This document shows positions 1 to 64,000 of a DNA stretch of 64,000 nucleotides, piece after piece (the first letter of the stretch is position 1; every line of letters starts with the position of its first letter). Made by a program: the position numbers and the translations under genes. The DNA is from an uncultured Alistipes sp. (GTDB taxonomy: Bacteria; Bacteroidota; Bacteroidia; Bacteroidales; Rikenellaceae), in NCBI GenBank assembly GCA_947364365.1, contig CANASP010000008.1, positions 46,028-110,027 on the forward strand. The letters run 5' to 3'. The notes beneath the pieces are model-generated. The model was not told the origin of the DNA. It saw only the letters and a list, made by a program, of their open reading frames with translations, and searched no databases.

Positions 1-2
1 GG

Positions 3-374
3 CCCGAGACGCGCTGGAGCCAGGACAACTACGGCCCCGTATGGATTCCGCAGCGGGGCGCCACCGTGGCGCTCACCACGGAGAACCTGCCGCTCTACCG
101 CCGCATCATCGAGGCCTACGAAGGCCACACGCTCGCGGTCGACGGCGAACGGATCCTCATCGACGGCGCCCCGGCCACCGAGTATACCTTCGCCATGGAC
201 TACTACTGGATGATGGGCGACAACCGCCACAACTCGGCCGACTCGCGCTTCTGGGGCTTCGTCCCCGAGGACCACATCGTCGGCAAGGCTTCGTTCGTCT
301 GGCTGTCGCTCGAAGAGGGGAAGTCGTTCCCGTCGAACGTGCGCTGGGAGCGTCTGTTCAAAAAGGTCCGATAG
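3..374 (+). CDS. lepB: Signal peptidase I, C-terminal part (cut by window start)
   Basis: Membrane-bound serine/lysine peptidase that removes signal peptides from exported proteins. The reading frame is open from base 3 and ends with TAG at 372-374, so only the last 123 codons are here. The diagnostic family box GDNRHNSADSRFWG (about 217-258) matches the conserved GDNxxxSxDSRxxG motif. The catalytic Ser and Lys and the membrane anchor lie upstream of the window. The next gene begins two bases after the stop, so the two are probably cotranscribed. The family assignment is secure because of the box; the full length cannot be judged. Confidence 0.93.
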   Translation, partial: PETRWSQDNYGPVWIPQRGATVALTTENLPLYRRIIEAYEGHTLAVDGERILIDGAPATEYTFAMDYYWMMGDNRHNSADSRFWGFVPEDHIVGKASFVWLSLEEGKSFPSNVRWERLFKKVR

Positions 375-375
375 G

Positions 376-987
376 GTGGAGGAGGACCGTTACCTGACCG
401 TCGCCGCCCCGGCCGAGGCCTCCTGCCGCGAGCGGAGCAGCAAGTTCCTCGCCTTCATCTATCCGGTGACGGGCGAGGAGGAGATCCGCGAACGGCTGGA
501 GGCCCTGCGCAAGCGCTACTACGACGCCACGCACCACTGCTACGCCTGGCGGCTGGGCCCCCGCGGCGAGCAGTTCCGCGCCAACGACGACGGCGAGCCC
601 TCGGGCACGGCCGGCAAGCCGATCCTCGGCCAGATGCTCTCGACCGACATCACCGACTGCCTGGTGGTGGTCGTCCGCTACTTCGGCGGCACGAAGCTCG
701 GCGTCCCGGGGCTGATCGCCGCCTACAAGGAGTCGGCCGCCGAGGCGATCGCCGCCGCCGAGATCGTCGACCGCACGGTCGACCGCACGGTCAGGGTCGA
801 GTTTCCCTACGTGGCGATGAACGACATCATGCGCACGGTCAAGGAGCTCCAGCCGCGCATCGAAGCGCAGGAGTTCGACAACCTCTGCTCGATGCGGCTC
901 ACGATCCGCGAGAGTCTGGCCGACCGGCTCGTCGACAAGCTCCGCAAGGCGGGCGGCAGCATCGCCGATCCCGATCCGAAACCCTAA
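376..987 (+). CDS. IMPACT/YigZ family protein
   Basis: 203 aa member of the UPF0029/IMPACT family, of which YigZ is the E. coli relative; the exact biochemical role is not settled, though a translation or nucleic-acid link is often proposed. The family signature is clear: DDGEPSGTAGKP at residues 71-82 and RYFGGTKLGVPGL at 101-113, followed by a small C-terminal ferredoxin-like domain. The start is GTG at 376, one base after the lepB stop, and no better ATG precedes the conserved region. The length is typical of the bacterial family (about 200 aa). Context says only that it is cotranscribed with lepB. Confidence 0.9.
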   Translation: MEEDRYLTVAAPAEASCRERSSKFLAFIYPVTGEEEIRERLEALRKRYYDATHHCYAWRLGPRGEQFRANDDGEPSGTAGKPILGQMLSTDITDCLVVVVRYFGGTKLGVPGLIAAYKESAAEAIAAAEIVDRTVDRTVRVEFPYVAMNDIMRTVKELQPRIEAQEFDNLCSMRLTIRESLADRLVDKLRKAGGSIADPDPKP

Positions 988-1020
988 TCCATAAGCGGGC
1001 CGATGGGCCTGCGACCTGCA

Positions 1021-3831
<2,811 letters not shown>

Positions 3832-5046
3832 ATGGAATTCTACACCTATACGCTCCCCAACGGCATCCGCGGCATCCACCGCCAGGTGCGCGGCTCCGTG
3901 GCCCACTGCGCGCTGACCATCGGCGCGGGCAGCCGCGACGAGCAGCCCGACCAGTACGGCCTGGCGCATCTGACCGAACACGCCTTCTTCAAGGGTACCG
4001 AACGCCGCCGTGCCTGGCAGGTCAACTGCCGGCTGGAGAACCTCGGCGGCGAGCTCAACGCCTTCACCACCAAGGAGGACACGACGATCCACGCCACGAC
4101 GCTGCGCGGCGATTTCGCCAAAGCGGCCGAACTGATCGCCGACGTGGCCTTCCGCTCGACCTTTCCCGAGCGTGAAATCGAGCGCGAGAAGGAGGTGATC
4201 GTCGACGAGATCAACACCTACAAGGATTCACCCGCCGACCTGATCTACGACACCTTCGAGGAGTTGCTCTTCGAGGGATCGGAGTTGAGCCACAACATCC
4301 TGGGGACCAAGCGGTCGCTCATGCGCCACGACGGCAACGCCATCCGCCGCTTCATCGGCCGCACGCACACCACCGACCGCATGGTCTTCTCCACCATCGG
4401 CAGCTTCTCGGCCCGCACGGCCGAGACGGTCGCCGCACGTTATTTCGGCTCCCGCCCCGCTACGGTGCGCGATTTCGAACGGATCGCACCTGCTCCGCAA
4501 GCCCCCTTCGAGCGGGAGATAGTCAAACACACCCACCAGACCCACTGCATCATCGGCTGCCGCGCCTACGGCAGCGACGACAGCCGGCGCCTGCCGCTGG
4601 CGCTGCTTATCAATCTGCTGGGCGGCCCCTCGGCCAATTCGCTGCTCAACGTCGAGGTGCGCGAGCGGCACGGCCTCTCCTACAACATCGAAGCGACCTA
4701 CACGCCCTATTGCGACACGGGGCTGGTGGCGATCTACTTCAGCAGCGAACATGCCAACGCCGCGCAATGCGTGGAGCTCATCATGGGCCAGCTCCGCCGC
4801 CTGCGCACCGAGCCGCTCACGTCGCGCCGCCTCTCAATGGCCAAGAAGCAGTTCATCGCCCAGCTGGCCATTGCCGGCGAGAGCAACGAGAGCTACATGC
4901 TCGGCGCGGGCAAGAGCCTGCTGACCCACGGCGCGATGGACACCATGGAGGAGGTCTGCGCCAAGATCCGCGCGCTGACCGCACAGCAGCTCACCGCCGT
5001 CGCCGAGGAGCTGTTCTCCGGCATGTCCCGCCTGACCTACAAATAA
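3832..5046 (+). CDS. M16 family zinc peptidase (pitrilysin/processing-peptidase type)
   Basis: 404 aa single-unit M16 metallopeptidase. The inverted zinc motif HxxEH is seen as HLTEH at residues 46-50, with the third ligand region EKEVIVDEIN near residues 119-128. The C-terminal half contains the second, non-catalytic M16 domain. This is the size of the bacterial YmxG/PqqL-like short forms, which usually work as dimers. The ATG follows the uvrA stop with no gap, implying translational coupling. No signal peptide is seen, so a cytoplasmic role is likely; the substrate is unknown. Confidence 0.9.
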   Translation: MEFYTYTLPNGIRGIHRQVRGSVAHCALTIGAGSRDEQPDQYGLAHLTEHAFFKGTERRRAWQVNCRLENLGGELNAFTTKEDTTIHATTLRGDFAKAAELIADVAFRSTFPEREIEREKEVIVDEINTYKDSPADLIYDTFEELLFEGSELSHNILGTKRSLMRHDGNAIRRFIGRTHTTDRMVFSTIGSFSARTAETVAARYFGSRPATVRDFERIAPAPQAPFEREIVKHTHQTHCIIGCRAYGSDDSRRLPLALLINLLGGPSANSLLNVEVRERHGLSYNIEATYTPYCDTGLVAIYFSSEHANAAQCVELIMGQLRRLRTEPLTSRRLSMAKKQFIAQLAIAGESNESYMLGAGKSLLTHGAMDTMEEVCAKIRALTAQQLTAVAEELFSGMSRLTYK

Positions 5047-5065
5047 CGCATTTCCAGACAACACC

Positions 5066-5659
5066 ATGAAAGAGATCGTCTTCGTCCTGCTCGACCGGTT
5101 CGCCGACTGGGAGGCAGCCTTCCTCGCCCCGGCGCTCTGCGGCGGGGTAGCCCCGGGCCGCCCGGGCTCCTACGCCGTCCGCTACCTCACGCCCGACGGA
5201 GCCCCCGTCCGCTCTTTGGGCGGCCTTCGCGTCACCCCCGACTACGACGCCAGCGCGCTGCCCGAGGCCTGCGCCGCACTGATCCTCGTCGGCGGCCTCG
5301 GTTGGCAGTCGCCCGAGGCCGCGACCGTCGCACCGCTCGTCGACGAGGCCCGCCGCCGCGGGCTTCCGCTCGGCGCCATCTGCAACGCCTGCGCGTTCCT
5401 CGCGGCCCACGGCCACCTCAACGATGTCCGCCACACGGGCAACACCTGCGCGATGCTGCGCGAGTGGGGTGGCGACCGCTACACGGGCGAGGCGCTCTTC
5501 GAGGAGCGCCAGGCCGTCTCCGACGGCGGCATCATCACGGCCAACGGCTCGGCCTGCCTCGAATTCACGCGCGCCTGCCTGCTGGCCCTCGACGCCGACA
5601 CGCCGGAGGCCATCGAGGCGTCGTACCGCTTCAACAAGGAGGGATTCTACAAGGTCTGA
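5066..5659 (+). CDS. DJ-1/PfpI family protein
   Basis: 197 aa protein of the class I glutamine-amidotransferase-like fold. The nucleophile-elbow region LGAICNACAF (residues 102-111) puts Cys106 in the position of the DJ-1/PfpI reactive cysteine; a glutamate early in the chain (EAAF, residues 16-19) sits where the family partner acid lies. Relatives include glyoxalase III-like and stress proteins, but the sequence does not distinguish among them. It follows the M16 peptidase by 19 bases and precedes an O-methyltransferase by 4 bases, so it belongs to the same plus-strand run. Confidence 0.85.
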   Translation: MKEIVFVLLDRFADWEAAFLAPALCGGVAPGRPGSYAVRYLTPDGAPVRSLGGLRVTPDYDASALPEACAALILVGGLGWQSPEAATVAPLVDEARRRGLPLGAICNACAFLAAHGHLNDVRHTGNTCAMLREWGGDRYTGEALFEERQAVSDGGIITANGSACLEFTRACLLALDADTPEAIEASYRFNKEGFYKV

Positions 5660-5663
5660 CACC

Positions 5664-6311
5664 ATGGACGCACTCGAACGCTACGTACACGACCACACCG
5701 AAGCCGAGGAGGAGCTCCTGCGCGAACTCGACCGCGAGACCCACTGCCGCACCGTGGCGCCGCGCATGCTCTCGGGCCACCTCCAGGGCAAGCTGCTCAA
5801 GCTGCTCGTCCGCATGCACCGCCCGCGGCGCATGCTCGAGATCGGCACCTTCACCGGCTACTCGGCCCTCTCGATGGCCGCGGGGCTCACGCCGGGTGCC
5901 GAGCTCCACACCATCGAGGTCGACGACGAGCTGGAGGAGCTGGCCCGCTCCTACTTCGACCGCTCGCCCCACGGCTCGAAAATCCGCCTGCACATCGGCT
6001 CGGCGCTCGACATCGCCCCCTCGCTCGGCTATCCGTTCGACCTGGTATTCATCGACGGCGACAAGCGCGAATACCCCGACTACTACCGCATGCTCATGGG
6101 CGACCGCGACGGGCAGCCGCTCGTCGGGCCCGGCTCGGTGCTCGTCGCCGACAACATCCTCTGGTCGGGCAAGGTCGTCGAGCCCGTCGCCGCCCGCGAC
6201 CGCCACACGCAGGCGCTCATCGAATTCAACCGCATGGTCATGGAAGATCCCCGGGTGGAGAACGTCATCGTCCCGCTGCGCGACGGCCTCAACCTGATCT
6301 ACGTGAAATAA
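5664..6311 (+). CDS. Class I SAM-dependent O-methyltransferase
   Basis: 215 aa, in the catechol/caffeoyl-CoA O-methyltransferase-like family (methyltransf_3). The SAM-binding motif MLEIGTFTGYSALSMA lies near residues 53-68 and the metal/substrate loop VFIDGDKREYPDYY near residue 128. DNILWSGKV supplies the downstream metal ligand region. The ATG at 5664 is four bases after the preceding stop, and homology starts with the first helix (MDALERYVHDH), which supports this start. Substrate unknown. A 10-bp perfect hairpin follows the gene. Confidence 0.88.
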   Translation: MDALERYVHDHTEAEEELLRELDRETHCRTVAPRMLSGHLQGKLLKLLVRMHRPRRMLEIGTFTGYSALSMAAGLTPGAELHTIEVDDELEELARSYFDRSPHGSKIRLHIGSALDIAPSLGYPFDLVFIDGDKREYPDYYRMLMGDRDGQPLVGPGSVLVADNILWSGKVVEPVAARDRHTQALIEFNRMVMEDPRVENVIVPLRDGLNLIYVK

Positions 6312-6320
6312 CCCCCGCGC

Positions 6321-6350
6321 GCGGACGGCGCCACGGTCTCCGCCGTCCGC
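6321..6350 (+). terminator. Intercistronic hairpin without U tract
   Basis: Perfect 10-bp stem GCGGACGGCG / CGCCGTCCGC with a 10-base loop, just after the methyltransferase stop. No run of T follows, so it may be a processing or stability element and not an efficient intrinsic terminator. Confidence 0.4.
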
Positions 6351-6373
6351 CCCGACGATCAACTTACTGCATT

Positions 6374-6712
6374 ATGGAAATCAAGGAATTGCAACAGCGC
6401 GTCGACGACTGGATCCACCGCTACGGCGTGCGTTACTTCAGCGAACTGACCAACCTGGCCATCCTCACCGAGGAGGTGGGGGAGCTGGCCCGCGTCATGG
6501 CCCGCCGCTACGGCGACCAGTCGTTCAAAGCGGGCGAAAAGGACAACCTCGACGAGGAGCTGGCCGACATCCTATGGGTTGTCGTCTGCCTGGCCAACCA
6601 GACCGGCACCGACCTCACGGCCGCCCTCGAAGCCTCCTTCGCCAAGAAAACCGCCCGCGACAAGGACCGCCACCGCTCCAACCCCAAACTGACCGCAAAC
6701 AAAAACGGTTGA
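6374..6712 (+). CDS. MazG-like nucleotide pyrophosphohydrolase
   Basis: 112 aa all-alpha NTP pyrophosphohydrolase of the MazG/iMazG group, which hydrolyses nucleoside triphosphates to monophosphate and pyrophosphate and is thought to clean non-canonical or excess nucleotides. The metal-binding pattern is visible: EEVGELARV (residues 31-39) and DEELADILW (58-66), the usual ExxE...ExxD arrangement. Single-domain length is typical. The ATG is preceded by an AT-richer spacer. The gene ends immediately before a strong terminator shared with the converging capsule operon. Confidence 0.88.
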   Translation: MEIKELQQRVDDWIHRYGVRYFSELTNLAILTEEVGELARVMARRYGDQSFKAGEKDNLDEELADILWVVVCLANQTGTDLTAALEASFAKKTARDKDRHRSNPKLTANKNG

Positions 6713-6733
6713 GGCTATGCCTCAACCGTTTTT
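6701..6733. terminator. Bidirectional intrinsic terminator
   Basis: AAAAACGGTTGAGGC, three-base loop TAT, then GCCTCAACCGTTTTT. The A tract on one side and the T tract on the other make it work in both directions. It separates the plus-strand MazG-like gene from the end of the minus-strand capsule operon. Confidence 0.93.
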
Positions 6734-6752
6734 ACTTTTCACTTACAGATCA

Positions 6753-7343
6753 TCATTTCGACACGATCTCCCAAAACGTCCTGAAAATAAGCCCGATGTC
6801 ATATATAAACGAATGATTGGCAACATATTCCAGATCGATCCGCAACTTATCCTGCATCACGACCTCCACATAACATCGGTCGGGATCTTCCGCTTGATCC
6901 AACAACTCGTTCTCATTGCGGTAGCGAATCGATGCCAAACTCGTGATTCCGGGACGGACATCCAATACGTGCATTTGTTCAGGCGTATAGAGGTCGACAT
7001 ACTTCCGCACCTCGGGCCTCGGACCGACCAGGCTCATGTCTCCGACAAATACGTTGATTAACTGCGGCAGCTCATCCAGTTTGTATTTGCGGATAAAATA
7101 GCCCGATCGTGTAACGCGGGGATCGTGCCCGCCAACAGTTATCAGCCCCTTCTTGTCCGATCCGACACGCATGGACCGGAATTTGAACAGTCTGAAATCC
7201 AGATTATTGCGCCCCACGCGGATTTGCCGGTAAAAGACCGGACCGTCGGAATCGAGCTTGATCCAGACGGCCAACAGAAGAAAAACGGGAGAGAGGACGA
7301 GCAGTCCGAAACCGCTCGACACGACATCGAAAATACGTTTCAC
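6753..7343 (-). CDS. Initiating undecaprenyl-phosphate sugar-1-phosphate transferase (PglC/WcfS type)
   Basis: 196 aa bacterial sugar transferase that moves a sugar-1-phosphate from a UDP-sugar to undecaprenyl phosphate, the first step of capsule repeat-unit assembly. It has only the single N-terminal membrane segment (about residues 8-28) of the short monotopic PglC-like enzymes, not the multi-pass N-terminus of WbaP/WcaJ. Conserved blocks: KFRSMR (about 54-59), the catalytic-region DELPQLINV (90-98) and SLVGPRPE (103-110). It is the last gene of the operon, next to the aminotransferase, the same pairing as WcfR/WcfS for AATGal in Bacteroides PSA. Substrate identity is inference. Confidence 0.93.
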   Translation of the reverse strand: MKRIFDVVSSGFGLLVLSPVFLLLAVWIKLDSDGPVFYRQIRVGRNNLDFRLFKFRSMRVGSDKKGLITVGGHDPRVTRSGYFIRKYKLDELPQLINVFVGDMSLVGPRPEVRKYVDLYTPEQMHVLDVRPGITSLASIRYRNENELLDQAEDPDRCYVEVVMQDKLRIDLEYVANHSFIYDIGLIFRTFWEIVSK

Positions 7344-7352
7344 GGAATAGAA

Positions 7353-8558
7353 TTATTTCGAAATGATATCGACGAAATTGGAAATGACGTACTCTACATC
7401 ATCATCCGAAAGACGCGTATGCAGCGGCAGCGTCACTTCGTTGCGATATTGGTCGTAGGCATGGGGGTAATCCGCAATATCGAATCCCAACGCCTTATAG
7501 GCAGTCATCATCGGCAGCGGCTTGTAATGGACGTTGCACGCAATACCCCGTTCGGCCATCCGTTCGATCACCCGGTTGCGATCCTCCACATCCCTGCCCA
7601 GCAAGCGAACCAGATAAAGGTGCCCGCTCGACGCATGATCGCAGCCATAATGATCCAGAACCTGTACATCGCAATTTTTCAACGCCTCGTCATAACGTTC
7701 GATAATCCGACGGCGGCGAGCCAGGAGTTCAGGGTACCGCTCGAACTGCACCAGTCCGATCGCTGCCATAATATCGGTCATATTGCACTTGTAGTCAGGC
7801 GCAATGATATCGTACTCCCAGGCTCCGAGTTTCGTCTTGGCCAGCGCATCCTTATTTTGACCATGCAACGACAACAACTGGAACTGCTTGTAAAGCCATT
7901 CGTCGTCTACGCCGGGAATCGGCCTCCAGGTCAATGCACCGCCCTCTGCCGTCGTAAGGTTCTTGACGGCATGGAAAGAAAACGAGGTGAAATCGGCAAT
8001 CTCGCCGCACATTCGGCCGTGCCATTGCGCGCCAAATGCGTGGGCGGCATCGGCCATCACGATCACTCGACCGAAAGCTTTCTGCATCTCGTTCGCAGGA
8101 CGGAACAACGCCTTTTTCGCCTCTACTGCCGCAAACACACGATCATAGTCGCACACGACACCGGCCAGATCCACAGGGATAACCACCTTTGTCCGCTCCG
8201 TGATCGCTTCGGCCAACTTATCGTAATCCATCTCGAACGAGCCGGGCTGCGTATCGACCATAACCACCCGCGCTCCGACATGACACGTAACGCTTGCCGT
8301 TGCCGTATAGGTATACGCCGACGTAATGACCTCATCACCCGGGCCGACTCCCAACACACGGAGAATAAGTTCCATACATGCCGTCGCCGAATTCAGGCAC
8401 ACAGCCTTTTCCGTATGGCAATATGCAGCGATTCGCCGCTCGAATTCTTTCGTCCGCGGACCGGTCGTGATCCAGCCCGACCGCAGGGCCTCGCATACTT
8501 CTTGAATCTCCGCCTCCGATATATCCGGCGGCGAGAAGGGTATATTCTGCCTTTTCAT
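7353..8558 (-). CDS. DegT/DnrJ/EryC1/StrS sugar aminotransferase
   Basis: 401 aa PLP-dependent aminotransferase that converts a nucleotide-linked keto-sugar to an amino-sugar. The PLP lysine lies in FSFHAVKNLTTAEGGAL (about residues 194-210); the DAAHAFG motif (about 172-178) holds the PLP-binding Asp. The best functional parallel is PglE/WcfR, which aminate UDP-4-keto-6-deoxy-GlcNAc made by a CapD/PglF-type dehydratase; such a dehydratase is encoded at 19343-21265 in the same operon. It sits 9 bases upstream of the initiating transferase. UDP-2-acetamido-4-amino-2,4,6-trideoxyhexose as product is inference from this set. Confidence 0.92.
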   Translation of the reverse strand: MKRQNIPFSPPDISEAEIQEVCEALRSGWITTGPRTKEFERRIAAYCHTEKAVCLNSATACMELILRVLGVGPGDEVITSAYTYTATASVTCHVGARVVMVDTQPGSFEMDYDKLAEAITERTKVVIPVDLAGVVCDYDRVFAAVEAKKALFRPANEMQKAFGRVIVMADAAHAFGAQWHGRMCGEIADFTSFSFHAVKNLTTAEGGALTWRPIPGVDDEWLYKQFQLLSLHGQNKDALAKTKLGAWEYDIIAPDYKCNMTDIMAAIGLVQFERYPELLARRRRIIERYDEALKNCDVQVLDHYGCDHASSGHLYLVRLLGRDVEDRNRVIERMAERGIACNVHYKPLPMMTAYKALGFDIADYPHAYDQYRNEVTLPLHTRLSDDDVEYVISNFVDIISK

Positions 8559-8582
8559 ATCAAACTTAATAACTATTAAAAT

Positions 8583-9569
8583 TTATTTTCGCCTTATTAT
8601 ACCCACCAGTGTTCCTATGCCATAGGATATATGGATGACAAAAAACAGCCAAGGAAGAACGAGCAGGTGTTTAAAGCCGAATTTAACACAAGCATGAACC
8701 GCCGCAATCACAGCTACAGCAAAATAGAGTAACAGAATGCCACCGGCCAACCACCACATTAGCGGCCAAATAAATCCTGTCGCGAACAAGAACAGCAAAG
8801 AAGAGACAAAACACAATGGAATCAAATGGCGCAAACCGACCGAAGCGGAATCAATGTAAAGCAATCTTCCTATCGATTTTCCATTCGCATACATCTGTTT
8901 GGCGCTCTCGCCAACCGTACCTCTTGCATAATAAGTACATTCGATTTGAGGATCGAGAAATATTTTATATCCTGCTTTTCTGATTCTCGAATTATATTCA
9001 TTATCCTCTCCTCGTGGCAAATCCTCGCGCATCCCCCCGATCTGCTCGATCACAGTCCGGGGAAAAGCGCCGAACGGTACAGTATCAACGCATGCCGCAT
9101 CTTTACTTACTCGAAACGCGGCACCTCCAATGCCAAATGAAACCTGATTGAGGATCGCATTGGATTCAGCAATAATATGAGGACTTTGAGATTGAATATT
9201 CCAGATTCCCCCCACATTCCCGAATTCCGGATGATCCGTAAGATGTTTGACACATAACTCTATATAACGGTCACTATAAATAGCATGCGCATCCAAACGG
9301 ACCAAATAGGGTGCATCGGAATTGTCATATCCGATATTAAAAGCTATGGACTGTATTCTTCCAGGATTATCCAGTAACCGGATGTTATCGTATTGCCGCC
9401 CAAATTCTGCAACAATTTCACGCGTCCGATCCCCGCTTCCGCCATCTACCACCATTATATCCATTTGATCAAACGGATACGTCTGTCGAATAACGGAATC
9501 AAGACAACCGGCAATAAAGCGCTCTTCATTCAACGTCGGAATGACAACAGCAACCTTGTATTGAGTCAT
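8583..9569 (-). CDS. Family 2 glycosyltransferase with C-terminal membrane segments
   Basis: 328 aa GT-A fold glycosyltransferase resembling ExoA of succinoglycan synthesis. The N-terminal donor site VVIPTLNEERFIAGCLDS is at about residues 8-25, the DGGSGDRT motif near 41-48 and the DAHA (DxD-like) metal motif near 94-97. Three hydrophobic helices occupy about residues 245-320, anchoring the catalytic domain to the inner membrane. The gene is clearly richer in AT than the flanking chromosome. It would add one sugar to the lipid-linked repeat unit; donor and linkage cannot be read from the sequence. Confidence 0.9.
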   Translation of the reverse strand: MTQYKVAVVIPTLNEERFIAGCLDSVIRQTYPFDQMDIMVVDGGSGDRTREIVAEFGRQYDNIRLLDNPGRIQSIAFNIGYDNSDAPYLVRLDAHAIYSDRYIELCVKHLTDHPEFGNVGGIWNIQSQSPHIIAESNAILNQVSFGIGGAAFRVSKDAACVDTVPFGAFPRTVIEQIGGMREDLPRGEDNEYNSRIRKAGYKIFLDPQIECTYYARGTVGESAKQMYANGKSIGRLLYIDSASVGLRHLIPLCFVSSLLFLFATGFIWPLMWWLAGGILLLYFAVAVIAAVHACVKFGFKHLLVLPWLFFVIHISYGIGTLVGIIRRK

Positions 9570-9632
9570 ATCGATTATAAATTTCGTCTATAATGCGTTC
9601 ACGCCTCTCTAAAAGATCAGGCCATCACCATC

Positions 9633-10700
9633 TCAAACCATCTTCAGCGATCGGAGTACAAGCAGTGTTCGCTCCAAACCACGCCGTATATCATATGCAG
9701 GATACCAACCAAGCGATCTCAATTTTGCACCATTCAACCGGGCCTTCGTAGCCTTGCTGTAACCCACTCGTTCAACTTCATCAGGCAGTTCGAATATCAC
9801 CTTCCGACCGGATATATCCGCGATTATTCCCGCCAAATCCTTAAGCCGAATGTCTGAACTCCCATCTGCCACATTGTAAGCCTCACCATCCTGGCCATTC
9901 AGCAGAATCGTTAATAATCCAGAGACCGCATCCGCGACATAGGTATACGAATAGTATTGCGTTCCTGCGCTTTTCAATACAATATCCTCTCCCCGCACTC
10001 CTTTTAGAATAAACTGAGATATGGCTTTGGTATCCGACGCCAACATGGTGGGACCATAGGAGCGAGTGAGTCGCGGTATAACAACTTCCAACCCCTTCTG
10101 TCGCCGATATGCTTGACATAATGCCTCTCCACATCGTTTGCTTTCTGGGTAACCAGCGCGCAACGTATTGGAATCTATATAACCGCAGTATGATTCGTCA
10201 AACAGTTCTTCATCGCCTCGATTTTCCCCATATATTTCATTCGACGATGCAAAAACAAAACGCCGGGCCTCTTTTTCGGCAGCAAATTCAAGCAAATTAT
10301 AAGTACCTATGATATTAGCAGTTATTGTTCCAATAGGATCGGTTGCATAAGCCACAGGATGGGTGTTGCTTGCCAAATGAATTACATAATCGACAGATCC
10401 GAACTGACCAGGATTCAGCGGTTTATTGATATCCTGACTGACAAATTCGAACCATTTTGAATCGTAATAACTGCCGAATCGCGATTTTGCTTTTTCTATG
10501 CTGCGACCAAGAGCATATACTTTACAACACAATCCGTTAACCGAATTTGCATACATGATAACATCCACCAAGAAACTCCCGATCAATCCAGTAGATCCTG
10601 CAATAACCAGGCTCCGATTTTTCAATTTTTCCCATGGCAAATCGACAGAGCCAACAGTCTCTACATCCTCTCTGTATAATGCACTATCAAGCATATTCAC
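9633..10700 (-). CDS. NAD-dependent epimerase/dehydratase (extended SDR)
   Basis: 355 aa extended short-chain dehydrogenase/reductase. The Rossmann motif GSTGLIGS lies near residues 35-42 and the catalytic pair as YPESK near residue 184. Extended SDRs in capsule loci act on nucleotide sugars (epimerases, 4,6-dehydratases, decarboxylases). This gene ends next to an IspD/TarI-like cytidylyltransferase with no spacer, so its substrate could be a CDP-linked polyol or sugar instead of a UDP-sugar; that is an inference from position only. Confidence 0.88.
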   Translation of the reverse strand: MNMLDSALYREDVETVGSVDLPWEKLKNRSLVIAGSTGLIGSFLVDVIMYANSVNGLCCKVYALGRSIEKAKSRFGSYYDSKWFEFVSQDINKPLNPGQFGSVDYVIHLASNTHPVAYATDPIGTITANIIGTYNLLEFAAEKEARRFVFASSNEIYGENRGDEELFDESYCGYIDSNTLRAGYPESKRCGEALCQAYRRQKGLEVVIPRLTRSYGPTMLASDTKAISQFILKGVRGEDIVLKSAGTQYYSYTYVADAVSGLLTILLNGQDGEAYNVADGSSDIRLKDLAGIIADISGRKVIFELPDEVERVGYSKATKARLNGAKLRSLGWYPAYDIRRGLERTLLVLRSLKMV

Positions 10701-11417
10701 TTATTTTAACCATTTATCCTTATCGGCTTTCAGATATGCCTTGAACATCTCCAGATCATCTTTCGTCGTAAGTTTGATATTCTTATCAGACCCGGCCGCA
10801 AAATAAAGCCGTTCGCCCAACTCCACCATCATCGTGTTCGTATAGGACGAACCGTATATACCGATCTTCTTCTCAAAAGCCTCATGGTACGCCTCGTCGA
10901 GTTTCTTAAATTTATAAGCCTGAGGCGTTGAAACACGGCGCAATGTTTCACGAGGAATATATTTCACAGTAGATATCTCATCATCCACGACAAAGATTTG
11001 CTCGTTATAAGGAAGCGACGTTACTGCATTACCATGTTTTTGGCAGGTCACAATGACATCCGACAAGACAGCGTCGTCCACTAATGGCCTAATACCATCA
11101 TGAATTATCACCACATCATCGGAGCTACAGATCCCTTCAAGATTATACACACCATTCCGAATCGATTCTTGGCCTGTAGCACCACCCGAAACAACCCATT
11201 TCAACTTCGTTATACCAAATTGTTTGGCATACGCCCACAATATATCATGCCAGCCATCGATACACACGACTTCGATGGCATCGATTTGCGGATGGTTCTG
11301 AAACCCCGAAAGCGTATATAACAATATGGGTTTATCGTAAACATTGATAAACTGCTTGGGGATATCTTGTCCCATACGGTGTCCGGATCCGCCAGCAATA
11401 ATTATAGCTACGTTCAT
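10701..11417 (-). CDS. IspD/TarI-like cytidylyltransferase
   Basis: 238 aa cytidylyltransferase of the IspD superfamily. The CTP-binding signature AGGSGHRMGQDIPKQF spans about residues 8-23; DGIRPL near 106-111 matches the conserved DxxRP motif. Members inside capsule loci (TarI, Bcs1 N-terminal domain) activate ribitol-5-phosphate or a related polyol phosphate to a CDP-polyol, whereas housekeeping IspD makes CDP-methylerythritol. Its place among a TagF-like transferase, a LicD protein and a second cytidylyltransferase favours the polyol role. It overlaps the flippase gene by 4 bases and abuts the epimerase gene. Confidence 0.88.
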   Translation of the reverse strand: MNVAIIIAGGSGHRMGQDIPKQFINVYDKPILLYTLSGFQNHPQIDAIEVVCIDGWHDILWAYAKQFGITKLKWVVSGGATGQESIRNGVYNLEGICSSDDVVIIHDGIRPLVDDAVLSDVIVTCQKHGNAVTSLPYNEQIFVVDDEISTVKYIPRETLRRVSTPQAYKFKKLDEAYHEAFEKKIGIYGSSYTNTMMVELGERLYFAAGSDKNIKLTTKDDLEMFKAYLKADKDKWLK

Positions 11418-12670
11418 ATTCTATATTTTTTTAGGTAAATCGATACAACAATAAGCCGAAAAAGCAGAACACACGCTTCAGTTATGGACGTCGCAATACA
11501 TACACTTACCAGATTCAGCATATCAGACATCCACAATATTAGCAACGAAACTATCTGGACTATTGCTCCAAAAAGAATCGAAAGATTTGCATATCGAGCA
11601 ATCCCCAGAGGGGTCATCATGGGAAATCCAAGGATATAACTAGGAAGGACAAAAATCATTACAGGGACAAGACATCTCAAAGGTAGCATTGCGGCCTCGT
11701 AATCGCGACCGAATACGAAAATACAGATCTCCGGAGCATAAATATATAAGATCACTGCACCGATCACAATAATCGGCATGGCTATAAATAAAATGGTCCG
11801 AACCAGTTTAAAGTTTTTATTTCTAATCAAATAGGGGTATAGACTGTCCGATATAGGAGACGCTCCAGATCTGGCGAGTGTAACAACCTTATCTGCCGAG
11901 GTATAATAACCCAGAACATTTTCTCCGGAATACAACAGGCCTAATATCATCGTATTAGTAGCGCCGTATACTGTCGAAGCGATTCTCGATACAAAAAATG
12001 GGAAAGAACCTGCCATTCTGAACCATATATCCCGGAAATCGATTTTGACGGCAGTCAGATCAAATCGTTTTTTAGCATCCCAAAAAGAAATAATAACCGC
12101 CAATGCAGATCCGAATAAATAGAGAACCGGTACTAATATATAATCATCAGGGGCTTTAACAAAAACAAATATACCTATTGTAAATATCAATTTGACGAAT
12201 AAAGTTCTATACGTAATCGGTTTCATGTCCTCCATCCCTCGATAGAGATAATCGGGAATCAGAGAATTCATAAAAGTATAAGCCCAGCAAATCCAGAACA
12301 CCGAACGACCCAACGCAAACTGAGGAAATGAATTGCACAAAATATATAAGACTCCCGCACACAAGAGCCCCAAAATAATCTTCCCGATAGATACCGACTC
12401 ACAAATCCGTGCAATCTTCTCCTTATCACCTTTCGCACTTGCGATTTCAGCTGTTGCAGATAACATAAACCCGAAATCCATTACCAGTTGAAAGTATATC
12501 ATAGTTGCAAATGCAAATCCCAAAAGACCATAAATCTCCGGCCCTAATACTCTCGTCTGATAAGGGACAGTCATGAACGAAAAGAAATAATTGGAAAAGG
12601 TCAACACATATAACATAACTGTGTTGATCGCCAAATTTCGTTTTCCCTCACCTCTATTTTCCATCTCCAA
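11414..12670 (-). CDS. Wzx-type polysaccharide flippase (MOP superfamily)
   Basis: 418 aa integral membrane protein with about 12 hydrophobic segments, matching the oligosaccharide flippase family. It would turn undecaprenyl-linked repeat units from the cytoplasmic to the periplasmic face. The N-terminal region (NTVMLYVLTFSNYFFSFMTV) and the PYQTRVLGPEIYGLLGFA block are typical of the family. Base composition is strongly AT-rich. The start overlaps the end of the upstream glycerophosphotransferase gene by 17 bases, which suggests translational coupling. Confidence 0.92.
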   Translation of the reverse strand: MEMENRGEGKRNLAINTVMLYVLTFSNYFFSFMTVPYQTRVLGPEIYGLLGFAFATMIYFQLVMDFGFMLSATAEIASAKGDKEKIARICESVSIGKIILGLLCAGVLYILCNSFPQFALGRSVFWICWAYTFMNSLIPDYLYRGMEDMKPITYRTLFVKLIFTIGIFVFVKAPDDYILVPVLYLFGSALAVIISFWDAKKRFDLTAVKIDFRDIWFRMAGSFPFFVSRIASTVYGATNTMILGLLYSGENVLGYYTSADKVVTLARSGASPISDSLYPYLIRNKNFKLVRTILFIAMPIIVIGAVILYIYAPEICIFVFGRDYEAAMLPLRCLVPVMIFVLPSYILGFPMMTPLGIARYANLSILFGAIVQIVSLLILWMSDMLNLVSVCIATSITEACVLLFRLIVVSIYLKKYRI

Positions 12671-13808
12671 TCACAGAGATTATACGATCTACAACCTGTT
12701 CCGATGCATGCCCTCCGTTAACATAGCCGCAATAGCGGAAATAGAAATCAGTTACTTTGCTTTTGTATTCCTTCTCGTCAAAATGCTCAATACATTCCAA
12801 TAACTCATCGTCGCTCGTTGCCACAGAAAAAGGCAACTCCTCAAAATGGAGTGTAAAATCCCGTTGTTTAATATAATCCTGAATATCCTTGGCCAAAATA
12901 AACGACGGTTTGGCCATAACTCCGAAATCGAAAATCGTACTCGAATAATCCGTTATCAAACAATCACTAATCAATAACAGCTCTTGTACATCCGGATACA
13001 TTGTAACGTTCTGAACATTATCATCCAACGACAAACCATCGACCAAAGCCGCTATATTGGGATGCAAACGAATCATCCCTCTCCATTTCCCTCCGAATTT
13101 AGTCTCCATGGCCGATAAGATACGCCTCCAAGGAATATCGTAGATCGAAAGATCAAACGATTGCATATCGCGCCTGAAAGTGGGCGCATACAGCAACAGA
13201 TGCTCGCCCTTCGTAATACCCAGCGACTGCCGAATCTGATCAATCTGCCGAGAGTCCGAACGCCACAATATATCTTGACGAGGAGCACCACAAATCATTA
13301 TCTCTCCATTGTACCAAAATACCCTCTTATACAAATCAAACGTCCATCGTGATTCCGCTAAAAAAAGATTCGCCATTTTCGAATCATTTTTTGCGGCCCG
13401 CACATACTCTATTGGAAGATTATCTTGCGCATCTTTCTCAATCTGTTTGATTGCTATGCCACCGTGCCATGTCATTATATAATATTGGCCCGCACGTTTT
13501 CTGACATATTCCCTTTTTCGCTTATTGTCTATCCAGATTTTAGCCGTTACCAATTCGTAGATAGCTCGGAGGGAGCGATACTGGACATGACGAACGTTTT
13601 CAGGAAACGAGGCATCATCTCGTGAGCTCAACCAAACAATGTCTGCATCTACGTTGCGTCGGAGAAGCTCCAATACAATGTATTTTCCGTTATCTCCGAA
13701 GCCGGCACCTGAATAACTGCTTATGACGATTTTATTCTTTTTAATCGGAAAAAATCGAAAAAAGTAAAACAAACATTTATACGCCCAATGTTTAATAGAC
13801 ATAATCAT
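12654..13808 (-). CDS. CDP-glycerol:glycerophosphotransferase family protein (TagB/TagF type)
   Basis: 384 aa protein of the family that transfers polyol-phosphate from CDP-glycerol or CDP-ribitol in teichoic-acid synthesis. Visible family blocks: MTWHGGIAIKQ (about residues 132-142), LLLYAPTFRRD (about 203-213), RLHPN (about 247-251) and DCLITDYSSTIFDF (about 284-297), the last with the conserved DYSS motif. It is unusual in a Gram-negative but known from teichoic-acid-like capsules. Together with two cytidylyltransferases in the same operon it supports a phosphodiester-linked polyol in the polymer. It probably works on the cytoplasmic membrane surface. Confidence 0.92.
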   Translation of the reverse strand: MIMSIKHWAYKCLFYFFRFFPIKKNKIVISSYSGAGFGDNGKYIVLELLRRNVDADIVWLSSRDDASFPENVRHVQYRSLRAIYELVTAKIWIDNKRKREYVRKRAGQYYIMTWHGGIAIKQIEKDAQDNLPIEYVRAAKNDSKMANLFLAESRWTFDLYKRVFWYNGEIMICGAPRQDILWRSDSRQIDQIRQSLGITKGEHLLLYAPTFRRDMQSFDLSIYDIPWRRILSAMETKFGGKWRGMIRLHPNIAALVDGLSLDDNVQNVTMYPDVQELLLISDCLITDYSSTIFDFGVMAKPSFILAKDIQDYIKQRDFTLHFEELPFSVATSDDELLECIEHFDEKEYKSKVTDFYFRYCGYVNGGHASEQVVDRIISVIGDGK

Positions 13809-13814
13809 CTATAA

Positions 13815-15041
13815 TTAAATAAGATAAATATCTTTGATCAAGCAGACAACCGGACTTGTAGTCAGAATAGAATAGATCCAATCAGATATATTGAAATATT
13901 GCAATCGGTATAACCACAAACAAAGGCATATAGGGGCTAATCCCATAATATATGTCAACGAGACTTTTTCCCATACCGATTTCAACGGCTTTTGCATACT
14001 CATCAAAAGCAGAGCGGAACTGCACACAAATGCGACAGCCGTAAAACGCCAGTACTCCGGCCTTAACATCGGGAAACAAGAGATAGCCATCAGCGACAAT
14101 AAAAATACGAATTGCTGATAGTTTAAAAGATTCTCTCTTTTAGTTTTTTGTATTGTATTATATTGCAGCGCCAGAATGCAGAATGCTGCCATCAAACTTA
14201 TATACAGAAATTTATGTACGCCAAAATATGCGCTATTACTTACCTCTATTCCCCAATCGGTACCTCTATCAAAAAAATAGTTATACGATTTGATCATCAG
14301 AAAATTTACAAAGACATTCGATGTATAATAGGGAATTGTAAAATAGAGCAACTCGACAAAAGGGCCAATAAAAGCCGCCAATATCAATAACAGACATCTT
14401 GATTTTTGAGTAATCTTTACGACTGCTCGTAACAAAATCAAAATAATAGACGTAGGGTGAATTGTTATCGGCAATATATATAAAAGCAGGGTATACAATC
14501 CTCTTTTTCTCTGATATACATCTCGAAATACAGCTAATCCGACCAAGCTGAAAGCCAATATGTTTCTGACATTATTGGCAATAGCATACCAATCAATAAA
14601 GCAAACTAATAACAGCAAATAAATTCGTAAGAATCGATAGCTGATCTTTTCATTCTGAAATATAACAAAGGTTATATACAGCCCAATATAATAAACGAAG
14701 AACGTGCTGACAGCCGGAAGAAGATGATAGTCATGAGAATGAGCGGCAATCCATGCAACTGCATTGAATATGTATAATCCAGGCTGCCCTTCATATATAT
14801 GCATGACACCATCCCAGAAACTCAAAAAAACAAAATTATCTATATAATCGAAATACCGGCTTAGATCAGTCTCGTCCAAAGGGACATAACTATACGACAT
14901 GACTGCAAAGAACAAACTTATGACAAAGATATGTTCTTTCCAGCATTTTGCAGATCGAGCCAAACAACATAAAGATAATATGAACGCCAGAGGCGGAAAA
15001 ACGATAGCTAATAATATAATTATAATGCCATTTCTATTCAT
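13815..15041 (-). CDS. EpsG/Wzy-type polysaccharide polymerase
   Basis: 408 aa multi-pass membrane protein with about 10-12 hydrophobic segments, matching the EpsG/O-antigen polymerase-like family. The N-terminal block with YVPLDETDLSRYFDYI (about residues 51-66) is typical of EpsG relatives. It would join flipped repeat units on the periplasmic side. Very AT-rich. Its last genes downstream are the transferases and flippase, and its start overlaps the preceding glycosyltransferase by 8 bases. Polymerases have low sequence conservation; assignment rests on topology, that block and context. Confidence 0.85.
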   Translation of the reverse strand: MNRNGIIIILLAIVFPPLAFILSLCCLARSAKCWKEHIFVISLFFAVMSYSYVPLDETDLSRYFDYIDNFVFLSFWDGVMHIYEGQPGLYIFNAVAWIAAHSHDYHLLPAVSTFFVYYIGLYITFVIFQNEKISYRFLRIYLLLLVCFIDWYAIANNVRNILAFSLVGLAVFRDVYQRKRGLYTLLLYILPITIHPTSIILILLRAVVKITQKSRCLLLILAAFIGPFVELLYFTIPYYTSNVFVNFLMIKSYNYFFDRGTDWGIEVSNSAYFGVHKFLYISLMAAFCILALQYNTIQKTKRENLLNYQQFVFLLSLMAISCFPMLRPEYWRFTAVAFVCSSALLLMSMQKPLKSVWEKVSLTYIMGLAPICLCLWLYRLQYFNISDWIYSILTTSPVVCLIKDIYLI

Positions 15042-16008
15042 TTAATCTTAAATATTTCGCACAATAGATTCTCGAAATAAATTTATAGACAGGAAAGCTC
15101 ACACACAATGCGATGGCAGACAACTTCCGCGTCCATCTTAAAAATCTGCACCTCAGGATATTCAGTATATTTTCTCTCAAAAACGCAATGATGTCTTCCG
15201 CTTCTTTGGAAAACTCCTTTTCTGCTTTCGAGAGCAGCATTCTGTCCAATGTTATAAAATAGGCCCAACAAAGACGCCCGAATGCCATTTGTTGCAATTC
15301 GGGATAAGCCGTCTTAACCAGGTCGTAATTGATACGATACGCTTCGATAACGTCAAACTGAGTTTTCGTAAACCGTGAGGTAGTAATACTATCGGATCTA
15401 TGGATATAATAATATTTCTGCTCTGAAGAAATAACAACTCGGTCTGTATTCATCAATAATCGAACAATGACAAATGCATCTTCAGATGTTTTTCCTTCAG
15501 GATATCTTATGTTGTTAAATATTTCCGCCTTATACAACTTATTGCATGCACTCGCTCCGGATATCTTTCCTTCAAAGACTGCACATAGAGCATCCGTAGG
15601 ATTCAATATTGCATAATACGGCTCATTTTTTTTAATAGGTCTGCCACAGTAACAATCATAATAACCGCAGATCGCCAGATCCGCATTTTCCTTTTCGATG
15701 ATTCCAGACAGATATTCATACATATCATGGTCGATGTAATCATCGCTATCCACGAAACCCAGATATTTTCCTGCTGCAACGTCAATCCCCGCATTTCTTG
15801 CAGAACTTAACCCGCCGTTTTCTTTGTGGATAACACGGATTCGCTTGTCTTTCGCAGCATATTCCTCACACAATCGACCGCTATTGTCCGTCGAGCCGTC
15901 ATCTACCAGTATAAGTTCAAAATCAGAAAAAGTTTGAGATAGGATCGAATCAACGCATCTACCCAAATATTTCTCTACATTATATACCGGAACAATAATG
16001 GAGATCAT
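15034..16008 (-). CDS. Family 2 glycosyltransferase
   Basis: 324 aa GT-A enzyme. The donor-binding start MISIIVPVYNVEKYLGRCVD (residues 1-20), DDGSTDNSG (about 36-44) and DSDDYID (about 87-93, with the DxD metal motif) are all present. There is no N-terminal membrane segment; a hydrophobic stretch occurs near the C-terminus. It would add one residue of the capsule repeat. It is six bases downstream of the LicD gene and overlaps the polymerase gene by 8 bases. Confidence 0.92.
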   Translation of the reverse strand: MISIIVPVYNVEKYLGRCVDSILSQTFSDFELILVDDGSTDNSGRLCEEYAAKDKRIRVIHKENGGLSSARNAGIDVAAGKYLGFVDSDDYIDHDMYEYLSGIIEKENADLAICGYYDCYCGRPIKKNEPYYAILNPTDALCAVFEGKISGASACNKLYKAEIFNNIRYPEGKTSEDAFVIVRLLMNTDRVVISSEQKYYYIHRSDSITTSRFTKTQFDVIEAYRINYDLVKTAYPELQQMAFGRLCWAYFITLDRMLLSKAEKEFSKEAEDIIAFLRENILNILRCRFLRWTRKLSAIALCVSFPVYKFISRIYCAKYLRLNE

Positions 16009-16013
16009 TTCGT

Positions 16014-16880
16014 TTACTTTTTTACAAGATATTTTACACCTTTGTATTTACAAGCAGGTTGTTTCAGATCCATAAAAACAACATCATGCGACGGAACCTG
16101 TTTGTCTTCGGAGGGTAATTGCATATAATCGCCAAATGCTATTTTCAGATATTGATCATAACCGACAGGAACGGGCATCATCGTATTCTCAAACGGCAAC
16201 GACAAACTGTATGCGAATGCCTCCTTCGGATATTTGTTTTTCATATATCCTGGTCCCGAGCACAATTCGGTAATCCCGTCGCAGTCCTGGATTTTATGCT
16301 TGGACATCTGCTTTTCTGCATAAACAGATATTTTATACCTTATCGAAGGGCTTGGAATAACAAATAATAATCCTTTACCTATGGCACGAATAAATTTGCC
16401 ATGTTTTTTGGGAACAATCTGAGCACGATACAACGAATATATTAAGGCCCAAAAACATTGCAAGACACGAGCAATCCGCGAATTCGGATATCCATCCAAT
16501 GGCAATACGTCAAGTACTATACCTTGAGTAATATCCATATCGGCTTGATACGGTTTGATATAAGTGGTCTGGCTATCTCTAATAACAAAAAACAGATTGC
16601 CGTCGATATGCTTTTCATCGGATTTTTCCAGCTTATATCTTCCTGTTTGCATTTCTTCCCGCCAAAGACAAATAGCCCTTTCATAATCTGCCCTCGGCAT
16701 AAAAAAATCCAGATCATCATCCCATGGAATCCACCCTTTATGTCGTATTGCACCTATACATCCACCGCCACACAAATAGCAGAGAAGATTGTGTCTCTTA
16801 CAGAACGAAACAAATTCTTCTGCCATTTTAAGATTCAGATCATGCAATAAAGCCAATTCATCTGTGGTAATCCGCCCCAT
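16014..16880 (-). CDS. LicD family phosphotransferase
   Basis: 288 aa LicD/FKRP-type nucleotidyl-phospho transferase, a family that moves phosphorylcholine or polyol phosphates from CDP-activated donors onto glycans. The family core is seen as CGGGCIGAIRHKGWIPWDDD (about residues 37-56): a glycine-rich turn followed by HKGWIPWDDDLD, whose Asp residues bind metal. No licC-type choline cytidylyltransferase or choline uptake gene is seen here, so the donor is more likely a CDP-polyol made by the neighbouring enzymes; this is inference. Confidence 0.92.
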   Translation of the reverse strand: MGRITTDELALLHDLNLKMAEEFVSFCKRHNLLCYLCGGGCIGAIRHKGWIPWDDDLDFFMPRADYERAICLWREEMQTGRYKLEKSDEKHIDGNLFFVIRDSQTTYIKPYQADMDITQGIVLDVLPLDGYPNSRIARVLQCFWALIYSLYRAQIVPKKHGKFIRAIGKGLLFVIPSPSIRYKISVYAEKQMSKHKIQDCDGITELCSGPGYMKNKYPKEAFAYSLSLPFENTMMPVPVGYDQYLKIAFGDYMQLPSEDKQVPSHDVVFMDLKQPACKYKGVKYLVKK

Positions 16881-16903
16881 ATCTCAATCACATTCAGATA
16901 TAT

Positions 16904-17626
16904 CTATAGCCGTCCCGATTTTATTTTATAATCATAACTTTCCAGTCCGAAATCGTGCGGAGAATCTTGATAACGAGCAATAACGTTTCGAAAAACGTCA
17001 TCATACTGCGGAATGTACAACAACTCCTTATCCATCATGCGCTTAACAATTTCATTAGAGAGTTCTCTCGTCTGAGATAAATCCGTTTCGCCTCCGGAAA
17101 AGCTCGTACCTGTGATTGATCCGGGCGAAACCTCCAATATACGATTCTTAGCACCGCCCTTTTCCAGTTCGACATTCACACTTTCTATAAAACGATGCAA
17201 AGCAGCTTTGGAAGCGCTGTATATCGAGAAAAACGGCGACGATATCATTCCCGCAATACTGACCATTACAGCACAATGGAAATCACATGTCGAGGATTGC
17301 AATTTCGAGTAAAAATGTTTCAAGATGCGAATCACTCCAACCGTATTCACTAAAAACAAAGGCTCAATTTCAGTTTCATCAATATCCTGGAACAACCCCA
17401 ATTTACCATATCCAGCAGTTATCACCAAAGTCGAGATCGATTCATCCAACCTATCGAATATCGAGTAATCCTTATTTAAAAGGTCAAAGGGAATATATTG
17501 AACACTCTTCGGGACACATACAGGCTTGCATTTATCAATTATATAAATTTTATCATATCCCTTTAAGACATGCGTGATAGACAATCCAATCCCATTGCCA
17601 CCACCGACTATTAACGCAGATTTCAT
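16904..17626 (-). CDS. Short-chain dehydrogenase/reductase
   Basis: 240 aa classical SDR. The cofactor motif GGGNGIGLS (residues 8-16) and the catalytic YSASKAA (about 137-143) with upstream Ser are present. In CDP-ribitol synthesis the Bcs1 C-terminal domain is an SDR that reduces ribulose-5-phosphate; this gene, three bases after the cytidylyltransferase-oxidoreductase fusion gene, could play a similar ketoreductase role. The alternative is modification of another sugar precursor. The substrate cannot be settled from the sequence. Confidence 0.88.
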   Translation of the reverse strand: MKSALIVGGGNGIGLSITHVLKGYDKIYIIDKCKPVCVPKSVQYIPFDLLNKDYSIFDRLDESISTLVITAGYGKLGLFQDIDETEIEPLFLVNTVGVIRILKHFYSKLQSSTCDFHCAVMVSIAGMISSPFFSIYSASKAALHRFIESVNVELEKGGAKNRILEVSPGSITGTSFSGGETDLSQTRELSNEIVKRMMDKELLYIPQYDDVFRNVIARYQDSPHDFGLESYDYKIKSGRL

Positions 17627-17629
17627 ATA

Positions 17630-18994
17630 TCAAATCAGAATGACCGACTCCTTATTCATATACTTTTCTATAATATCTGCAATAACGCAGCTCTCGCTCC
17701 GACGTAACCGGTGCGAACTCAAACGACCTCCGATAATCATAGAAATGAATTCCTGAAGTTCATAGCGCAATCCTTCCCCTTCATAGGTATAAAAATATTT
17801 CTTGTTATGATTCTGATCTTCGTAACGTACTTCAAAGAAGTCGGTTTTCCACCACGGAGCCGGAACATACACATATCCTTTTGTACCTGATACGACGAGA
17901 TTTCCCTCCGTCTTGACTCCCAATCCAAGAGTTATGGTCGATACGGCATGCGGATAATTGATGATCCCCTTCGTAAATATGTCAACACCGTTTTCCATCT
18001 TGGAATAGAACTGAATATCCTTATATTCTTTTCCTAATAACTTGATAATCGATAATAAAGGAAACGGAGACAGTTCAGTCATACAACCACCTGCCTGCAA
18101 AACATCCAACTCGCGCAATTGTTGTCCGACCACCAATTTCGATAATGAGGCCCGCACATCTATGACATCGCCGATCACACCGCTTTTTACCAAAGTAACC
18201 AGATGGGTAAACGCCGGACAATAGGCGGTTTTACTGGCTTCGAGCAAAACCAGACCTTTCGATTCCGCCAAGGCATACAACTCCCTGGCCTCGACGCCGC
18301 TCAACACCATCGGAATTTCACATAAAACATGTTTTCCGGCCAATAGGCTCTTTTTGACATATTCATAATGCGTCAGATGAGGGGACGCCACATATACGAC
18401 ATCCACATTCTGCAAAAAATCCGCAAGTGACGAATAACTCGCACCGATAGCATTTTCTTTGGCAAAAGTATGCGCCCGCTCAATATCCGGATCCAATATC
18501 GCCGTTATTTCCACACCGCTTACAAATCGACTTTCCGGAACAAAACGTCGCGCAATCCGCCCGGTCCCGATCATCCCCAGACGATAATTGAATTGTGACT
18601 CGGAACGAAGCATCGTCGAAGATATTCCTTCCGTTCGTGGTAAATACACCACCTTGCAGAATTCATTAAGATAATCGAATTTTCCTTCCCAATCCGATCC
18701 TATAGCCAATATGTCAACGTCATAACGTTGTATGTCATCTATTTTCTGCCCGACATAATCTTCTATGATAATCTCGTCAGCATAGCCGGTTCTACGAACA
18801 GCCTCAACTCGTTCCAGGACATTATTGCGCACATTTAGTTTTCCTCGTTCACGATCAAAACTGTCACTCGTAACACCTACAATCAAATAATCACCCAATT
18901 CTTTTGCTCGGCGCAGTAAGTTAATATGCCCCTGATGCAACAAATCATAAGTGCCATAGGTTATAACCTTAACCCGCTTATTCGGATTATGCAT
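17630..18994 (-). CDS. Fusion: CDP-glycerol-type cytidylyltransferase + Gfo/Idh/MocA oxidoreductase
   Basis: 454 aa two-domain protein. Residues 1-135 are a TagD/GCT-type cytidylyltransferase: TYGTYDLLHQGHINLL contains the HxGH nucleotide-binding motif and EGISSTMLR the ISSTxxR motif. From about residue 143 a Rossmann-fold Gfo/Idh/MocA oxidoreductase begins (GMIGTGRIARR), with the EIP block (corresponding to EKP) near residue 230 holding the catalytic-type acid. TagD alone is about 130 aa, so this is a true fusion, not read-through: no stop or restart lies between domains. It probably makes or modifies a CDP-polyol for the TagF-like or LicD transferase in the operon; which reaction the oxidoreductase performs is unknown. 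Confidence 0.92.
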   Translation of the reverse strand: MHNPNKRVKVITYGTYDLLHQGHINLLRRAKELGDYLIVGVTSDSFDRERGKLNVRNNVLERVEAVRRTGYADEIIIEDYVGQKIDDIQRYDVDILAIGSDWEGKFDYLNEFCKVVYLPRTEGISSTMLRSESQFNYRLGMIGTGRIARRFVPESRFVSGVEITAILDPDIERAHTFAKENAIGASYSSLADFLQNVDVVYVASPHLTHYEYVKKSLLAGKHVLCEIPMVLSGVEARELYALAESKGLVLLEASKTAYCPAFTHLVTLVKSGVIGDVIDVRASLSKLVVGQQLRELDVLQAGGCMTELSPFPLLSIIKLLGKEYKDIQFYSKMENGVDIFTKGIINYPHAVSTITLGLGVKTEGNLVVSGTKGYVYVPAPWWKTDFFEVRYEDQNHNKKYFYTYEGEGLRYELQEFISMIIGGRLSSHRLRRSESCVIADIIEKYMNKESVILI

Positions 18995-18995
18995 A

Positions 18996-19178
18996 TTATC
19001 GTTTTATTTTCTGCTTTCTCTTATATCGTATCAACTTCCGATCGTAGTAGACATGGTCGCCATCCTCGTTGTAGTATTTGCGGTTATTCTCCTCGATGGC
19101 GGCCCAGTCGACACGCTTGAGGAACAGACGCACGAGAAGGAGCAGAAAGGCAATGCTGACAATGATCTTCAATACCAT
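18996..19178 (-). CDS. Small single-pass membrane protein in capsule operon
   Basis: 60 aa. Residues 2-20 are a hydrophobic helix and the remaining part is strongly charged with many Lys, Arg and Tyr. No family recognised. It fits the operon: minus strand, ending one base before the fusion gene start. Size and composition could fit a small accessory or assembly factor, but a chance open frame is not excluded. Confidence 0.5.
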   Translation of the reverse strand: MVLKIIVSIAFLLLLVRLFLKRVDWAAIEENNRKYYNEDGDHVYYDRKLIRYKRKQKIKR

Positions 19179-19342
19179 AGCTCAATTATCATTTGCAATC
19201 GGCGCAGACCGCATGCGAAAAGAAGGGTAGGGTGTCTAGCGCCCTTGCGCGCCGAAAGGCTCGAAACGGGACCGCTTCAGCAAGGATGCACACGCATGCC
19301 TAAACAAAGTCATCGAAATTGTTGCGACGAGAACCGGCGAAA

Positions 19343-21265
19343 TTACATGCTGTCGTAGGCCTCGAAGCGCGAGTTTTTGGAGATGAACTCCGGCACGACC
19401 TTCTTCATAAGCCGCACCATGTCGGGGATGTTCACCTCGCGCGAAAGCGCCTCGAAACGCTCCGATTCGGCGCAGATCTCCGCATAGTCGTATTCGCGCA
19501 CTTTGGCGATACGGATCCTATCGTGCGTCGTGGGCAGCGTGTTCTCCTCGTTCGACAGCACCTCCTCGTAGAGTTTCTCACCCGGCCGCAATCCCGTGTA
19601 TTCGATCTTGATCTCCTTGCCGGGCGTGAATCCCGCCAGCTCGATCATCCGTTCGGCCAGGTGGGCGATCTTCACCGACGCGCCCATGTCGAAGACGAAG
19701 ATCTGGTTTCCGGTCGACATCGTCGCCGCCTCCATCACCAGGCGGCACGCCTCGGGAATCGTCATGAAGAAGCGCGTGATCTCGGGATGCGTCACCGTCA
19801 CCGGGCCTCCGTGGGCGATCTGTTCGCGGAACCGGGGAATCACCGATCCGTTCGATCCCAGCACGTTGCCGAAGCGCGTAGTCACGAAGCGCGTGCGTCC
19901 CTGCCGCTCGCCACGCTCGATGGTCAGTCCCAGCGACTGCACGTAGATCTCGGCCAGACGCTTCGTGCACCCCATGATGTTGGTGGGATTCACCGCCTTG
20001 TCCGTCGATATCATCACCATCTTGTCGACATCGTAGGCGATACACATGTCGGCCACATTGCGCGAACCCACGACATTGACCAGCACGGCCTCGCAGGGAT
20101 TCTCCTCCATCAGCGGCACGTGCTTGTAAGCCGCCGCATGAAACACCACCTGCGGATGGTAGGTGCGGAACACGAAATCAAGCCGCGGCGTCTGCCGCAC
20201 GTCGCCGATCACCGGCACGAACTTCAGATCGGGAAACCGCTCCTCGAGTTCGAGACGGATGTTGTGCATCGGCGTCTCGGCATTGTCGAACAAGATAAGC
20301 CGCTCTATGCCGAACGTCGCCAACTGGCGACACAGCTCCGAGCCGATCGACCCGGCAGCTCCCGTCACCAGAATCGTCTTGCCGCGGAAGTTAGCGACGA
20401 TCTCGTCCATCGAAATCTTGATTTCCGAACGGCCCAACAGGTCCTCGATCTTTATTTCGCGGATCGGCGCCTTCTTCAGCACGCCGTCGACCACTTCGTC
20501 GATCGGCGGGGCGATGAGCACCTTCAGCCCCTCTTCGCTGCAATAACGGATCAATCGCTCCTGTTCCGTCTGCGCATCGTTGTAGAGCGCGAAAAGCAGC
20601 CCGTCGATCTCCATTCGATCTCGCAAATAAGCCACACTGCGCTCCGACTCGAAGTAGTAGACCGGCAGATCGGCAATCGTGTGGCCCGGCATGGCCGACC
20701 CGTGAATCACGAATCCGACCACCTGGTAGTGGGGCGAATTCTGCAAACGCGTGACGAGCGCCACCGACTTGTCGCCCGTCCCGTAAACCAGCACCCGCTG
20801 ACAACTCTTGCGACGTTTGTCGTTCTTCACCAGCAAGTCGTATACGACGATCATACAGATCCGCATCACCAGCAGCGCACTGAACGTCAGAAGCATATCG
20901 AAAAACAGCGTGCTCGCCAACGACAAATCGGCATGCGGCGGACCGACCATCAGCCGTAACTGCAACCAGAGCAACGCTCCCTTGCCCAGTACGGCGAGAC
21001 ACACGCCCGATACCCCACGCAACGTGGCGTGGCGGATCACCGTGCGGTTGGTTCCCGACACGATGAAAAAAAGCAACGACCACACCAGCGCGCCGGCCAG
21101 CCACAGACCCGTCGTTCGCAGCGGAAGGGCCGCACCCGTCACGGCGACATGCAGGGCGATAGCCAGCAGCGTGGCCGCTCCCGACACCAACACGTCGAGG
21201 AGCAGAATGATCTTGGAACTCAGATAACGGTCGTAACGAATACGCATCAGAAAGCGGTGTATCAT
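19343..21265 (-). CDS. Membrane-bound nucleotide-sugar 4,6-dehydratase (CapD/PglF/EpsC family)
   Basis: 640 aa. Four to five hydrophobic segments in the first 150 residues, a CoA-binding-like Rossmann region, and a C-terminal SDR domain with TGAAGSIGSELCRQL near residue 300. The catalytic site reads MGCTKR, where Met replaces the usual Tyr, as in known FlaA1/PglF-type dehydratases. It would convert UDP-GlcNAc to a UDP-4-keto-6-deoxy sugar for the aminotransferase at 7353-8558. It is the first biosynthetic gene after upxY and upxZ and is GC-rich like the core genome, unlike the genes that follow. Confidence 0.93.
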   Translation of the reverse strand: MIHRFLMRIRYDRYLSSKIILLLDVLVSGAATLLAIALHVAVTGAALPLRTTGLWLAGALVWSLLFFIVSGTNRTVIRHATLRGVSGVCLAVLGKGALLWLQLRLMVGPPHADLSLASTLFFDMLLTFSALLVMRICMIVVYDLLVKNDKRRKSCQRVLVYGTGDKSVALVTRLQNSPHYQVVGFVIHGSAMPGHTIADLPVYYFESERSVAYLRDRMEIDGLLFALYNDAQTEQERLIRYCSEEGLKVLIAPPIDEVVDGVLKKAPIREIKIEDLLGRSEIKISMDEIVANFRGKTILVTGAAGSIGSELCRQLATFGIERLILFDNAETPMHNIRLELEERFPDLKFVPVIGDVRQTPRLDFVFRTYHPQVVFHAAAYKHVPLMEENPCEAVLVNVVGSRNVADMCIAYDVDKMVMISTDKAVNPTNIMGCTKRLAEIYVQSLGLTIERGERQGRTRFVTTRFGNVLGSNGSVIPRFREQIAHGGPVTVTHPEITRFFMTIPEACRLVMEAATMSTGNQIFVFDMGASVKIAHLAERMIELAGFTPGKEIKIEYTGLRPGEKLYEEVLSNEENTLPTTHDRIRIAKVREYDYAEICAESERFEALSREVNIPDMVRLMKKVVPEFISKNSRFEAYDSM

Positions 21266-21284
21266 GTTCTTACGGCTTTACTAT

Positions 21285-21734
21285 TCAACGAATCATCAGG
21301 TTGTCCAGCGCATCGCGCATCTCGCGCTGTTCGGACGACAGCGGGGTAGGGGAAGCCTCCCAGGAGCGGAGTATCGAGAGCGCCTCGGCCGCCAGCCGTT
21401 CGTCGAACAGCTCGCCGTAGGCGTATACCAGCAGCCGGCATTTGAGCAGCGACGGTTCCAGCGCGGGCAATATCTCCCGGATCCGATCGAGCACGGCTGC
21501 GCGGCGCCGGGCCTTGTCGCCGTTGTCGTAGATCGTCGCCGCGTAGCCCATCACGAGGGCCAGGCAACGCGCCCCCTCCTCGTCGGGCGTCGCTCCCCGC
21601 TCGGGATAGAGCGCGTCGGCCAGGCGGAGTACTTCGGCATGTTGCGCACGGAAATCCTCCAGAAAGCACTCCTGCGTGCAATCCGGATAGAGCAGTCCGT
21701 GCGCCAACTCGTAGAGTTTCTGCGTCGGGTTCAT
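21285..21734 (-). CDS. upxZ: UpxZ-like capsule transcription regulator
   Basis: 149 aa, no signal peptide or membrane segment, starting MNPTQKLYELAHGLLYPD. In Bacteroides, UpxZ proteins are encoded right after UpxY in capsule operons and block the antitermination activity of other UpxY proteins, so that only one capsule is made at a time. The assignment rests on length, order (upxY, upxZ, biosynthesis genes) and the N-terminal block. I chose ATG 21734 because homology-like sequence begins there; the longer open frame upstream is antisense-like to nothing and overlaps upxY. Confidence 0.8.
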   Translation of the reverse strand: MNPTQKLYELAHGLLYPDCTQECFLEDFRAQHAEVLRLADALYPERGATPDEEGARCLALVMGYAATIYDNGDKARRRAAVLDRIREILPALEPSLLKCRLLVYAYGELFDERLAAEALSILRSWEASPTPLSSEQREMRDALDNLMIR

Positions 21735-21835
21735 AATCGACCTCTTGTTAGAAGATATGGAGCGGACGGCACAGCGCGAAACGGCAGGCCGTCGTGGGGC
21801 GCACGAGCGCCCGGCCGCAAAGAGTTGCGGCGTCT

Positions 21836-22351
21836 TTACTTGACGATACGCAGGTATCGCCGCGGGATGCGCACCGCGGCGGAGAGGATCTGCGGGATAC
21901 GGACCATCACGCAGCTGCGGTTGGCCATGCGGATCAGCTCGCCCTCGATGCCGCACAGCTCGCCTTCGGTGACGACCACGCGTTGCCCGGGCACGAGCGG
22001 ACATTCGTCGATGCTGACCTCTTCCGAAAAGGCCATCATCCGCATGAAGTCCTCCATCTGCTTGTCGGGAATGACCAACATCGAGCGCGTCTCGCAGTCG
22101 CGGATATACCACAGCGGCACGCCGAATTCGTTGGCGGCGCGGCAGGCGCACTCCTTGGTGGCACGCACAAAGACGAGGTTGCGGATCACGGGAACCTCGA
22201 CCCGCAGGCGGCGGGTGCGCAGTTCGCGCACGACCGTGCGCAAAGGGACGTAGGAGGTGATGTCGAGTTTGAGCAGCATGTTGCGCACGGCCAACTCCTG
22301 GCAATGCTTCACACGAGCCACAAACCACTGAATATCAACTTCTGTCGACAT
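21836..22351 (-). CDS. upxY: UpxY, NusG-like capsule antitermination factor
   Basis: 171 aa NusG paralogue. The NGN domain starts at VDIQWFVARVKHCQELAVRN (residues 5-24) and the KOW region at LVPGQRVVVTEGELCGIEGEL (about residues 125-145). UpxY proteins act on the leader of their own capsule operon to prevent early transcription stop. It is the first gene after the operon promoter. ATG 22351 was chosen because NusG homology begins five residues later; an in-frame ATG at 22366 would add five residues. Confidence 0.92.
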   Translation of the reverse strand: MSTEVDIQWFVARVKHCQELAVRNMLLKLDITSYVPLRTVVRELRTRRLRVEVPVIRNLVFVRATKECACRAANEFGVPLWYIRDCETRSMLVIPDKQMEDFMRMMAFSEEVSIDECPLVPGQRVVVTEGELCGIEGELIRMANRSCVMVRIPQILSAAVRIPRRYLRIVK

Positions 22352-22472
22352 GCCTCGCTCGATCATTCGCTTGAATCCGGATACGCTTCGCGGTTTGGAG
22401 AAAGCCTGCCGCTTCGACCAAACCCGGCGGAGAAACCCGCCTATCGATGGAAACGAGAGCCGTTTCCGAAGA

Positions 22473-22504
22473 CAAATATACGAATAAGGCGGGAATAAAC
22501 CAAA
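22473..22504 (-). promoter_or_regulatory. Capsule operon promoter
   Basis: On the minus strand: -33 box TTTG (complement of 22501-22504), 20-base spacer, -7 box TATATTTG (complement of 22473-22480), an exact match to the Bacteroidetes consensus. About 120 bases lie between it and the upxY start codon, room for the leader on which UpxY acts. A 7-bp hairpin (22449-22467, GGAAACG / CGTTTCC) lies near the expected start of the transcript. Confidence 0.85.
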
Positions 22505-22615
22505 TCTTTTCGAGGCGAACGGGCCGTCGCTCTCCGGGAGCACCCGAAGAGCGGTTGTTCACAACGATACCTAACGGAATAATTCCAAAAGGCGGAACGT
22601 CCCGACAACGAAAAC

Positions 22616-22640
22616 GCCGGAACCCGTGACGGGTTCCGGC
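22616..22640 (-). terminator. Intrinsic terminator of the BlaR1-like gene
   Basis: Perfect 10-bp stem GCCGGAACCC / GGGTTCCGGC with five-base loop; on the minus strand it is followed by GTTTT. It lies 24 bases after the stop of the BlaR1-like gene and before the capsule promoter. Confidence 0.85.
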
Positions 22641-22664
22641 GCAGACGACAGGCGTCGCAACGAA

Positions 22665-24551
22665 TCAGCCGATGCGACGCGGCTCCTCTTCGAAAATTTT
22701 CAGCGGCACGGCACGCAGGACGACGGCCCGCTCGGCTTCGGTCAGCTCGCCGGCCGGTCGCCCGAACCACTCCTGCGCCACCTCTTCGCGGATGCGGTCG
22801 AACGCCTCGGTCAGCGCCCGCTGCACGGCCACGTAGGAGCGATAGGAGGTCGTACCGGCGACCTGCACCGACACCACGCCGCGGCTCACGGGCCAGCTTA
22901 CCGAGCGGCCGTCGGGCAGCGTGAACTCCCGCTCCTCGCACTCGGCCGCATCGGTCCGGCCCGCGGCATTGCGCGCGAAGGCCTCCACCTCGTCCGCCAA
23001 CGCCGCCGGATCGGTCCCCACCGACCGGTTGCCGGCCAGGATCTCCCCGCTGTCGTTGACCCGCACCTGCAGAAGATTGCGCCGGGAGAGCTCCACCGCG
23101 GCGGTCTTTCCATCGGCCGGCGCATCCTCCGATAGGGGCATCAGCACCTTCACCGGACCCTCCGTCGCGGTCGCTGCCGCCGGCGGCAACATGCGCAGGA
23201 TCGCCATCCGCCCGCCCGCGAGTTCATACCGCACCCGCAGCCAGGGGACGCGGCGCAAAACCTGCCGCACGTCGTCGATCCTCCCCATCCGTTCGTCGCC
23301 CTCGGCAACGATCCGCAGCTCCATCTGCCCGAACACTTCGGGCGACAGTTTCCCGCGCCGATCGCGGAGCTCGGTTTCGAGCTCCTCGAGCGTCACCGCC
23401 TCGCCGTCGAGCCGCAGCTCGCCGCCGGCAACCGACACCGTCGGCATCGCCGCCGCACGATCGATTGTCAGCCGCAGTTCCATCCGTCCCCGGTCCGCCT
23501 CCGGGAGTTTCGCGCGCTCCTCGGCCACGAAATCGCGCACCTCCTGCAACGAACGCGGCTCGCCGTTCATCGTAATCCGGCCGTCGGGGCCGATATGCAC
23601 CGTCGAAACGATCTCGGCGGGCTCCTCCGCCACGGCCTCGCGCGTCGTGAAACTGCAAAGCATCGTCATTGCGGCCACCACGGGCACCACGGCACCGAGC
23701 CGCACGAAAGCGTAACGGCCTCTTTTGAATTGTGTCATCATAACAAATCGGTTTTTAGTGAGTGAATGATTCAACCCGCAGGCTATATCCGGATTATAAC
23801 CGAAGAGTTGACGAAAGATCACGGTTCTGTACTCGGTCAGGTCGTAGCCCGCATCCAGCACGTCGCGGTCGGCCTCCCACTCCTGCACCTCGGCCAGGTC
23901 GCGCTGCGCGATCCACACGAAGGGATTGAACCAGAAGAGGCAGCGGACGATCTCGACCAGGATGCGTTCTAGCGAATGATGCCGCCGCACGTGGCTCGCC
24001 TCGTGGCACAGCACGATCTCACGGCGGCGCCCCTCGAACCCTTCGCCGAGAAATACCGTGCGCAGAAACGAAAAGGGCGACTCGACCGCAGGGTGCTCCG
24101 CCAGCACGTAGCAGCCGCAGTCGGTGAGGCGCGCACGCCGCCGCAGACGGACGATCCGCCGGAGGCGCAACGCAAAGAGCGACAGCAGCAGCGCCGAAAC
24201 CACGGCATAGAGCGCCGCACCCGCACGACGAACCCGGCGCGTCCCCTCGCCGCCGCCGACCGCGGGAGCCGCAGCGGGCAGCCGGTCGGCGGGGACAGCC
24301 GCCACGACAGGCCATTCGGCCGCCGGCTCCGCATCCGCCGCCGGCACGACAGCCGGAGGGGAAACCTCCGAGCGGGCAGGGTAGACCGGGATATCGAGCG
24401 CCGGCAACAACACGGGCAACAATACGGCAGCCAGCAGAAACCAGCGGCAGGCGGCCAGCGACACCTTGCGCACCAGCAGCAGCCGGTAGACAGCCGTCAT
24501 CAGGCCGCTGCAAAAGAGCACTTCGAGCAGGTAGAGGAGGGGCGATTTCAT
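22665..24551 (-). CDS. BlaR1/MecR1-like M56 family sensor peptidase
   Basis: 628 aa. Several membrane segments (about residues 5-30, 35-52, 108-130 and 292-312). The zinc motif HEASH is at 183-187 and the third ligand region EVQEWEADRD at about 231-240. M56 proteins sense a cell-surface signal (beta-lactam in BlaR1) and lead to cleavage of the partner repressor. The C-terminal sensor half (from about 315) is not a penicillin-binding domain; it holds repeated segments of the pattern DGRITMNGEPRSLQEVRDFV and LRLDGEAVTLEELETELRDR, so the signal is unlikely to be a beta-lactam. Start ATG 24551 is six bases after the BlaI-like gene stop. Confidence 0.88.
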   Translation of the reverse strand: MKSPLLYLLEVLFCSGLMTAVYRLLLVRKVSLAACRWFLLAAVLLPVLLPALDIPVYPARSEVSPPAVVPAADAEPAAEWPVVAAVPADRLPAAAPAVGGGEGTRRVRRAGAALYAVVSALLLSLFALRLRRIVRLRRRARLTDCGCYVLAEHPAVESPFSFLRTVFLGEGFEGRRREIVLCHEASHVRRHHSLERILVEIVRCLFWFNPFVWIAQRDLAEVQEWEADRDVLDAGYDLTEYRTVIFRQLFGYNPDIACGLNHSLTKNRFVMMTQFKRGRYAFVRLGAVVPVVAAMTMLCSFTTREAVAEEPAEIVSTVHIGPDGRITMNGEPRSLQEVRDFVAEERAKLPEADRGRMELRLTIDRAAAMPTVSVAGGELRLDGEAVTLEELETELRDRRGKLSPEVFGQMELRIVAEGDERMGRIDDVRQVLRRVPWLRVRYELAGGRMAILRMLPPAAATATEGPVKVLMPLSEDAPADGKTAAVELSRRNLLQVRVNDSGEILAGNRSVGTDPAALADEVEAFARNAAGRTDAAECEEREFTLPDGRSVSWPVSRGVVSVQVAGTTSYRSYVAVQRALTEAFDRIREEVAQEWFGRPAGELTEAERAVVLRAVPLKIFEEEPRRIG

Positions 24552-24556
24552 GGCCG

Positions 24557-24940
24557 TCAGCGTTTGTCGCGCAGGAGCGTGAGAATCTCGTCGGTCTCCT
24601 CCACCGAGATCGCCTTGTGCTCGGAGAAGAACGACACCAGACGGCTCACCGAGCCGCCGAAGAAGTCGTTGAGCACCGTCGTCATGTAACGGCGCGCATA
24701 GGCCTCCTTCGTGATCGCGGGGTAGTACTCGTGGGTCTTGCCATAGGCCTTGTGGTCGACGAATCCCTTCTTTTCGAGAATGCGGACGATGGTCGACACG
24801 GTGTTGTAGGCGGGGCGAGGCTCCTCCATCGCGTCGAGAATGCCGTGCACGACCGCTGCTTCCTTGTCCCAAAGGATCTGCATGATCTCCAGCTCGGCAC
24901 GCGTCAGCTCCTGGGGTCGGTTTTTCGATACGGATACCAT
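24557..24940 (-). CDS. BlaI/MecI/CopY family repressor
   Basis: 127 aa winged-helix repressor. The DNA-binding domain runs from LTRAELEIMQILWDK to YNTVSTIVRILEKKGFV (about residues 11-57) and the C-terminal helices mediate dimerisation. The start ATG 24940 was preferred over an upstream frame extension because the family begins with a short tail before LTRAE. It forms an operon with the M56 sensor gene, the standard BlaI-BlaR1 pairing. Three operator copies lie directly upstream, so self-repression is likely. Confidence 0.93.
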   Translation of the reverse strand: MVSVSKNRPQELTRAELEIMQILWDKEAAVVHGILDAMEEPRPAYNTVSTIVRILEKKGFVDHKAYGKTHEYYPAITKEAYARRYMTTVLNDFFGGSVSRLVSFFSEHKAISVEETDEILTLLRDKR

Positions 24941-25014
24941 AACTATCGTTTTAGTTGATTGTCGTACCGCAAACATACAACTATTATTTTAGTTATACAA
25001 CTAAAAATGCAGTT
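24941..25014 (-). promoter_or_regulatory. Promoter with three BlaI-type operators
   Basis: Three inverted repeats AACTA-N6-TAGTT: 24941-24956, 24979-24994, and 24999-25014 (the last with CAGTT). A -7 box TATGTTTG is on the minus strand (complement of 24970-24977), between the first and second copies. The second and third copies are 20 bases apart, two helical turns. This fits repressor dimers bound side by side over the promoter. Confidence 0.8.
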
Positions 25015-25200
25015 ATTTTCTAAAAAGATAGTAACAGACGAACCGACCGGCTCTTTTCGCGGGTCACAGCACCGGCCCGACCGCAGCCGGCGAAGGGGGG
25101 GGGCGTGCGGCCCCCGTGCTCACCACGCGGCCCTCCGCTCGGGGTGGCTACGGGTCGCCACGCCTCGGACTTGCCCGAAGCACGCACTTCCAGCGACACG

Positions 25201-25229
25201 AAAAAAGCGCCCCTCGGCGGAGGGACGCT
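25201..25229 (-). terminator. Intrinsic terminator
   Basis: Minus-strand stem GCGTCCCTC, loop CGCC, GAGGGGCGC, then six T. It ends the gene at 25252-26154. Between it and the BlaI operators (25015-25200) I see only GC-rich repeat-like sequence related to other intergenic repeats of this window. Confidence 0.88.
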
Positions 25230-25251
25230 TTCGAAAGGCGGCGCACGGAGG

Positions 25252-26154
25252 CTACTCCGCCGCATCGATCCGGATCGCGCCGTAGCGGCCCGCCTCGCCG
25301 TACTTTTTCACGGCCTCGACCGGCACCTCGTAGCGGTAGTACATCGGCACGTCGGCCCGCGTGTCGAACAGACCCGCGCGGCACATCTCCAGCCACTGCG
25401 CGACCGTGATCCGCTCGCCGCCCAGCACCACGAGCGGCGAGCGCCCGGGGTAGGTGTCGCCCACCACGCAACGGCGGACCGCGTCGTTGTCGACCACCTG
25501 CAGCGTGCGGAGAATCAACCCGTCGATAAACTGGAAGATCGCCGACGACACCTCCACGCCGTCGAGCACATAGGGCGTGTCGCGCGGGAGGGTATGCCGG
25601 AACGCCTCGGGCACTCCGCCGCGCACGTCGACCGCTCCCGCCTCACGCAGCGAATCGACCTCCTCGCGCAGCGTATAGACCGAGATGAACGCCGGCACCT
25701 CGCGCCAGCGGCCCCCTTCGCGGATCTCCGAAACCCAGCTGTAGCCGGCCACGTTGCCCAGCAGATGGGGACGCATGCCCTTGCGGCGGTCGCGCTCGAT
25801 GAAGAACTTCACGAGCCGCACCTTCTCGCGGCCGAGCGAATCGGCCAGCCGCATGCGACGCCGCTTGACCCGTACGCGCCTAACGTTCCACAACGTCGCC
25901 GCATCGTATACGGCCTCCTCCGTCGCGCGGCGGCGGTTGAGCTTGAAAGCGAAGGGACGGCCGTCGGCCGCCGCAACGGTATCGACGGCGGAGCGAAGAT
26001 CGGCAAGCTCCTCGCTTCGCGCCTCGTCGAAGCGCAGCACGGCACGGGGCGTCTGCACGCTTTTTTGCGGTTCGGGTTGCTGCGCACGGGCAGCGGCGAG
26101 TGCGACGAAGGTCGCACAGAACGAGAGAAGAAGATTTCGGAAAAGCGGATTCAT
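25252..26154 (-). CDS. Secreted protein with TonB-plug-like motifs
   Basis: 300 aa from ATG 26154 (MNPLFRNLLLSFCATFVALA, a signal peptide with cleavage after ARA-Q likely). Two segments look like the edges of TonB-dependent receptor plug domains: YVLDGVEVSS (about residue 195) and, at the C-terminus, EAVKKYGEAGRYGAIRID, similar to the KYG..G..G.I.I motif closing plug domains. There is no beta-barrel. Such stand-alone plug-like proteins occur beside BlaR1/BlaI pairs in Bacteroidetes, and this gene is next to such a pair, on the same strand, separated by a terminator. Function unknown. Confidence 0.75.
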   Translation of the reverse strand: MNPLFRNLLLSFCATFVALAAARAQQPEPQKSVQTPRAVLRFDEARSEELADLRSAVDTVAAADGRPFAFKLNRRRATEEAVYDAATLWNVRRVRVKRRRMRLADSLGREKVRLVKFFIERDRRKGMRPHLLGNVAGYSWVSEIREGGRWREVPAFISVYTLREEVDSLREAGAVDVRGGVPEAFRHTLPRDTPYVLDGVEVSSAIFQFIDGLILRTLQVVDNDAVRRCVVGDTYPGRSPLVVLGGERITVAQWLEMCRAGLFDTRADVPMYYRYEVPVEAVKKYGEAGRYGAIRIDAAE

Positions 26155-26229
26155 GGCTGCGACATAATTATGCCGCAAGATAAGACTAAATATTTAGTAT
26201 TACAAATTTAGAACATATTTTTTGTCTAT

Positions 26230-26450
26230 CGAGAGGGGCGGGGCAGACGGGCAGACGAGTAAGTAGGCGGAAGGACGAGCGGCGACGGGACGGGCAAGCA
26301 GGCAGACGGGCGGACAAGCAGGCGGATGGACAAGCAGACAGACGGGCGGACAAGCAGGCGGATGGACAAGCAGACAGACAGCGACGGGATGGGCAAGCGG
26401 GCGGACAACGACGGGACGGGCGGGCGGACAAGCAGGCAGGATCGGGTCGC
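26230..26450. repeat. GACGGGC/GGACAAGCAGGC-type minisatellite
   Basis: Imperfect tandem repeats; the clearest is a 36-base unit repeated at 26303 and 26339 (starting CAGACGGGCGGACAAGCAGG). It produces Cys/Pro/Ser-rich open frames on the minus strand that are not genes. Confidence 0.8.
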
Positions 26451-26462
26451 GGCGGGACCGAA

Positions 26463-26640
26463 CACAAAAAAAGCCCGCTCCGGGGCGCCATTACACCGCG
26501 GAGTGGGCTGGGGTACGATTATCGTTTCGGTCAAACCTGACGGACGAGTGTCGGCGGGCAGTTGCGGGCTCTTACTCCGCAAGGGTCGCACGGGGGATTT
26601 CACCGAGCCGCCCGCTTCCGTTCGAGGGCGGCAATCCCGG
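26463..26640 (-). ncRNA. Candidate structured RNA or leader ending in a terminator
   Basis: On the minus strand: a nested hairpin (26594-26599 with 26633-26638, and GCCGCCC 26607-26613 with GGGCGGC 26626-26632), a second hairpin TTGCGG / CCGCAA (26562-26582), short motifs GGTGAAATCC and CCCGCAACTG that recall the cobalamin riboswitch core, then a terminator (stem 26472-26482 with 26499-26509, followed by seven T). Spacing of the motifs does not fit a standard cobalamin riboswitch, so identity is open. It lies about 300 bases upstream of the secreted plug-like protein on the same strand. Confidence 0.35.
26466..26509 (-). terminator. Intrinsic terminator (end of structured element)
   Basis: Minus strand AGCCCACTCCG ... 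CGGAGCGGGCT (one G-U pair) followed by TTTTTTT. No protein gene directly precedes it, so it must end a non-coding transcript or act as an attenuator. Confidence 0.75.
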
Positions 26641-27342
26641 GGTTGAGCCCGAGGAGTCAGTCGATCAGCGATACCTGAAACCGTTTCCTTTACGTCGGAT
26701 CCTCAGAATGGGAGGAGAGAGGGGAAAGGGACCGATCGGTCGGATAAAAGGGCCTCCGCAGGGTCGCTGCCGTGCACGGCGGTCGTCGGTCCATGAGGAT
26801 GAGTTTGCGCGCTTCCGACGACGCGGCCCGGGGAGGATGGGACAAAGGTAAGCGGGGGAGAGCCGGATCGGTTTCCACGTTTCGTGGAAAAAATGCGGGT
26901 TTGGCGTAGGGAAGGGTCGTGCCCGAGGCGCGAGAGAGGACAGAGAGGACGAGAAAGAGGCGGAGAGAGAGGCACAAGAGAGGCGAGGGAATGGCGCCGG
27001 CGGAATCTGTCCGCCATCGTGTGATGCAGTCCGCAGCCGGCGGAGGCGGCTTTTGAGCGATAGCGAAAAGAGCAGCCCTCCGCGCCGGGTGGCTGCGGGC
27101 TGCCGGCTCCGCAAGGAGCCGAACCAAGAGAATTATGAATTCTGCCAAAATCCAGTAAAATACATTTTGCCGCGCAGCTGCACCGAAATTGCGCACTTCT
27201 GAAAATGGCGGAAAAAGAGGACGCGCGGCGACGAGTGCCCGGAGCAGGCATGCGAAACAGCGCAAGTCGTTCGTGCCTGCTCAGCGAGACGCCGCGCGGA
27301 ATCCTGCCATCAAGCACATAGCCGGCGGAGGGGCAACGGAGG

Positions 27343-27430
27343 CGCAGCCTGCGAAGGACAGCACGAACGATAAGTGAGTTGCGGGCCTTCGCCGCCGGAG
27401 GCTGCGGCCCGCACGGCTCCAATGAGCCGA
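27343..27430. repeat. Dispersed intergenic repeat, copy A
   Basis: About 88 bases beginning CGCAGCCTGCGAAGGA and ending with CGGAGGCTGCGGCCCGCA and the hairpin CGGCTC-CAAT-GAGCCG. A near-identical copy is at 61857-61940. Partial relatives of the ending occur at 27455-27490 and elsewhere in this gap. Confidence 0.85.
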
Positions 27431-27631
27431 ATCTACAACAAAAGAAAGCGGCTCTTCACCAAAAAGAGATGCGGCCCGCTCGGCTCTAATGAGCCGAACA
27501 TGTAAAGAAAAACACCCTCAGCCAGGAGGCCGCGGGCTGTGCGATTCAAAGAGCCGCCTTTTGTCGCGGGATCGCACCGCTGCCAGCGGAGGCTGCGGTG
27601 CGCGCAGCCACCGGAGAAGCAATAAGTACGT

Positions 27632-27662
27632 AAAAAGCCGCCTTCGGAAACGAAGACGGCTT
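27632..27662 (-). terminator. Intrinsic terminator of phosphohexomutase gene
   Basis: Minus strand AAGCCGTCTTCG, loop TTTC, CGAAGGCGGCTT, then TTTTA. It lies about 70 bases after the stop codon. Confidence 0.85.
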
Positions 27663-27733
27663 GGAGCGGTAGGCTGCCGACGAGGAAGGCGCGGCACCGG
27701 ACCGCGGCTGCGCCCGCAGGCGGCTTGCCGGAA

Positions 27734-29476
27734 TCAGACGAGCTTGAGATCCTGCTTGATACCCTCGATCTTGGCGTCGAGCTCGGCCAGCACGCGGTCG
27801 TAGTCGGCGACCGAGGCCAGCGGCGCCTTCACGCCGAAGTAGAACTTGATCTTGGGCTCGGTGCCCGACGGACGCACCGAAACGATGGTGCCGTCCTCGG
27901 TGAACCACTGGAGCACGTTGCTCTTCTCCTCGGCGATGGGCGTCTTCGCCCCCGTCAGCGTGTCGAGCGTCTCCGACGTCAGGAAATCGTTGATCTTCAC
28001 CACGGGCGATCCGAGAATCGTCTTGGGCAGATTTTCGCGGAAATCGACCATCATCTTCTGGATCTCCTCGGCGCCCTCCTTGCCCTTGCGGACCACCGAC
28101 ACGAGCCCCTCGCGGAAGAAGCCGTACTTGACGTAGAGCTCCTGCAACCACTCGAAAAGCGTGAGGCCCATCGTCTCGCGGGCCCAGGCCGCAGCCTCGG
28201 CCGCCAGCGAGCAGGCCGACACGGCATCCTTGTCGCGCACGTAGTCGCCGGCCAGGTAACCGAACGACTCCTCGCCGCCGCCGATGTACTTGGCGACGCC
28301 CTCGTTCTCGCGGATGATCTTGGCGATGTACTTGAAGCCCGTGAGGCAGTCGTAGCACTTCACCTTGAAGTGGTCGGCCACGGCATTGGCCATCTGCGAC
28401 GTCACGATGGTCTTCACGACGTACTGGTTGCCGTCGAGCTTGCCCAGCTCGGCCCAGCGCGTGAGCTGGTAGCTCATGATGAGCGCCAGGGTCTGGTTGC
28501 CGTTGAGCAGCACGTACTCGCCCTTCTTGTTGCGCAGCGCCACGCCGATGCGGTCGGCGTCGGGATCGGTGGCCAGCACCAGGTCGGCACCCTCCTTCGC
28601 CGCGAGGTCGATCGCCATCGACATGGTCTTGCGCTCCTCGGGATTGGGCGACTCGACGGTGGGGAAGTCGCCGTCGACGACGGCCTGCTCGGGCACGAGC
28701 ACGACGTTCTTGAAACCGAACTTTTTGAGCGAAGCGGGAACCAGCCGCACGCCCGAGCCGTGGATCGGGGTGTAGACGATCTTCATGTCGCTGTGTTTGG
28801 CGACGCACTCGGGCGAGAGCGAGAGCTCGTGTACCTTATTTAAATAGATTTCGTCGAAATCCTCGCCGAGGATGGTGATGTTCTCGGGGTTCTTGCCCGT
28901 GAGGACCATGTCGACGTCGGTGATCTTCGCCACCTCGGCGATGATGTTCTTGTCGTGGGGAGCGGTCACCTGCGCGCCGTCGGTCCAGTAGGCCTTGTAG
29001 CCGTTGTACTCCTTGGGGTTGTGCGAGGCGGTGACCACCACGCCCGAATGGCACTTGAGCTCGCGGATGGCGAAGCTCAGCTCGGGCGTCGGGCGCAGCG
29101 CGTCGAAGAGAAATACGGTGAAGCCGTTGGAGGCGAAGATGTCGGCCACGCGCTCGGAGAACATACGCGAGTTGTTGCGGCTGTCGTGGCCGATGGCCAC
29201 GCGGATCTGCTCGCCGGCGAAGTTCTTCTTCAGGTAGTTGGCCAGCCCCTGCGTAGCGGCGCCCACCGTGTAGACGTTCATGCGGTTGGAGCCCACGCCC
29301 ATGATGCCGCGCAGACCGCCCGTGCCGAATTCGAGGTCCTTGTAGAAACTTTCGACGAGTTCCTTGGTGTCGTTTTCCATCAGGTATTTGACCCGAGCCT
29401 TCGTCTCGGCGTCGTAGTTGCCGTCGAGCCAGGCCTGCGCCTTTTTCAGAACGACCTGTTCCAATTCGTTTGCCAT
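27734..29476 (-). CDS. Phosphoglucomutase/phosphomannomutase (alpha-D-phosphohexomutase)
   Basis: 580 aa, the length of the large PgcA-type phosphoglucomutases. It interconverts hexose-1- and hexose-6-phosphates via a phosphoserine. All four active-site loops are present: TASHNPKEYNGYK (catalytic Ser), DPDADR (Mg-binding), GGGEESFGY (sugar-binding) and RPSGTEPKIKFY (phosphate-binding). It could supply glucose-1-phosphate for nucleotide sugars used in capsule synthesis and for storage polysaccharide. It is divergent from dnaA across an AT-rich gap; a -7-like TATATTTG lies on the minus strand at 29532-29539. Confidence 0.95.
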   Translation of the reverse strand: MANELEQVVLKKAQAWLDGNYDAETKARVKYLMENDTKELVESFYKDLEFGTGGLRGIMGVGSNRMNVYTVGAATQGLANYLKKNFAGEQIRVAIGHDSRNNSRMFSERVADIFASNGFTVFLFDALRPTPELSFAIRELKCHSGVVVTASHNPKEYNGYKAYWTDGAQVTAPHDKNIIAEVAKITDVDMVLTGKNPENITILGEDFDEIYLNKVHELSLSPECVAKHSDMKIVYTPIHGSGVRLVPASLKKFGFKNVVLVPEQAVVDGDFPTVESPNPEERKTMSMAIDLAAKEGADLVLATDPDADRIGVALRNKKGEYVLLNGNQTLALIMSYQLTRWAELGKLDGNQYVVKTIVTSQMANAVADHFKVKCYDCLTGFKYIAKIIRENEGVAKYIGGGEESFGYLAGDYVRDKDAVSACSLAAEAAAWARETMGLTLFEWLQELYVKYGFFREGLVSVVRKGKEGAEEIQKMMVDFRENLPKTILGSPVVKINDFLTSETLDTLTGAKTPIAEEKSNVLQWFTEDGTIVSVRPSGTEPKIKFYFGVKAPLASVADYDRVLAELDAKIEGIKQDLKLV

Positions 29477-29704
29477 AATCGATTTGTTTTGCTTATAGTT
29501 TAAGATTGATTCTGCCCAAAATATTTATATGCAAATATAAGAAATTTTATCCGATTATTCACTATCAACAAGTTAAATTTTCGGCAGCCGAAAACGTGCT
29601 TTTTCGTATAGAATAAAAAAGAGATTTTGCAAGGCGAAACGGGAAATATTTTCGGTAAATTATTCACAACTTTGTGCTGTCGAAATACGAGCATCACCCC
29701 GATT
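29477..29704. promoter_or_regulatory. AT-rich dnaA upstream region with DnaA-box-like sites
   Basis: The gap between the divergent phosphohexomutase and dnaA genes is far richer in AT than its surroundings. It holds TTATTCACT (29555-29563) and TTATTCACA (29660-29668), each one or two mismatches from the DnaA box TTATCCACA. They may serve DnaA self-regulation or an origin. Two boxes are too few to call an origin. Confidence 0.35.
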
Positions 29705-31114
29705 ATGTTGAGTAACACGCAGACATACAGCGACATGTGGCAACACTGTCTCGACCGCATCAAGGCGCAGACCTCCGCCGAGGAGTTCGCCAAGTGGTTC
29801 GAGCCGATCGTCCCGCTGGAGTTCGACGGAACGACCCTGCGGCTGCGTGTTCCCAACGAGAGTTACGTGCGCCAGATCGAGAAGAACTACATCCCGTTTC
29901 TGCGTCCGATCATCTCGCAGCTCTACGGCCAGCAGACGCGGCTCCATTACGCCGTGCCCCGCCCGGTCGCGACCGCCGCTCCGGTGGCTTCGGAAGTGGA
30001 CACCACAGCCATCACGCGGTTCAACACGCAGACGAACACCGCAAATATAAAGAATCCCTTCGTAATTCCGGGACTCAAGAAGATCATCATCGATCCGCAG
30101 CTCAACCCCAACCTCACCTTCGCGACCTTCATCGAGGGCGAATGCAACCGGCTGGCGCGTTCGGCGGGCATGTCGGTGGCGGTGGATCCGGGACACACGC
30201 CCTTCAACCCGCTCTACATCTACGGCGACTCGGGACTGGGCAAGACCCACATCGTGCAGTCGATCGGCCACGAGGTACGGCAGCGTCATCCCGAATTGCA
30301 GGTGCTCTACGTCTCGATGAACAAGTTCCAGGCGCAGTTCCAGACCGCCTACAAGAACGGCGAGATCCCCGATTTCATCCACTTCTACCAGATGATCGAC
30401 GTGCTGATCATCGACGACATCCAGGAGCTGACGGGAAAGACCGGTACGCAGAACGCCTTCTTCAACATATTCAACCACCTGCAACTGGCCGGCAAGCAGC
30501 TGATCCTCACCTCGGACAAGCCGCCCGTGGAGCTGAAGGACATCGAGCAGCGCCTGCTCACGCGATTCAAGTGGGGGCTCTCGGCGCAGCTCGCCTCGCC
30601 CGACCACGAGACCAAGCTCAAGATCATCCGCGCCAAGGCGAAGAAGCTCGGAGCGCAGATCTCGGACGAGGTGATCGCTTACCTGGCCGACAACATCTCG
30701 GCCAACGTGCGCGAGATCGAAGGGGCGCTTTCGTCGCTGGTGGCCAACGCTTCGTTCCTCGGGCGCAAAATCACCCCGGCGCTGGCCAAGGAGATCCTGA
30801 AGGTCTACGTGAAGCTCTACCAGAAGGAGATCACCATCGACCGCATCATATCGGTCGTATGCGAACACCTGGAGCTGGATTTCGAGCGCTTCAACTCGAC
30901 GGAGCGCACGCGTGAAATCGCCCAGGCGCGACAGATCGCCATGTACCTGGCCAAGCAGCACACCAAAGCGCCGCTGACGACCATCGGCGCCGCGATCGGC
31001 GGCCGCAACCACGCCACGGTGCTCCACTCGTGCAAGGCGGTGACGAACCTCATCGAGACCGACAAGGCGTTCCGCCGGCAGGTCGAGGAGATCGAGAAAA
31101 AGGTATTGGCATAA
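29705..31114 (+). CDS. dnaA: Chromosomal replication initiator DnaA
   Basis: 469 aa from ATG 29705 (MLSNTQTYSDMWQHCLDRIK). N-terminal oligomerisation domain, a linker, AAA+ domain with Walker A YGDSGLGKTH and Walker B IIDDIQEL, and C-terminal domain IV with the DNA-contact signature GGRNHATVLHSC. An upstream ATG in the same frame (29627) is rejected because the added residues are not DnaA-like and overlap the promoter region. It binds DnaA boxes, opens the origin and loads the helicase. A terminator follows 26 bases after the stop. Confidence 0.97.
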   Translation: MLSNTQTYSDMWQHCLDRIKAQTSAEEFAKWFEPIVPLEFDGTTLRLRVPNESYVRQIEKNYIPFLRPIISQLYGQQTRLHYAVPRPVATAAPVASEVDTTAITRFNTQTNTANIKNPFVIPGLKKIIIDPQLNPNLTFATFIEGECNRLARSAGMSVAVDPGHTPFNPLYIYGDSGLGKTHIVQSIGHEVRQRHPELQVLYVSMNKFQAQFQTAYKNGEIPDFIHFYQMIDVLIIDDIQELTGKTGTQNAFFNIFNHLQLAGKQLILTSDKPPVELKDIEQRLLTRFKWGLSAQLASPDHETKLKIIRAKAKKLGAQISDEVIAYLADNISANVREIEGALSSLVANASFLGRKITPALAKEILKVYVKLYQKEITIDRIISVVCEHLELDFERFNSTERTREIAQARQIAMYLAKQHTKAPLTTIGAAIGGRNHATVLHSCKAVTNLIETDKAFRRQVEEIEKKVLA

Positions 31115-31139
31115 CGGGAATTATCCCGAAACGACCCGG

Positions 31140-31166
31140 CGGCCGGAGGTTTTCTCCGGCCGTTTT
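31140..31166 (+). terminator. Intrinsic terminator of dnaA
   Basis: Stem CGGCCGGAG, loop GTTTT, CTCCGGCCG, followed by TTTTGTT. It separates dnaA from the downstream Dph6-like gene. Confidence 0.88.
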
Positions 31167-31197
31167 GTTATCTTTACCCCCGCAAACGCCCCGAAAC

Positions 31198-31902
31198 GTG
31201 AAATTCGCCCTGTCATACAGCTGCGGCAAGGAGAGTTCGCTCGCGCTCCACCGCCTCGTCGCCGAAGGGCACGAGCCGGTATGCCTCATCACGGTGATCA
31301 ACGCCGCGCAGCGACGCTCCTACTTCCACGGCGCCGACCCGGCGATGCTCCGGCGGTATGCCGAGGCGCTCGGGTCGCCGATCGTTCTCTGTCCGACCGA
31401 CGGAAGCGACTATGCCGAAGCCTTCGAGCGGGGACTGGAGCGGGCCCGCGAACTGGGGGCCGAGGCGGTGGCTTTCGGCGACATCGACATCGAGGAGCAC
31501 CGCCGCTGGGAGGAGGAGCGCTGCGCGAACACGGGATTGCAGCCGCTCTTCCCGCTGTGGGGGCAGCCCCGACAGAAGGTCGTCGAGGAGTTGCTGGAGC
31601 TGGGATTCCGCTGCATCGTCAAGTGCATCGATACGGAGCGGCTGCCCCGAACGCTGCTCGGAAAACCCCTCACGCGGGAGCGGGTCCGGCAGATCGCCGC
31701 ATGCGGGGCCGACCCGTGCGGCGAGAACGGCGAATACCACACGCTGGTTACCGACGGGCCCCCGTTCATCCGGCCGCTGGAGCTGCGGATCGGCTCCGTC
31801 GTGGAGCTGGGGCGCTACGCCGCGGCCGACATCCGGCTCGCCGACGAAGGGGCAACGGCCGGCATCGCACTCGAAACGAAAACCATAACGATCATACGAT
31901 GA
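31198..31902 (+). CDS. Dph6-like ATP-binding protein (diphthine-ammonia ligase family)
   Basis: 234 aa PP-loop ATPase. The ATP-binding motif SYSCGKESSLALHRL lies at residues 6-20, GDIDIEEHRRWEEE near 97-110 and the family-specific GENGEYHTLV near 178-187. Archaeal and eukaryotic Dph6 amidate diphthine on EF-2; bacteria have no diphthamide, so the bacterial substrate is unknown. GTG 31198 is used as start because MKFALSYSCGKES is the usual N-terminus. The stop overlaps the next ATG by an ATGA, so it is coupled to the GH76 lipoprotein gene. Confidence 0.87.
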   Translation: MKFALSYSCGKESSLALHRLVAEGHEPVCLITVINAAQRRSYFHGADPAMLRRYAEALGSPIVLCPTDGSDYAEAFERGLERARELGAEAVAFGDIDIEEHRRWEEERCANTGLQPLFPLWGQPRQKVVEELLELGFRCIVKCIDTERLPRTLLGKPLTRERVRQIAACGADPCGENGEYHTLVTDGPPFIRPLELRIGSVVELGRYAAADIRLADEGATAGIALETKTITIIR

Positions 31903-33080
31903 AACATCTTTTCTGCCGTTCGCTGGTGGGCATCGCGCTCATCGCAGGTCTCGCGGGATGCCGCACGACCGGAAAACGCGAAGGCGGCCGGGCGGGCGTC
32001 ATGCTCGATTCGCTCTATGCCCGCTACGCCGCCCCGAAGACGAAGCTCCTCCGGGAGAACTATCCCTACGACACGTCGTACGAGGCGACCTACCTGGCCG
32101 AGACGGCCCAAGGCAACGCCTACTCCTATCTGTGGCCCTTCTCGGGCACGCTCTCGGCCGCGGCCGCGCTGGTGGAGACCCGCGGATGGGAGGCCTACGG
32201 CCCGCTCGTAGACACGGCGGTGCTGCCGGGGCTGGAGGAGTATGCCGACACGCGGCGCGCACCGCGCGCCTACGCCTCCTATGTCCAGACGGCCGCGCCG
32301 TCGGACCGTTTCTACGACGACAACATCTGGCTGGGAATCGATTTCGTCGATCTCTATGCCGCGACGGGCCAGCCGCGCTTCCTCGAAGGTGCCGAAGGCA
32401 TCTGGCGCTTCGTGGAGAGCGGCACCGACGAGCTGCTCGGCGACGGCATCTACTGGTGCGAGCAACGGAAGGAGTCGAAGCACGCCTGCTCGAACGCCCC
32501 GGGCGCCGTGCTGGCACTGAAGCTCCACGCGGCGACGGGTGAGAAAAAATACCTCGAGCGGGGACGGGCGCTCTACGAGTGGACGCGCGCGAAGCTCCTC
32601 GACACCACCGACTGCCTCTATTTCGACAACATGCGGCTGGACGGCTCGCTGGGCCGGGCCAAATTCTCGTACAACAGCGGCCAGATGATCCAGGCCGGGG
32701 CGCTGCTCCACCGCCTCACGGGCGAGCGGCGCTACCTCGACGAGGCGCGGGCGACGGCCCTCGCCTGCCTCGACCGCTTCTTCGAAGAGGCGCAGACGCC
32801 CGAAGGGGAGACCATAAGGCTGCTGCGCGGCGAGATGATCTGGTTCGACGCCGTGATGCTGCGCGGGATGATCGAGCTCCAGCGCGAAGACCCCGCGGCG
32901 GACTACCTGACGCCGTTCCGCCAATCGCTCGACTACGCCTGGCGCTATGCCCGCGACGAGCGGGGCCTTGTGGCCGACTGGAAGGGAGCCAAGCGCGACG
33001 CGCGCAAATGGCTGCTCGCGCAGGCGGCCTTCGCCGAAATGCTCGCCCGGCTGGATGCCATAGAGAACGACGAACGATAA
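31899..33080 (+). CDS. GH76 family glycosidase (alpha-1,6-mannanase type), lipoprotein
   Basis: 393 aa (alpha/alpha)6-barrel glycosidase. The signal peptide ends in the lipobox LAGC at about residues 17-20, so the protein is a lipoprotein, probably on the outer membrane. The GH76 catalytic Asp pair is visible in FYDDNIWLGIDFVDLY (about residues 138-153). Family members cleave alpha-1,6-mannan backbones such as fungal cell-wall mannan. ATG 31899 overlaps the preceding stop (ATGA). A GH97 gene follows after 12 bases, indicating a small glycan-use operon. No SusC/SusD pair lies in the window. Confidence 0.88.
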   Translation: MKHLFCRSLVGIALIAGLAGCRTTGKREGGRAGVMLDSLYARYAAPKTKLLRENYPYDTSYEATYLAETAQGNAYSYLWPFSGTLSAAAALVETRGWEAYGPLVDTAVLPGLEEYADTRRAPRAYASYVQTAAPSDRFYDDNIWLGIDFVDLYAATGQPRFLEGAEGIWRFVESGTDELLGDGIYWCEQRKESKHACSNAPGAVLALKLHAATGEKKYLERGRALYEWTRAKLLDTTDCLYFDNMRLDGSLGRAKFSYNSGQMIQAGALLHRLTGERRYLDEARATALACLDRFFEEAQTPEGETIRLLRGEMIWFDAVMLRGMIELQREDPAADYLTPFRQSLDYAWRYARDERGLVADWKGAKRDARKWLLAQAAFAEMLARLDAIENDER

Positions 33081-33092
33081 AACGATACGAAA

Positions 33093-35033
33093 ATGATGAA
33101 ACGCATCCTCGCACTCGTGGCCGCAGCGGCCGCCTGGTGCACCGCGACGGGCAAGACCGTGGAGATCGTCTCGCCCGGCGGAAACCTCGCCGTGCAGATC
33201 GAAATCGGCGAACGGATCGGTTACACCCTCCGGTCGAACGGCCGGACGGTGATCGAAAACGGCACGCTGGCCCTCGCGCTCGCCGACCGGACCCTGGGCG
33301 AACAGCCGCGGCTGCGCCGCACGCGGCGGCTCGCGGCCGACGAATGGCTCGACCGGCCCAACCCGACCAAGAACGCCCGGGTACACAACCGCTACAACGG
33401 CCTGCGGCTCGACTTCGCGGGCTACTACGCCGTGGAGTTCCGCGTGTTCGACAACGGCGCGGCCTACCGGTTCATAACGGCGCTTCCGGGCCGGATCGAG
33501 ATCGGGGAGGAGATCTGCCGGATGGATTTCCCGACCGGCAGCGAGGCCTGGCTCTCGCTCACGTCGGGCTTCCGCACGATGTACGAGCAGCCCTACACCC
33601 GCATGCCCCTGGCCGACTACGGCGCCGGACATCCGATGAGCTACCTGCCCGTGCTGACGGCGCTGCCCGAAGGCACCAAGGTCCTGCTGGCCGAGGCCGA
33701 CGTGAGGGACTATCCCTGCATGTTCGTCGAGAGCGACGGCGCGAAGGGGCTGCGGGCGCTCTTTCCCCGACAACCGGCGAAGTACGCACCCGACGGCGAC
33801 CGCAGCCTGAAGATCGTGGAGGAGGAGCCCTGGATCGCCCGCACGGAAGGCACGCGCCCGTTCCCGTGGCGCGTGGCCGTCGTGGCCGAACGCGACGCCG
33901 ACCTGGTGGAGAACGAGCTGGTGTGGCTGTTGGCCCGGCCGACCGCCGAGGGCGACTGGTCGTGGGTGAAGCCGGGGCAGGTGAGCTGGGACTGGTGGAA
34001 CGGCATGCGGCTGACGGGCGTGGATTTCCGCGCCGGATGCAACACCGAATCGTACCGCTACTACATCGACTTCGCCGCACGCCACAAGATCCCCTACATC
34101 ATCATGGACGAGGGGTGGTCGGCCTCGACGACCAACGTGCTGCATCCCAACCGGGATCTCGACCTACGGGAGCTCATCGCTTACGGCCGCGAGCGCGGCG
34201 TGAGGATCATCCTCTGGCTCACGTGGCTCGCGGCGGAACGCGACATGGAACGCATCTTCGCGACCTACGAGCGCTGGGGCATCGCCGGCGTGAAGATCGA
34301 CTTCATGGACCGCAGCGACCAGTGGATGGTCGACTACTACGAGCGCGTCATGCGCAGCGCGGCCGCGCACCGGCTGCTGGTCGACATGCACGGTTCGTAC
34401 ACGCCCAAGGGGCTCTACCGCACGTGGCCCAACCTGCTGACCTACGAAGGGGTGCTCGGCCTGGAGCAGGGCCCGCGCTGCACGCCGCAGAACAGCCTCT
34501 ACCTGCCCTTCATACGCAACGCCGTGGGACCGATGGACTTCACACCCGGGTCGATGTTCTCGGCCCAGCCCGAGGAGAACCGCTCGACGGGCACCAACCC
34601 GATGGGATCGGGCACGCGGGCCTACCAGATGGCGCTCTACATCGTATTCGAGAGCCCATTGCAGATGCTCGCCGACAACCCCGTGCTCTACGAGCGCGAG
34701 CGCGAATGCACGGAGTTCATCGCCTCGGTGCCGACGACCTGGGACGAGCTGCGCGTGCTGCACGCCGCGTGCGGCCAGACGCTCGTCGTGGCGCGCCGCA
34801 AGGGCGACAAATGGTACGTCGGCGCCATCACGAACGACACGCCCCGAAAACTGGAGATCGACCTCGGTTTTCTCGATGCGGGACGCAGCTACCGGATGAC
34901 CGCGTTCGAGGACGGCGTGAACGCCGACCAGCAGGCCATCGACTACCGGAAGCGCACGCGCGAGGTCGACGCCGCGACGCACCTCACCCTCGACATGGTG
35001 CGCAACGGCGGCTGGGCGGCCGTGATCGAATAA
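33093..35033 (+). CDS. GH97 family alpha-glycosidase (SusB-like)
   Basis: 646 aa with an N-terminal signal peptide (MMKRILALVAAAAAWCTATG, cut near ATG-K). N-terminal beta-sandwich (GH97_N), central TIM barrel containing YIIMDEGWSAS (about residues 335-345) and KIDFMDRSDQW (about 402-412), and C-terminal domain. GH97 enzymes hydrolyse alpha-glucosides or alpha-galactosides in the periplasm, with calcium. Length fits the family. Cotranscribed with the GH76 gene; both would trim alpha-linked oligosaccharides. Confidence 0.93.
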   Translation: MMKRILALVAAAAAWCTATGKTVEIVSPGGNLAVQIEIGERIGYTLRSNGRTVIENGTLALALADRTLGEQPRLRRTRRLAADEWLDRPNPTKNARVHNRYNGLRLDFAGYYAVEFRVFDNGAAYRFITALPGRIEIGEEICRMDFPTGSEAWLSLTSGFRTMYEQPYTRMPLADYGAGHPMSYLPVLTALPEGTKVLLAEADVRDYPCMFVESDGAKGLRALFPRQPAKYAPDGDRSLKIVEEEPWIARTEGTRPFPWRVAVVAERDADLVENELVWLLARPTAEGDWSWVKPGQVSWDWWNGMRLTGVDFRAGCNTESYRYYIDFAARHKIPYIIMDEGWSASTTNVLHPNRDLDLRELIAYGRERGVRIILWLTWLAAERDMERIFATYERWGIAGVKIDFMDRSDQWMVDYYERVMRSAAAHRLLVDMHGSYTPKGLYRTWPNLLTYEGVLGLEQGPRCTPQNSLYLPFIRNAVGPMDFTPGSMFSAQPEENRSTGTNPMGSGTRAYQMALYIVFESPLQMLADNPVLYERERECTEFIASVPTTWDELRVLHAACGQTLVVARRKGDKWYVGAITNDTPRKLEIDLGFLDAGRSYRMTAFEDGVNADQQAIDYRKRTREVDAATHLTLDMVRNGGWAAVIE

Positions 35034-35039
35034 CCGAAC

Positions 35040-35070
35040 GGGGCCGGCCGAAACTTTTTCGACCGGCCCC
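35040..35070 (+). terminator. Hairpin after the GH97 gene
   Basis: 8-bp stem GGGGCCGG / CCGGCCCC with a 15-base loop containing CTTTTTC. No T tract after the stem, so termination is uncertain. It lies between the GH97 and WYL regulator genes. Confidence 0.4.
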
Positions 35071-35088
35071 GGATCGAAACGGACAACG

Positions 35089-35994
35089 ATGGACCAACCC
35101 AAACTCGAACGGCTGCTGCGGATGATGAAGCTGCTGACGGCCAACACGACCTACAACGTCGACCAGCTGGCCGAGCGGCTCGCCATGTCGCGGCGCACGG
35201 TCTACCGCTACATCGACACCTTCCGCGAGGCGGGATTCGTCATCAAGAAGACGGGCGACTGCATCCGTCTGGACAAGGAGTCGCCCCACTTCAAGGACAT
35301 CTCGCAACTGGTGCACTTCACCGAGGAGGAGGCCGTGATCCTGAAGAGCGCCATCGAGAACATCGACGACACGAACCTGCTGAAACAGAACCTCAAGCGC
35401 AAGCTCTACTCGGTCTACGACAACCGCACACTGGCCGACACGGTCGTGCGCGGCCGCAACGCCCCCAACATCCGCACGCTCGTCGAGGCGATCGAGCAGG
35501 GGCGGCAGGCGGTGCTGCACGGCTACCGCTCGGCCCACGGAGCGCGCGTGCGCGACCGGCGGGTGGAGCCCTTCGCCTTCACGACCAACTACGTGAACGT
35601 GTGGTGCTACGACCCCGACGACGGCGCGTCGAAGCTCTTCAAGACGGCCCGCATCGGGTCGGTGGAGCTGCTCGACGCGGCGTGGGAGCACACGGCGGAG
35701 CACCGCGAGGGATTCATCGACCCGTTCCGCATGCACGGCGGCGAGCGGCAGCGCGTGCGGCTGGAGCTGGGGGTGCTGGCCTACAACCTGCTGTGCGAGG
35801 AGTATCCGCTGGCCGAGCGCGACACGCGCCCGCTGGGCGAGGGGCGCTGGCTGCTCGACACCGAGGTGGCGGGGATGGCCGGCGTGGGGCGCTTCGCGGC
35901 GGGGCTGCTCGACGACATACGGATCGTGGAGACACCCGCACTGAAAAGCTATCTGCAACAATATATCGCCGACAACCTGAAAAAGATCGAATAA
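35089..35994 (+). CDS. WYL-domain transcriptional regulator
   Basis: 301 aa. N-terminal winged helix of the DeoR/HTH_11 type (LAERLAMSRRTVYRYIDTFR, about residues 25-44) followed by a WYL-type sensory domain from about residue 135 and a C-terminal dimerisation extension. WYL proteins bind nucleic-acid or nucleotide ligands and regulate stress, repair or defence genes. No defence genes lie nearby. The stop is one base before the start of the acetyltransferase gene, so the two are coupled. Confidence 0.88.
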   Translation: MDQPKLERLLRMMKLLTANTTYNVDQLAERLAMSRRTVYRYIDTFREAGFVIKKTGDCIRLDKESPHFKDISQLVHFTEEEAVILKSAIENIDDTNLLKQNLKRKLYSVYDNRTLADTVVRGRNAPNIRTLVEAIEQGRQAVLHGYRSAHGARVRDRRVEPFAFTTNYVNVWCYDPDDGASKLFKTARIGSVELLDAAWEHTAEHREGFIDPFRMHGGERQRVRLELGVLAYNLLCEEYPLAERDTRPLGEGRWLLDTEVAGMAGVGRFAAGLLDDIRIVETPALKSYLQQYIADNLKKIE

Positions 35995-35995
35995 A

Positions 35996-36853
35996 ATGGA
36001 ATTCAACACATTGGACGGCATCGGATTCGATGAGCTGGCCGAAGCGTTCGCCCGGGCATTCGCCGATTACGACACGCAATGGGACAAGGAGGAGCTGCGC
36101 CGCATGCTCCAGCGAAGGGGATTCGATCCGGCACTGTCGTTCGGTGCGTTCGACGAGGGGCGGATCGTCGCCTTCACCTTCAACGGAATCGGCCGATACG
36201 ACGGCTGTGCGACAGCCTACGATACGGGGACGGGAACCTGCGCCGAATGGCGGGGCCGAGGCCTCGCGGGCCGGATTTTCGAATATGCGGCAACGCATCT
36301 CAAGGCGGCGGGAATCGAACGCTACCTGCTGGAGGTGCTGCAACACAACGCCCCGGCGGTGGCCGTATACCGGAACGCCGGATTCGAGACCCGACGCGCA
36401 TTCTCCTATTTCAGAGCCGACCGGGATCGGGTGGTCGGACGGCTGGCTACTGCTCGGAAACCGGCCGTCTGCGGGTTGCGGAGCGTCTCGCCCGGAGAGC
36501 TGGCCGCCGCCGCGGAGTTCCGCGACTTCGAACCCTCGTGGCAGAACGGATCGGCATCCGTCGAGCGGGCTGCGGGGGATCTGGTCCTCACGGGAGCCTA
36601 CGACGGCTCCCGGCTGGTAGGGTACTGCATCGCGGAGCCGGCATCGGGCGACATCGCCCAGATCGCCGTAGCCCCCGACCGGCGGCGGGAAGGGATCGGG
36701 TCGCAGCTGTTGGCGCAGGCCGCAGCGACGACGACCGCTCCCGTCATAAAGATCATAAACACCGAGGTCGGTTGCCAATCGATCGAAGGATTTCTGGCGG
36801 CACTGGGAATCGAAGAGCAGGGACGGCAGTTCGAAATGGCGAAGGCGCTGTAA
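35996..36853 (+). CDS. Tandem GNAT acetyltransferase
   Basis: 285 aa with two GNAT folds. The first acetyl-CoA site is EWRGRGLAGRIFEYA (about residues 83-97), followed by AVAVYRNAGFE (about 119-129). The second is IAVAPDRRREGIGSQLLAQA (about residues 222-241), with the end of the fold at FLAALGIEE. One site is probably catalytic. Substrate unknown. Start ATG 35996 is one base after the WYL regulator stop. Confidence 0.85.
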   Translation: MEFNTLDGIGFDELAEAFARAFADYDTQWDKEELRRMLQRRGFDPALSFGAFDEGRIVAFTFNGIGRYDGCATAYDTGTGTCAEWRGRGLAGRIFEYAATHLKAAGIERYLLEVLQHNAPAVAVYRNAGFETRRAFSYFRADRDRVVGRLATARKPAVCGLRSVSPGELAAAAEFRDFEPSWQNGSASVERAAGDLVLTGAYDGSRLVGYCIAEPASGDIAQIAVAPDRRREGIGSQLLAQAAATTTAPVIKIINTEVGCQSIEGFLAALGIEEQGRQFEMAKAL

Positions 36854-36902
36854 ATCCGCCGGAGCCGATTTCCATCGGCAACCGGCTGAAATATTTTCCG
36901 AG

Positions 36903-36921
36903 TGTGTCACAAATTGACACA
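36903..36921 (+). promoter_or_regulatory. Perfect inverted repeat upstream of zinc-ribbon gene
   Basis: TGTGTCA-CAAAT-TGACACA, a perfect 7-bp inverted repeat, ten bases before a -7-like TTCCTTTG (36931-36938). Position and symmetry fit an operator for a dimeric regulator; the regulator is unknown. Confidence 0.5.
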
Positions 36922-36964
36922 AAAGGGTTGTTCCTTTGCATCGTGAACCTAAAAAACGACGACG

Positions 36965-37177
36965 ATGGGAACAGCCTACAAGATCCGATGCAAACATTGC
37001 GGCGCGCAGTTCGAACACTCGGCCGACACCTCCTACGGCATGCTGCCGCCGTGTATCGGCTGCGGCGAGTACGTAGAGACCGAAACGGCGATCCGCTGCC
37101 CGGCCTGCCTCCGAAGACTCAACAACACGCAGAAGGAGTTCAACGAGCAGGTGGAGGTGACCTACACCTGGGATTGA
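36965..37177 (+). CDS. Small zinc-ribbon protein
   Basis: 70 aa, no signal peptide. Three CxxC knuckles: CKHC (residues 9-12), CIGC (30-33) and CPAC (45-48), enough for one or two structural zinc sites. The acidic tail ends VTYTWD. Such small ribbons bind nucleic acid or act as protein adaptors; no specific family recognised. It stands alone after an AT-richer gap with a perfect inverted repeat, suggesting its own regulated promoter. Confidence 0.8.
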   Translation: MGTAYKIRCKHCGAQFEHSADTSYGMLPPCIGCGEYVETETAIRCPACLRRLNNTQKEFNEQVEVTYTWD

Positions 37178-37257
37178 GACACAAAAAATCGGTCGCGGAA
37201 TGCGGAAGATTCGGGGAAATTGATTAACTTCGAGACGTAAATTCACTTTTTGGAAAC

Positions 37258-37719
37258 ATGGCGAAACTGCAAGTGGGGGATATGGCTCCCAATTTCAGGG
37301 CAACGACCCAGGAGGGCGAAACGCTGACGCTGGCCGATCTGCGTGGACAACGCACGATACTCTACTTCTACCCCAAGGACAACACCTCGGGCTGCACGCT
37401 GGAGGCCAAGAGCCTGCGCGACGGCAAGGAGGCGCTCGCGGCGATGGGATTCCGCATCGTGGGCGTGAGCCCCGACAGCGAAAAGTCGCACCGGAACTTC
37501 TGCGCCAAACACGAACTGAACTTCACGCTGCTGGCCGACACCGACCACGCGATGTGCGAGGCCTACGGCGTGTGGGCCGAGAAGTCGATGTACGGACGCA
37601 AATACATGGGCGTCGTGCGCACGACCTTCGTGATCGACGCCGAGGGGCGCATCGAGCGGATTTTCGACAAGGTGAAGACCGCCTCGCACTACGAGCAGAT
37701 CGCCGAAGCCTATCGGTAG
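37258..37719 (+). CDS. bcp: Thioredoxin-dependent thiol peroxidase (Bcp/PrxQ)
   Basis: 153 aa peroxiredoxin reducing hydrogen peroxide and organic peroxides. The peroxidatic cysteine is in NTSGCTLEA (about residues 42-50). The usual PrxQ resolving cysteine five residues later is absent: the position reads Lys (GCTLEAKSLRD), so this is a 1-Cys-type variant that needs an external thiol to resolve. Otherwise the protein is colinear with family members. The next gene starts four bases after the stop. Confidence 0.92.
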   Translation: MAKLQVGDMAPNFRATTQEGETLTLADLRGQRTILYFYPKDNTSGCTLEAKSLRDGKEALAAMGFRIVGVSPDSEKSHRNFCAKHELNFTLLADTDHAMCEAYGVWAEKSMYGRKYMGVVRTTFVIDAEGRIERIFDKVKTASHYEQIAEAYR

Positions 37720-37723
37720 CGCT

Positions 37724-38215
37724 ATGAGACGACGCGCCATAGGAGCGATCGCAGCCGGGATGCTGCTCTGGGTGGGCGCAACGTCGGCCCAGGAGCCGCA
37801 GGGCATGGACGCGACACAGCTGCCGGCGACGCGGCCGGCCTATGCCGAAAGGCCCGTGCCTCCGGGCGCCGCGGGTTTTGCCGCGACGGATTTCGACGCG
37901 GCGCTGCGCATGCCCGACTTCCCGCGGTTTTCGGACGGGAAAGGGGCGTGGAGCCTGCCGTCGGCCTTCGACATGTCATGGCTGCGGCTGGAGGCCAAGC
38001 CCTTCAAGCGCGAAAAATTCGCGACACAACTCCGCGTAAGGGAGCGCATCAGCGAATCGCTGCCCGTCGAGCGTCCGAAAAAGCGGCGCGACATACAGAT
38101 CGAGTTCAAGGTGTGGAGCGGCCGCGGAATCGGCAACACTCCGGGCAACTGGAGCCCCTATCCCGACCGGGCGCTCGACGCGCGGACGATCCACTATCCG
38201 CTGCCGCGAAAGTAG
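37724..38215 (+). CDS. Secreted hypothetical protein
   Basis: 163 aa with a signal peptide (MRRRAIGAIAAGMLLWVGAT, cut after ATSA-Q). The mature part is rich in Pro and Arg, with a C-terminal block around KVWSGRGIGNTPGNWSPYPD. No family recognised. It starts four bases after bcp and is followed by 660 bases of repeats. Periplasmic location is likely. Confidence 0.7.
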   Translation: MRRRAIGAIAAGMLLWVGATSAQEPQGMDATQLPATRPAYAERPVPPGAAGFAATDFDAALRMPDFPRFSDGKGAWSLPSAFDMSWLRLEAKPFKREKFATQLRVRERISESLPVERPKKRRDIQIEFKVWSGRGIGNTPGNWSPYPDRALDARTIHYPLPRK

Positions 38216-38880
38216 AGGCGAGGGGCCGAGGGTCGGAAGGCTGACGGGAAAGAGGACGAGAAGACAACGGAAGGAGAGACCGGACGAAAGGAGGGTCGGA
38301 CGAAAGGAAAGACCGGACGAAAAGAAACGGGACGGGGACCGAAGTTGCGGGCAAACGGAGCAGGAATGAAGCCCGACCGAAACCGCAGGACAGACAATGC
38401 GGCGAACCGGGATGCGGGAAATAGACGCGAAGCCAACGGCTTCGGCGGCCCGTAGCCACCCCCGGCGGAGGGCCGCACGTCGGGCTACGCCTCACCGGCG
38501 GCCTCCGCTGGCTACGGTCCTGAAACGGGAGGCGGGGCAGGCGAACACGAATAACACCCGGCACGCAGCCTCCGCTGGCTACGGTACGGGAAACAGGAGG
38601 CAGGACAAAAACTCCCGGCGCACAGCCGTTACCGACTACGGTCCGGAAACGGGAGGCGTGGCAGGCGAACACGAATAACGCCCGGCACGCAGCCTCACGG
38701 ACTACGATCCGGGAACGGGAGGCAGGGCAGGCGAACGAATAACTCCCGGCACACAGCCGTCACGGACTACGGCCCGGAAAACGGGCAGCAGGCAAGCGGA
38801 CGAAAAGAACAAAGACACCGCCGATCACGGAAAAGGCAACGCAAACGAAATGAAAAAAGAACAAATAAAAAGATAAGAAA
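38216..38880. other. Gene-free repeat stretch upstream of recA
   Basis: Contains GACCGGACGAAAGG-type short tandem repeats (about 38276-38335) and then 4.5 copies of a 57-67 base repeat. No gene and no clear promoter could be found; the last 80 bases are A-rich and probably include the recA promoter. Confidence 0.65.
38512..38800. repeat. Imperfect 57-67 bp tandem repeat, about 4.5 copies
   Basis: Units begin CTACGGTCCGGAAACGGGAG (variants) at 38512, 38579, 38636, 38702 and 38767 and end near CGGCACGCAGCCTCCGCTGG. Spacings are 67, 57, 66 and 65 bases. Confidence 0.85.
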
Positions 38881-39894
<1,014 letters not shown>

Positions 39895-39914
39895 GCCCGA
39901 ATCCCATCCCCGCA

Positions 39915-39936
39915 CCCCTCCGGAACCCCGGAGGGG
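39915..39936 (+). terminator. Hairpin between recA and rel
   Basis: Stem CCCCTCCGG / CCGGAGGGG with loop AACC. Followed by CTTGCGG, not a T tract, so termination may be weak. Confidence 0.45.
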
Positions 39937-39960
39937 CTTGCGGCGTTAAACAGACAGCCT

Positions 39961-42177
39961 ATGGATTACACTGCCGAGGACGAGATCATCATTCAGGAGA
40001 AGTGGGAGGATCTGCTGCGTTCGTGCGACAAGATATGCAGGAACGAGGAGGACCGCAACCTGATAAAACGTGCCTTTTTCCTTGCCAAGGAGGCCCACCA
40101 GGGGGTGCGGCGACGCTCGGGCGAGCCCTACCTGCTGCACCCGATCGCCGTGGCGAAAATCGCCGTGGAGGAGATCGGACTGGGCGTGAAATCGGTCGTG
40201 GCGGCATTGCTGCACGACGTGGTGGAGGACACGGAGTACACGGTCGAGGACATGGAACGCATCTTCGGCCCCAAGATCGCCTCGATGGTCGACGGACTGA
40301 CGAAGATGTCGGGCGTGTTCAACGCCGACACCTCGGAGCAGGCCGAATATTTCCGCAAGGTGCTGCTGACGCTATCGGACGACGTGCGGGTGATCCTCAT
40401 CAAGATCGCCGACCGCCTGCACAACATGCGCACGCTGGGATCGATGCCCATGAACAAGCAGATCAAGATCACGGGCGAGACGATCTACCTCTTCGCTCCG
40501 CTGGCGCACCGCCTGGGGCTCTACGCGATCAAGAGCGAACTGGAGGACCTCTGCATGAAATACCGCTTCCCGCAGCAATACGCCGAGCTGACGCAGAAGC
40601 TGCGCGAGAGCGAGGCGTCGCGCCGCGAGTTCATCGACAAGTTCAACGCCCCGATCATCGAGGCGCTCGACCGCGACCACATCGACTACGAGATCTCGGG
40701 ACGGCTCAAGAGCGTCTACTCGATCTGGAACAAGATGCAGCGCAAGCAGATCCCCTTCGAGGAGGTCTACGACCTGTTCGCCATCCGCATCGTCTTCAAG
40801 CCGCTACCGTTCCCCTCGGAGAAGACCCAATGCTGGCAGATCTACTCGACGATCACCGACATCTACACCCCCAAGCCCGACCGCATGCGCGACTGGATCT
40901 CGATGCCCAAGGCCAACGGCTACGAGGCGCTGCACTCGACGGTGATGGGACCCGACGGCGTATGGGTCGAGGTGCAGATCCGCACGCAGCGCATGGAGGA
41001 GATCGCTGAACGGGGATTCGCCGCCCACTGGAAATACAAGAAAGCGACCATCTCGCAGGACGAGGACGAATTCGACAAGTGGCTCAAACAGATCCGTGCG
41101 GCGCTGAACAGCCCGACGGAGAACGCCGTGGACTTCCTGGACAACTTCAAGTTATCGCTCTACACCTCGGAGATCGTGGTGTTTACACCCAAGGGAGAAT
41201 CGCGCAAAATGCCCTACGGCGCCACGGCGCTCGACTTCGCCTACGACATCCACTCGAAGATCGGCAACAGCGCCATCAGCGCCAAGATCAACCACAAGCT
41301 CGAACCGATCACCACGCAGATCAACAACGGCGACCAGATCGAGATCATCACGGCCGACACGGCGCGCCCGAAGGCCGAATGGCTCGACGTGGTGACGACG
41401 ACCAAGGCCAAGGCGGCGATCAAGAGCTATCTGAAACGCGAGCGGCAGAACAACATCGAACGCGGCATGCAGCTGCTCGACGAAAAGATGAAGTCGCTCA
41501 ATATCAAGCTCAGCGGCCGCGTGCTGCGCAAGATCGTCCCGATCTACGGCAGCAATAACAAAGAGGAGCTCTACAGCAAGATCGGAGCGGGCATCATCTC
41601 GCTCGACGAGCTGGAGAAGGCGCTGAAAACCAACTCGAAGAACAAGATACTGAAGTTCTGGACGCTCTTCATCCCGCAAAAGGAGGAGGAAGAGGGCGAG
41701 GAGACGGACGGCGACAAGGGACAGAAAGCGCCCGCAGCGCCGCAGGCGTCGCCGCAATTCGAGATCGCCGAGTGCTGCAAGCCCATACCCGGCGACAAGG
41801 TCGTCGGCTATCGCGACCCGGCATCGGGCAACATCGTGGTGCACAAGGCGACGTGCGACGAGCTGAACCGTCTGGCGGCGCAATACGGACGGAACATCGT
41901 CAAGGAGGAGATCAAATGGTCGCAGCACAAGGCGATGTCCTACCTGGTGACCGTGGAGCTGCGGGGTATCGACCGCATGGGGATTCTGCTGGACCTGGCG
42001 AAGGTCGTAAGCGGCGATTTCAGCATCAACATCCGCGAGGTGAACATCCAGAGTCACGACGGAATTTTCGAAGGCAATATCAGCCTTTACGTAAAGGACG
42101 CCGACGGATTGCACGCCGTGATGGACAAGCTGCGGAAAATAAAAGGAATCGAGACCGTGAAACGGCTCATAAACTAA
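39961..42177 (+). CDS. rel: Bifunctional (p)ppGpp synthetase/hydrolase (Rel/SpoT)
   Basis: 738 aa stringent-response enzyme. N-terminal HD hydrolase domain with LLHPIAVAKI and the HD pair in AALLHDVVEDTEY (about residues 82-94); synthetase domain with GRLKSVYSIWNKMQRK and AIRIVF (about 240-280); TGS domain near residues 400-460 (VFTPKGESRKMPYGATALDF); zinc-finger/CC region with CCKPIPGDKVVGY; C-terminal ACT domain (about 660-738). Both catalytic halves look intact, as expected for the single Rel of a Bacteroidales member. Confidence 0.95.
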   Translation: MDYTAEDEIIIQEKWEDLLRSCDKICRNEEDRNLIKRAFFLAKEAHQGVRRRSGEPYLLHPIAVAKIAVEEIGLGVKSVVAALLHDVVEDTEYTVEDMERIFGPKIASMVDGLTKMSGVFNADTSEQAEYFRKVLLTLSDDVRVILIKIADRLHNMRTLGSMPMNKQIKITGETIYLFAPLAHRLGLYAIKSELEDLCMKYRFPQQYAELTQKLRESEASRREFIDKFNAPIIEALDRDHIDYEISGRLKSVYSIWNKMQRKQIPFEEVYDLFAIRIVFKPLPFPSEKTQCWQIYSTITDIYTPKPDRMRDWISMPKANGYEALHSTVMGPDGVWVEVQIRTQRMEEIAERGFAAHWKYKKATISQDEDEFDKWLKQIRAALNSPTENAVDFLDNFKLSLYTSEIVVFTPKGESRKMPYGATALDFAYDIHSKIGNSAISAKINHKLEPITTQINNGDQIEIITADTARPKAEWLDVVTTTKAKAAIKSYLKRERQNNIERGMQLLDEKMKSLNIKLSGRVLRKIVPIYGSNNKEELYSKIGAGIISLDELEKALKTNSKNKILKFWTLFIPQKEEEEGEETDGDKGQKAPAAPQASPQFEIAECCKPIPGDKVVGYRDPASGNIVVHKATCDELNRLAAQYGRNIVKEEIKWSQHKAMSYLVTVELRGIDRMGILLDLAKVVSGDFSINIREVNIQSHDGIFEGNISLYVKDADGLHAVMDKLRKIKGIETVKRLIN

Positions 42178-42184
42178 CGCTGCA

Positions 42185-42595
42185 ATGGAAGATTTTTCGT
42201 CGATCGTCTGGGTCGTTTTCGTCATTTTCTCCATCGTGGTCAGCTACGCAGGCCGCAAGCAGGAGAAGACGAAGCAACCGCAACACGAGGAAACCCGGCC
42301 CGACCGGATGCAGGGGGAGACGCCGGCAGAGACCGTGCATCCCGCCATGACGGAGAGACAGCCGTCGGCCGCAACGCGGGAGGCCACCCGGAAAACGACC
42401 GCAGAGACGCAACGGCACCGGCAGACCGGCCACAGGAAAGCTCCGGGCGACGTGCAGAGCCGCCTGGCAGGCTCTCCGACGACCGACGCCGCACAGGAGG
42501 AAGCCGAACAGACCAAGATACCCGCAGCAACGTTCGATCTGCGGCAGGCGGTCGTCTATGCCGAGATCCTGAAACCCAAGTTCGAAGAGGAATAA
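42185..42595 (+). CDS. Small membrane-anchored protein with conserved C-terminal block
   Basis: 136 aa. One N-terminal membrane helix (about residues 5-22), a long low-complexity linker rich in Thr, Glu, Gln and Arg, and a C-terminal block FDLRQAVVYAEILKPKFEEE that resembles the ending of small proteins found next to rel in other Bacteroidales. It starts 7 bases after the rel stop and ends 15 bases before the HIT gene, so all three are likely cotranscribed. Function unknown. Confidence 0.7.
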   Translation: MEDFSSIVWVVFVIFSIVVSYAGRKQEKTKQPQHEETRPDRMQGETPAETVHPAMTERQPSAATREATRKTTAETQRHRQTGHRKAPGDVQSRLAGSPTTDAAQEEAEQTKIPAATFDLRQAVVYAEILKPKFEEE

Positions 42596-42610
42596 CAAAA
42601 TCCAAAGAAT

Positions 42611-42997
42611 ATGGCATCCATCTTTTCACGCATCATCTCCGGCGAGATCCCTTCGTATAAGGTCGCCGAAAACGAAAACTACTACGCATTTCTGGATATC
42701 AACCCGCTGGCGAAAGGGCACACGCTGGTCGTTCCCAAGAAGGAAGTAGACTATATTTTCGACCTCGACGACCCGACGCTCGCGGGCCTTATACTCTTCG
42801 CCAAGCAGGTTGCGGCACGAATCAAGCGGGAAATAGCCTGCAAAAGGGTAGCAGTAGTCGTTTTAGGGCTGGAAATAGCCCATGCGCACATCCATCTGAT
42901 CCCCATAAACAGTGAAAATGATGTCGATTTCCATCGGGAAAAGCTCCATTTGCTCCCCGAAGAGTTCCAGGAAATAGCGGCGAAGCTGTCGAAATAG
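42611..42997 (+). CDS. HIT family nucleotide-binding hydrolase
   Basis: 128 aa HINT-like protein. The histidine triad is seen as HAHIHLIPI (about residues 96-104; HxHxH core), and the N-terminal FSRIISGEIPSYKVAE is typical of bacterial HIT proteins. Members hydrolyse nucleoside phosphoramidates or dinucleoside polyphosphates. Slightly diverged in the middle (KQVAARIKREIACKRVAVVV). A clear terminator follows. Confidence 0.92.
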   Translation: MASIFSRIISGEIPSYKVAENENYYAFLDINPLAKGHTLVVPKKEVDYIFDLDDPTLAGLILFAKQVAARIKREIACKRVAVVVLGLEIAHAHIHLIPINSENDVDFHREKLHLLPEEFQEIAAKLSK

Positions 42998-43023
42998 ACA
43001 TACACAATAACACGCTGTTTATT

Positions 43024-43058
43024 AAGCGTATCTTGGTTTTATATCAAGGTACGCTTTT
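43024..43058 (+). terminator. Intrinsic terminator after HIT gene
   Basis: Stem AAGCGTATCTTG / CAAGGTACGCTT (one G-T pair) with a 9-base loop, followed by TTCTGTTATTT. Confidence 0.85.
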
Positions 43059-43167
43059 CTGTTATTTAACATAATATAGTCGATTGTCGACGTTTTGTTC
43101 AAAACGAACGTAAGCAGTTACGGCAGATCGAAAAATCGCATGAAATTTACCGGGGTAGGGTAGCATG

Positions 43168-43636
43168 TTTACAAATGTAAAGATTCAATCCTTCATGAAT
43201 TCTTCGTCTTATTTACTTTTGTAAACCACCAAAGCTGTTAACAGTTGTTGATTTATTACATTTGTAATATCACAGCACTGGGATGGAAACTATCACTCCG
43301 ACACAAAAAATCGCCGGGTACAAAATATTGACTATACGCAAATACATATTATATACCAGTGATTTATTAGATTTATATAAACACAATCGACAGCTATTCA
43401 TTCGGTTTCAAGGGGCAAATACGGGTATCTCATCTCCGAATAGATAAATATGCGATTAACTATTTGAAATCCAATGATAAACATATTTTATCATGAAGAA
43501 TCAATGCAGATAAGGAACTTTCGCGGATTTAACCGTATTCGAATATTGACAGTTGTAAACTTTATTCACACAAATTAACATTTCACAAATGTAAATCTTC
43601 ATTGCTTTACAAAAGAAAAATGTTTATTTTTGTAAA
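43168..43636. promoter_or_regulatory. Array of TTTACA-N2-TGTAAA operators
   Basis: Palindromes at 43168-43181 (TTTACAAATGTAAA, perfect), 43212-43225 (TTTACTTTTGTAAA), 43255-43268 (ATTACATTTGTAAT, perfect), 43582-43595 (TTCACAAATGTAAA) and 43623-43636 (TTTATTTTTGTAAA), plus half-sites at 43554-43559 and 43606-43611. The last one contains the -7 box TATTTTTG (43625-43632) of the XRE gene, with ATTG (43601-43604) 20 bases upstream as -33 box. This strongly suggests autoregulation. Confidence 0.75.
43283..43447 (+). CDS. Doubtful 54-codon open frame
   Basis: ATG 43283 to TAA 43447, 54 aa starting METITPTQKIAGYKIL. It begins 15 bases after the perfect operator 43255-43268, which itself contains a -7-like TACATTTG. 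No family recognised; residue content is biased by local AT richness. Listed because position relative to the operator is suggestive. Confidence 0.2.
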   Translation: METITPTQKIAGYKILTIRKYILYTSDLLDLYKHNRQLFIRFQGANTGISSPNR

Positions 43637-43647
43637 AATTTACGACC

Positions 43648-44175
43648 ATGAGGGAAAAATTGCTCGATCTGATGAAAAACGAAGGATTGAAACCGGGACA
43701 GCTCGCCGAACTGCTCGGAGTCAACCCGGCCGGAATTTCCCATATTCTCGCAGGACGCAACAAACCCGGATTCGATTTGCTGCAAAAGATTCTCCGGCGG
43801 TTCCCGCAGATCGATCCCGACTGGCTGCTGCTCGACGGCGAGACGATGTATCGCAGCGGACACGGGCCGGGCAATGGCGCCGGCTCAGACACGTCGTCCC
43901 TCCGAGTAGCCGGAACGCCGGCCGGCGACAATGCCCGCACGACGAATGGTGCCACGCCGTATGGCGGCGGGCTTTTCGATCCGCAACCGACGGGGGAATG
44001 GACGGTCGGCATGGACAGTCGGCAGACGCAACCGACCGGAACCTCGGCAACACCGAACGGAACGGATACGACGACGGAACGACTGGCGATGCCGGGAACC
44101 GGCAAAGCGATCGCACGCATCGTGGTGTTCTACGCCGACGGGACCTTCGAGCATTATGCGCCGACAATGCGATAA
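43648..44175 (+). CDS. XRE-family helix-turn-helix regulator
   Basis: 175 aa. Residues 1-65 are a lambda-repressor-like HTH domain (LKPGQLAELLGVNPAGISHILAG at about 14-36, with the recognition helix in NPAGISHIL) ending in PDWLLLDGE. The middle (70-150) is Gly/Thr/Pro-rich and disordered-looking. The C-terminus IARIVVFYADGTFEHYAP matches the short conserved ending of HTH proteins in Bacteroidales. No peptidase site, so not a LexA/CI-type self-cleaving repressor. It stands alone next to an array of palindromes, which are its likely binding sites. Confidence 0.85.
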   Translation: MREKLLDLMKNEGLKPGQLAELLGVNPAGISHILAGRNKPGFDLLQKILRRFPQIDPDWLLLDGETMYRSGHGPGNGAGSDTSSLRVAGTPAGDNARTTNGATPYGGGLFDPQPTGEWTVGMDSRQTQPTGTSATPNGTDTTTERLAMPGTGKAIARIVVFYADGTFEHYAPTMR

Positions 44176-44460
44176 AAAATCCGGCACGGACATCGGTTCG
44201 GAATATGCGATTCTCGAAGGGTTAGAATTTCACGACGATTCCGAGGATTCCGGGACAATCGAATAAGATACACACCGCCGCCGCAGTTGCCGACAGCGCA
44301 ATCGGGGAGCTGCCGATCGTTTCCGATCGATGAGCCACAGCCGGCAGCGCAATCGGGGATCGGCTTGCGCGGTGGCAAAAGCCGCATCGCGCAATGCCGG
44401 AAGTCACCGCACCGACCGAGAGCAGCGGGTCGCGCTTCCCCCACGAAGGACTTTCGACAA

Positions 44461-44518
44461 CACCTGCCTGCGGTTGCGCGGCGCAGCCCGCCAGACTCCA
44501 TGCCACGAGACATGCCAG
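44461..44518 (-). repeat. Inverted copy of the lipobox-coding segment
   Basis: The minus strand here matches 45848-45905 of the zinc-binding lipoprotein gene at roughly nine of ten bases, including the AWSLAGCAAQPQA coding part. The frame after the lipobox shows no metal-binding protein sequence, so it is a fragment. Confidence 0.8.
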
Positions 44519-45008
44519 TCGACGGCAATCGGATCGAGAAGGGAAAAATCGAGCCGGAAGAAGCGTACGTCGGGCAGATCCCGGAAGAAGTGTGCGTCCC
44601 GGCAGATCTCCGCACCGAAAGTCCGGATCGACGAATTTTGCCGGACAACCAGCACAAGAACACCGGGCAGGATCGGTACGAGCAATCCCGTCACCACCAA
44701 GAAACGCCACGAACATGCGAGCCCCCTTGGTGACCCCAACCGCGTCGTCGTCGGCCGAAAAAACGGGTCGGGGCAGTCGCCGCATGCCGAAATCGGGACC
44801 GACATAATAATGGTGTTAACATAAACAAATCGTGTGCGGCACAATCCGCCAGGCGGCCCATGTCGACGCGGTGCGCGGCCCGCTTCTCCAGCGGTTATTT
44901 TGCGCATAAGTGTCGGGGAGGGCCGGACTATCGAAATCCGGCAAGAAGTTCGACACCGCGATCACCGAATCCTCTGCTACGCGACGCATCCCGGCAACTG
45001 CCGCGAGG

Positions 45009-45402
45009 CATGCCAGCCACGTGCCACCACGACAATCGCCTTGAGACATGCCAGCCAGCGTGCCGCAGAAAGGATTGTCCCGACAACTGCTGCAAGACAT
45101 GCCAACCAATGTGCCGCCGAAAAGATTGTCCCGGCAGACCCCTCGAGGCATGCCAGCCACGTGCCGCAGAACGGATTGTCCCGGCAGGCCCCGCGAGGCA
45201 TGCCAACCAACGTGCCGCAGAACGGATTGTCCCGGCAACTGCCGCAAGACATGTCAGTCAACGTGCCGCAGAACGGATTGTCCCGGCAACTGCTGCAAGA
45301 CATGCCAGCCCGCGTGCCGCCGAACGGATTGTCCTGGCAGGTCCGCGAGGCATGCCAACCAACGTGTCGCCGAAAAGATTGTCCCGGCAACTGCCTTGGT
45401 CC
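45009..45402 (-). repeat. Eight-copy 50-51 bp tandem repeat of signal-peptide DNA
   Basis: Units starting CATGCC at 45009, 45047, 45098, 45149, 45199, 45250, 45301 and 45351; spacing is 50-51 bases except the first (38). Each unit is the reverse complement of 45813-45862, which encodes part of the signal peptide (AGTIRSAARWLVCLAA) of the lipoprotein at 45696-46727. A 51-base unit keeps the reading frame. Confidence 0.88.
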
Positions 45403-45475
45403 GGGCCGTTCCGGTCGCGACGTCAGAGCCGTTTGCTCGCACAACAGTCCGTCGAGCACCGTATCGGTCGTTTGT
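45351..45475 (-). repeat. Left arm of a ~110-bp inverted repeat
   Basis: The reverse complement matches 45731-45862 with a few substitutions and small indels (for example GATACGGTG.TCGACGGACT and GTCCGGGCC regions). The two arms flank a 255-base unique segment that carries the promoter of the zinc-binding lipoprotein gene. Confidence 0.85.
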
Positions 45476-45617
45476 TCCATGGCCCGGATGTGCGATCCCG
45501 CGCCGGCCAAACCGACCAACCGACGTTTGTGCACGGCCCGCAGTGCGCCAAATGCCCCCTGTATGATTTCAACGAACGCAACCACACGACGACACGGCAA
45601 GAGTTTCATCGGAGGAA

Positions 45618-45649
45618 TTTGATATTGAACGGCGGTTGTCGTATCTTTG
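45618..45649 (+). promoter_or_regulatory. Promoter of the zinc-binding protein gene
   Basis: -33 box TTTG (45618-45621), 20-base spacer, -7 box TATCTTTG (45642-45649): exact consensus. A perfect palindrome TAATAT-TG-ATATTA at 45683-45696 lies between the expected transcript start and the first ATG and could bind a metal-sensing repressor such as a Fur/Zur protein (inference). Confidence 0.82.
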
Positions 45650-45695
45650 TGAACTCTATAATAAGGTAATCACAATTTGAAGTAATATTGATATT

Positions 45696-46727
45696 ATGTT
45701 AAATCACGGGGAGGTGAAAATAAAAACGACCAAACGAACCGATACGGTGTTCGACGGACTGTTGTGCAAGCAAACGGCTCTGATGTCGACCGGAACGGCC
45801 CGGACCAAGGCAGTTGCCGGGACAATCCGTTCGGCGGCACGCTGGCTGGTATGCCTCGCGGCATGGAGCCTGGCGGGATGCGCCGCGCAACCGCAGGCAG
45901 ACGGCCGGACGCTCTATGTATCGATCCAGCCGCTGCGGAGCCTCGTCGGCGCGATCGTCGGCAATGATTTCGACATCGAGGTGCTCGTACCGTCGGGCGC
46001 CAGTCCCGAAACGTTCGAACCGACGGCCCGACAGATCGGCGAGCTGAACCGTTCGGCGTTGATTTTCAATGTGGGGCTGATCGATTTCGAGACGACGCTC
46101 ATCCCCAAAATCGCCGCGCCGGAGAAGATCGTGAACCTGAGCGAAGGAATCGAGCTGCTGGAGGGAAGTTGTGCCCACGCCCACTCGGGAATCCACGGAA
46201 GGCACGAGGAACAACATGCGGAACACACTCACACACACGAACATGCGCACGGCATCGACCCGCATGTCTGGACCTCGCCCAGAGCATTGCAGCGCATGGC
46301 GGCCAACGCCTACGAGGCGATCCGCCGCATGTGGCCCGATTCGGCGAACTATGCGGCGAACTATGAGCTGTTGCGCGACAAGCTGGAGGCACTGGACCGA
46401 CGCACGGAAGCGAAGCTCGCCGCGAGCGGCACCGATTACTTCATCATCTACCACCCTGCCTATACGTATTATGCGCGCGATTACGGGCTGCGCCAGGAGG
46501 CGATCGAAGCCGACGGCAAGGAACCTTCGGCCCGCAGGCTCGCCGCGATGATCCGCGAGGCGCGCGACAAAGGCGTGCGGCGGATTTTCCGGCAACGGCA
46601 GTTCCCGGCGTCGACCGCCGAGACGATCGCCCGCGACATCGACGCCGAGGTGATCGAAGTGGACCCGTTGCAGGAGGATGTGATCGGAGGGATCGATGCG
46701 TTCACCGACCAGCTGGTAAAACGTTAA
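45696..46727 (+). CDS. znuA: Metal (zinc-type) ABC transporter substrate-binding lipoprotein
   Basis: 343 aa from ATG 45696; an internal ATG at 45783 would give a more normal signal peptide and may be the real start. The export signal ends with lipobox SLAGC. The mature protein is a cluster A-I metal-binding protein: YVSIQPLRSLVGAIVGNDF, GASPETFEPTARQI, a His-rich loop (about residues 152-182; AEHTHTHEHAHG) typical of zinc-binding ZnuA, then GIDPHVWTSP. The 5' part of the gene is the source of, or related to, the inverted and tandem repeats upstream. It is four bases before the ATPase gene. Confidence 0.9.
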   Translation: MLNHGEVKIKTTKRTDTVFDGLLCKQTALMSTGTARTKAVAGTIRSAARWLVCLAAWSLAGCAAQPQADGRTLYVSIQPLRSLVGAIVGNDFDIEVLVPSGASPETFEPTARQIGELNRSALIFNVGLIDFETTLIPKIAAPEKIVNLSEGIELLEGSCAHAHSGIHGRHEEQHAEHTHTHEHAHGIDPHVWTSPRALQRMAANAYEAIRRMWPDSANYAANYELLRDKLEALDRRTEAKLAASGTDYFIIYHPAYTYYARDYGLRQEAIEADGKEPSARRLAAMIREARDKGVRRIFRQRQFPASTAETIARDIDAEVIEVDPLQEDVIGGIDAFTDQLVKR

Positions 46728-46731
46728 GGGA

Positions 46732-47502
46732 ATGGCTCTGGTTTCGTTACACGACGTAAGCGTCGCCTACGACGGCTACGAGGCGCTGCACGGAGTCGAT
46801 CTGGAGATCGATCCGCAGGACTTCCTGGGGGTAATCGGCCCCAACGGCGGCGGCAAGACGACGCTCGTAAAGGCGATTCTCGGCACCGTCCCCCACACGG
46901 GCGAAATACGGCTGGCTCCGGAGCTTTACAGAGGAAAGGAGCGGCTGATCGGCTACATGCCCCAGATCTCGGAGTTCGACCGGGCCTTCCCGATCTCGCT
47001 GCTCGAAGTCGTGCTGTCGGGATTGCAGGGCCGCCGGGGATTCTTCTCGCGCTATACGCGCGACGACCGCGCGAAGGCGATGGAGCTGCTGGAGACGGCC
47101 GGCATCGCCGAGGCGGCCCGCTCCCCTATCGGCGCCGTATCGGGCGGACAGTTGCAGCGGGCGCTGCTGTGCCGGGCCGTGATCGCCGATCCGCGGCTGC
47201 TGATCCTCGACGAACCGGCCAACTTCGTGGACAACAAGTTCGAGAACGAACTCTACCGCATGTTGCGCACACTCAACGAACGGATGGCGATCGTCATGGT
47301 ATCGCACGACGTGGGGACGATATCGAGCGTCGTGAAGGAGATCGTATGCGTCAACCGCCGGGTCCACCGTCATCGGTCGAACAGGCTCACCGAGGAGCAG
47401 TTACGCAACTACGACTGCCCGATCCAGTTGCTCTCGCACGGCCATGTCCCCCACACGGTGCTGGAGCACCACCCCGGCGACTGCTGCCGCGACCACGAAT
47501 AG
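46732..47502 (+). CDS. znuC: Metal ABC transporter ATP-binding protein (ZnuC type)
   Basis: 256 aa ABC ATPase. Walker A GPNGGGKTTLV (about residues 36-46), signature VSGGQLQRAL (about 139-148), Walker B LLILDEPANFVD (about 160-171) and the H-loop SHD. The tail after residue 215 is rich in His and Cys (HGHVPHTVLEHHPGDCCRDHE), as in ZnuC-type ATPases. It should energise zinc uptake with the binding protein upstream. The expected membrane permease gene does not follow; after the stop there are only repeats and a terminator. Confidence 0.9.
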   Translation: MALVSLHDVSVAYDGYEALHGVDLEIDPQDFLGVIGPNGGGKTTLVKAILGTVPHTGEIRLAPELYRGKERLIGYMPQISEFDRAFPISLLEVVLSGLQGRRGFFSRYTRDDRAKAMELLETAGIAEAARSPIGAVSGGQLQRALLCRAVIADPRLLILDEPANFVDNKFENELYRMLRTLNERMAIVMVSHDVGTISSVVKEIVCVNRRVHRHRSNRLTEEQLRNYDCPIQLLSHGHVPHTVLEHHPGDCCRDHE

Positions 47503-47760
47503 GCCATGACCGATTCGCCCCTTCGGAAAAAGATAGAATCGCCCCAGGAGATTTCCCGGATCGAACCAGCGAAAAACGGAGGTAACGAGCGGAGACGGGG
47601 ACCGAAAAAGCGACCTTCCCAGCGTAAAACGGTGAAAACCAGCAAAAAAAACGGAGGCAACGAGCGGAGACGGGAACCGAAAAAGCGGCCTGCTTCAGCG
47701 TAAAACAAAGCGGCTGGTAGGTAGGTGCGAAATCGGGTATGCCGTCGGAAGCAGCGCAGG

Positions 47761-47803
47761 AAAAAGGAGGCGTCCGCTCTTCGAGAGCGGACGCCTCCTT
47801 TTA
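47761..47803. terminator. Very strong bidirectional terminator
   Basis: 15-bp perfect stem GGAGGCGTCCGCTCT / AGAGCGGACGCCTCC with loop TCG, flanked by AAAAA and TTTT on both sides. Confidence 0.93.
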
Positions 47804-47972
47804 TAAAAAGAACCCGACAAACTTTTATATTATGACGTGCAGAGTTATAATTAGGGTTTGGCGGCTTAGGATAATACCGTAACGGTAAGACCATTCTAAA
47901 CGCCGGGAGGTTGCGAAAGCATTAAAGCGGCTGCGCCGCGCCTCTCATCGGGGTTCTTTAAAACAGAGCGGG
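47800..47972 (-). ncRNA. Candidate structured non-coding RNA
   Basis: On the minus strand a closing stem AAGAACCCCGA ... TCGGGTTCTT encloses about 150 bases with inner hairpins (GCGGC-GCA-GCCGC; TGC-TTTC-GCA; TACCG-TTA-CGGTA inside GGCG..TTAG / CTAAGCCGCC), and the strong terminator follows at once. The architecture, a long closed hairpin plus terminator, recalls 6S RNA or other Bacteroidales RNAs, but I cannot match a family. No consensus promoter is seen just upstream, so it may also be a processed 3' end of the 47980-48267 transcript. Confidence 0.4.
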
Positions 47973-47979
47973 CACTACC

Positions 47980-48267
47980 CTACTTCGCGCCGTTGATCGC
48001 GCTCAGCTTCTCGAACAGCGCGCCGAACGACTCGGCGACCTCGCGACGCAGCGCTGCGTAGTGCTTGCGCACGAGCGAGGGGTTGTGCGGCTCGGCAGGA
48101 TTCATTGCCTTGACGAACAAAGCGTTGCGGATCGCCACACCCTCCTGCATGACCTCGAAGATCTCCTTCTCCTTGGAAGGCTGGAAACAGATCGCCATAT
48201 CGCAGTCGAAGACCACCTCCTCAAGGCAGTAGTCGATCTCTTTTTTCAGCGTTCTCAGATTTGCCAT
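47980..48267 (-). CDS. Small conserved-looking hypothetical protein
   Basis: 95 aa from ATG 48267 (MANLRTLKKEIDYCLEEVVF). Soluble, helical, no signal peptide or membrane segment. No domain recognised. A longer frame upstream was rejected because it would cross the promoter (complement of 48298-48328: TTTG, 19 bases, TATCTTTG). With that promoter and the structured element plus terminator behind it, it forms a one-gene unit. Confidence 0.75.
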   Translation of the reverse strand: MANLRTLKKEIDYCLEEVVFDCDMAICFQPSKEKEIFEVMQEGVAIRNALFVKAMNPAEPHNPSLVRKHYAALRREVAESFGALFEKLSAINGAK

Positions 48268-48297
48268 ATCTATCTCGTTTTTTGAGTTTCTATAGGA

Positions 48298-48328
48298 CAA
48301 AGATACGAAAGGTTTTCGTAACCGCAAA
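48298..48328 (-). promoter_or_regulatory. Promoter of the small hypothetical gene
   Basis: Minus strand TTTG (complement of 48325-48328), 19 bases, TATCTTTG (complement of 48298-48305). The transcript would begin just upstream of ATG 48267. Confidence 0.8.
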
Positions 48329-48436
48329 AAAATCGGCCGCAGAGGACGAGAAATCGCCGAAAAGTGCGGCTTCCCGGGGATGCCGGGCCGGAAAGCCCGG
48401 CAACACGGTATAAAACGGGAAAGCCGGAAGGATTTA

Positions 48437-48468
48437 TTTGGCGGGTAACCGAAAATGAGCTATCTTTG
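48437..48468 (+). promoter_or_regulatory. Promoter of the polysaccharide export genes
   Basis: TTTG (48437-48440), 20 bases, TATCTTTG (48461-48468), exact consensus. About 80 bases lie between the expected start of transcription and ATG 48557. Confidence 0.85.
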
Positions 48469-48556
48469 TATTTTACAAGGTTCCGTGCGAATTTTCCATC
48501 GAAACCGCCGGAACCCCCAAACGAAACGCGACGAAACACAAACAGAGAATAGAGCA

Positions 48557-51142
48557 ATGAAAATCAAACTTTCGATTTGCAGCCTGGTGCTGTCTCTGCT
48601 GTCGCTCGCGGCGACGGCGCAGATGACCGACCAGCAGGTCGTGAGCTATGTGCAGGCCGGGCTGAAGAGCGGCAAAACCGAGCAGCAGCTGGGCAGCGAA
48701 CTCATCGCGCGCGGCGTGACCCGCTCGCAGCTCGAACGGCTGAAAAGCCAGTACGACGCGGGGGCATACGGCAACACGGCCGGTACGGACCGGCTCTCGT
48801 CCGGCAACGACCGCCGCCGGGCCGCGACGGAGGAGAGCGGGCCGGATCGCAACAATCCGCGCAATCCGCGCCGGCAGGGCGAGCAGACCGACAAGCAGAA
48901 CGGCCAAACGGCCGGAAAACCGACCGGAAAACCGACGGACAAACAGATCGGCAATACGACCGATCCGAACGCCGTCGGCACGGAGCTCCAAATCGAAGAG
49001 GAGGGCTACTACCCCGAAGGGACGCCCTGGGCCGATTTCTTCGACACGATGTACGAAGCCGCCCCGCAGTTCCCCGAGCGCAGGATCTACGGACACGATC
49101 TGTTCACGGGCAGTGCGCTGACGTTCGAACCCAACGAGAACCTGGCCACCCCCTCGAACTACAAGCTCGGGCCGGGCGACGAGGTGATCATCGACATCTG
49201 GGGCGCCAACGAGGACAACCTGCGCGAGCGCATCTCGCCCGAGGGCAACATCATCGTTTCGCAGCTGGGCCCCGTCTATCTCAACGGCCTGACCATCGAC
49301 GAGGCCAACGCCAGGTTGCGCCAGGTATTCGCCTACAAGTACGCAGGCGTGGGCGGCGACGAGCCCGAATCGGACATCAGCATCACGCTGGGCCAGCTGC
49401 GCACCAACCAGATCAACGTGCTGGGCGAAGTGGCCGTGCCGGGCAGCTACCGGCTGTCGCCCTTCGCAACGCTGTTCCATGCGCTCTACCAGGCCGGCGG
49501 CGTAACGCCGATCGGCAGTCTGCGCGCCGTGGAGATCCACCGCGACGGCAAACTGTTCAAGCAGGTGGACGTCTACGACTACCTGTTCAACGGCAAACTC
49601 AAGGACGACATCCGCCTCGAAGAGGGCGACGTGGTGATCGTACCGCCCTACAAGCAGCTCGTGGAGATCGAGGGCAACGTCAAGCGCCCGATGTGCTACG
49701 AAACGATCGAGGGCGAGACGCTGGCCGACCTGCTGGGCTACGCCGGAGGGTTCTCGGGCGACGCCTACACGGAGGAGGTGCGCCTGGTACGCCAGACGGG
49801 CCGCGAGCAGCAACTGGCGAGCGTCCGCGAAGAGGGGTATGCCGGATTCGCGCTCGCCGACGGCGACAAGGTGAGTGTCGGCGCTTCGCTCGACCGCTTC
49901 GCCAACCGCGTGGAGATCCACGGAGCGGTGTTCCGTCCGGGCATGTACGAGCTGGGCAAGGAGATCCGCACCGTGGGCGACCTGGTCCGTCGCGCCGACG
50001 GCGTCATGGAGGACGCCTTCCTTCAGCGTGCGCTGCTGAGCCGTGAAGGCGACGATCTGACCCCCGAAACGCTCGCCGTGGATCTGCGCGGCATCCTGCT
50101 CGGCACGACGGCCGACATCGAACTGCGCCGCAACGACGTGCTGACCGTCCCCAGCCAGCTCGAACTCAAGGAGCTGGGCGAGCTGACGATCTACGGCGAG
50201 GTCGCCAGCCCCGGAGCGTATCCCTATGCGCGGAACACCACGATCGAGGACCTGATCGTGCAGGCCGGAGGATTGCGCGACGGCGCATCGGTGGTCCGCG
50301 TCGACGTATCGCGCCGCATGAACGACGCCGCGAGCCAGCACGTATCGCGCGAGATGGCGCAGGTATACTCCTTCGCCATCAAGGACGGTCTGGTCGTGGA
50401 CGGCGACTCCCGGTTCACGCTGGAGCCGTTCGACGTGGTGATCGTGCGTCGTTCGCCGGGCTATCTGGAGCAGCGCACGGTGCAGATCGAGGGCGAGGTG
50501 CCGTTCCAGGGCGCCTACACGCTCGTACACAAGAACGAACGGCTGTCGGACCTGGTGAACCGGGCCGGCGGCGTGACCGAATACGCCTACCTGCGCGGTG
50601 CGCGGCTGCTGCGCCGGATGAACGACGAGGAGAAAGCCATGCGCGACGAGACGTTGCAACTGGCGATGCGCAACAGCGGGTCGGATTCGCTGGCGATGGA
50701 CAAACTCGCCCTGTCCGACACCTATCCGGTCGGCATCGAGCTGGACAAGGCGCTGCTGAACCCCGGCACGGCGAGCGACATGGTGCTACGCGAGGGCGAC
50801 AGGCTGATCATCCCCGAGCAGGTGAGCACGGTGTCGATCCAGGGCGACGTCATGCGTGCCAATACGGTGCTCTACCAGCCGGGCAAGAAGTATAAATATT
50901 ACATCTCGCAGGCCGGAGGGTTCGGCGACCGCGCGAAGAAGGGCTCGGTGTATATCATCTACATGAACGGCATGATCGCCAAGGCTTCGAGCAGCAAAGC
51001 CCGGATCGAACCGGGATGCACGATCATCGTGCCCTCGAAGCGGGCTCGCAACGGGCAGTTCCTCTCGCAGATACTGGGTGTAGCGACTACGGCGGCATCG
51101 CTCGGTACGATGGCCGCATCGATCGCCAATCTCGCCAAATAA
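48557..51142 (+). CDS. SLBB-domain polysaccharide export protein (Wza-like)
   Basis: 861 aa with signal peptide (MKIKLSICSLVLSLLSLAAT, cut at ATA-Q). After a Thr/Lys-rich low-complexity stretch (about residues 75-140, with repeated TGKPTDK-like words) comes a Poly_export domain (YKLGPGDEVIIDIWGANEDN near residue 205) and several SLBB repeats, for example INVLGEVAVPGSYRLSPFAT and MVDQ-type repeats to the end, then a C-terminal hydrophobic helix. It would form the outer-membrane or periplasm-spanning channel for capsule or exopolysaccharide. Much longer than Wza (about 380 aa), as usual in Bacteroidetes. Cotranscribed with the Wzz-like gene 9 bases downstream. Confidence 0.93.
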   Translation: MKIKLSICSLVLSLLSLAATAQMTDQQVVSYVQAGLKSGKTEQQLGSELIARGVTRSQLERLKSQYDAGAYGNTAGTDRLSSGNDRRRAATEESGPDRNNPRNPRRQGEQTDKQNGQTAGKPTGKPTDKQIGNTTDPNAVGTELQIEEEGYYPEGTPWADFFDTMYEAAPQFPERRIYGHDLFTGSALTFEPNENLATPSNYKLGPGDEVIIDIWGANEDNLRERISPEGNIIVSQLGPVYLNGLTIDEANARLRQVFAYKYAGVGGDEPESDISITLGQLRTNQINVLGEVAVPGSYRLSPFATLFHALYQAGGVTPIGSLRAVEIHRDGKLFKQVDVYDYLFNGKLKDDIRLEEGDVVIVPPYKQLVEIEGNVKRPMCYETIEGETLADLLGYAGGFSGDAYTEEVRLVRQTGREQQLASVREEGYAGFALADGDKVSVGASLDRFANRVEIHGAVFRPGMYELGKEIRTVGDLVRRADGVMEDAFLQRALLSREGDDLTPETLAVDLRGILLGTTADIELRRNDVLTVPSQLELKELGELTIYGEVASPGAYPYARNTTIEDLIVQAGGLRDGASVVRVDVSRRMNDAASQHVSREMAQVYSFAIKDGLVVDGDSRFTLEPFDVVIVRRSPGYLEQRTVQIEGEVPFQGAYTLVHKNERLSDLVNRAGGVTEYAYLRGARLLRRMNDEEKAMRDETLQLAMRNSGSDSLAMDKLALSDTYPVGIELDKALLNPGTASDMVLREGDRLIIPEQVSTVSIQGDVMRANTVLYQPGKKYKYYISQAGGFGDRAKKGSVYIIYMNGMIAKASSSKARIEPGCTIIVPSKRARNGQFLSQILGVATTAASLGTMAASIANLAK

Positions 51143-51151
51143 CGCAAGACC

Positions 51152-52255
51152 ATGGAAGAGAACAACAAGAGTCTGGCCGCCCCGTCGACGGGGGCCGAGG
51201 AGGAGATCGATCTGCTGGAGCTGGCGCAGAAGCTCTGGGCCGAGCGCCGGATGATCCTCAAGTGGTGCGGCATCGCCGTGATCGTGGGGTTGGTCGTCGC
51301 ATTCAGCATCCCCAAGGAGTACACCACCACCGTGAAACTCGCCCCCGAAAGCGCCGACGGCAAAAGCATGGGCGGCAACCTGGGCGCACTGGCCTCGATG
51401 GCGGGAATCAACCTCGGAGCGGGAGGCGGCGCCGATGCGGTGAACCCCGATCTCTACCCCGACGTCGTGGCTTCGGTCCCCTTCGCCGTGCGGCTTTTCG
51501 AGGTCGAGGTGACGGACAAGAAGGGCACGTTGCACACCGATGTCTACCACTATGTAGACGAAGCGTTGCGCGCACCGTGGTGGAGCGCCGTGATCGGACT
51601 GCCTTTCAAAGCGTTGGGTTGGGTCATGTCGCTGCTGCGCGACGACGATGAGGGGTCCGGGCAGCAGGGTACGGACCTCTTCCGGCTCACGAAGGACGAG
51701 ACCCGGATCGTGGAGACGCTCCGCGAGCGCATCAGCGTCGCCGTGGACAAGAAAACCTCGGTGGTGACGCTCTCGGTGACGATGCAGGATCCGCTCGTGT
51801 CGGCGACGCTGACCGACACGGTGATGCACAACCTCCAGGAGTATATCACCCAGTATCGCACCAACAAGGCGCGTCACGACCTGGAGTACATGCAGCAACT
51901 CTACGACGAGGCGCAGCAGCAGTACTACGAGGCGCAGCAGAGCTACGCCCGCTACATGGACGCCAACCAGAACATCGTGCTGCGCAGCGTGCGCATCGAG
52001 CAGGAGCGCTTGCAGAACGAGATGAACCTCTACTACAACGTCTACAACCAGATGGCGCAGCAGTTGCAGGTAGCCAAGGCCAAGGTGCAGGAGTCGACGC
52101 CGGTATACGCCGTCGTACAGCCCGCCACGGTGCCCATCAGGGCCTCGAAACCGTCGAAGGCGATGATTCTGGTGGGATTCGTCTTCCTGGCCGCCGTAGC
52201 CGCTTCGGGATGGATCCTTTTCGGACGGGACATCCTCGCCGGATTCAGGAAATAG
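51152..52255 (+). CDS. Wzz-type chain-length determinant protein
   Basis: 367 aa inner-membrane protein with two membrane helices: about residues 41-59 and about 337-356. The periplasmic part between them carries a long coiled coil (about residues 235-315; many Gln, Glu and Tyr, e.g. YDEAQQQYYEAQQSYARYMD). A Pro-rich motif near the second helix, VQPATVPIRASKPSK, is typical of Wzz/polysaccharide co-polymerases. It sets polymer length and couples polymerase to the export channel. No tyrosine-kinase domain is attached. A terminator follows. Confidence 0.92.
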   Translation: MEENNKSLAAPSTGAEEEIDLLELAQKLWAERRMILKWCGIAVIVGLVVAFSIPKEYTTTVKLAPESADGKSMGGNLGALASMAGINLGAGGGADAVNPDLYPDVVASVPFAVRLFEVEVTDKKGTLHTDVYHYVDEALRAPWWSAVIGLPFKALGWVMSLLRDDDEGSGQQGTDLFRLTKDETRIVETLRERISVAVDKKTSVVTLSVTMQDPLVSATLTDTVMHNLQEYITQYRTNKARHDLEYMQQLYDEAQQQYYEAQQSYARYMDANQNIVLRSVRIEQERLQNEMNLYYNVYNQMAQQLQVAKAKVQESTPVYAVVQPATVPIRASKPSKAMILVGFVFLAAVAASGWILFGRDILAGFRK

Positions 52256-52277
52256 ACGATAGCGCATGGCTATAAAG

Positions 52278-52307
52278 AACGCCCTTCGGTTGACCGAAGG
52301 GCGTTTT
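52278..52307 (+). terminator. Intrinsic terminator of export operon
   Basis: Stem AACGCCCTTCGG, loop TTGA, CCGAAGGGCGTT, then TTCC. Lies 23 bases after the Wzz-like stop codon. Confidence 0.85.
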
Positions 52308-52319
52308 CCGTATGATATC

Positions 52320-52977
52320 GGACGCGTCGTCCGGCATTCCCGAGAGCGGACTCCCCCCACCGCAACCCGTCCGGGCCGGAACCGTCGGCCGCTACCGTCG
52401 GCCGAAATTGGGCCGGATACCGGCGACCGGCGGGGCATTGGGACGGGGCGACCGGACTCGGACACGTCGTCCGGCATCTCCGAGAGCGGACTCCCCCACC
52501 GCAACCCGTCCGGGCCGGAACCATCGGCCGAAACCGCCGGCCGAAAGCGGCACGAATACCGGCGATCGGACGGGACGACCGGACGGGGAGACCGGACGGG
52601 ACATCCGGACTCGGACGCGATGTCCGGCATTCCCGAGAGCGGACTACCCCACCGCAACCCGTCCGGGCCGGAACCATCGGCCGCTACCGTCGGCCAAAAT
52701 TGGGCCGGATACCGGCGACAGGCGGGGCGACCGGACAGGGAGACCAGCACGAATACCGGCGACCGGACGGGACGACCGGACAGGGCGACAGGACGTGGCG
52801 ACCGGACTCGGACACGTCGTCCGGCATCCCCAAGAGCGGACTCCCCCACCGCAACCCGTCCGGGCCGGAACCATCGACTGGAACCATCGGCCGGAACCGG
52901 CTCGAATACCGACGACCGGCGGGGGAGACCAGACGGGACGACTAGACGGAGCATCCGGACGGGCATCCGGATGCGGT
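52320..52977. repeat. GC-rich imperfect tandem repeat of 140-197 bp, about four copies
   Basis: The sequence CCGGCATTCCCGAGAGCGGA followed by CTCCCCCACCGCAACCCGTC and CGGGCCGGAACCATCGGCCG recurs at 52331, 52471, 52624 and 52821. Between these anchors are variable GACGGGACGACCGGA-type short repeats. Open frames on both strands through it are by-products. No gene in this 720-base gap. Confidence 0.85.
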
Positions 52978-53781
52978 CTACTCCCAGTCAACCCCGGGGA
53001 AGGGCATCTCGACGATCAGGCCCGTCGAGCCGTCGTCGATCACCTCGCAGCAGCATTTCCGGCGAGGAGCCGGCGCCGGAGCGGGCTGGGGCTTGGGGCG
53101 CGGGAGACGCGTGCGGAGCTCCACGATGCGATCCTGGGCATATTCGATGGCGAGGTCGACGCGGCGCATCGACGGCAACACATCGGCCGCCAGGTAGTTC
53201 CACACGGCGCCCTGCCGCTTGAGCGCCGCCTGCTTGGCCGCATCGGAACGGTCGCTGTCGAGCACCTTCAGCACGGCATCGCGCTGGGGAGCGTCGGAAG
53301 CGGCCACCGCCTCGCGCACGTCGTCCCACGAAGCGACCTGCGCCTCGACGGCGATGCCGTAGCTCTTCGAAAGCTCGTATTTGTTGTCGAGGTAGGCGAC
53401 GAGATCCTCGGCACGCTCGCGCGCCAGCCGCTCGTTGAGCCGCTGCGGACCATCGGGCGAGGCATAGCCCGTGACGACGATACGGCGGATGCTGCGCAGT
53501 TCGTCGTTGGGCAGGCTGCCGATGAACGAATCGAGATCGGAGAGATCCTGCGAATTGTCGGCATAGTCGGAGGCGAGCTGCGCGGCGTCGATCCGGTAGC
53601 GGACCTCGTAGGAGGCATCGCCCGCGTTGCGGACCAGGTATTTGCGGACCAGGTGGGAGCCTTCGACGGCCTCCGTCAGCAGAATGGAGCCCACGCCGGG
53701 CGTCGGATCGGCGGCCCGGGCGACTCCCGCCGCACCGCAGAGGGTGCAGCCGAGAACGAAAGAGGTAAGAAGTGTTTTCAC
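52978..53781 (-). CDS. OmpA-domain secreted protein
   Basis: 267 aa from GTG 53781, the only start giving a signal peptide (VKTLLTSFVLGCTLCGAAGV, cut at ARA-A). The OmpA-like peptidoglycan-binding fold is recognised by IVVTGYASPDGPQRLNERLA followed by RAEDLVAYL (about residues 105-135). The C-terminus has a Pro-Lys linker and CCCEV. It may tether the outer membrane to peptidoglycan or be part of a surface-fibre assembly, as DUF3868-like proteins are; which one is uncertain. It lies between the repeat block and argS on the same strand. Confidence 0.78.
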   Translation of the reverse strand: MKTLLTSFVLGCTLCGAAGVARAADPTPGVGSILLTEAVEGSHLVRKYLVRNAGDASYEVRYRIDAAQLASDYADNSQDLSDLDSFIGSLPNDELRSIRRIVVTGYASPDGPQRLNERLARERAEDLVAYLDNKYELSKSYGIAVEAQVASWDDVREAVAASDAPQRDAVLKVLDSDRSDAAKQAALKRQGAVWNYLAADVLPSMRRVDLAIEYAQDRIVELRTRLPRPKPQPAPAPAPRRKCCCEVIDDGSTGLIVEMPFPGVDWE

Positions 53782-53915
53782 GCGATTGAATGTATTGGTT
53801 GTCTGCCCTGCCGTCGCAAGATTCGTACCAACACGGCAGAGCGGCGCCCCGGGAAGGGACGCCGCTCCGTACAATCGCACAACGCGCGGGAGGCGCTTAT
53901 CGCATCGACGCGCGG

Positions 53916-55694
53916 CTACATGCGCTCGGGCACGTCGATCCCGAGCAGCTTCATGCCGCTGCGGATGACGCGCGCGACCTGCGCCGCCAGCTGGAGACGC
54001 ATGCGACGCACCTCGGCGTCGTCCTCGCGCAGGATCGAGTGGTCGTGGTAGTAGCCGTTGAAGGTCTTGGCCAGTTCGTAAACATAGGCGCCGATGATCG
54101 ACGGCGCGAAATTGTCGCCCGCGGCACGCACCGTGGCCGGGTAATCGGCGAGCATCTTCACCAGCTCGATCTCCTCGGGGAGATAGGCGGCGGCCGACGG
54201 GCCCGAAAAGTCGATACCCGCCTCGGTAGCCTTGCGAAGCACCGAACGGATACGCGCGTGGGTATACTGGATGAAGGGGCCCGTATTGCCGTTGAAGTCG
54301 ATCGACTCGCGCGGATCGAACAGCATGGTCTTCTTGGGGTCGACCTTGAGGATGAAGTACTTGAGCGCACCCAGGCCCACCATCGTCGAGACGGCCTCGG
54401 CCTCCTCCTCCGAGCAGCCGTCCAGCTTGCCCAGCTCGGCCGACATCTCGCGGGCGGTCCTGACCATGGCGGCGATCAGGTCGTCGGCGTCGACCACCGT
54501 GCCCTCGCGCGACTTCATCTTGCCCTCGGGAAGCTCGACCATGCCGTAGGAGAGGTGGGTGATGTGGTCGCTCCACTCGGCGTAGCCCAGCTTCTTGAGC
54601 ACCAGCTTGAGGACCTGGAAGTGGTAGTTCTGCTCGTTGCCCACGACATAGATCATGTCGTCGAGGCGGTTGTCCTCGAAGCGGCGGAAGGCCGTGCCGA
54701 GGTCCTGCGTCATGTAGACCGACGTGCCGTCGCCGCGCAACAGCAGCTTCTCGTCGAGCCCGTCGCCCGTCAGATCGATCCACACCGAGTTGTCGTCGCG
54801 ACGGTAGAAGACCCCCTTCGCGAGCCCCTCCTCGACGAGCGACTTGCCCAGCAGGTAGGTCTGCGACTCGTAGTAGACCTTGTCGAAGTCGACGCCCAGG
54901 GCCTTGTAGGTCACGTCGAAGCCCTCGTAGACCCAGCCGTTCATCGTCTCCCACAGCCCGTAGACCTCGGGATCCTTGGCCTCCCAGCGGCGCAGCATCT
55001 CCTGCGCCTCGCGCATGATCGGGGCGTTCTTCTTCGCCTCCTCCTCGCTCTGGCCCGCGGCCACGAGCTCCTTGATCTGGGCCTTGTAGTGCTTGTCGAA
55101 CTCGACGTAGTATTTGCCCACCAGATGGTCGCCCTTCATGCCCGACGACGCGGGGGTCTCGCCACCGCCGTAGAGCTTCCACGCCAACATCGACTTGCAG
55201 ATGTGGATGCCGCGGTCGTTCACCAGGTTGGCCTTGATGACGCGGTGGCCGTTGGCCGCCAGGATCTGCGCCACGGAGTAGCCCAGCAGGTTGTTGCGGA
55301 TATGGCCCAGGTGGAGCGGCTTGTTGGTATTGGGCGACGAGTACTCGATCATGATCGTGCGACCCGAAGGGGCTGCCTGGCCGTAATCCGCGTCGGCGGC
55401 GATCTCGGCGAAGCGAGCGGCCCAGAACGAGGCGTCGAGCTCGAGGTTGAGGAAGCCCTTCACGACGTTGAAGGCGCGGATCTCGGCCACGTCGGCCGTG
55501 AGGCGCTCGCCGATCTCCGTCGCGGTGGCCTCGGGGCCCTTGCGGCTCGCCTTGAGCAGCGGGAAGACCACCAGCGTATAGTCGCCCGCGAACTCCTTGC
55601 GGGTTTTCTGTATCTGAAGCGGGGCGTTCACGTCGCCGTAGAGCGCCTTAACGGCATCGCCGACCGCTTGTGCGAGAAACTGTTCGATGTTCAT
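53916..55694 (-). CDS. argS: Arginyl-tRNA synthetase
   Basis: 592 aa class I synthetase charging tRNA-Arg. The N-terminal Add-1 domain starts MNIEQFLAQAVGDAVKAL; the HIGH motif is HLGH in SSPNTNKPLHLGHIRNN (about residues 118-134), and the KMSK region reads EGKMKSREGTVV (about 396-407). The DALR anticodon-binding domain forms the C-terminus (LAKTFNGYYHDHSIL, RLQLAAQVARVI). ATG 55694 fits family starts; an upstream frame extension covers the promoter and is rejected. Confidence 0.97.
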   Translation of the reverse strand: MNIEQFLAQAVGDAVKALYGDVNAPLQIQKTRKEFAGDYTLVVFPLLKASRKGPEATATEIGERLTADVAEIRAFNVVKGFLNLELDASFWAARFAEIAADADYGQAAPSGRTIMIEYSSPNTNKPLHLGHIRNNLLGYSVAQILAANGHRVIKANLVNDRGIHICKSMLAWKLYGGGETPASSGMKGDHLVGKYYVEFDKHYKAQIKELVAAGQSEEEAKKNAPIMREAQEMLRRWEAKDPEVYGLWETMNGWVYEGFDVTYKALGVDFDKVYYESQTYLLGKSLVEEGLAKGVFYRRDDNSVWIDLTGDGLDEKLLLRGDGTSVYMTQDLGTAFRRFEDNRLDDMIYVVGNEQNYHFQVLKLVLKKLGYAEWSDHITHLSYGMVELPEGKMKSREGTVVDADDLIAAMVRTAREMSAELGKLDGCSEEEAEAVSTMVGLGALKYFILKVDPKKTMLFDPRESIDFNGNTGPFIQYTHARIRSVLRKATEAGIDFSGPSAAAYLPEEIELVKMLADYPATVRAAGDNFAPSIIGAYVYELAKTFNGYYHDHSILREDDAEVRRMRLQLAAQVARVIRSGMKLLGIDVPERM

Positions 55695-55711
55695 GTCATT
55701 GGAAATTTGGA

Positions 55712-55743
55712 CAAAGTTACGACAAGCTCTCGGCAAATCCAAA
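55712..55743 (-). promoter_or_regulatory. Promoter of argS
   Basis: Minus strand TTTG (complement of 55740-55743), 20 bases, TAACTTTG (complement of 55712-55719). About ten bases separate the expected start of transcription from the ATG, so the leader is very short. Confidence 0.82.
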
Positions 55744-55761
55744 TCGGCATTGCCATATTGC

Positions 55762-55796
55762 GAAAAGAAAGGCCCGACTTTTTCCGCCGGGCCCTT
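55762..55796 (-). terminator. Intrinsic terminator of the collagen-like lipoprotein gene
   Basis: Minus strand AAGGGCCCGG ... CGGGCCTT-type stem with a loop containing GGAAAAAG, followed by TCTTTTC. It overlaps the region just upstream of the argS promoter. Confidence 0.7.
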
Positions 55797-55817
55797 CGAT
55801 TTTCAATCAGACGCTCA

Positions 55818-58418
55818 TCAGCGGATCGGAACGATCTGCCAAACGTAGGGAGCCTCGTCGATTGCTTCATAGCGGTAACCCGCCTCGACGAGCAGGTCCT
55901 CGTACGAGGGGAGGTTGGTCTGCGGCTTGGAGCTGAACCGGCCGCCCTTGAGACGGAACGAACCGAGCGGATCGCCCGTCTGGTCGTTGTCCGATGCCAG
56001 GCAGCAGGGCGTACGGTCGGAATAGAACGATCCGTCGAGCACCTCGATGACACCCTCCTGTGCGGCATAGAGCGCATAGAACGCGTCCTGAAGCCCGGGC
56101 TCCGAGTTCCGGGCTTCGACGGTCACGCCGTCGACCGTCACGTAGGAACCGCGCACCGAGGCAATGCCGCCCTGGACACCCCGGACCTCCGAGCCGCGGA
56201 GCGTCATCCGGCAGCCGTCCTGCGCCGAAACGCAATAGGCCCACGATCCGTTCTTGTTGGATGCCGTCGACTCGATCACGCTCTGCTCGATCTCGATCGT
56301 ACCGTTGCCGGCGACGGCATAGAACGAAGCGTGCACCTCGACGTCGCGGAGCTTCATCACGGCGTTTTCATCGTTGTTCCAGAATGCCGTACCGCCGTTG
56401 TTGACCGATGTGGAGTAGACGCCGCCCTCGACGACCAGCGTGCCGTGGTTCTCGACGATGCGGCGCGGCAGATCGACCCGGCCGTCGCCCTTGATGGTCA
56501 ACTCGCTGTTGTTGCGTATCTGCCACTCCTCGGAAGCCGTGACATGACCGTCGATAACGATCGTCGTGGGTTTCTCGACCGAGAGGCCGGGCAACTGGGT
56601 CAGGTCGAGCTCGGCCGCACGCGGGATGCGGATCTCCCCGCCCTGCGCCGCGATCTGCGGAAGCAGGGTCAGCAACTCCTCGGTGGTGTTGGCCGTCAGC
56701 CCCTCGACGACCTCGTAGATATCGGGATTCGAAGCGACCTTGGCGGCCGAATGGCCCTCGGCGACGAAACTCTCGGCAGGCGATTCGGTTCCTCCGGCCG
56801 CGGGGTTGAAGCCGACGAACCGGCCGCCGTAGACCGTGATCGAAGCGGCCGAACCGTCCTTCTTATTGAGCACCCAGTATTTACCGTCGTAAAGCGCTTC
56901 GGAGCGGAACGTGCCGCCGTAGATCTCGACCGACGCGCGATCCCACGCCTCGATGCAGGCGTTGCCCTCGCCCGAAGCATCGGGACCGACGGAGAACTCG
57001 CCGCCGCGGACGACGAACCGGCCGTCGCCCACGACCTGCACGGCCTTGTTGTTGCCGCCGCGGCCGCCGTCGACCGAGCCCTCGCCCCCGACGGTCAGTT
57101 CGCCCTCGACACGCAGCGCTGCGCCCCCGCCGAGGTTGGAAAGCGTGTGGCCGCCGAGATCGATCGTCAGCGACTGTCCCGCCGCGACGACGAGCGGCTC
57201 GACGAGTTCGTAATCGCGTTCGAGCGTGAATGCGCCGCCCGTCTTGCGGGCCGCCAGCGACAGATCGCTGCGATAGAGCTCCAGCACGCGCGACGAGGAG
57301 ATCTCGTTGCCCTCGCTGTCGATCAGCGTCACCTTGAGCACGGCGAGCGAGCCGTCGGCCGCCGTGTGGTTGGTGATCACGGCCGCGTCGTCGTTGTAGT
57401 TGCCCTCGTCGTCGAAGGTGGGTTTGACGATCCGCACGCCCCCGTCGGCACGCGTCGCGATGCCGGTGCCCGTCGTGCCGTCATCGGCCTTGAGTTCGGC
57501 GACGATCGCCGTAAAGTCTTCGGCCCGGAGCGTGGAGGGCAGGACGATGCGGATCGGGGTATCGGGCAGCACATCGAGCGGTTCGTAGCTCTCGAACGCC
57601 ACCTTCAGCGCACGGGCGCGCGGAAGCGTCAGCCGGTTGCCGTCGGCCAGCGTAAAGGTAACGTTATCGGGATCGGAAAGATCGACGCCGTCCTTGCGGA
57701 ACACCGCATCGCCCTGCTCGCCGGTGGCCGGGACCTTCTCGCCGTCGCAGAGCAGCCACTGTCCGTCGATCTTCCAATAGAGAGTACCTTCGAACGCCTC
57801 GACGCTCAGCTGGGGCGTATGACCGGGAGCGCCGGGCTGGCCCGGATCGCCCTTGTCGCCTTGGTCGCCCTTGTCGCCTTGATCGCCTTTATCTCCTTTG
57901 TCACCCTGGTCGCCCTTGTCACCCGGATCGCCCTTGTCGCCGGCGGCACCTGCCGCGCCGGTAACCGGGATCTTGTTGCCGTCGGCATCGGTCAGAAATT
58001 CGGGCCGGCCGTCGCCGACACGCACCGTCCAATAATAGGTCTCGTCGGCGGGATCGTCGGAATCCTTGGCCACACCCACGACCGGGGTATTGCCCGCAGC
58101 GCCGGGTTCGCCGTCGCGGCCGTGACGGATGGAGATGGAACTGCCCTTAAGGAACGAAATGGTATACCCCACCTCCTCGGCACCCTCCACGATAGGAACG
58201 ATGTCGGTGATGCAATCCCTGTTTTCGAGCGCGGCGACCAGCCCCTGCAACGAACCGATCTGGACGTCGGCCTCCCGGCACCACTCCTCAAGCGCCGTCA
58301 CCCGGCTTTTCAGGTCGTCGATCTCCGAGCGGATCTCCGTGTCGTCGTAATCGCTGCAACCGCCGCCGGCGATCGTCGCGACACAGAGGCACAAAAATAG
58401 TAACAAACTGTTCTTCAT
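55818..58418 (-). CDS. Large surface lipoprotein with coiled coil, collagen-like segment and beta-helix
   Basis: 866 aa. Signal peptide with lipobox GGGC near residue 21. Then a short coiled coil (about 25-65; IRSEIDDLKSRVTALEEW), a DUF4988-like region, a collagen-type GXY tract (about residues 152-203; repeated GDKGDQ / GDKGDP units), a domain with ITSEWK-like low repeats, and a C-terminal right-handed beta-helix-like half (about 450-830) with many GG.F.V and N-rich turns. This architecture suits a surface-exposed fibre or adhesin. No enzymatic motif is recognised. AT-rich DNA with a minus-strand TATATTTG (complement of 58484-58491) precedes it. Confidence 0.85.
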   Translation of the reverse strand: MKNSLLLFLCLCVATIAGGGCSDYDDTEIRSEIDDLKSRVTALEEWCREADVQIGSLQGLVAALENRDCITDIVPIVEGAEEVGYTISFLKGSSISIRHGRDGEPGAAGNTPVVGVAKDSDDPADETYYWTVRVGDGRPEFLTDADGNKIPVTGAAGAAGDKGDPGDKGDQGDKGDKGDQGDKGDQGDKGDPGQPGAPGHTPQLSVEAFEGTLYWKIDGQWLLCDGEKVPATGEQGDAVFRKDGVDLSDPDNVTFTLADGNRLTLPRARALKVAFESYEPLDVLPDTPIRIVLPSTLRAEDFTAIVAELKADDGTTGTGIATRADGGVRIVKPTFDDEGNYNDDAAVITNHTAADGSLAVLKVTLIDSEGNEISSSRVLELYRSDLSLAARKTGGAFTLERDYELVEPLVVAAGQSLTIDLGGHTLSNLGGGAALRVEGELTVGGEGSVDGGRGGNNKAVQVVGDGRFVVRGGEFSVGPDASGEGNACIEAWDRASVEIYGGTFRSEALYDGKYWVLNKKDGSAASITVYGGRFVGFNPAAGGTESPAESFVAEGHSAAKVASNPDIYEVVEGLTANTTEELLTLLPQIAAQGGEIRIPRAAELDLTQLPGLSVEKPTTIVIDGHVTASEEWQIRNNSELTIKGDGRVDLPRRIVENHGTLVVEGGVYSTSVNNGGTAFWNNDENAVMKLRDVEVHASFYAVAGNGTIEIEQSVIESTASNKNGSWAYCVSAQDGCRMTLRGSEVRGVQGGIASVRGSYVTVDGVTVEARNSEPGLQDAFYALYAAQEGVIEVLDGSFYSDRTPCCLASDNDQTGDPLGSFRLKGGRFSSKPQTNLPSYEDLLVEAGYRYEAIDEAPYVWQIVPIR

Positions 58419-58483
58419 ATAAAGTTGGGTTTATGCGGCTCCCAGCCGGCCGCACGACCGACAAAAAGCACGCTGGTTTATTA

Positions 58484-58491
58484 CAAATATA
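58484..58491 (-). promoter_or_regulatory. -7 box of the collagen-like lipoprotein gene
   Basis: Minus strand TATATTTG, exact -7 consensus, 65 bases upstream of the ATG. The -33 box is not clear. The rest of the AT-rich divergent gap (58419-58654) also contains TATCTTTA at 58625-58632, a probable -7 box for the plus-strand dus gene. Confidence 0.55.
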
Positions 58492-58654
58492 AATATTTTT
58501 TATTTAAAAATACCCCCCCTAATTTTTTCGCAAAAAGAGTTGAAATCATTGATTATGAATACAATTTAAATACTATTTTTTATTGTATATTTTCGTATCG
58601 GAACGAAAACCCGAAAAGATTGCCTATCTTTACGGGCCGAAAAAACATCTTGCG

Positions 58655-59677
58655 ATGAAGATAGCCGACATAGATCTCGGGGAACGCCCCCTGCTGCTTG
58701 CCCCCATGGAGGATGTCACCGACCCCTCGTTCCGCTACATGTGCAAGCGGTTCGGAGCCGACGTGGTCTACACCGAGTTCATTTCGTCGGACGGACTGAT
58801 ACGCGACGCGGCCAAATCGCTCAAGAAGCTGGCGATCGACGACGCGGAGCGTCCCGTGGGGATCCAGATCTACGGCCATCTGGTCGAGCCGATGGTCGAA
58901 GCGGCCCGCATGGCCGAGGCCGCCGGCCCCGACATCATCGACATCAACTTCGGCTGCCCGGTCAAGAAGATCGCCGGGCGCGGCGCCGGGTCGGGGATGA
59001 TGCGCGACGTGCCGCTGATGGTCGAGATGACGCGGCGGATCGTCGAGGCGGTGAAGACGCCCGTGACGGTCAAGACCCGACTGGGCTGGGACGACGATTC
59101 GAAGAATATCGAGGAGATCGCCCTGCGGTTGCAGGACGTGGGGATCGCCGCGCTGACGATCCACGGGCGCACCCGCGCGCAGATGTACCGCGGCGAGGCC
59201 GACTGGACACTCATCGGCGCGGTGAAGAACAACCCGCAGATCCGCATCCCGATCATCGGCAACGGCGACGTCGATTCGGGTCCGAAGGCGGCCGCGATGT
59301 TCGACCGCTACGGCGTCGACGGGGTGATGATCGGCCGCGCGACCTACGGGCGGCCCTGGATCTTCCGCGAGGTGAAGCACTTCCTCGCGACGGGCGAGCT
59401 GCTGCCGCAGCCGTCGGTCGCCGAACGCGTGGCGATCGCCCGCGAGCACCTCGCCAAGTCGCTCGAAATCAAGGGCGAGCGCGTAGGCATCCTGGAGATG
59501 CGGCGCCACCTGACCAACTACTTCAAGGGGCTGCCGGACTTCAAGTCGACGCGCATGACGCTCGTCACATCGCTCGACGTCGACGAACTGTTCGCCACAC
59601 TCGATCGGATCGGCGAGCAGTGGGGCGATTTCGACCTGAGCGGCGCCGTGCCCCCTCCCCTCTCGCACGAGATCTGA
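58655..59677 (+). CDS. dus: tRNA-dihydrouridine synthase (DusB type)
   Basis: 340 aa FMN enzyme that reduces uridines in the D-loop of tRNA. TIM barrel start LLLAPMEDVTDPSFRYMCKR (about residues 13-32), catalytic cysteine in INFGCPVKKIAGRGAGSGMM (about 99-118), FMN-phosphate site GNGDVDSG and GVMIGRATYGRPW. C-terminal helical tRNA-binding domain follows. ATG 58655 directly precedes homology. Gene length is typical. Confidence 0.95.
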   Translation: MKIADIDLGERPLLLAPMEDVTDPSFRYMCKRFGADVVYTEFISSDGLIRDAAKSLKKLAIDDAERPVGIQIYGHLVEPMVEAARMAEAAGPDIIDINFGCPVKKIAGRGAGSGMMRDVPLMVEMTRRIVEAVKTPVTVKTRLGWDDDSKNIEEIALRLQDVGIAALTIHGRTRAQMYRGEADWTLIGAVKNNPQIRIPIIGNGDVDSGPKAAAMFDRYGVDGVMIGRATYGRPWIFREVKHFLATGELLPQPSVAERVAIAREHLAKSLEIKGERVGILEMRRHLTNYFKGLPDFKSTRMTLVTSLDVDELFATLDRIGEQWGDFDLSGAVPPPLSHEI

Positions 59678-59772
59678 GACCGCAAGACAGGCACCGGCGT
59701 CCTGGGCACGATTATCGCACAATATTCGGCCGCAGGACCCGTTCTACTGGGCGAACTACGAACCGTCCATCC

Positions 59773-61226
59773 ATGAAAACCATCCTACTCGCGCTCGCGC
59801 TGCTCGCAAGCATCGCGGGCACCGGCCGCGCGCAGAGCACCTCCGCGATCGACAGCGTGCACCGGCCCGCCGGCCGCACGGTCCGCATCCCCGACCGGCG
59901 CATCGCCATCGTCGACTACCTGACTCCCCGCTCGCGCGTCGGCCTCGAAAAGAACCTCCACCGCGTAGGTCGTCACCCGGGACTCGACACGCCCCTCACA
60001 TCCGACGAGAAGGCCGCCATCCTGACCGAGATCGAGGCCCGCTGCGAGGCGCTGGGCAAGGATTCGCTGCTCACCTCCGACCTTTTCTGGGTCATGCGCC
60101 CCTGGTACGACCGGCTGCACCACGAAGACCCCCACTACCGGATCGCAACGGTGGCCACGTTCGACAGCACGGTCTACCCCCGCCCCTCCGACCGGCGCAA
60201 GGCCCGCAAAAAGGTGCGCATGCCGGGATTCAGCCTCCTGCGGATCAATGACACGCTGGTGATCGACCGCTCGCTCGACCCTTCGTTCCGGCCAGGCGAC
60301 CGCATCACGGCGATCAACGGCCGCCCGACCGCCGAATACCTGCGCTACGTCTACGACGACCGCTATACGGAGCCCTCCACCCTGCTCGCCTGCTGCTTCT
60401 ACGAGATCATGGCACCCCGCTGGCGGATCGACCTGTGCCGCGACGGCGCCCCGCTGGCCGTCGACACCGAAGGGCTCCCCTATCGCGATGCGCTCTTCCG
60501 GCTCTCGAAAGCCGAGGAGACCGACGCCAACATCCGCACCTACGACAGCTGCGGCTACATCGCCATCCCCGAGTTCTTCCCCGACAACAGCCGCCTGATC
60601 CGCATCGTCCGCCGGGCGATCGTCGGCTTCAGGAAACGGGGCATCGTCGACGTGGTGCTCGACCTGCGGCGCAACCCCGGCGGAAGCGGCCACGCATTCG
60701 ACGAACTGCTGTCGATCTTCATCGACAAACCCGTGGTCGAATACTGCACGGGGCAGCGCGTGAAGGCGTCGCGCGAAGCGATGCGCTACTACGGCTTTCT
60801 CACCGAAGAGCAGCTCGGCGAGGTCGTAGAACTTCCCGAGGATCAATACGTACGCTCGTTCGAGACCGACCCGGAGATGTACGTCGGGGATATGCGCTAC
60901 TACGTGCTCGTCAGTCGCGACACGGGGTCGATCGCCGCATCGTTCGCTAACATGCTGCAATACCACGGCGGCGCCCTGCTCGCCGGCGAGCCGCTGCGAC
61001 ACAACGCACTGAAATACGGCGAGGTGCTCGATGGCTGGTGGTTCTCCCCCGTGCAACTCGCCGAATCGGCCGTTTCGATGGTCGAGATCGACGAGTGCAC
61101 GCGCCGCGACGACGGCTATGTCCTCCCCGACATTCCGATTCCGGCCATAGCGGCCGAATACCTCACAGGCGCGACGGGGTGCTCGACCGTCTGCTGGCGA
61201 CGCTCCGCGACAGCAACGGCCGATAA
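59773..61226 (+). CDS. Secreted S41-family peptidase-like protein (C-terminal frameshift)
   Basis: About 484 aa. Signal peptide MKTILLALALLASIAGTGRA. A PDZ-like segment includes RPGDRITAINGRPTAEYLRY (about residues 175-195). The S41 core: YIAIPEFFP, VVLDLRRNPGGSGHAFDELL (about 293-312) and SRDTGSIAASFANML (about 379-393), where the Ser after TG could be the nucleophile. Near 61175 the frame shifts: the expected end DGVLDRLLATLRDSNGR stop (61226) is in another frame. In the present frame the protein would run on to 61776, antisense to mgsA. A lost C in the GGCGCGACGG stretch explains this. Confidence 0.8.
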
Positions 61227-61278
61227 CGCCGAAGGCCCGCGCCGAAGACGCAGGCCCGGGTTCCGTGCGGAGGCAGGA

Positions 61279-61752
61279 TCAATGAAGCACCCGCTCGACG
61301 TAGGAGGAGTAATCCTTGACGGCCGGTTCGTACTCCTCCTCGAAGAAGAGCGGCGACGAGATGAGGTAGTCGGCCGAGGCGCGGTTGATCGCCGTGGGGA
61401 CGTTGTAGAGCGAGGCCAGGCGCAGCAGCGCCTTGACATCGACGTCGTGGGGCTGCGCCGCCATCGGGTCGCAGAAGAAGATCAGGGCGCTAATGCGTCC
61501 GTCGACGATGAGCGCCCCCAGCTGCTGGTCGCCGCCCAGAGGACCCGAACGCAGCAGGCGGATGTCCAGCCCCTCGGCCGCGCACTCCGCCCCGCCGTGG
61601 GCGCGCAGCGTGCGTTCGACCATGCGGCCCGTCGTGCCGGTGCACACCAGCGGGTGGAGCGCCAACAGGGCGCTGTTCCACTCGACCCACTCCGCGAGAT
61701 CCTTTTTCATGTTGTCGTGCGCCACGAGCGCCACCATTTTCCGTTTGTCCAT
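61279..61752 (-). CDS. mgsA: Methylglyoxal synthase
   Basis: 157 aa. Converts dihydroxyacetone phosphate to methylglyoxal and phosphate, a bypass when sugar phosphates accumulate. Phosphate-binding VCTGTTGRMVE (about residues 36-46) and the family signature SGPLGGDQQLGALIVDG (about 68-84), with catalytic Asp in GGDQQ and in DPMAAQPHDVDVKALLRLA (about 94-112). Starts MDKRKMVALVAHDNMKKDLAEW. Converges with the S41 peptidase gene. Confidence 0.96.
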   Translation of the reverse strand: MDKRKMVALVAHDNMKKDLAEWVEWNSALLALHPLVCTGTTGRMVERTLRAHGGAECAAEGLDIRLLRSGPLGGDQQLGALIVDGRISALIFFCDPMAAQPHDVDVKALLRLASLYNVPTAINRASADYLISSPLFFEEEYEPAVKDYSSYVERVLH

Positions 61753-61856
61753 CGGCTGTCGTTTTTCGGTTGTTAGCCTTCATTCCGGCAAACCGGATGC
61801 CAAACGGAGAACGCTCCATCGGAATTATCTCCTTTTCATGAGGTAAATTCTCGGTC

Positions 61857-61940
61857 CGCAGCCTGCGAAGGACGCACGAACGAGAGTGAGTTGCTTTCCT
61901 TCGCCGCCGGAGGCTGCGGCCCGCACGGCTCGATGAGCCG
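61857..61940. repeat. Dispersed intergenic repeat, copy B
   Basis: Starts CGCAGCCTGCGAAGGAC and ends CGGAGGCTGCGGCCCGCA plus hairpin CGGCTC-GAT-GAGCCG; matches copy A at 27343-27430 over nearly all of its length. Confidence 0.85.
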
Positions 61941-61960
61941 GTTATATCGCATTGTTTGAG

Positions 61961-62251
61961 CTTCGCCGAATATACTCCCGCTCGGCAAAATGCGGGCGAG
62001 CTTGCTTTTGCCCTCGCTTATTCAGATATTTGGCTTCGCCGAATATACTCCCGCTCGACAAAATGCAAGCAAGCTTGCTTTTGCCCTCGCTTATTCTGAT
62101 ATTTGGCTTCGCCGAACATACTCCCGCTCGGCAAAATGCAAGCAAGCTTGCTTTTGCCCTCGCTTATTCTGATATTTGGCTTCGCCGAATATACTCCCGC
62201 TCGGCAAAATGCAAGCAAGCTTGCTTTTGCCCTCGCTTATTCGTATATTTG
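61961..62251 (+). repeat. 73-bp tandem repeat, four copies
   Basis: Units start CTTCGCCGAATATACTCCCG at 61961, 62034, 62107 and 62180, exactly 73 bases apart. Each has GCAAGCTTGC-type palindromic sequence and ends TTATTCNGATATTTGG; the last ends TTATTCGTATATTTGC, which gives a perfect -7 box. Confidence 0.92.
62220..62251 (+). promoter_or_regulatory. Promoter of lepA inside the last repeat copy
   Basis: CTTG (62220-62223, one mismatch from TTTG), 20 bases, TATATTTG (62244-62251). Transcript would begin about 30 bases before ATG 62291. The other three copies carry GATATTTG at the same place, one base from the consensus. Confidence 0.75.
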
Positions 62252-62290
62252 CACTTTGATTACGCACGCAAACTTCCGACACGATACGCT

Positions 62291-64000
<1,710 letters not shown>

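Follow-up and report, generated by a model that had tools for sequence, protein, structure and literature searches.

Gene content of the locus

Within the 64,000-nucleotide stretch of DNA analysed here (the window), a single open reading frame joins an N-terminal cytidylyltransferase domain to a Gfo/Idh/MocA domain (Table 1). The first-pass annotation of this DNA had noted one frame with HQGH and ISSTMLR motifs followed by a Rossmann-fold oxidoreductase, which we confirmed and placed on the minus strand; domain matches bear out its reading of the protein, in which a cytidylyltransferase of the TagD type is joined to a Gfo domain within a capsule-type cluster. Genes for a short-chain dehydrogenase (SDR-A), a LicD-family phosphotransferase, a glycosyltransferase, a TagF-like phosphotransferase and a flippase lie on the same strand. 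The LicD-family enzyme is a candidate for using the CDP product; PMC4873967 describes enzymes with a LicD domain as acting on CDP conjugates.

Table 1. Features of the fusion locus, with positions in the window.
Feature	Position	Strand	Evidence
Cytidylyltransferase-Gfo fusion protein, 454 aa	17630..18994	-	
TagD-like cytidylyltransferase domain, residues 9-132	18599..18970	-	PF01467, 67.6 bits; TagD/TarD structures matched
HQGH motif, residues 20-23	18926..18937	-	H20, G22, H23 in 120/120 fusions
ISSTMLR motif, residues 124-130	18605..18625	-	S125, S126 in 120/120 fusions
Gfo/Idh/MocA domain, residues 137-445	17660..18586	-	
Codon 227, Ile at the usual Gfo catalytic Lys (EKP) site	18314..18316	-	
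Codon 255, Lys	18230..18232	-	Lys in 119/120 fusions, Trp in 29/34 stand-alone relatives
PWWKT motif, residues 380-384	17843..17857	-	P380, W381, W382 in 120/120 fusions
Partner short-chain dehydrogenase SDR-A, 240 aa, 3 bp downstream of fusion	16904..17626	-	PF00106, 59.6 bits
LicD-family phosphotransferase	16014..16880	-	PF04991, 142.3 bits (cut-off 22.6)
Glycosyltransferase family 2	15034..16008	-	PF00535, 140.3 bits
TagF-like CDP-polyol phosphotransferase	12654..13808	-	PF04464, 244.7 bits
Flippase (Wzx-like)	11414..12670	-	PF01943, 146.6 bits

LicD or TagF-like genes were found within 4 kb of the fusion in 54 of 67 loci and were absent from this distance in 13, using HMMs for LicD, TagF-like, SDR and aminotransferase proteins that were built from one or a few seeds and may miss distant members. 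Where each flank reached at least 9 kb (51 loci), 31 LicD and 14 TagF-like genes lay at 0–2.5 kb, 7 and 4 at 2.5–5 kb, and 1 and 2 at 5–7.5 kb.

The window also holds a second CDP-polyol gene pair on the minus strand, an IspD-type cytidylyltransferase (PF01128, 10701–11417) and a PF01370 oxidoreductase (9633–10700) with an N-terminal extension of approximately 25–30 residues. This family pair is assigned to CDP-6-glucitol/CDP-mannitol in the available part of PMC10918830. Structures 8v4g/8v4h, named 'putative nucleotide sugar dehydratase', match the pair at approximately 120 bits, with UDP-glucuronate decarboxylase scoring higher; we infer that these structures represent HS5.17. The cluster may make two CDP donors.

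The cytidylyltransferase domain

With TagD/TarD the domain shares its fold family, the HxGH and RTEGIS-type motifs (HQGH and RTEGISST in the window protein) and approximately 50% identity (53% to Listeria and Pontibacillus TagD). Residues H20, H23, K52, R62, K84, R120, S125 and S126 are identical in all 120 fusions compared. It differs from TagD/TarD in the attached Gfo domain, in a score of 123.8 bits against the TagD equivalog model TIGR01518 (cut-off 165.4) and in the replacement of the TagD tryptophan of the ENWEQK stretch: the aligned residue is Trp in none of the 120 fusions and in all six stand-alone GCT-like proteins scoring at least 115 bits. Three loci (L071, L182 and L184) carry a separate TagD-like gene in addition to the fusion. 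The lost Trp, these separate genes and the dedicated SDR support a product other than plain CDP-glycerol.

Coupling of a cytidylyltransferase to a reductase for CDP-polyol synthesis is already known from Bcs1/Acs1, TarIJ and HS5.18/HS5.17. The Bcs1/Acs1 reductase is of the SDR type, and TarIJ is the CDP-ribitol synthase counterpart. The fusion resembles Bcs1/Acs1 and TarIJ in tying a cytidylyltransferase to an oxidoreductase, presumably for a CDP-polyol. Bcs1/Acs1, however, joins an IspD-type cytidylyltransferase to its reductase (PMC4873967, available part), whereas here a TagD fold is paired with a Gfo fold, and the oxidoreductase that does the work is probably encoded separately. The window protein has PF01467 in place of an IspD-fold domain, which agrees with the first-pass view that it was built independently of the Bcs1/Acs1 type. 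The Campylobacter pair HS5.18/HS5.17, which makes CDP-6-D-glucitol, likewise combines a cytidylyltransferase with a carbonyl-reducing partner for a capsule CDP-polyol donor (PMC10918830, available part), but it belongs to the PF01128 and PF01370 families and is without a Gfo domain.

An objection raised with the first-pass annotation, that homologues might occur as two separate genes, found no footing: none of the 12 Gfo-less cytidylyltransferase ORFs examined belongs to the fusion's subtype. At L187:4411-6227, a fusion that keeps the EKP Lys (Lys-type) shares 4 bp at its start with a separate, stand-alone cytidylyltransferase ORF.

Lost and gained residues of the Gfo domain

The Gfo part of the window protein matches PF01408 (N-terminal Rossmann) above the cut-off and has the Gfo fold; among its neighbours by fold are WlbA and KijD10, an NDP-3-ketosugar reductase. 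The EKP catalytic Lys, Asp and Tyr are each present in all 34 stand-alone Gfo relatives used as controls, which are the members of L092–L130 longer than 290 aa and represent the best-listed single-domain matches, not a random draw. In the window protein these positions hold Ile, E307 and F311, a difference from dimeric dihydrodiol dehydrogenase and KijD10 to which K255 and the KTEG and PWW residues, specific to fusions, add. Lys102 mutants of KijD10 have reportedly been made. Across the 120 fusions, the Lys site is occupied by Thr (54), Ile (52), Ser (6), Val (2) or Lys (6), the Asp site by Glu (114) or Ala/Gly/Thr (6) and never by Asp, and the Tyr at 311 is retained in 69.

The dinucleotide motif reads GTGRIA in the window protein, and GxG is found in 114 of 120 fusions. 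After the second strand, the stand-alone relatives carry Ser (33/34) and Arg (32/34); the fusions have Asp or Asn, with residues other than Arg after it, which we take to be an NAD-type pattern. All 114 fusions outside the Ser type retain both GxG and the NAD-type D/N168, which argues at the sequence level that NAD binding probably persists. The six Ser-type fusions, all aminotransferase-partnered, have lost G145 (the second GxG glycine) and E307 and have retained the fusion-specific residues. These are K361, E363, W381, W382, E388 and E392 (each 120/120), K255 (119/120) and R410 (119/120, with one gap); in the 34 stand-alone relatives, the K255 site is Trp in 29, the W381 site Trp in 27, and most other sites vary. 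L147 is the sole fusion among the 120 with Arg for K255.

The conservation of specific residues despite the loss of the catalytic set suggests that the domain is strongly constrained, but not as a classical dehydrogenase. Judged by its alignment, the Gfo domain is a remodelled reductase and perhaps non-catalytic. A missing EKP Lys need not mean inactivity, since biliverdin reductase works as a Gfo-fold reductase without it. As for the bifunctional redox and CTP-using enzyme proposed in the first-pass annotation, both domains are there; what finds no support in this protein is a role of the Gfo domain as the ordinary redox partner, given the replacement of Lys, Asp and Tyr by Ile, Glu and Phe and the separate SDR gene 3 bp downstream. 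A self-contained bifunctional enzyme is more likely in the related clade that keeps the Lys (6/120 loci, without adjacent partner).

Partner enzymes and their exchange

An adjacent partner gene was identified beside 107 of the 114 fusions that lack the Lys: SDR-A in 35, SDR-B in 48, the PhnW-like aminotransferase AT5 in 21 and the HisC-like AT1 in 3 (83 SDR-partnered in total, with the SDR fragment of L012 entered as a partner). Left out of this count were L081, L090 and L029 (which repeat the window, L135 and L168), the short loci L136–L142 and L148–L167 (for which longer versions were used, or which equal the window, L135, L064 or L071) and loci L091–L130. Six of the remaining seven fusions have a partner-type gene 0.9–4.6 kb away, and L031 has no partner gene in view. 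None of the six Lys-keeping fusions has an adjacent partner; the association is strong by count (Fisher p 5e-7), yet the six form one clade on one side of a branch and amount to one event. In L170, which is of this type, an SDR lies approximately 1 kb downstream, behind a glycosyltransferase.

By family, all four partner types are carbonyl-acting. SDR-A and SDR-B retain Ser, Tyr and Lys in their 90% consensus, and the closest NCBIfam models to the partners are SDR families, PhnW-AepZ (164.2 bits) and HisC (228.7 bits), with cut-offs missed among the matches listed. Of the 26 aminotransferase-partnered loci, 7 have an N-acyltransferase homologue within 4 kb, against 0 of the 87 SDR-partnered ones, a result favoured by queries that came from three of those seven loci; such neighbours fit an amine that is later acylated.

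A search for SDR-A in 61 genomes of the window's genus (E 1e-40 or better) found it in ten. Five of these had not been examined for the fusion beforehand, and all five then showed a fusion adjoining SDR-A. SDR-A thus adjoins the fusion in 10 of 10 genomes and is found in 0 of 46 fusion-less ones (Fisher p 3.3e-8, relatedness ignored). Five of the 15 fusions in the genus have SDR-B, and all 15 adjoin an SDR.

Partner labels were then placed on fusion trees of 94 and 120 rows, both of them 'quick' trees with long-branch warnings. The idea that SDR-A and SDR-B follow Gfo subfamily was rejected: the two labels require 26 changes on the 94-row tree, near the 29.5 (A) and 31.0 (B) that shuffling gave on average, and 58 (A) and 52 (B) of 500 shuffles gave 26 changes or fewer. 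On this tree SDR-A and SDR-B are, as far as the sequences tell, swapped for each other many times. Adding the aminotransferase label gave 28 changes against 34.3 when shuffled, a value as low being reached in 1 of 200 shuffles, which indicates some partner clustering. All four partner states require 31 changes on the 120-row tree, and two changes suffice for an alcohol/amine label.

Among fusions with Thr at the Lys site, 34 SDR-partnered and 19 aminotransferase-partnered members were compared (L143 left out). Their cytidylyltransferase domains are 89.6% alike between the partner groups and 88.3% (SDR) and 93.6% (aminotransferase) alike within them. Columns separating the groups number zero in the cytidylyltransferase domain and nine in the Gfo domain, a suggestive comparison that is confounded, as the aminotransferase-partnered fusions all belong to one clade and variation is higher in the Gfo domain.

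Distribution of the fusion

A scan of one genome per species yielded 348 relatives, and the best 80 of the 348 all span both domains. The fusion is present in 15 of 61 genomes of the window's genus (9/37 and 6/24), in 7 of 393 genomes of an order-level sample that includes the window's own, and in 24 of 167 genomes of the phylum of G452 (Fibrobacter). In a phylum-wide sample of 392 genomes, with at most four candidates scored per genome, the sole two-domain match listed was the window's own. The distribution is patchy. The family occurs in Bacteroidota, in Fibrobacterota and in one member of the class Clostridia, Ruminococcus albus, whose record annotates the fusion merely as 'adenylyltransferase/cytidyltransferase family protein'. 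In R. albus 7 it resides on plasmid pRUMAL01 (L131), which is typed as mobilizable; the fusion there belongs to a capsule-type cluster that also has three LicD genes.

Scans of a viral contig set did not find the fusion. Other fusions lie on three 'Bacteriophage sp.' contigs from human faeces (MT837899, MT837690 and MT836586; L132, L133 and L134), which, despite their label, resemble bacterial polysaccharide clusters with LicD, glycosyltransferases and the fusion.

An assembly error as the origin of the fusion was rejected, as it recurs in the species-level, genus, order and Fibrobacter-phylum scans. At single loci, the fusion of L073 is broken towards its 3' end into two ORFs that overlap, and the SDR of L012 is an ORF of just 267 nt; assembly error or gene decay is possible in both.

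Proposed function and alternatives

The sequences show the domains, their conservation, the partner swapping and the neighbouring transferase genes; every catalytic step, the sequence of steps and the substrate are inferred. The explanation we favour, and hold to be somewhat more probably right than wrong, is a CDP-donor module, made up of the fusion and the enzyme encoded beside it, that serves capsule or O-antigen synthesis. CMP from CTP would be moved by the N-terminal domain onto a small phosphorylated compound, most likely a keto-phosphate (or what is made from it). The partner, SDR-A here, would reduce the carbonyl to an alcohol; elsewhere an aminotransferase partner would convert it to an amine, sometimes followed by an N-acyltransferase, and a LicD or TagF-like enzyme would attach the polyol or amino-polyol phosphate to the glycan. 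For the Gfo domain, a role in holding or positioning the product, or a changed reaction, is probable. The uncommon CDP-polyol for the capsule that the first-pass annotation had envisaged is plausible, and we extend it to CDP-amino-polyols.

Our guess for the substrate is a C3 keto-phosphate such as DHAP, which would agree with descent from TagD, with a HisC-like partner and with the serinol-P precedent of Cj1437. This enzyme transaminates DHAP to serinol-P (PMC11800397, available part). As an aminotransferase that acts on a C3 keto-phosphate and belongs to a capsule cluster, it is a possible analogue of AT1 and AT5, but its product goes to amide formation and a CDP step is not mentioned in that part of the paper. 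The cytidylyltransferase may act before the partner, by analogy with Campylobacter HS:5, where an IspD-type cytidylyltransferase first places CMP onto fructose-6-P and the CDP-fructose is then reduced to CDP-glucitol (PMC10918830, available part); cytidylyltransferase domains that are equally alike whichever partner is present point the same way. This order would explain how one cytidylyltransferase serves reductases and aminotransferases alike. A further, possible though doubtful, extension is a combinatorial donor factory, in which one cytidylyltransferase loading CDP onto a shared small carbonyl compound and a pseudo-reductase holding the CDP-carbonyl would work with at least four exchangeable neighbours (two reductases and two aminotransferases) that set alcohol, other stereoisomer or amine.

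We know of no aminotransferase version of the HS5.18/HS5.17 pathway, and CDP-activated amino-polyols would, to our knowledge, be a new donor class. In the open-licence literature, where most subscription papers are missing, we found no paper on a TagD-Gfo fusion, on loss of the Gfo catalytic Lys with an external neighbouring enzyme, or on reductase/aminotransferase exchange in one gene slot. If the proposal is true, this enzyme family makes unrecorded capsule building blocks, the swap of reductase and aminotransferase in one slot would explain a source of capsule diversity, and one neighbour gene would predict the chemistry of many gut capsule clusters. The Gfo domain would then offer a clear example of natural selection preserving a redox domain whose catalytic Lys is gone.

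The main competing explanation assigns this domain an active role, as a working NAD dehydrogenase with a rebuilt active site in which K255 and E307 stand in for Lys and Asp. It would oxidize a CDP-linked or phosphorylated polyol to a ketone, which the SDR would re-reduce with other stereochemistry or the aminotransferase would aminate; the WlbA-aminotransferase-acetyltransferase route is the model. The NAD signature (GxG in 114/120, with D/N168 in those 114), the occurrence of K255 (119/120), E307 (114/120) and Tyr311 (69/120), and the fold neighbours KijD10 and WlbA are in line with such an enzyme. Gfo columns 286, 304 and 308 differ between SDR- and aminotransferase-partnered Thr-type members, although, the latter being one clade, these may be clade marks. 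We nevertheless consider it unlikely: the EKP Lys is gone in 114 and the Asp in all 120 fusions, and the six Ser-type fusions keep the fusion-specific residues without G145 and E307, so the module seems to run without Gfo redox.

Improbable, in our view, is an ordinary glycerol-3-phosphate cytidylyltransferase with a merely structural Gfo domain and an SDR that acts on an unrelated sugar. LicD and TagF-like enzymes can use CDP-glycerol, and the approximately 50% identity to TagD suits this explanation, but it conflicts with the missed TIGR01518 cut-off, the ENWEQK-stretch Trp (0/120 fusions against 6/6 GCT-like stand-alone proteins), the separate TagD-like gene in L071, L182 and L184, and an SDR-A that was not found without the fusion in the 61 genus genomes. 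Highly improbable is a phosphonate as the compound activated, in the manner of PntC and its class-V aminotransferase. AT5 is PhnW-like (TIGR03301 164.2 bits, against a cut-off of 360.8) and matches the nucleotidyltransferase/aminotransferase structure 6pd1, yet PntC belongs to other families (PMC6697681, available part). No PEP mutase above the cut-off of 31.5 bits was detected in the window's genome (87% complete; weaker matches of 27.6 and 21.8 bits) or in G452 and G454 (weaker matches only), and G453 has one marginal partial match (32.1 bits). We rejected the phosphonate reading, as a clear PEP mutase is missing from these four genomes.

The PhnW-like partner (L132:1521-2594 and homologues) is near PDB 3f0h over its full length (540 bits); that protein was deposited merely as 'Aminotransferase', and its pathway may be the one proposed here.
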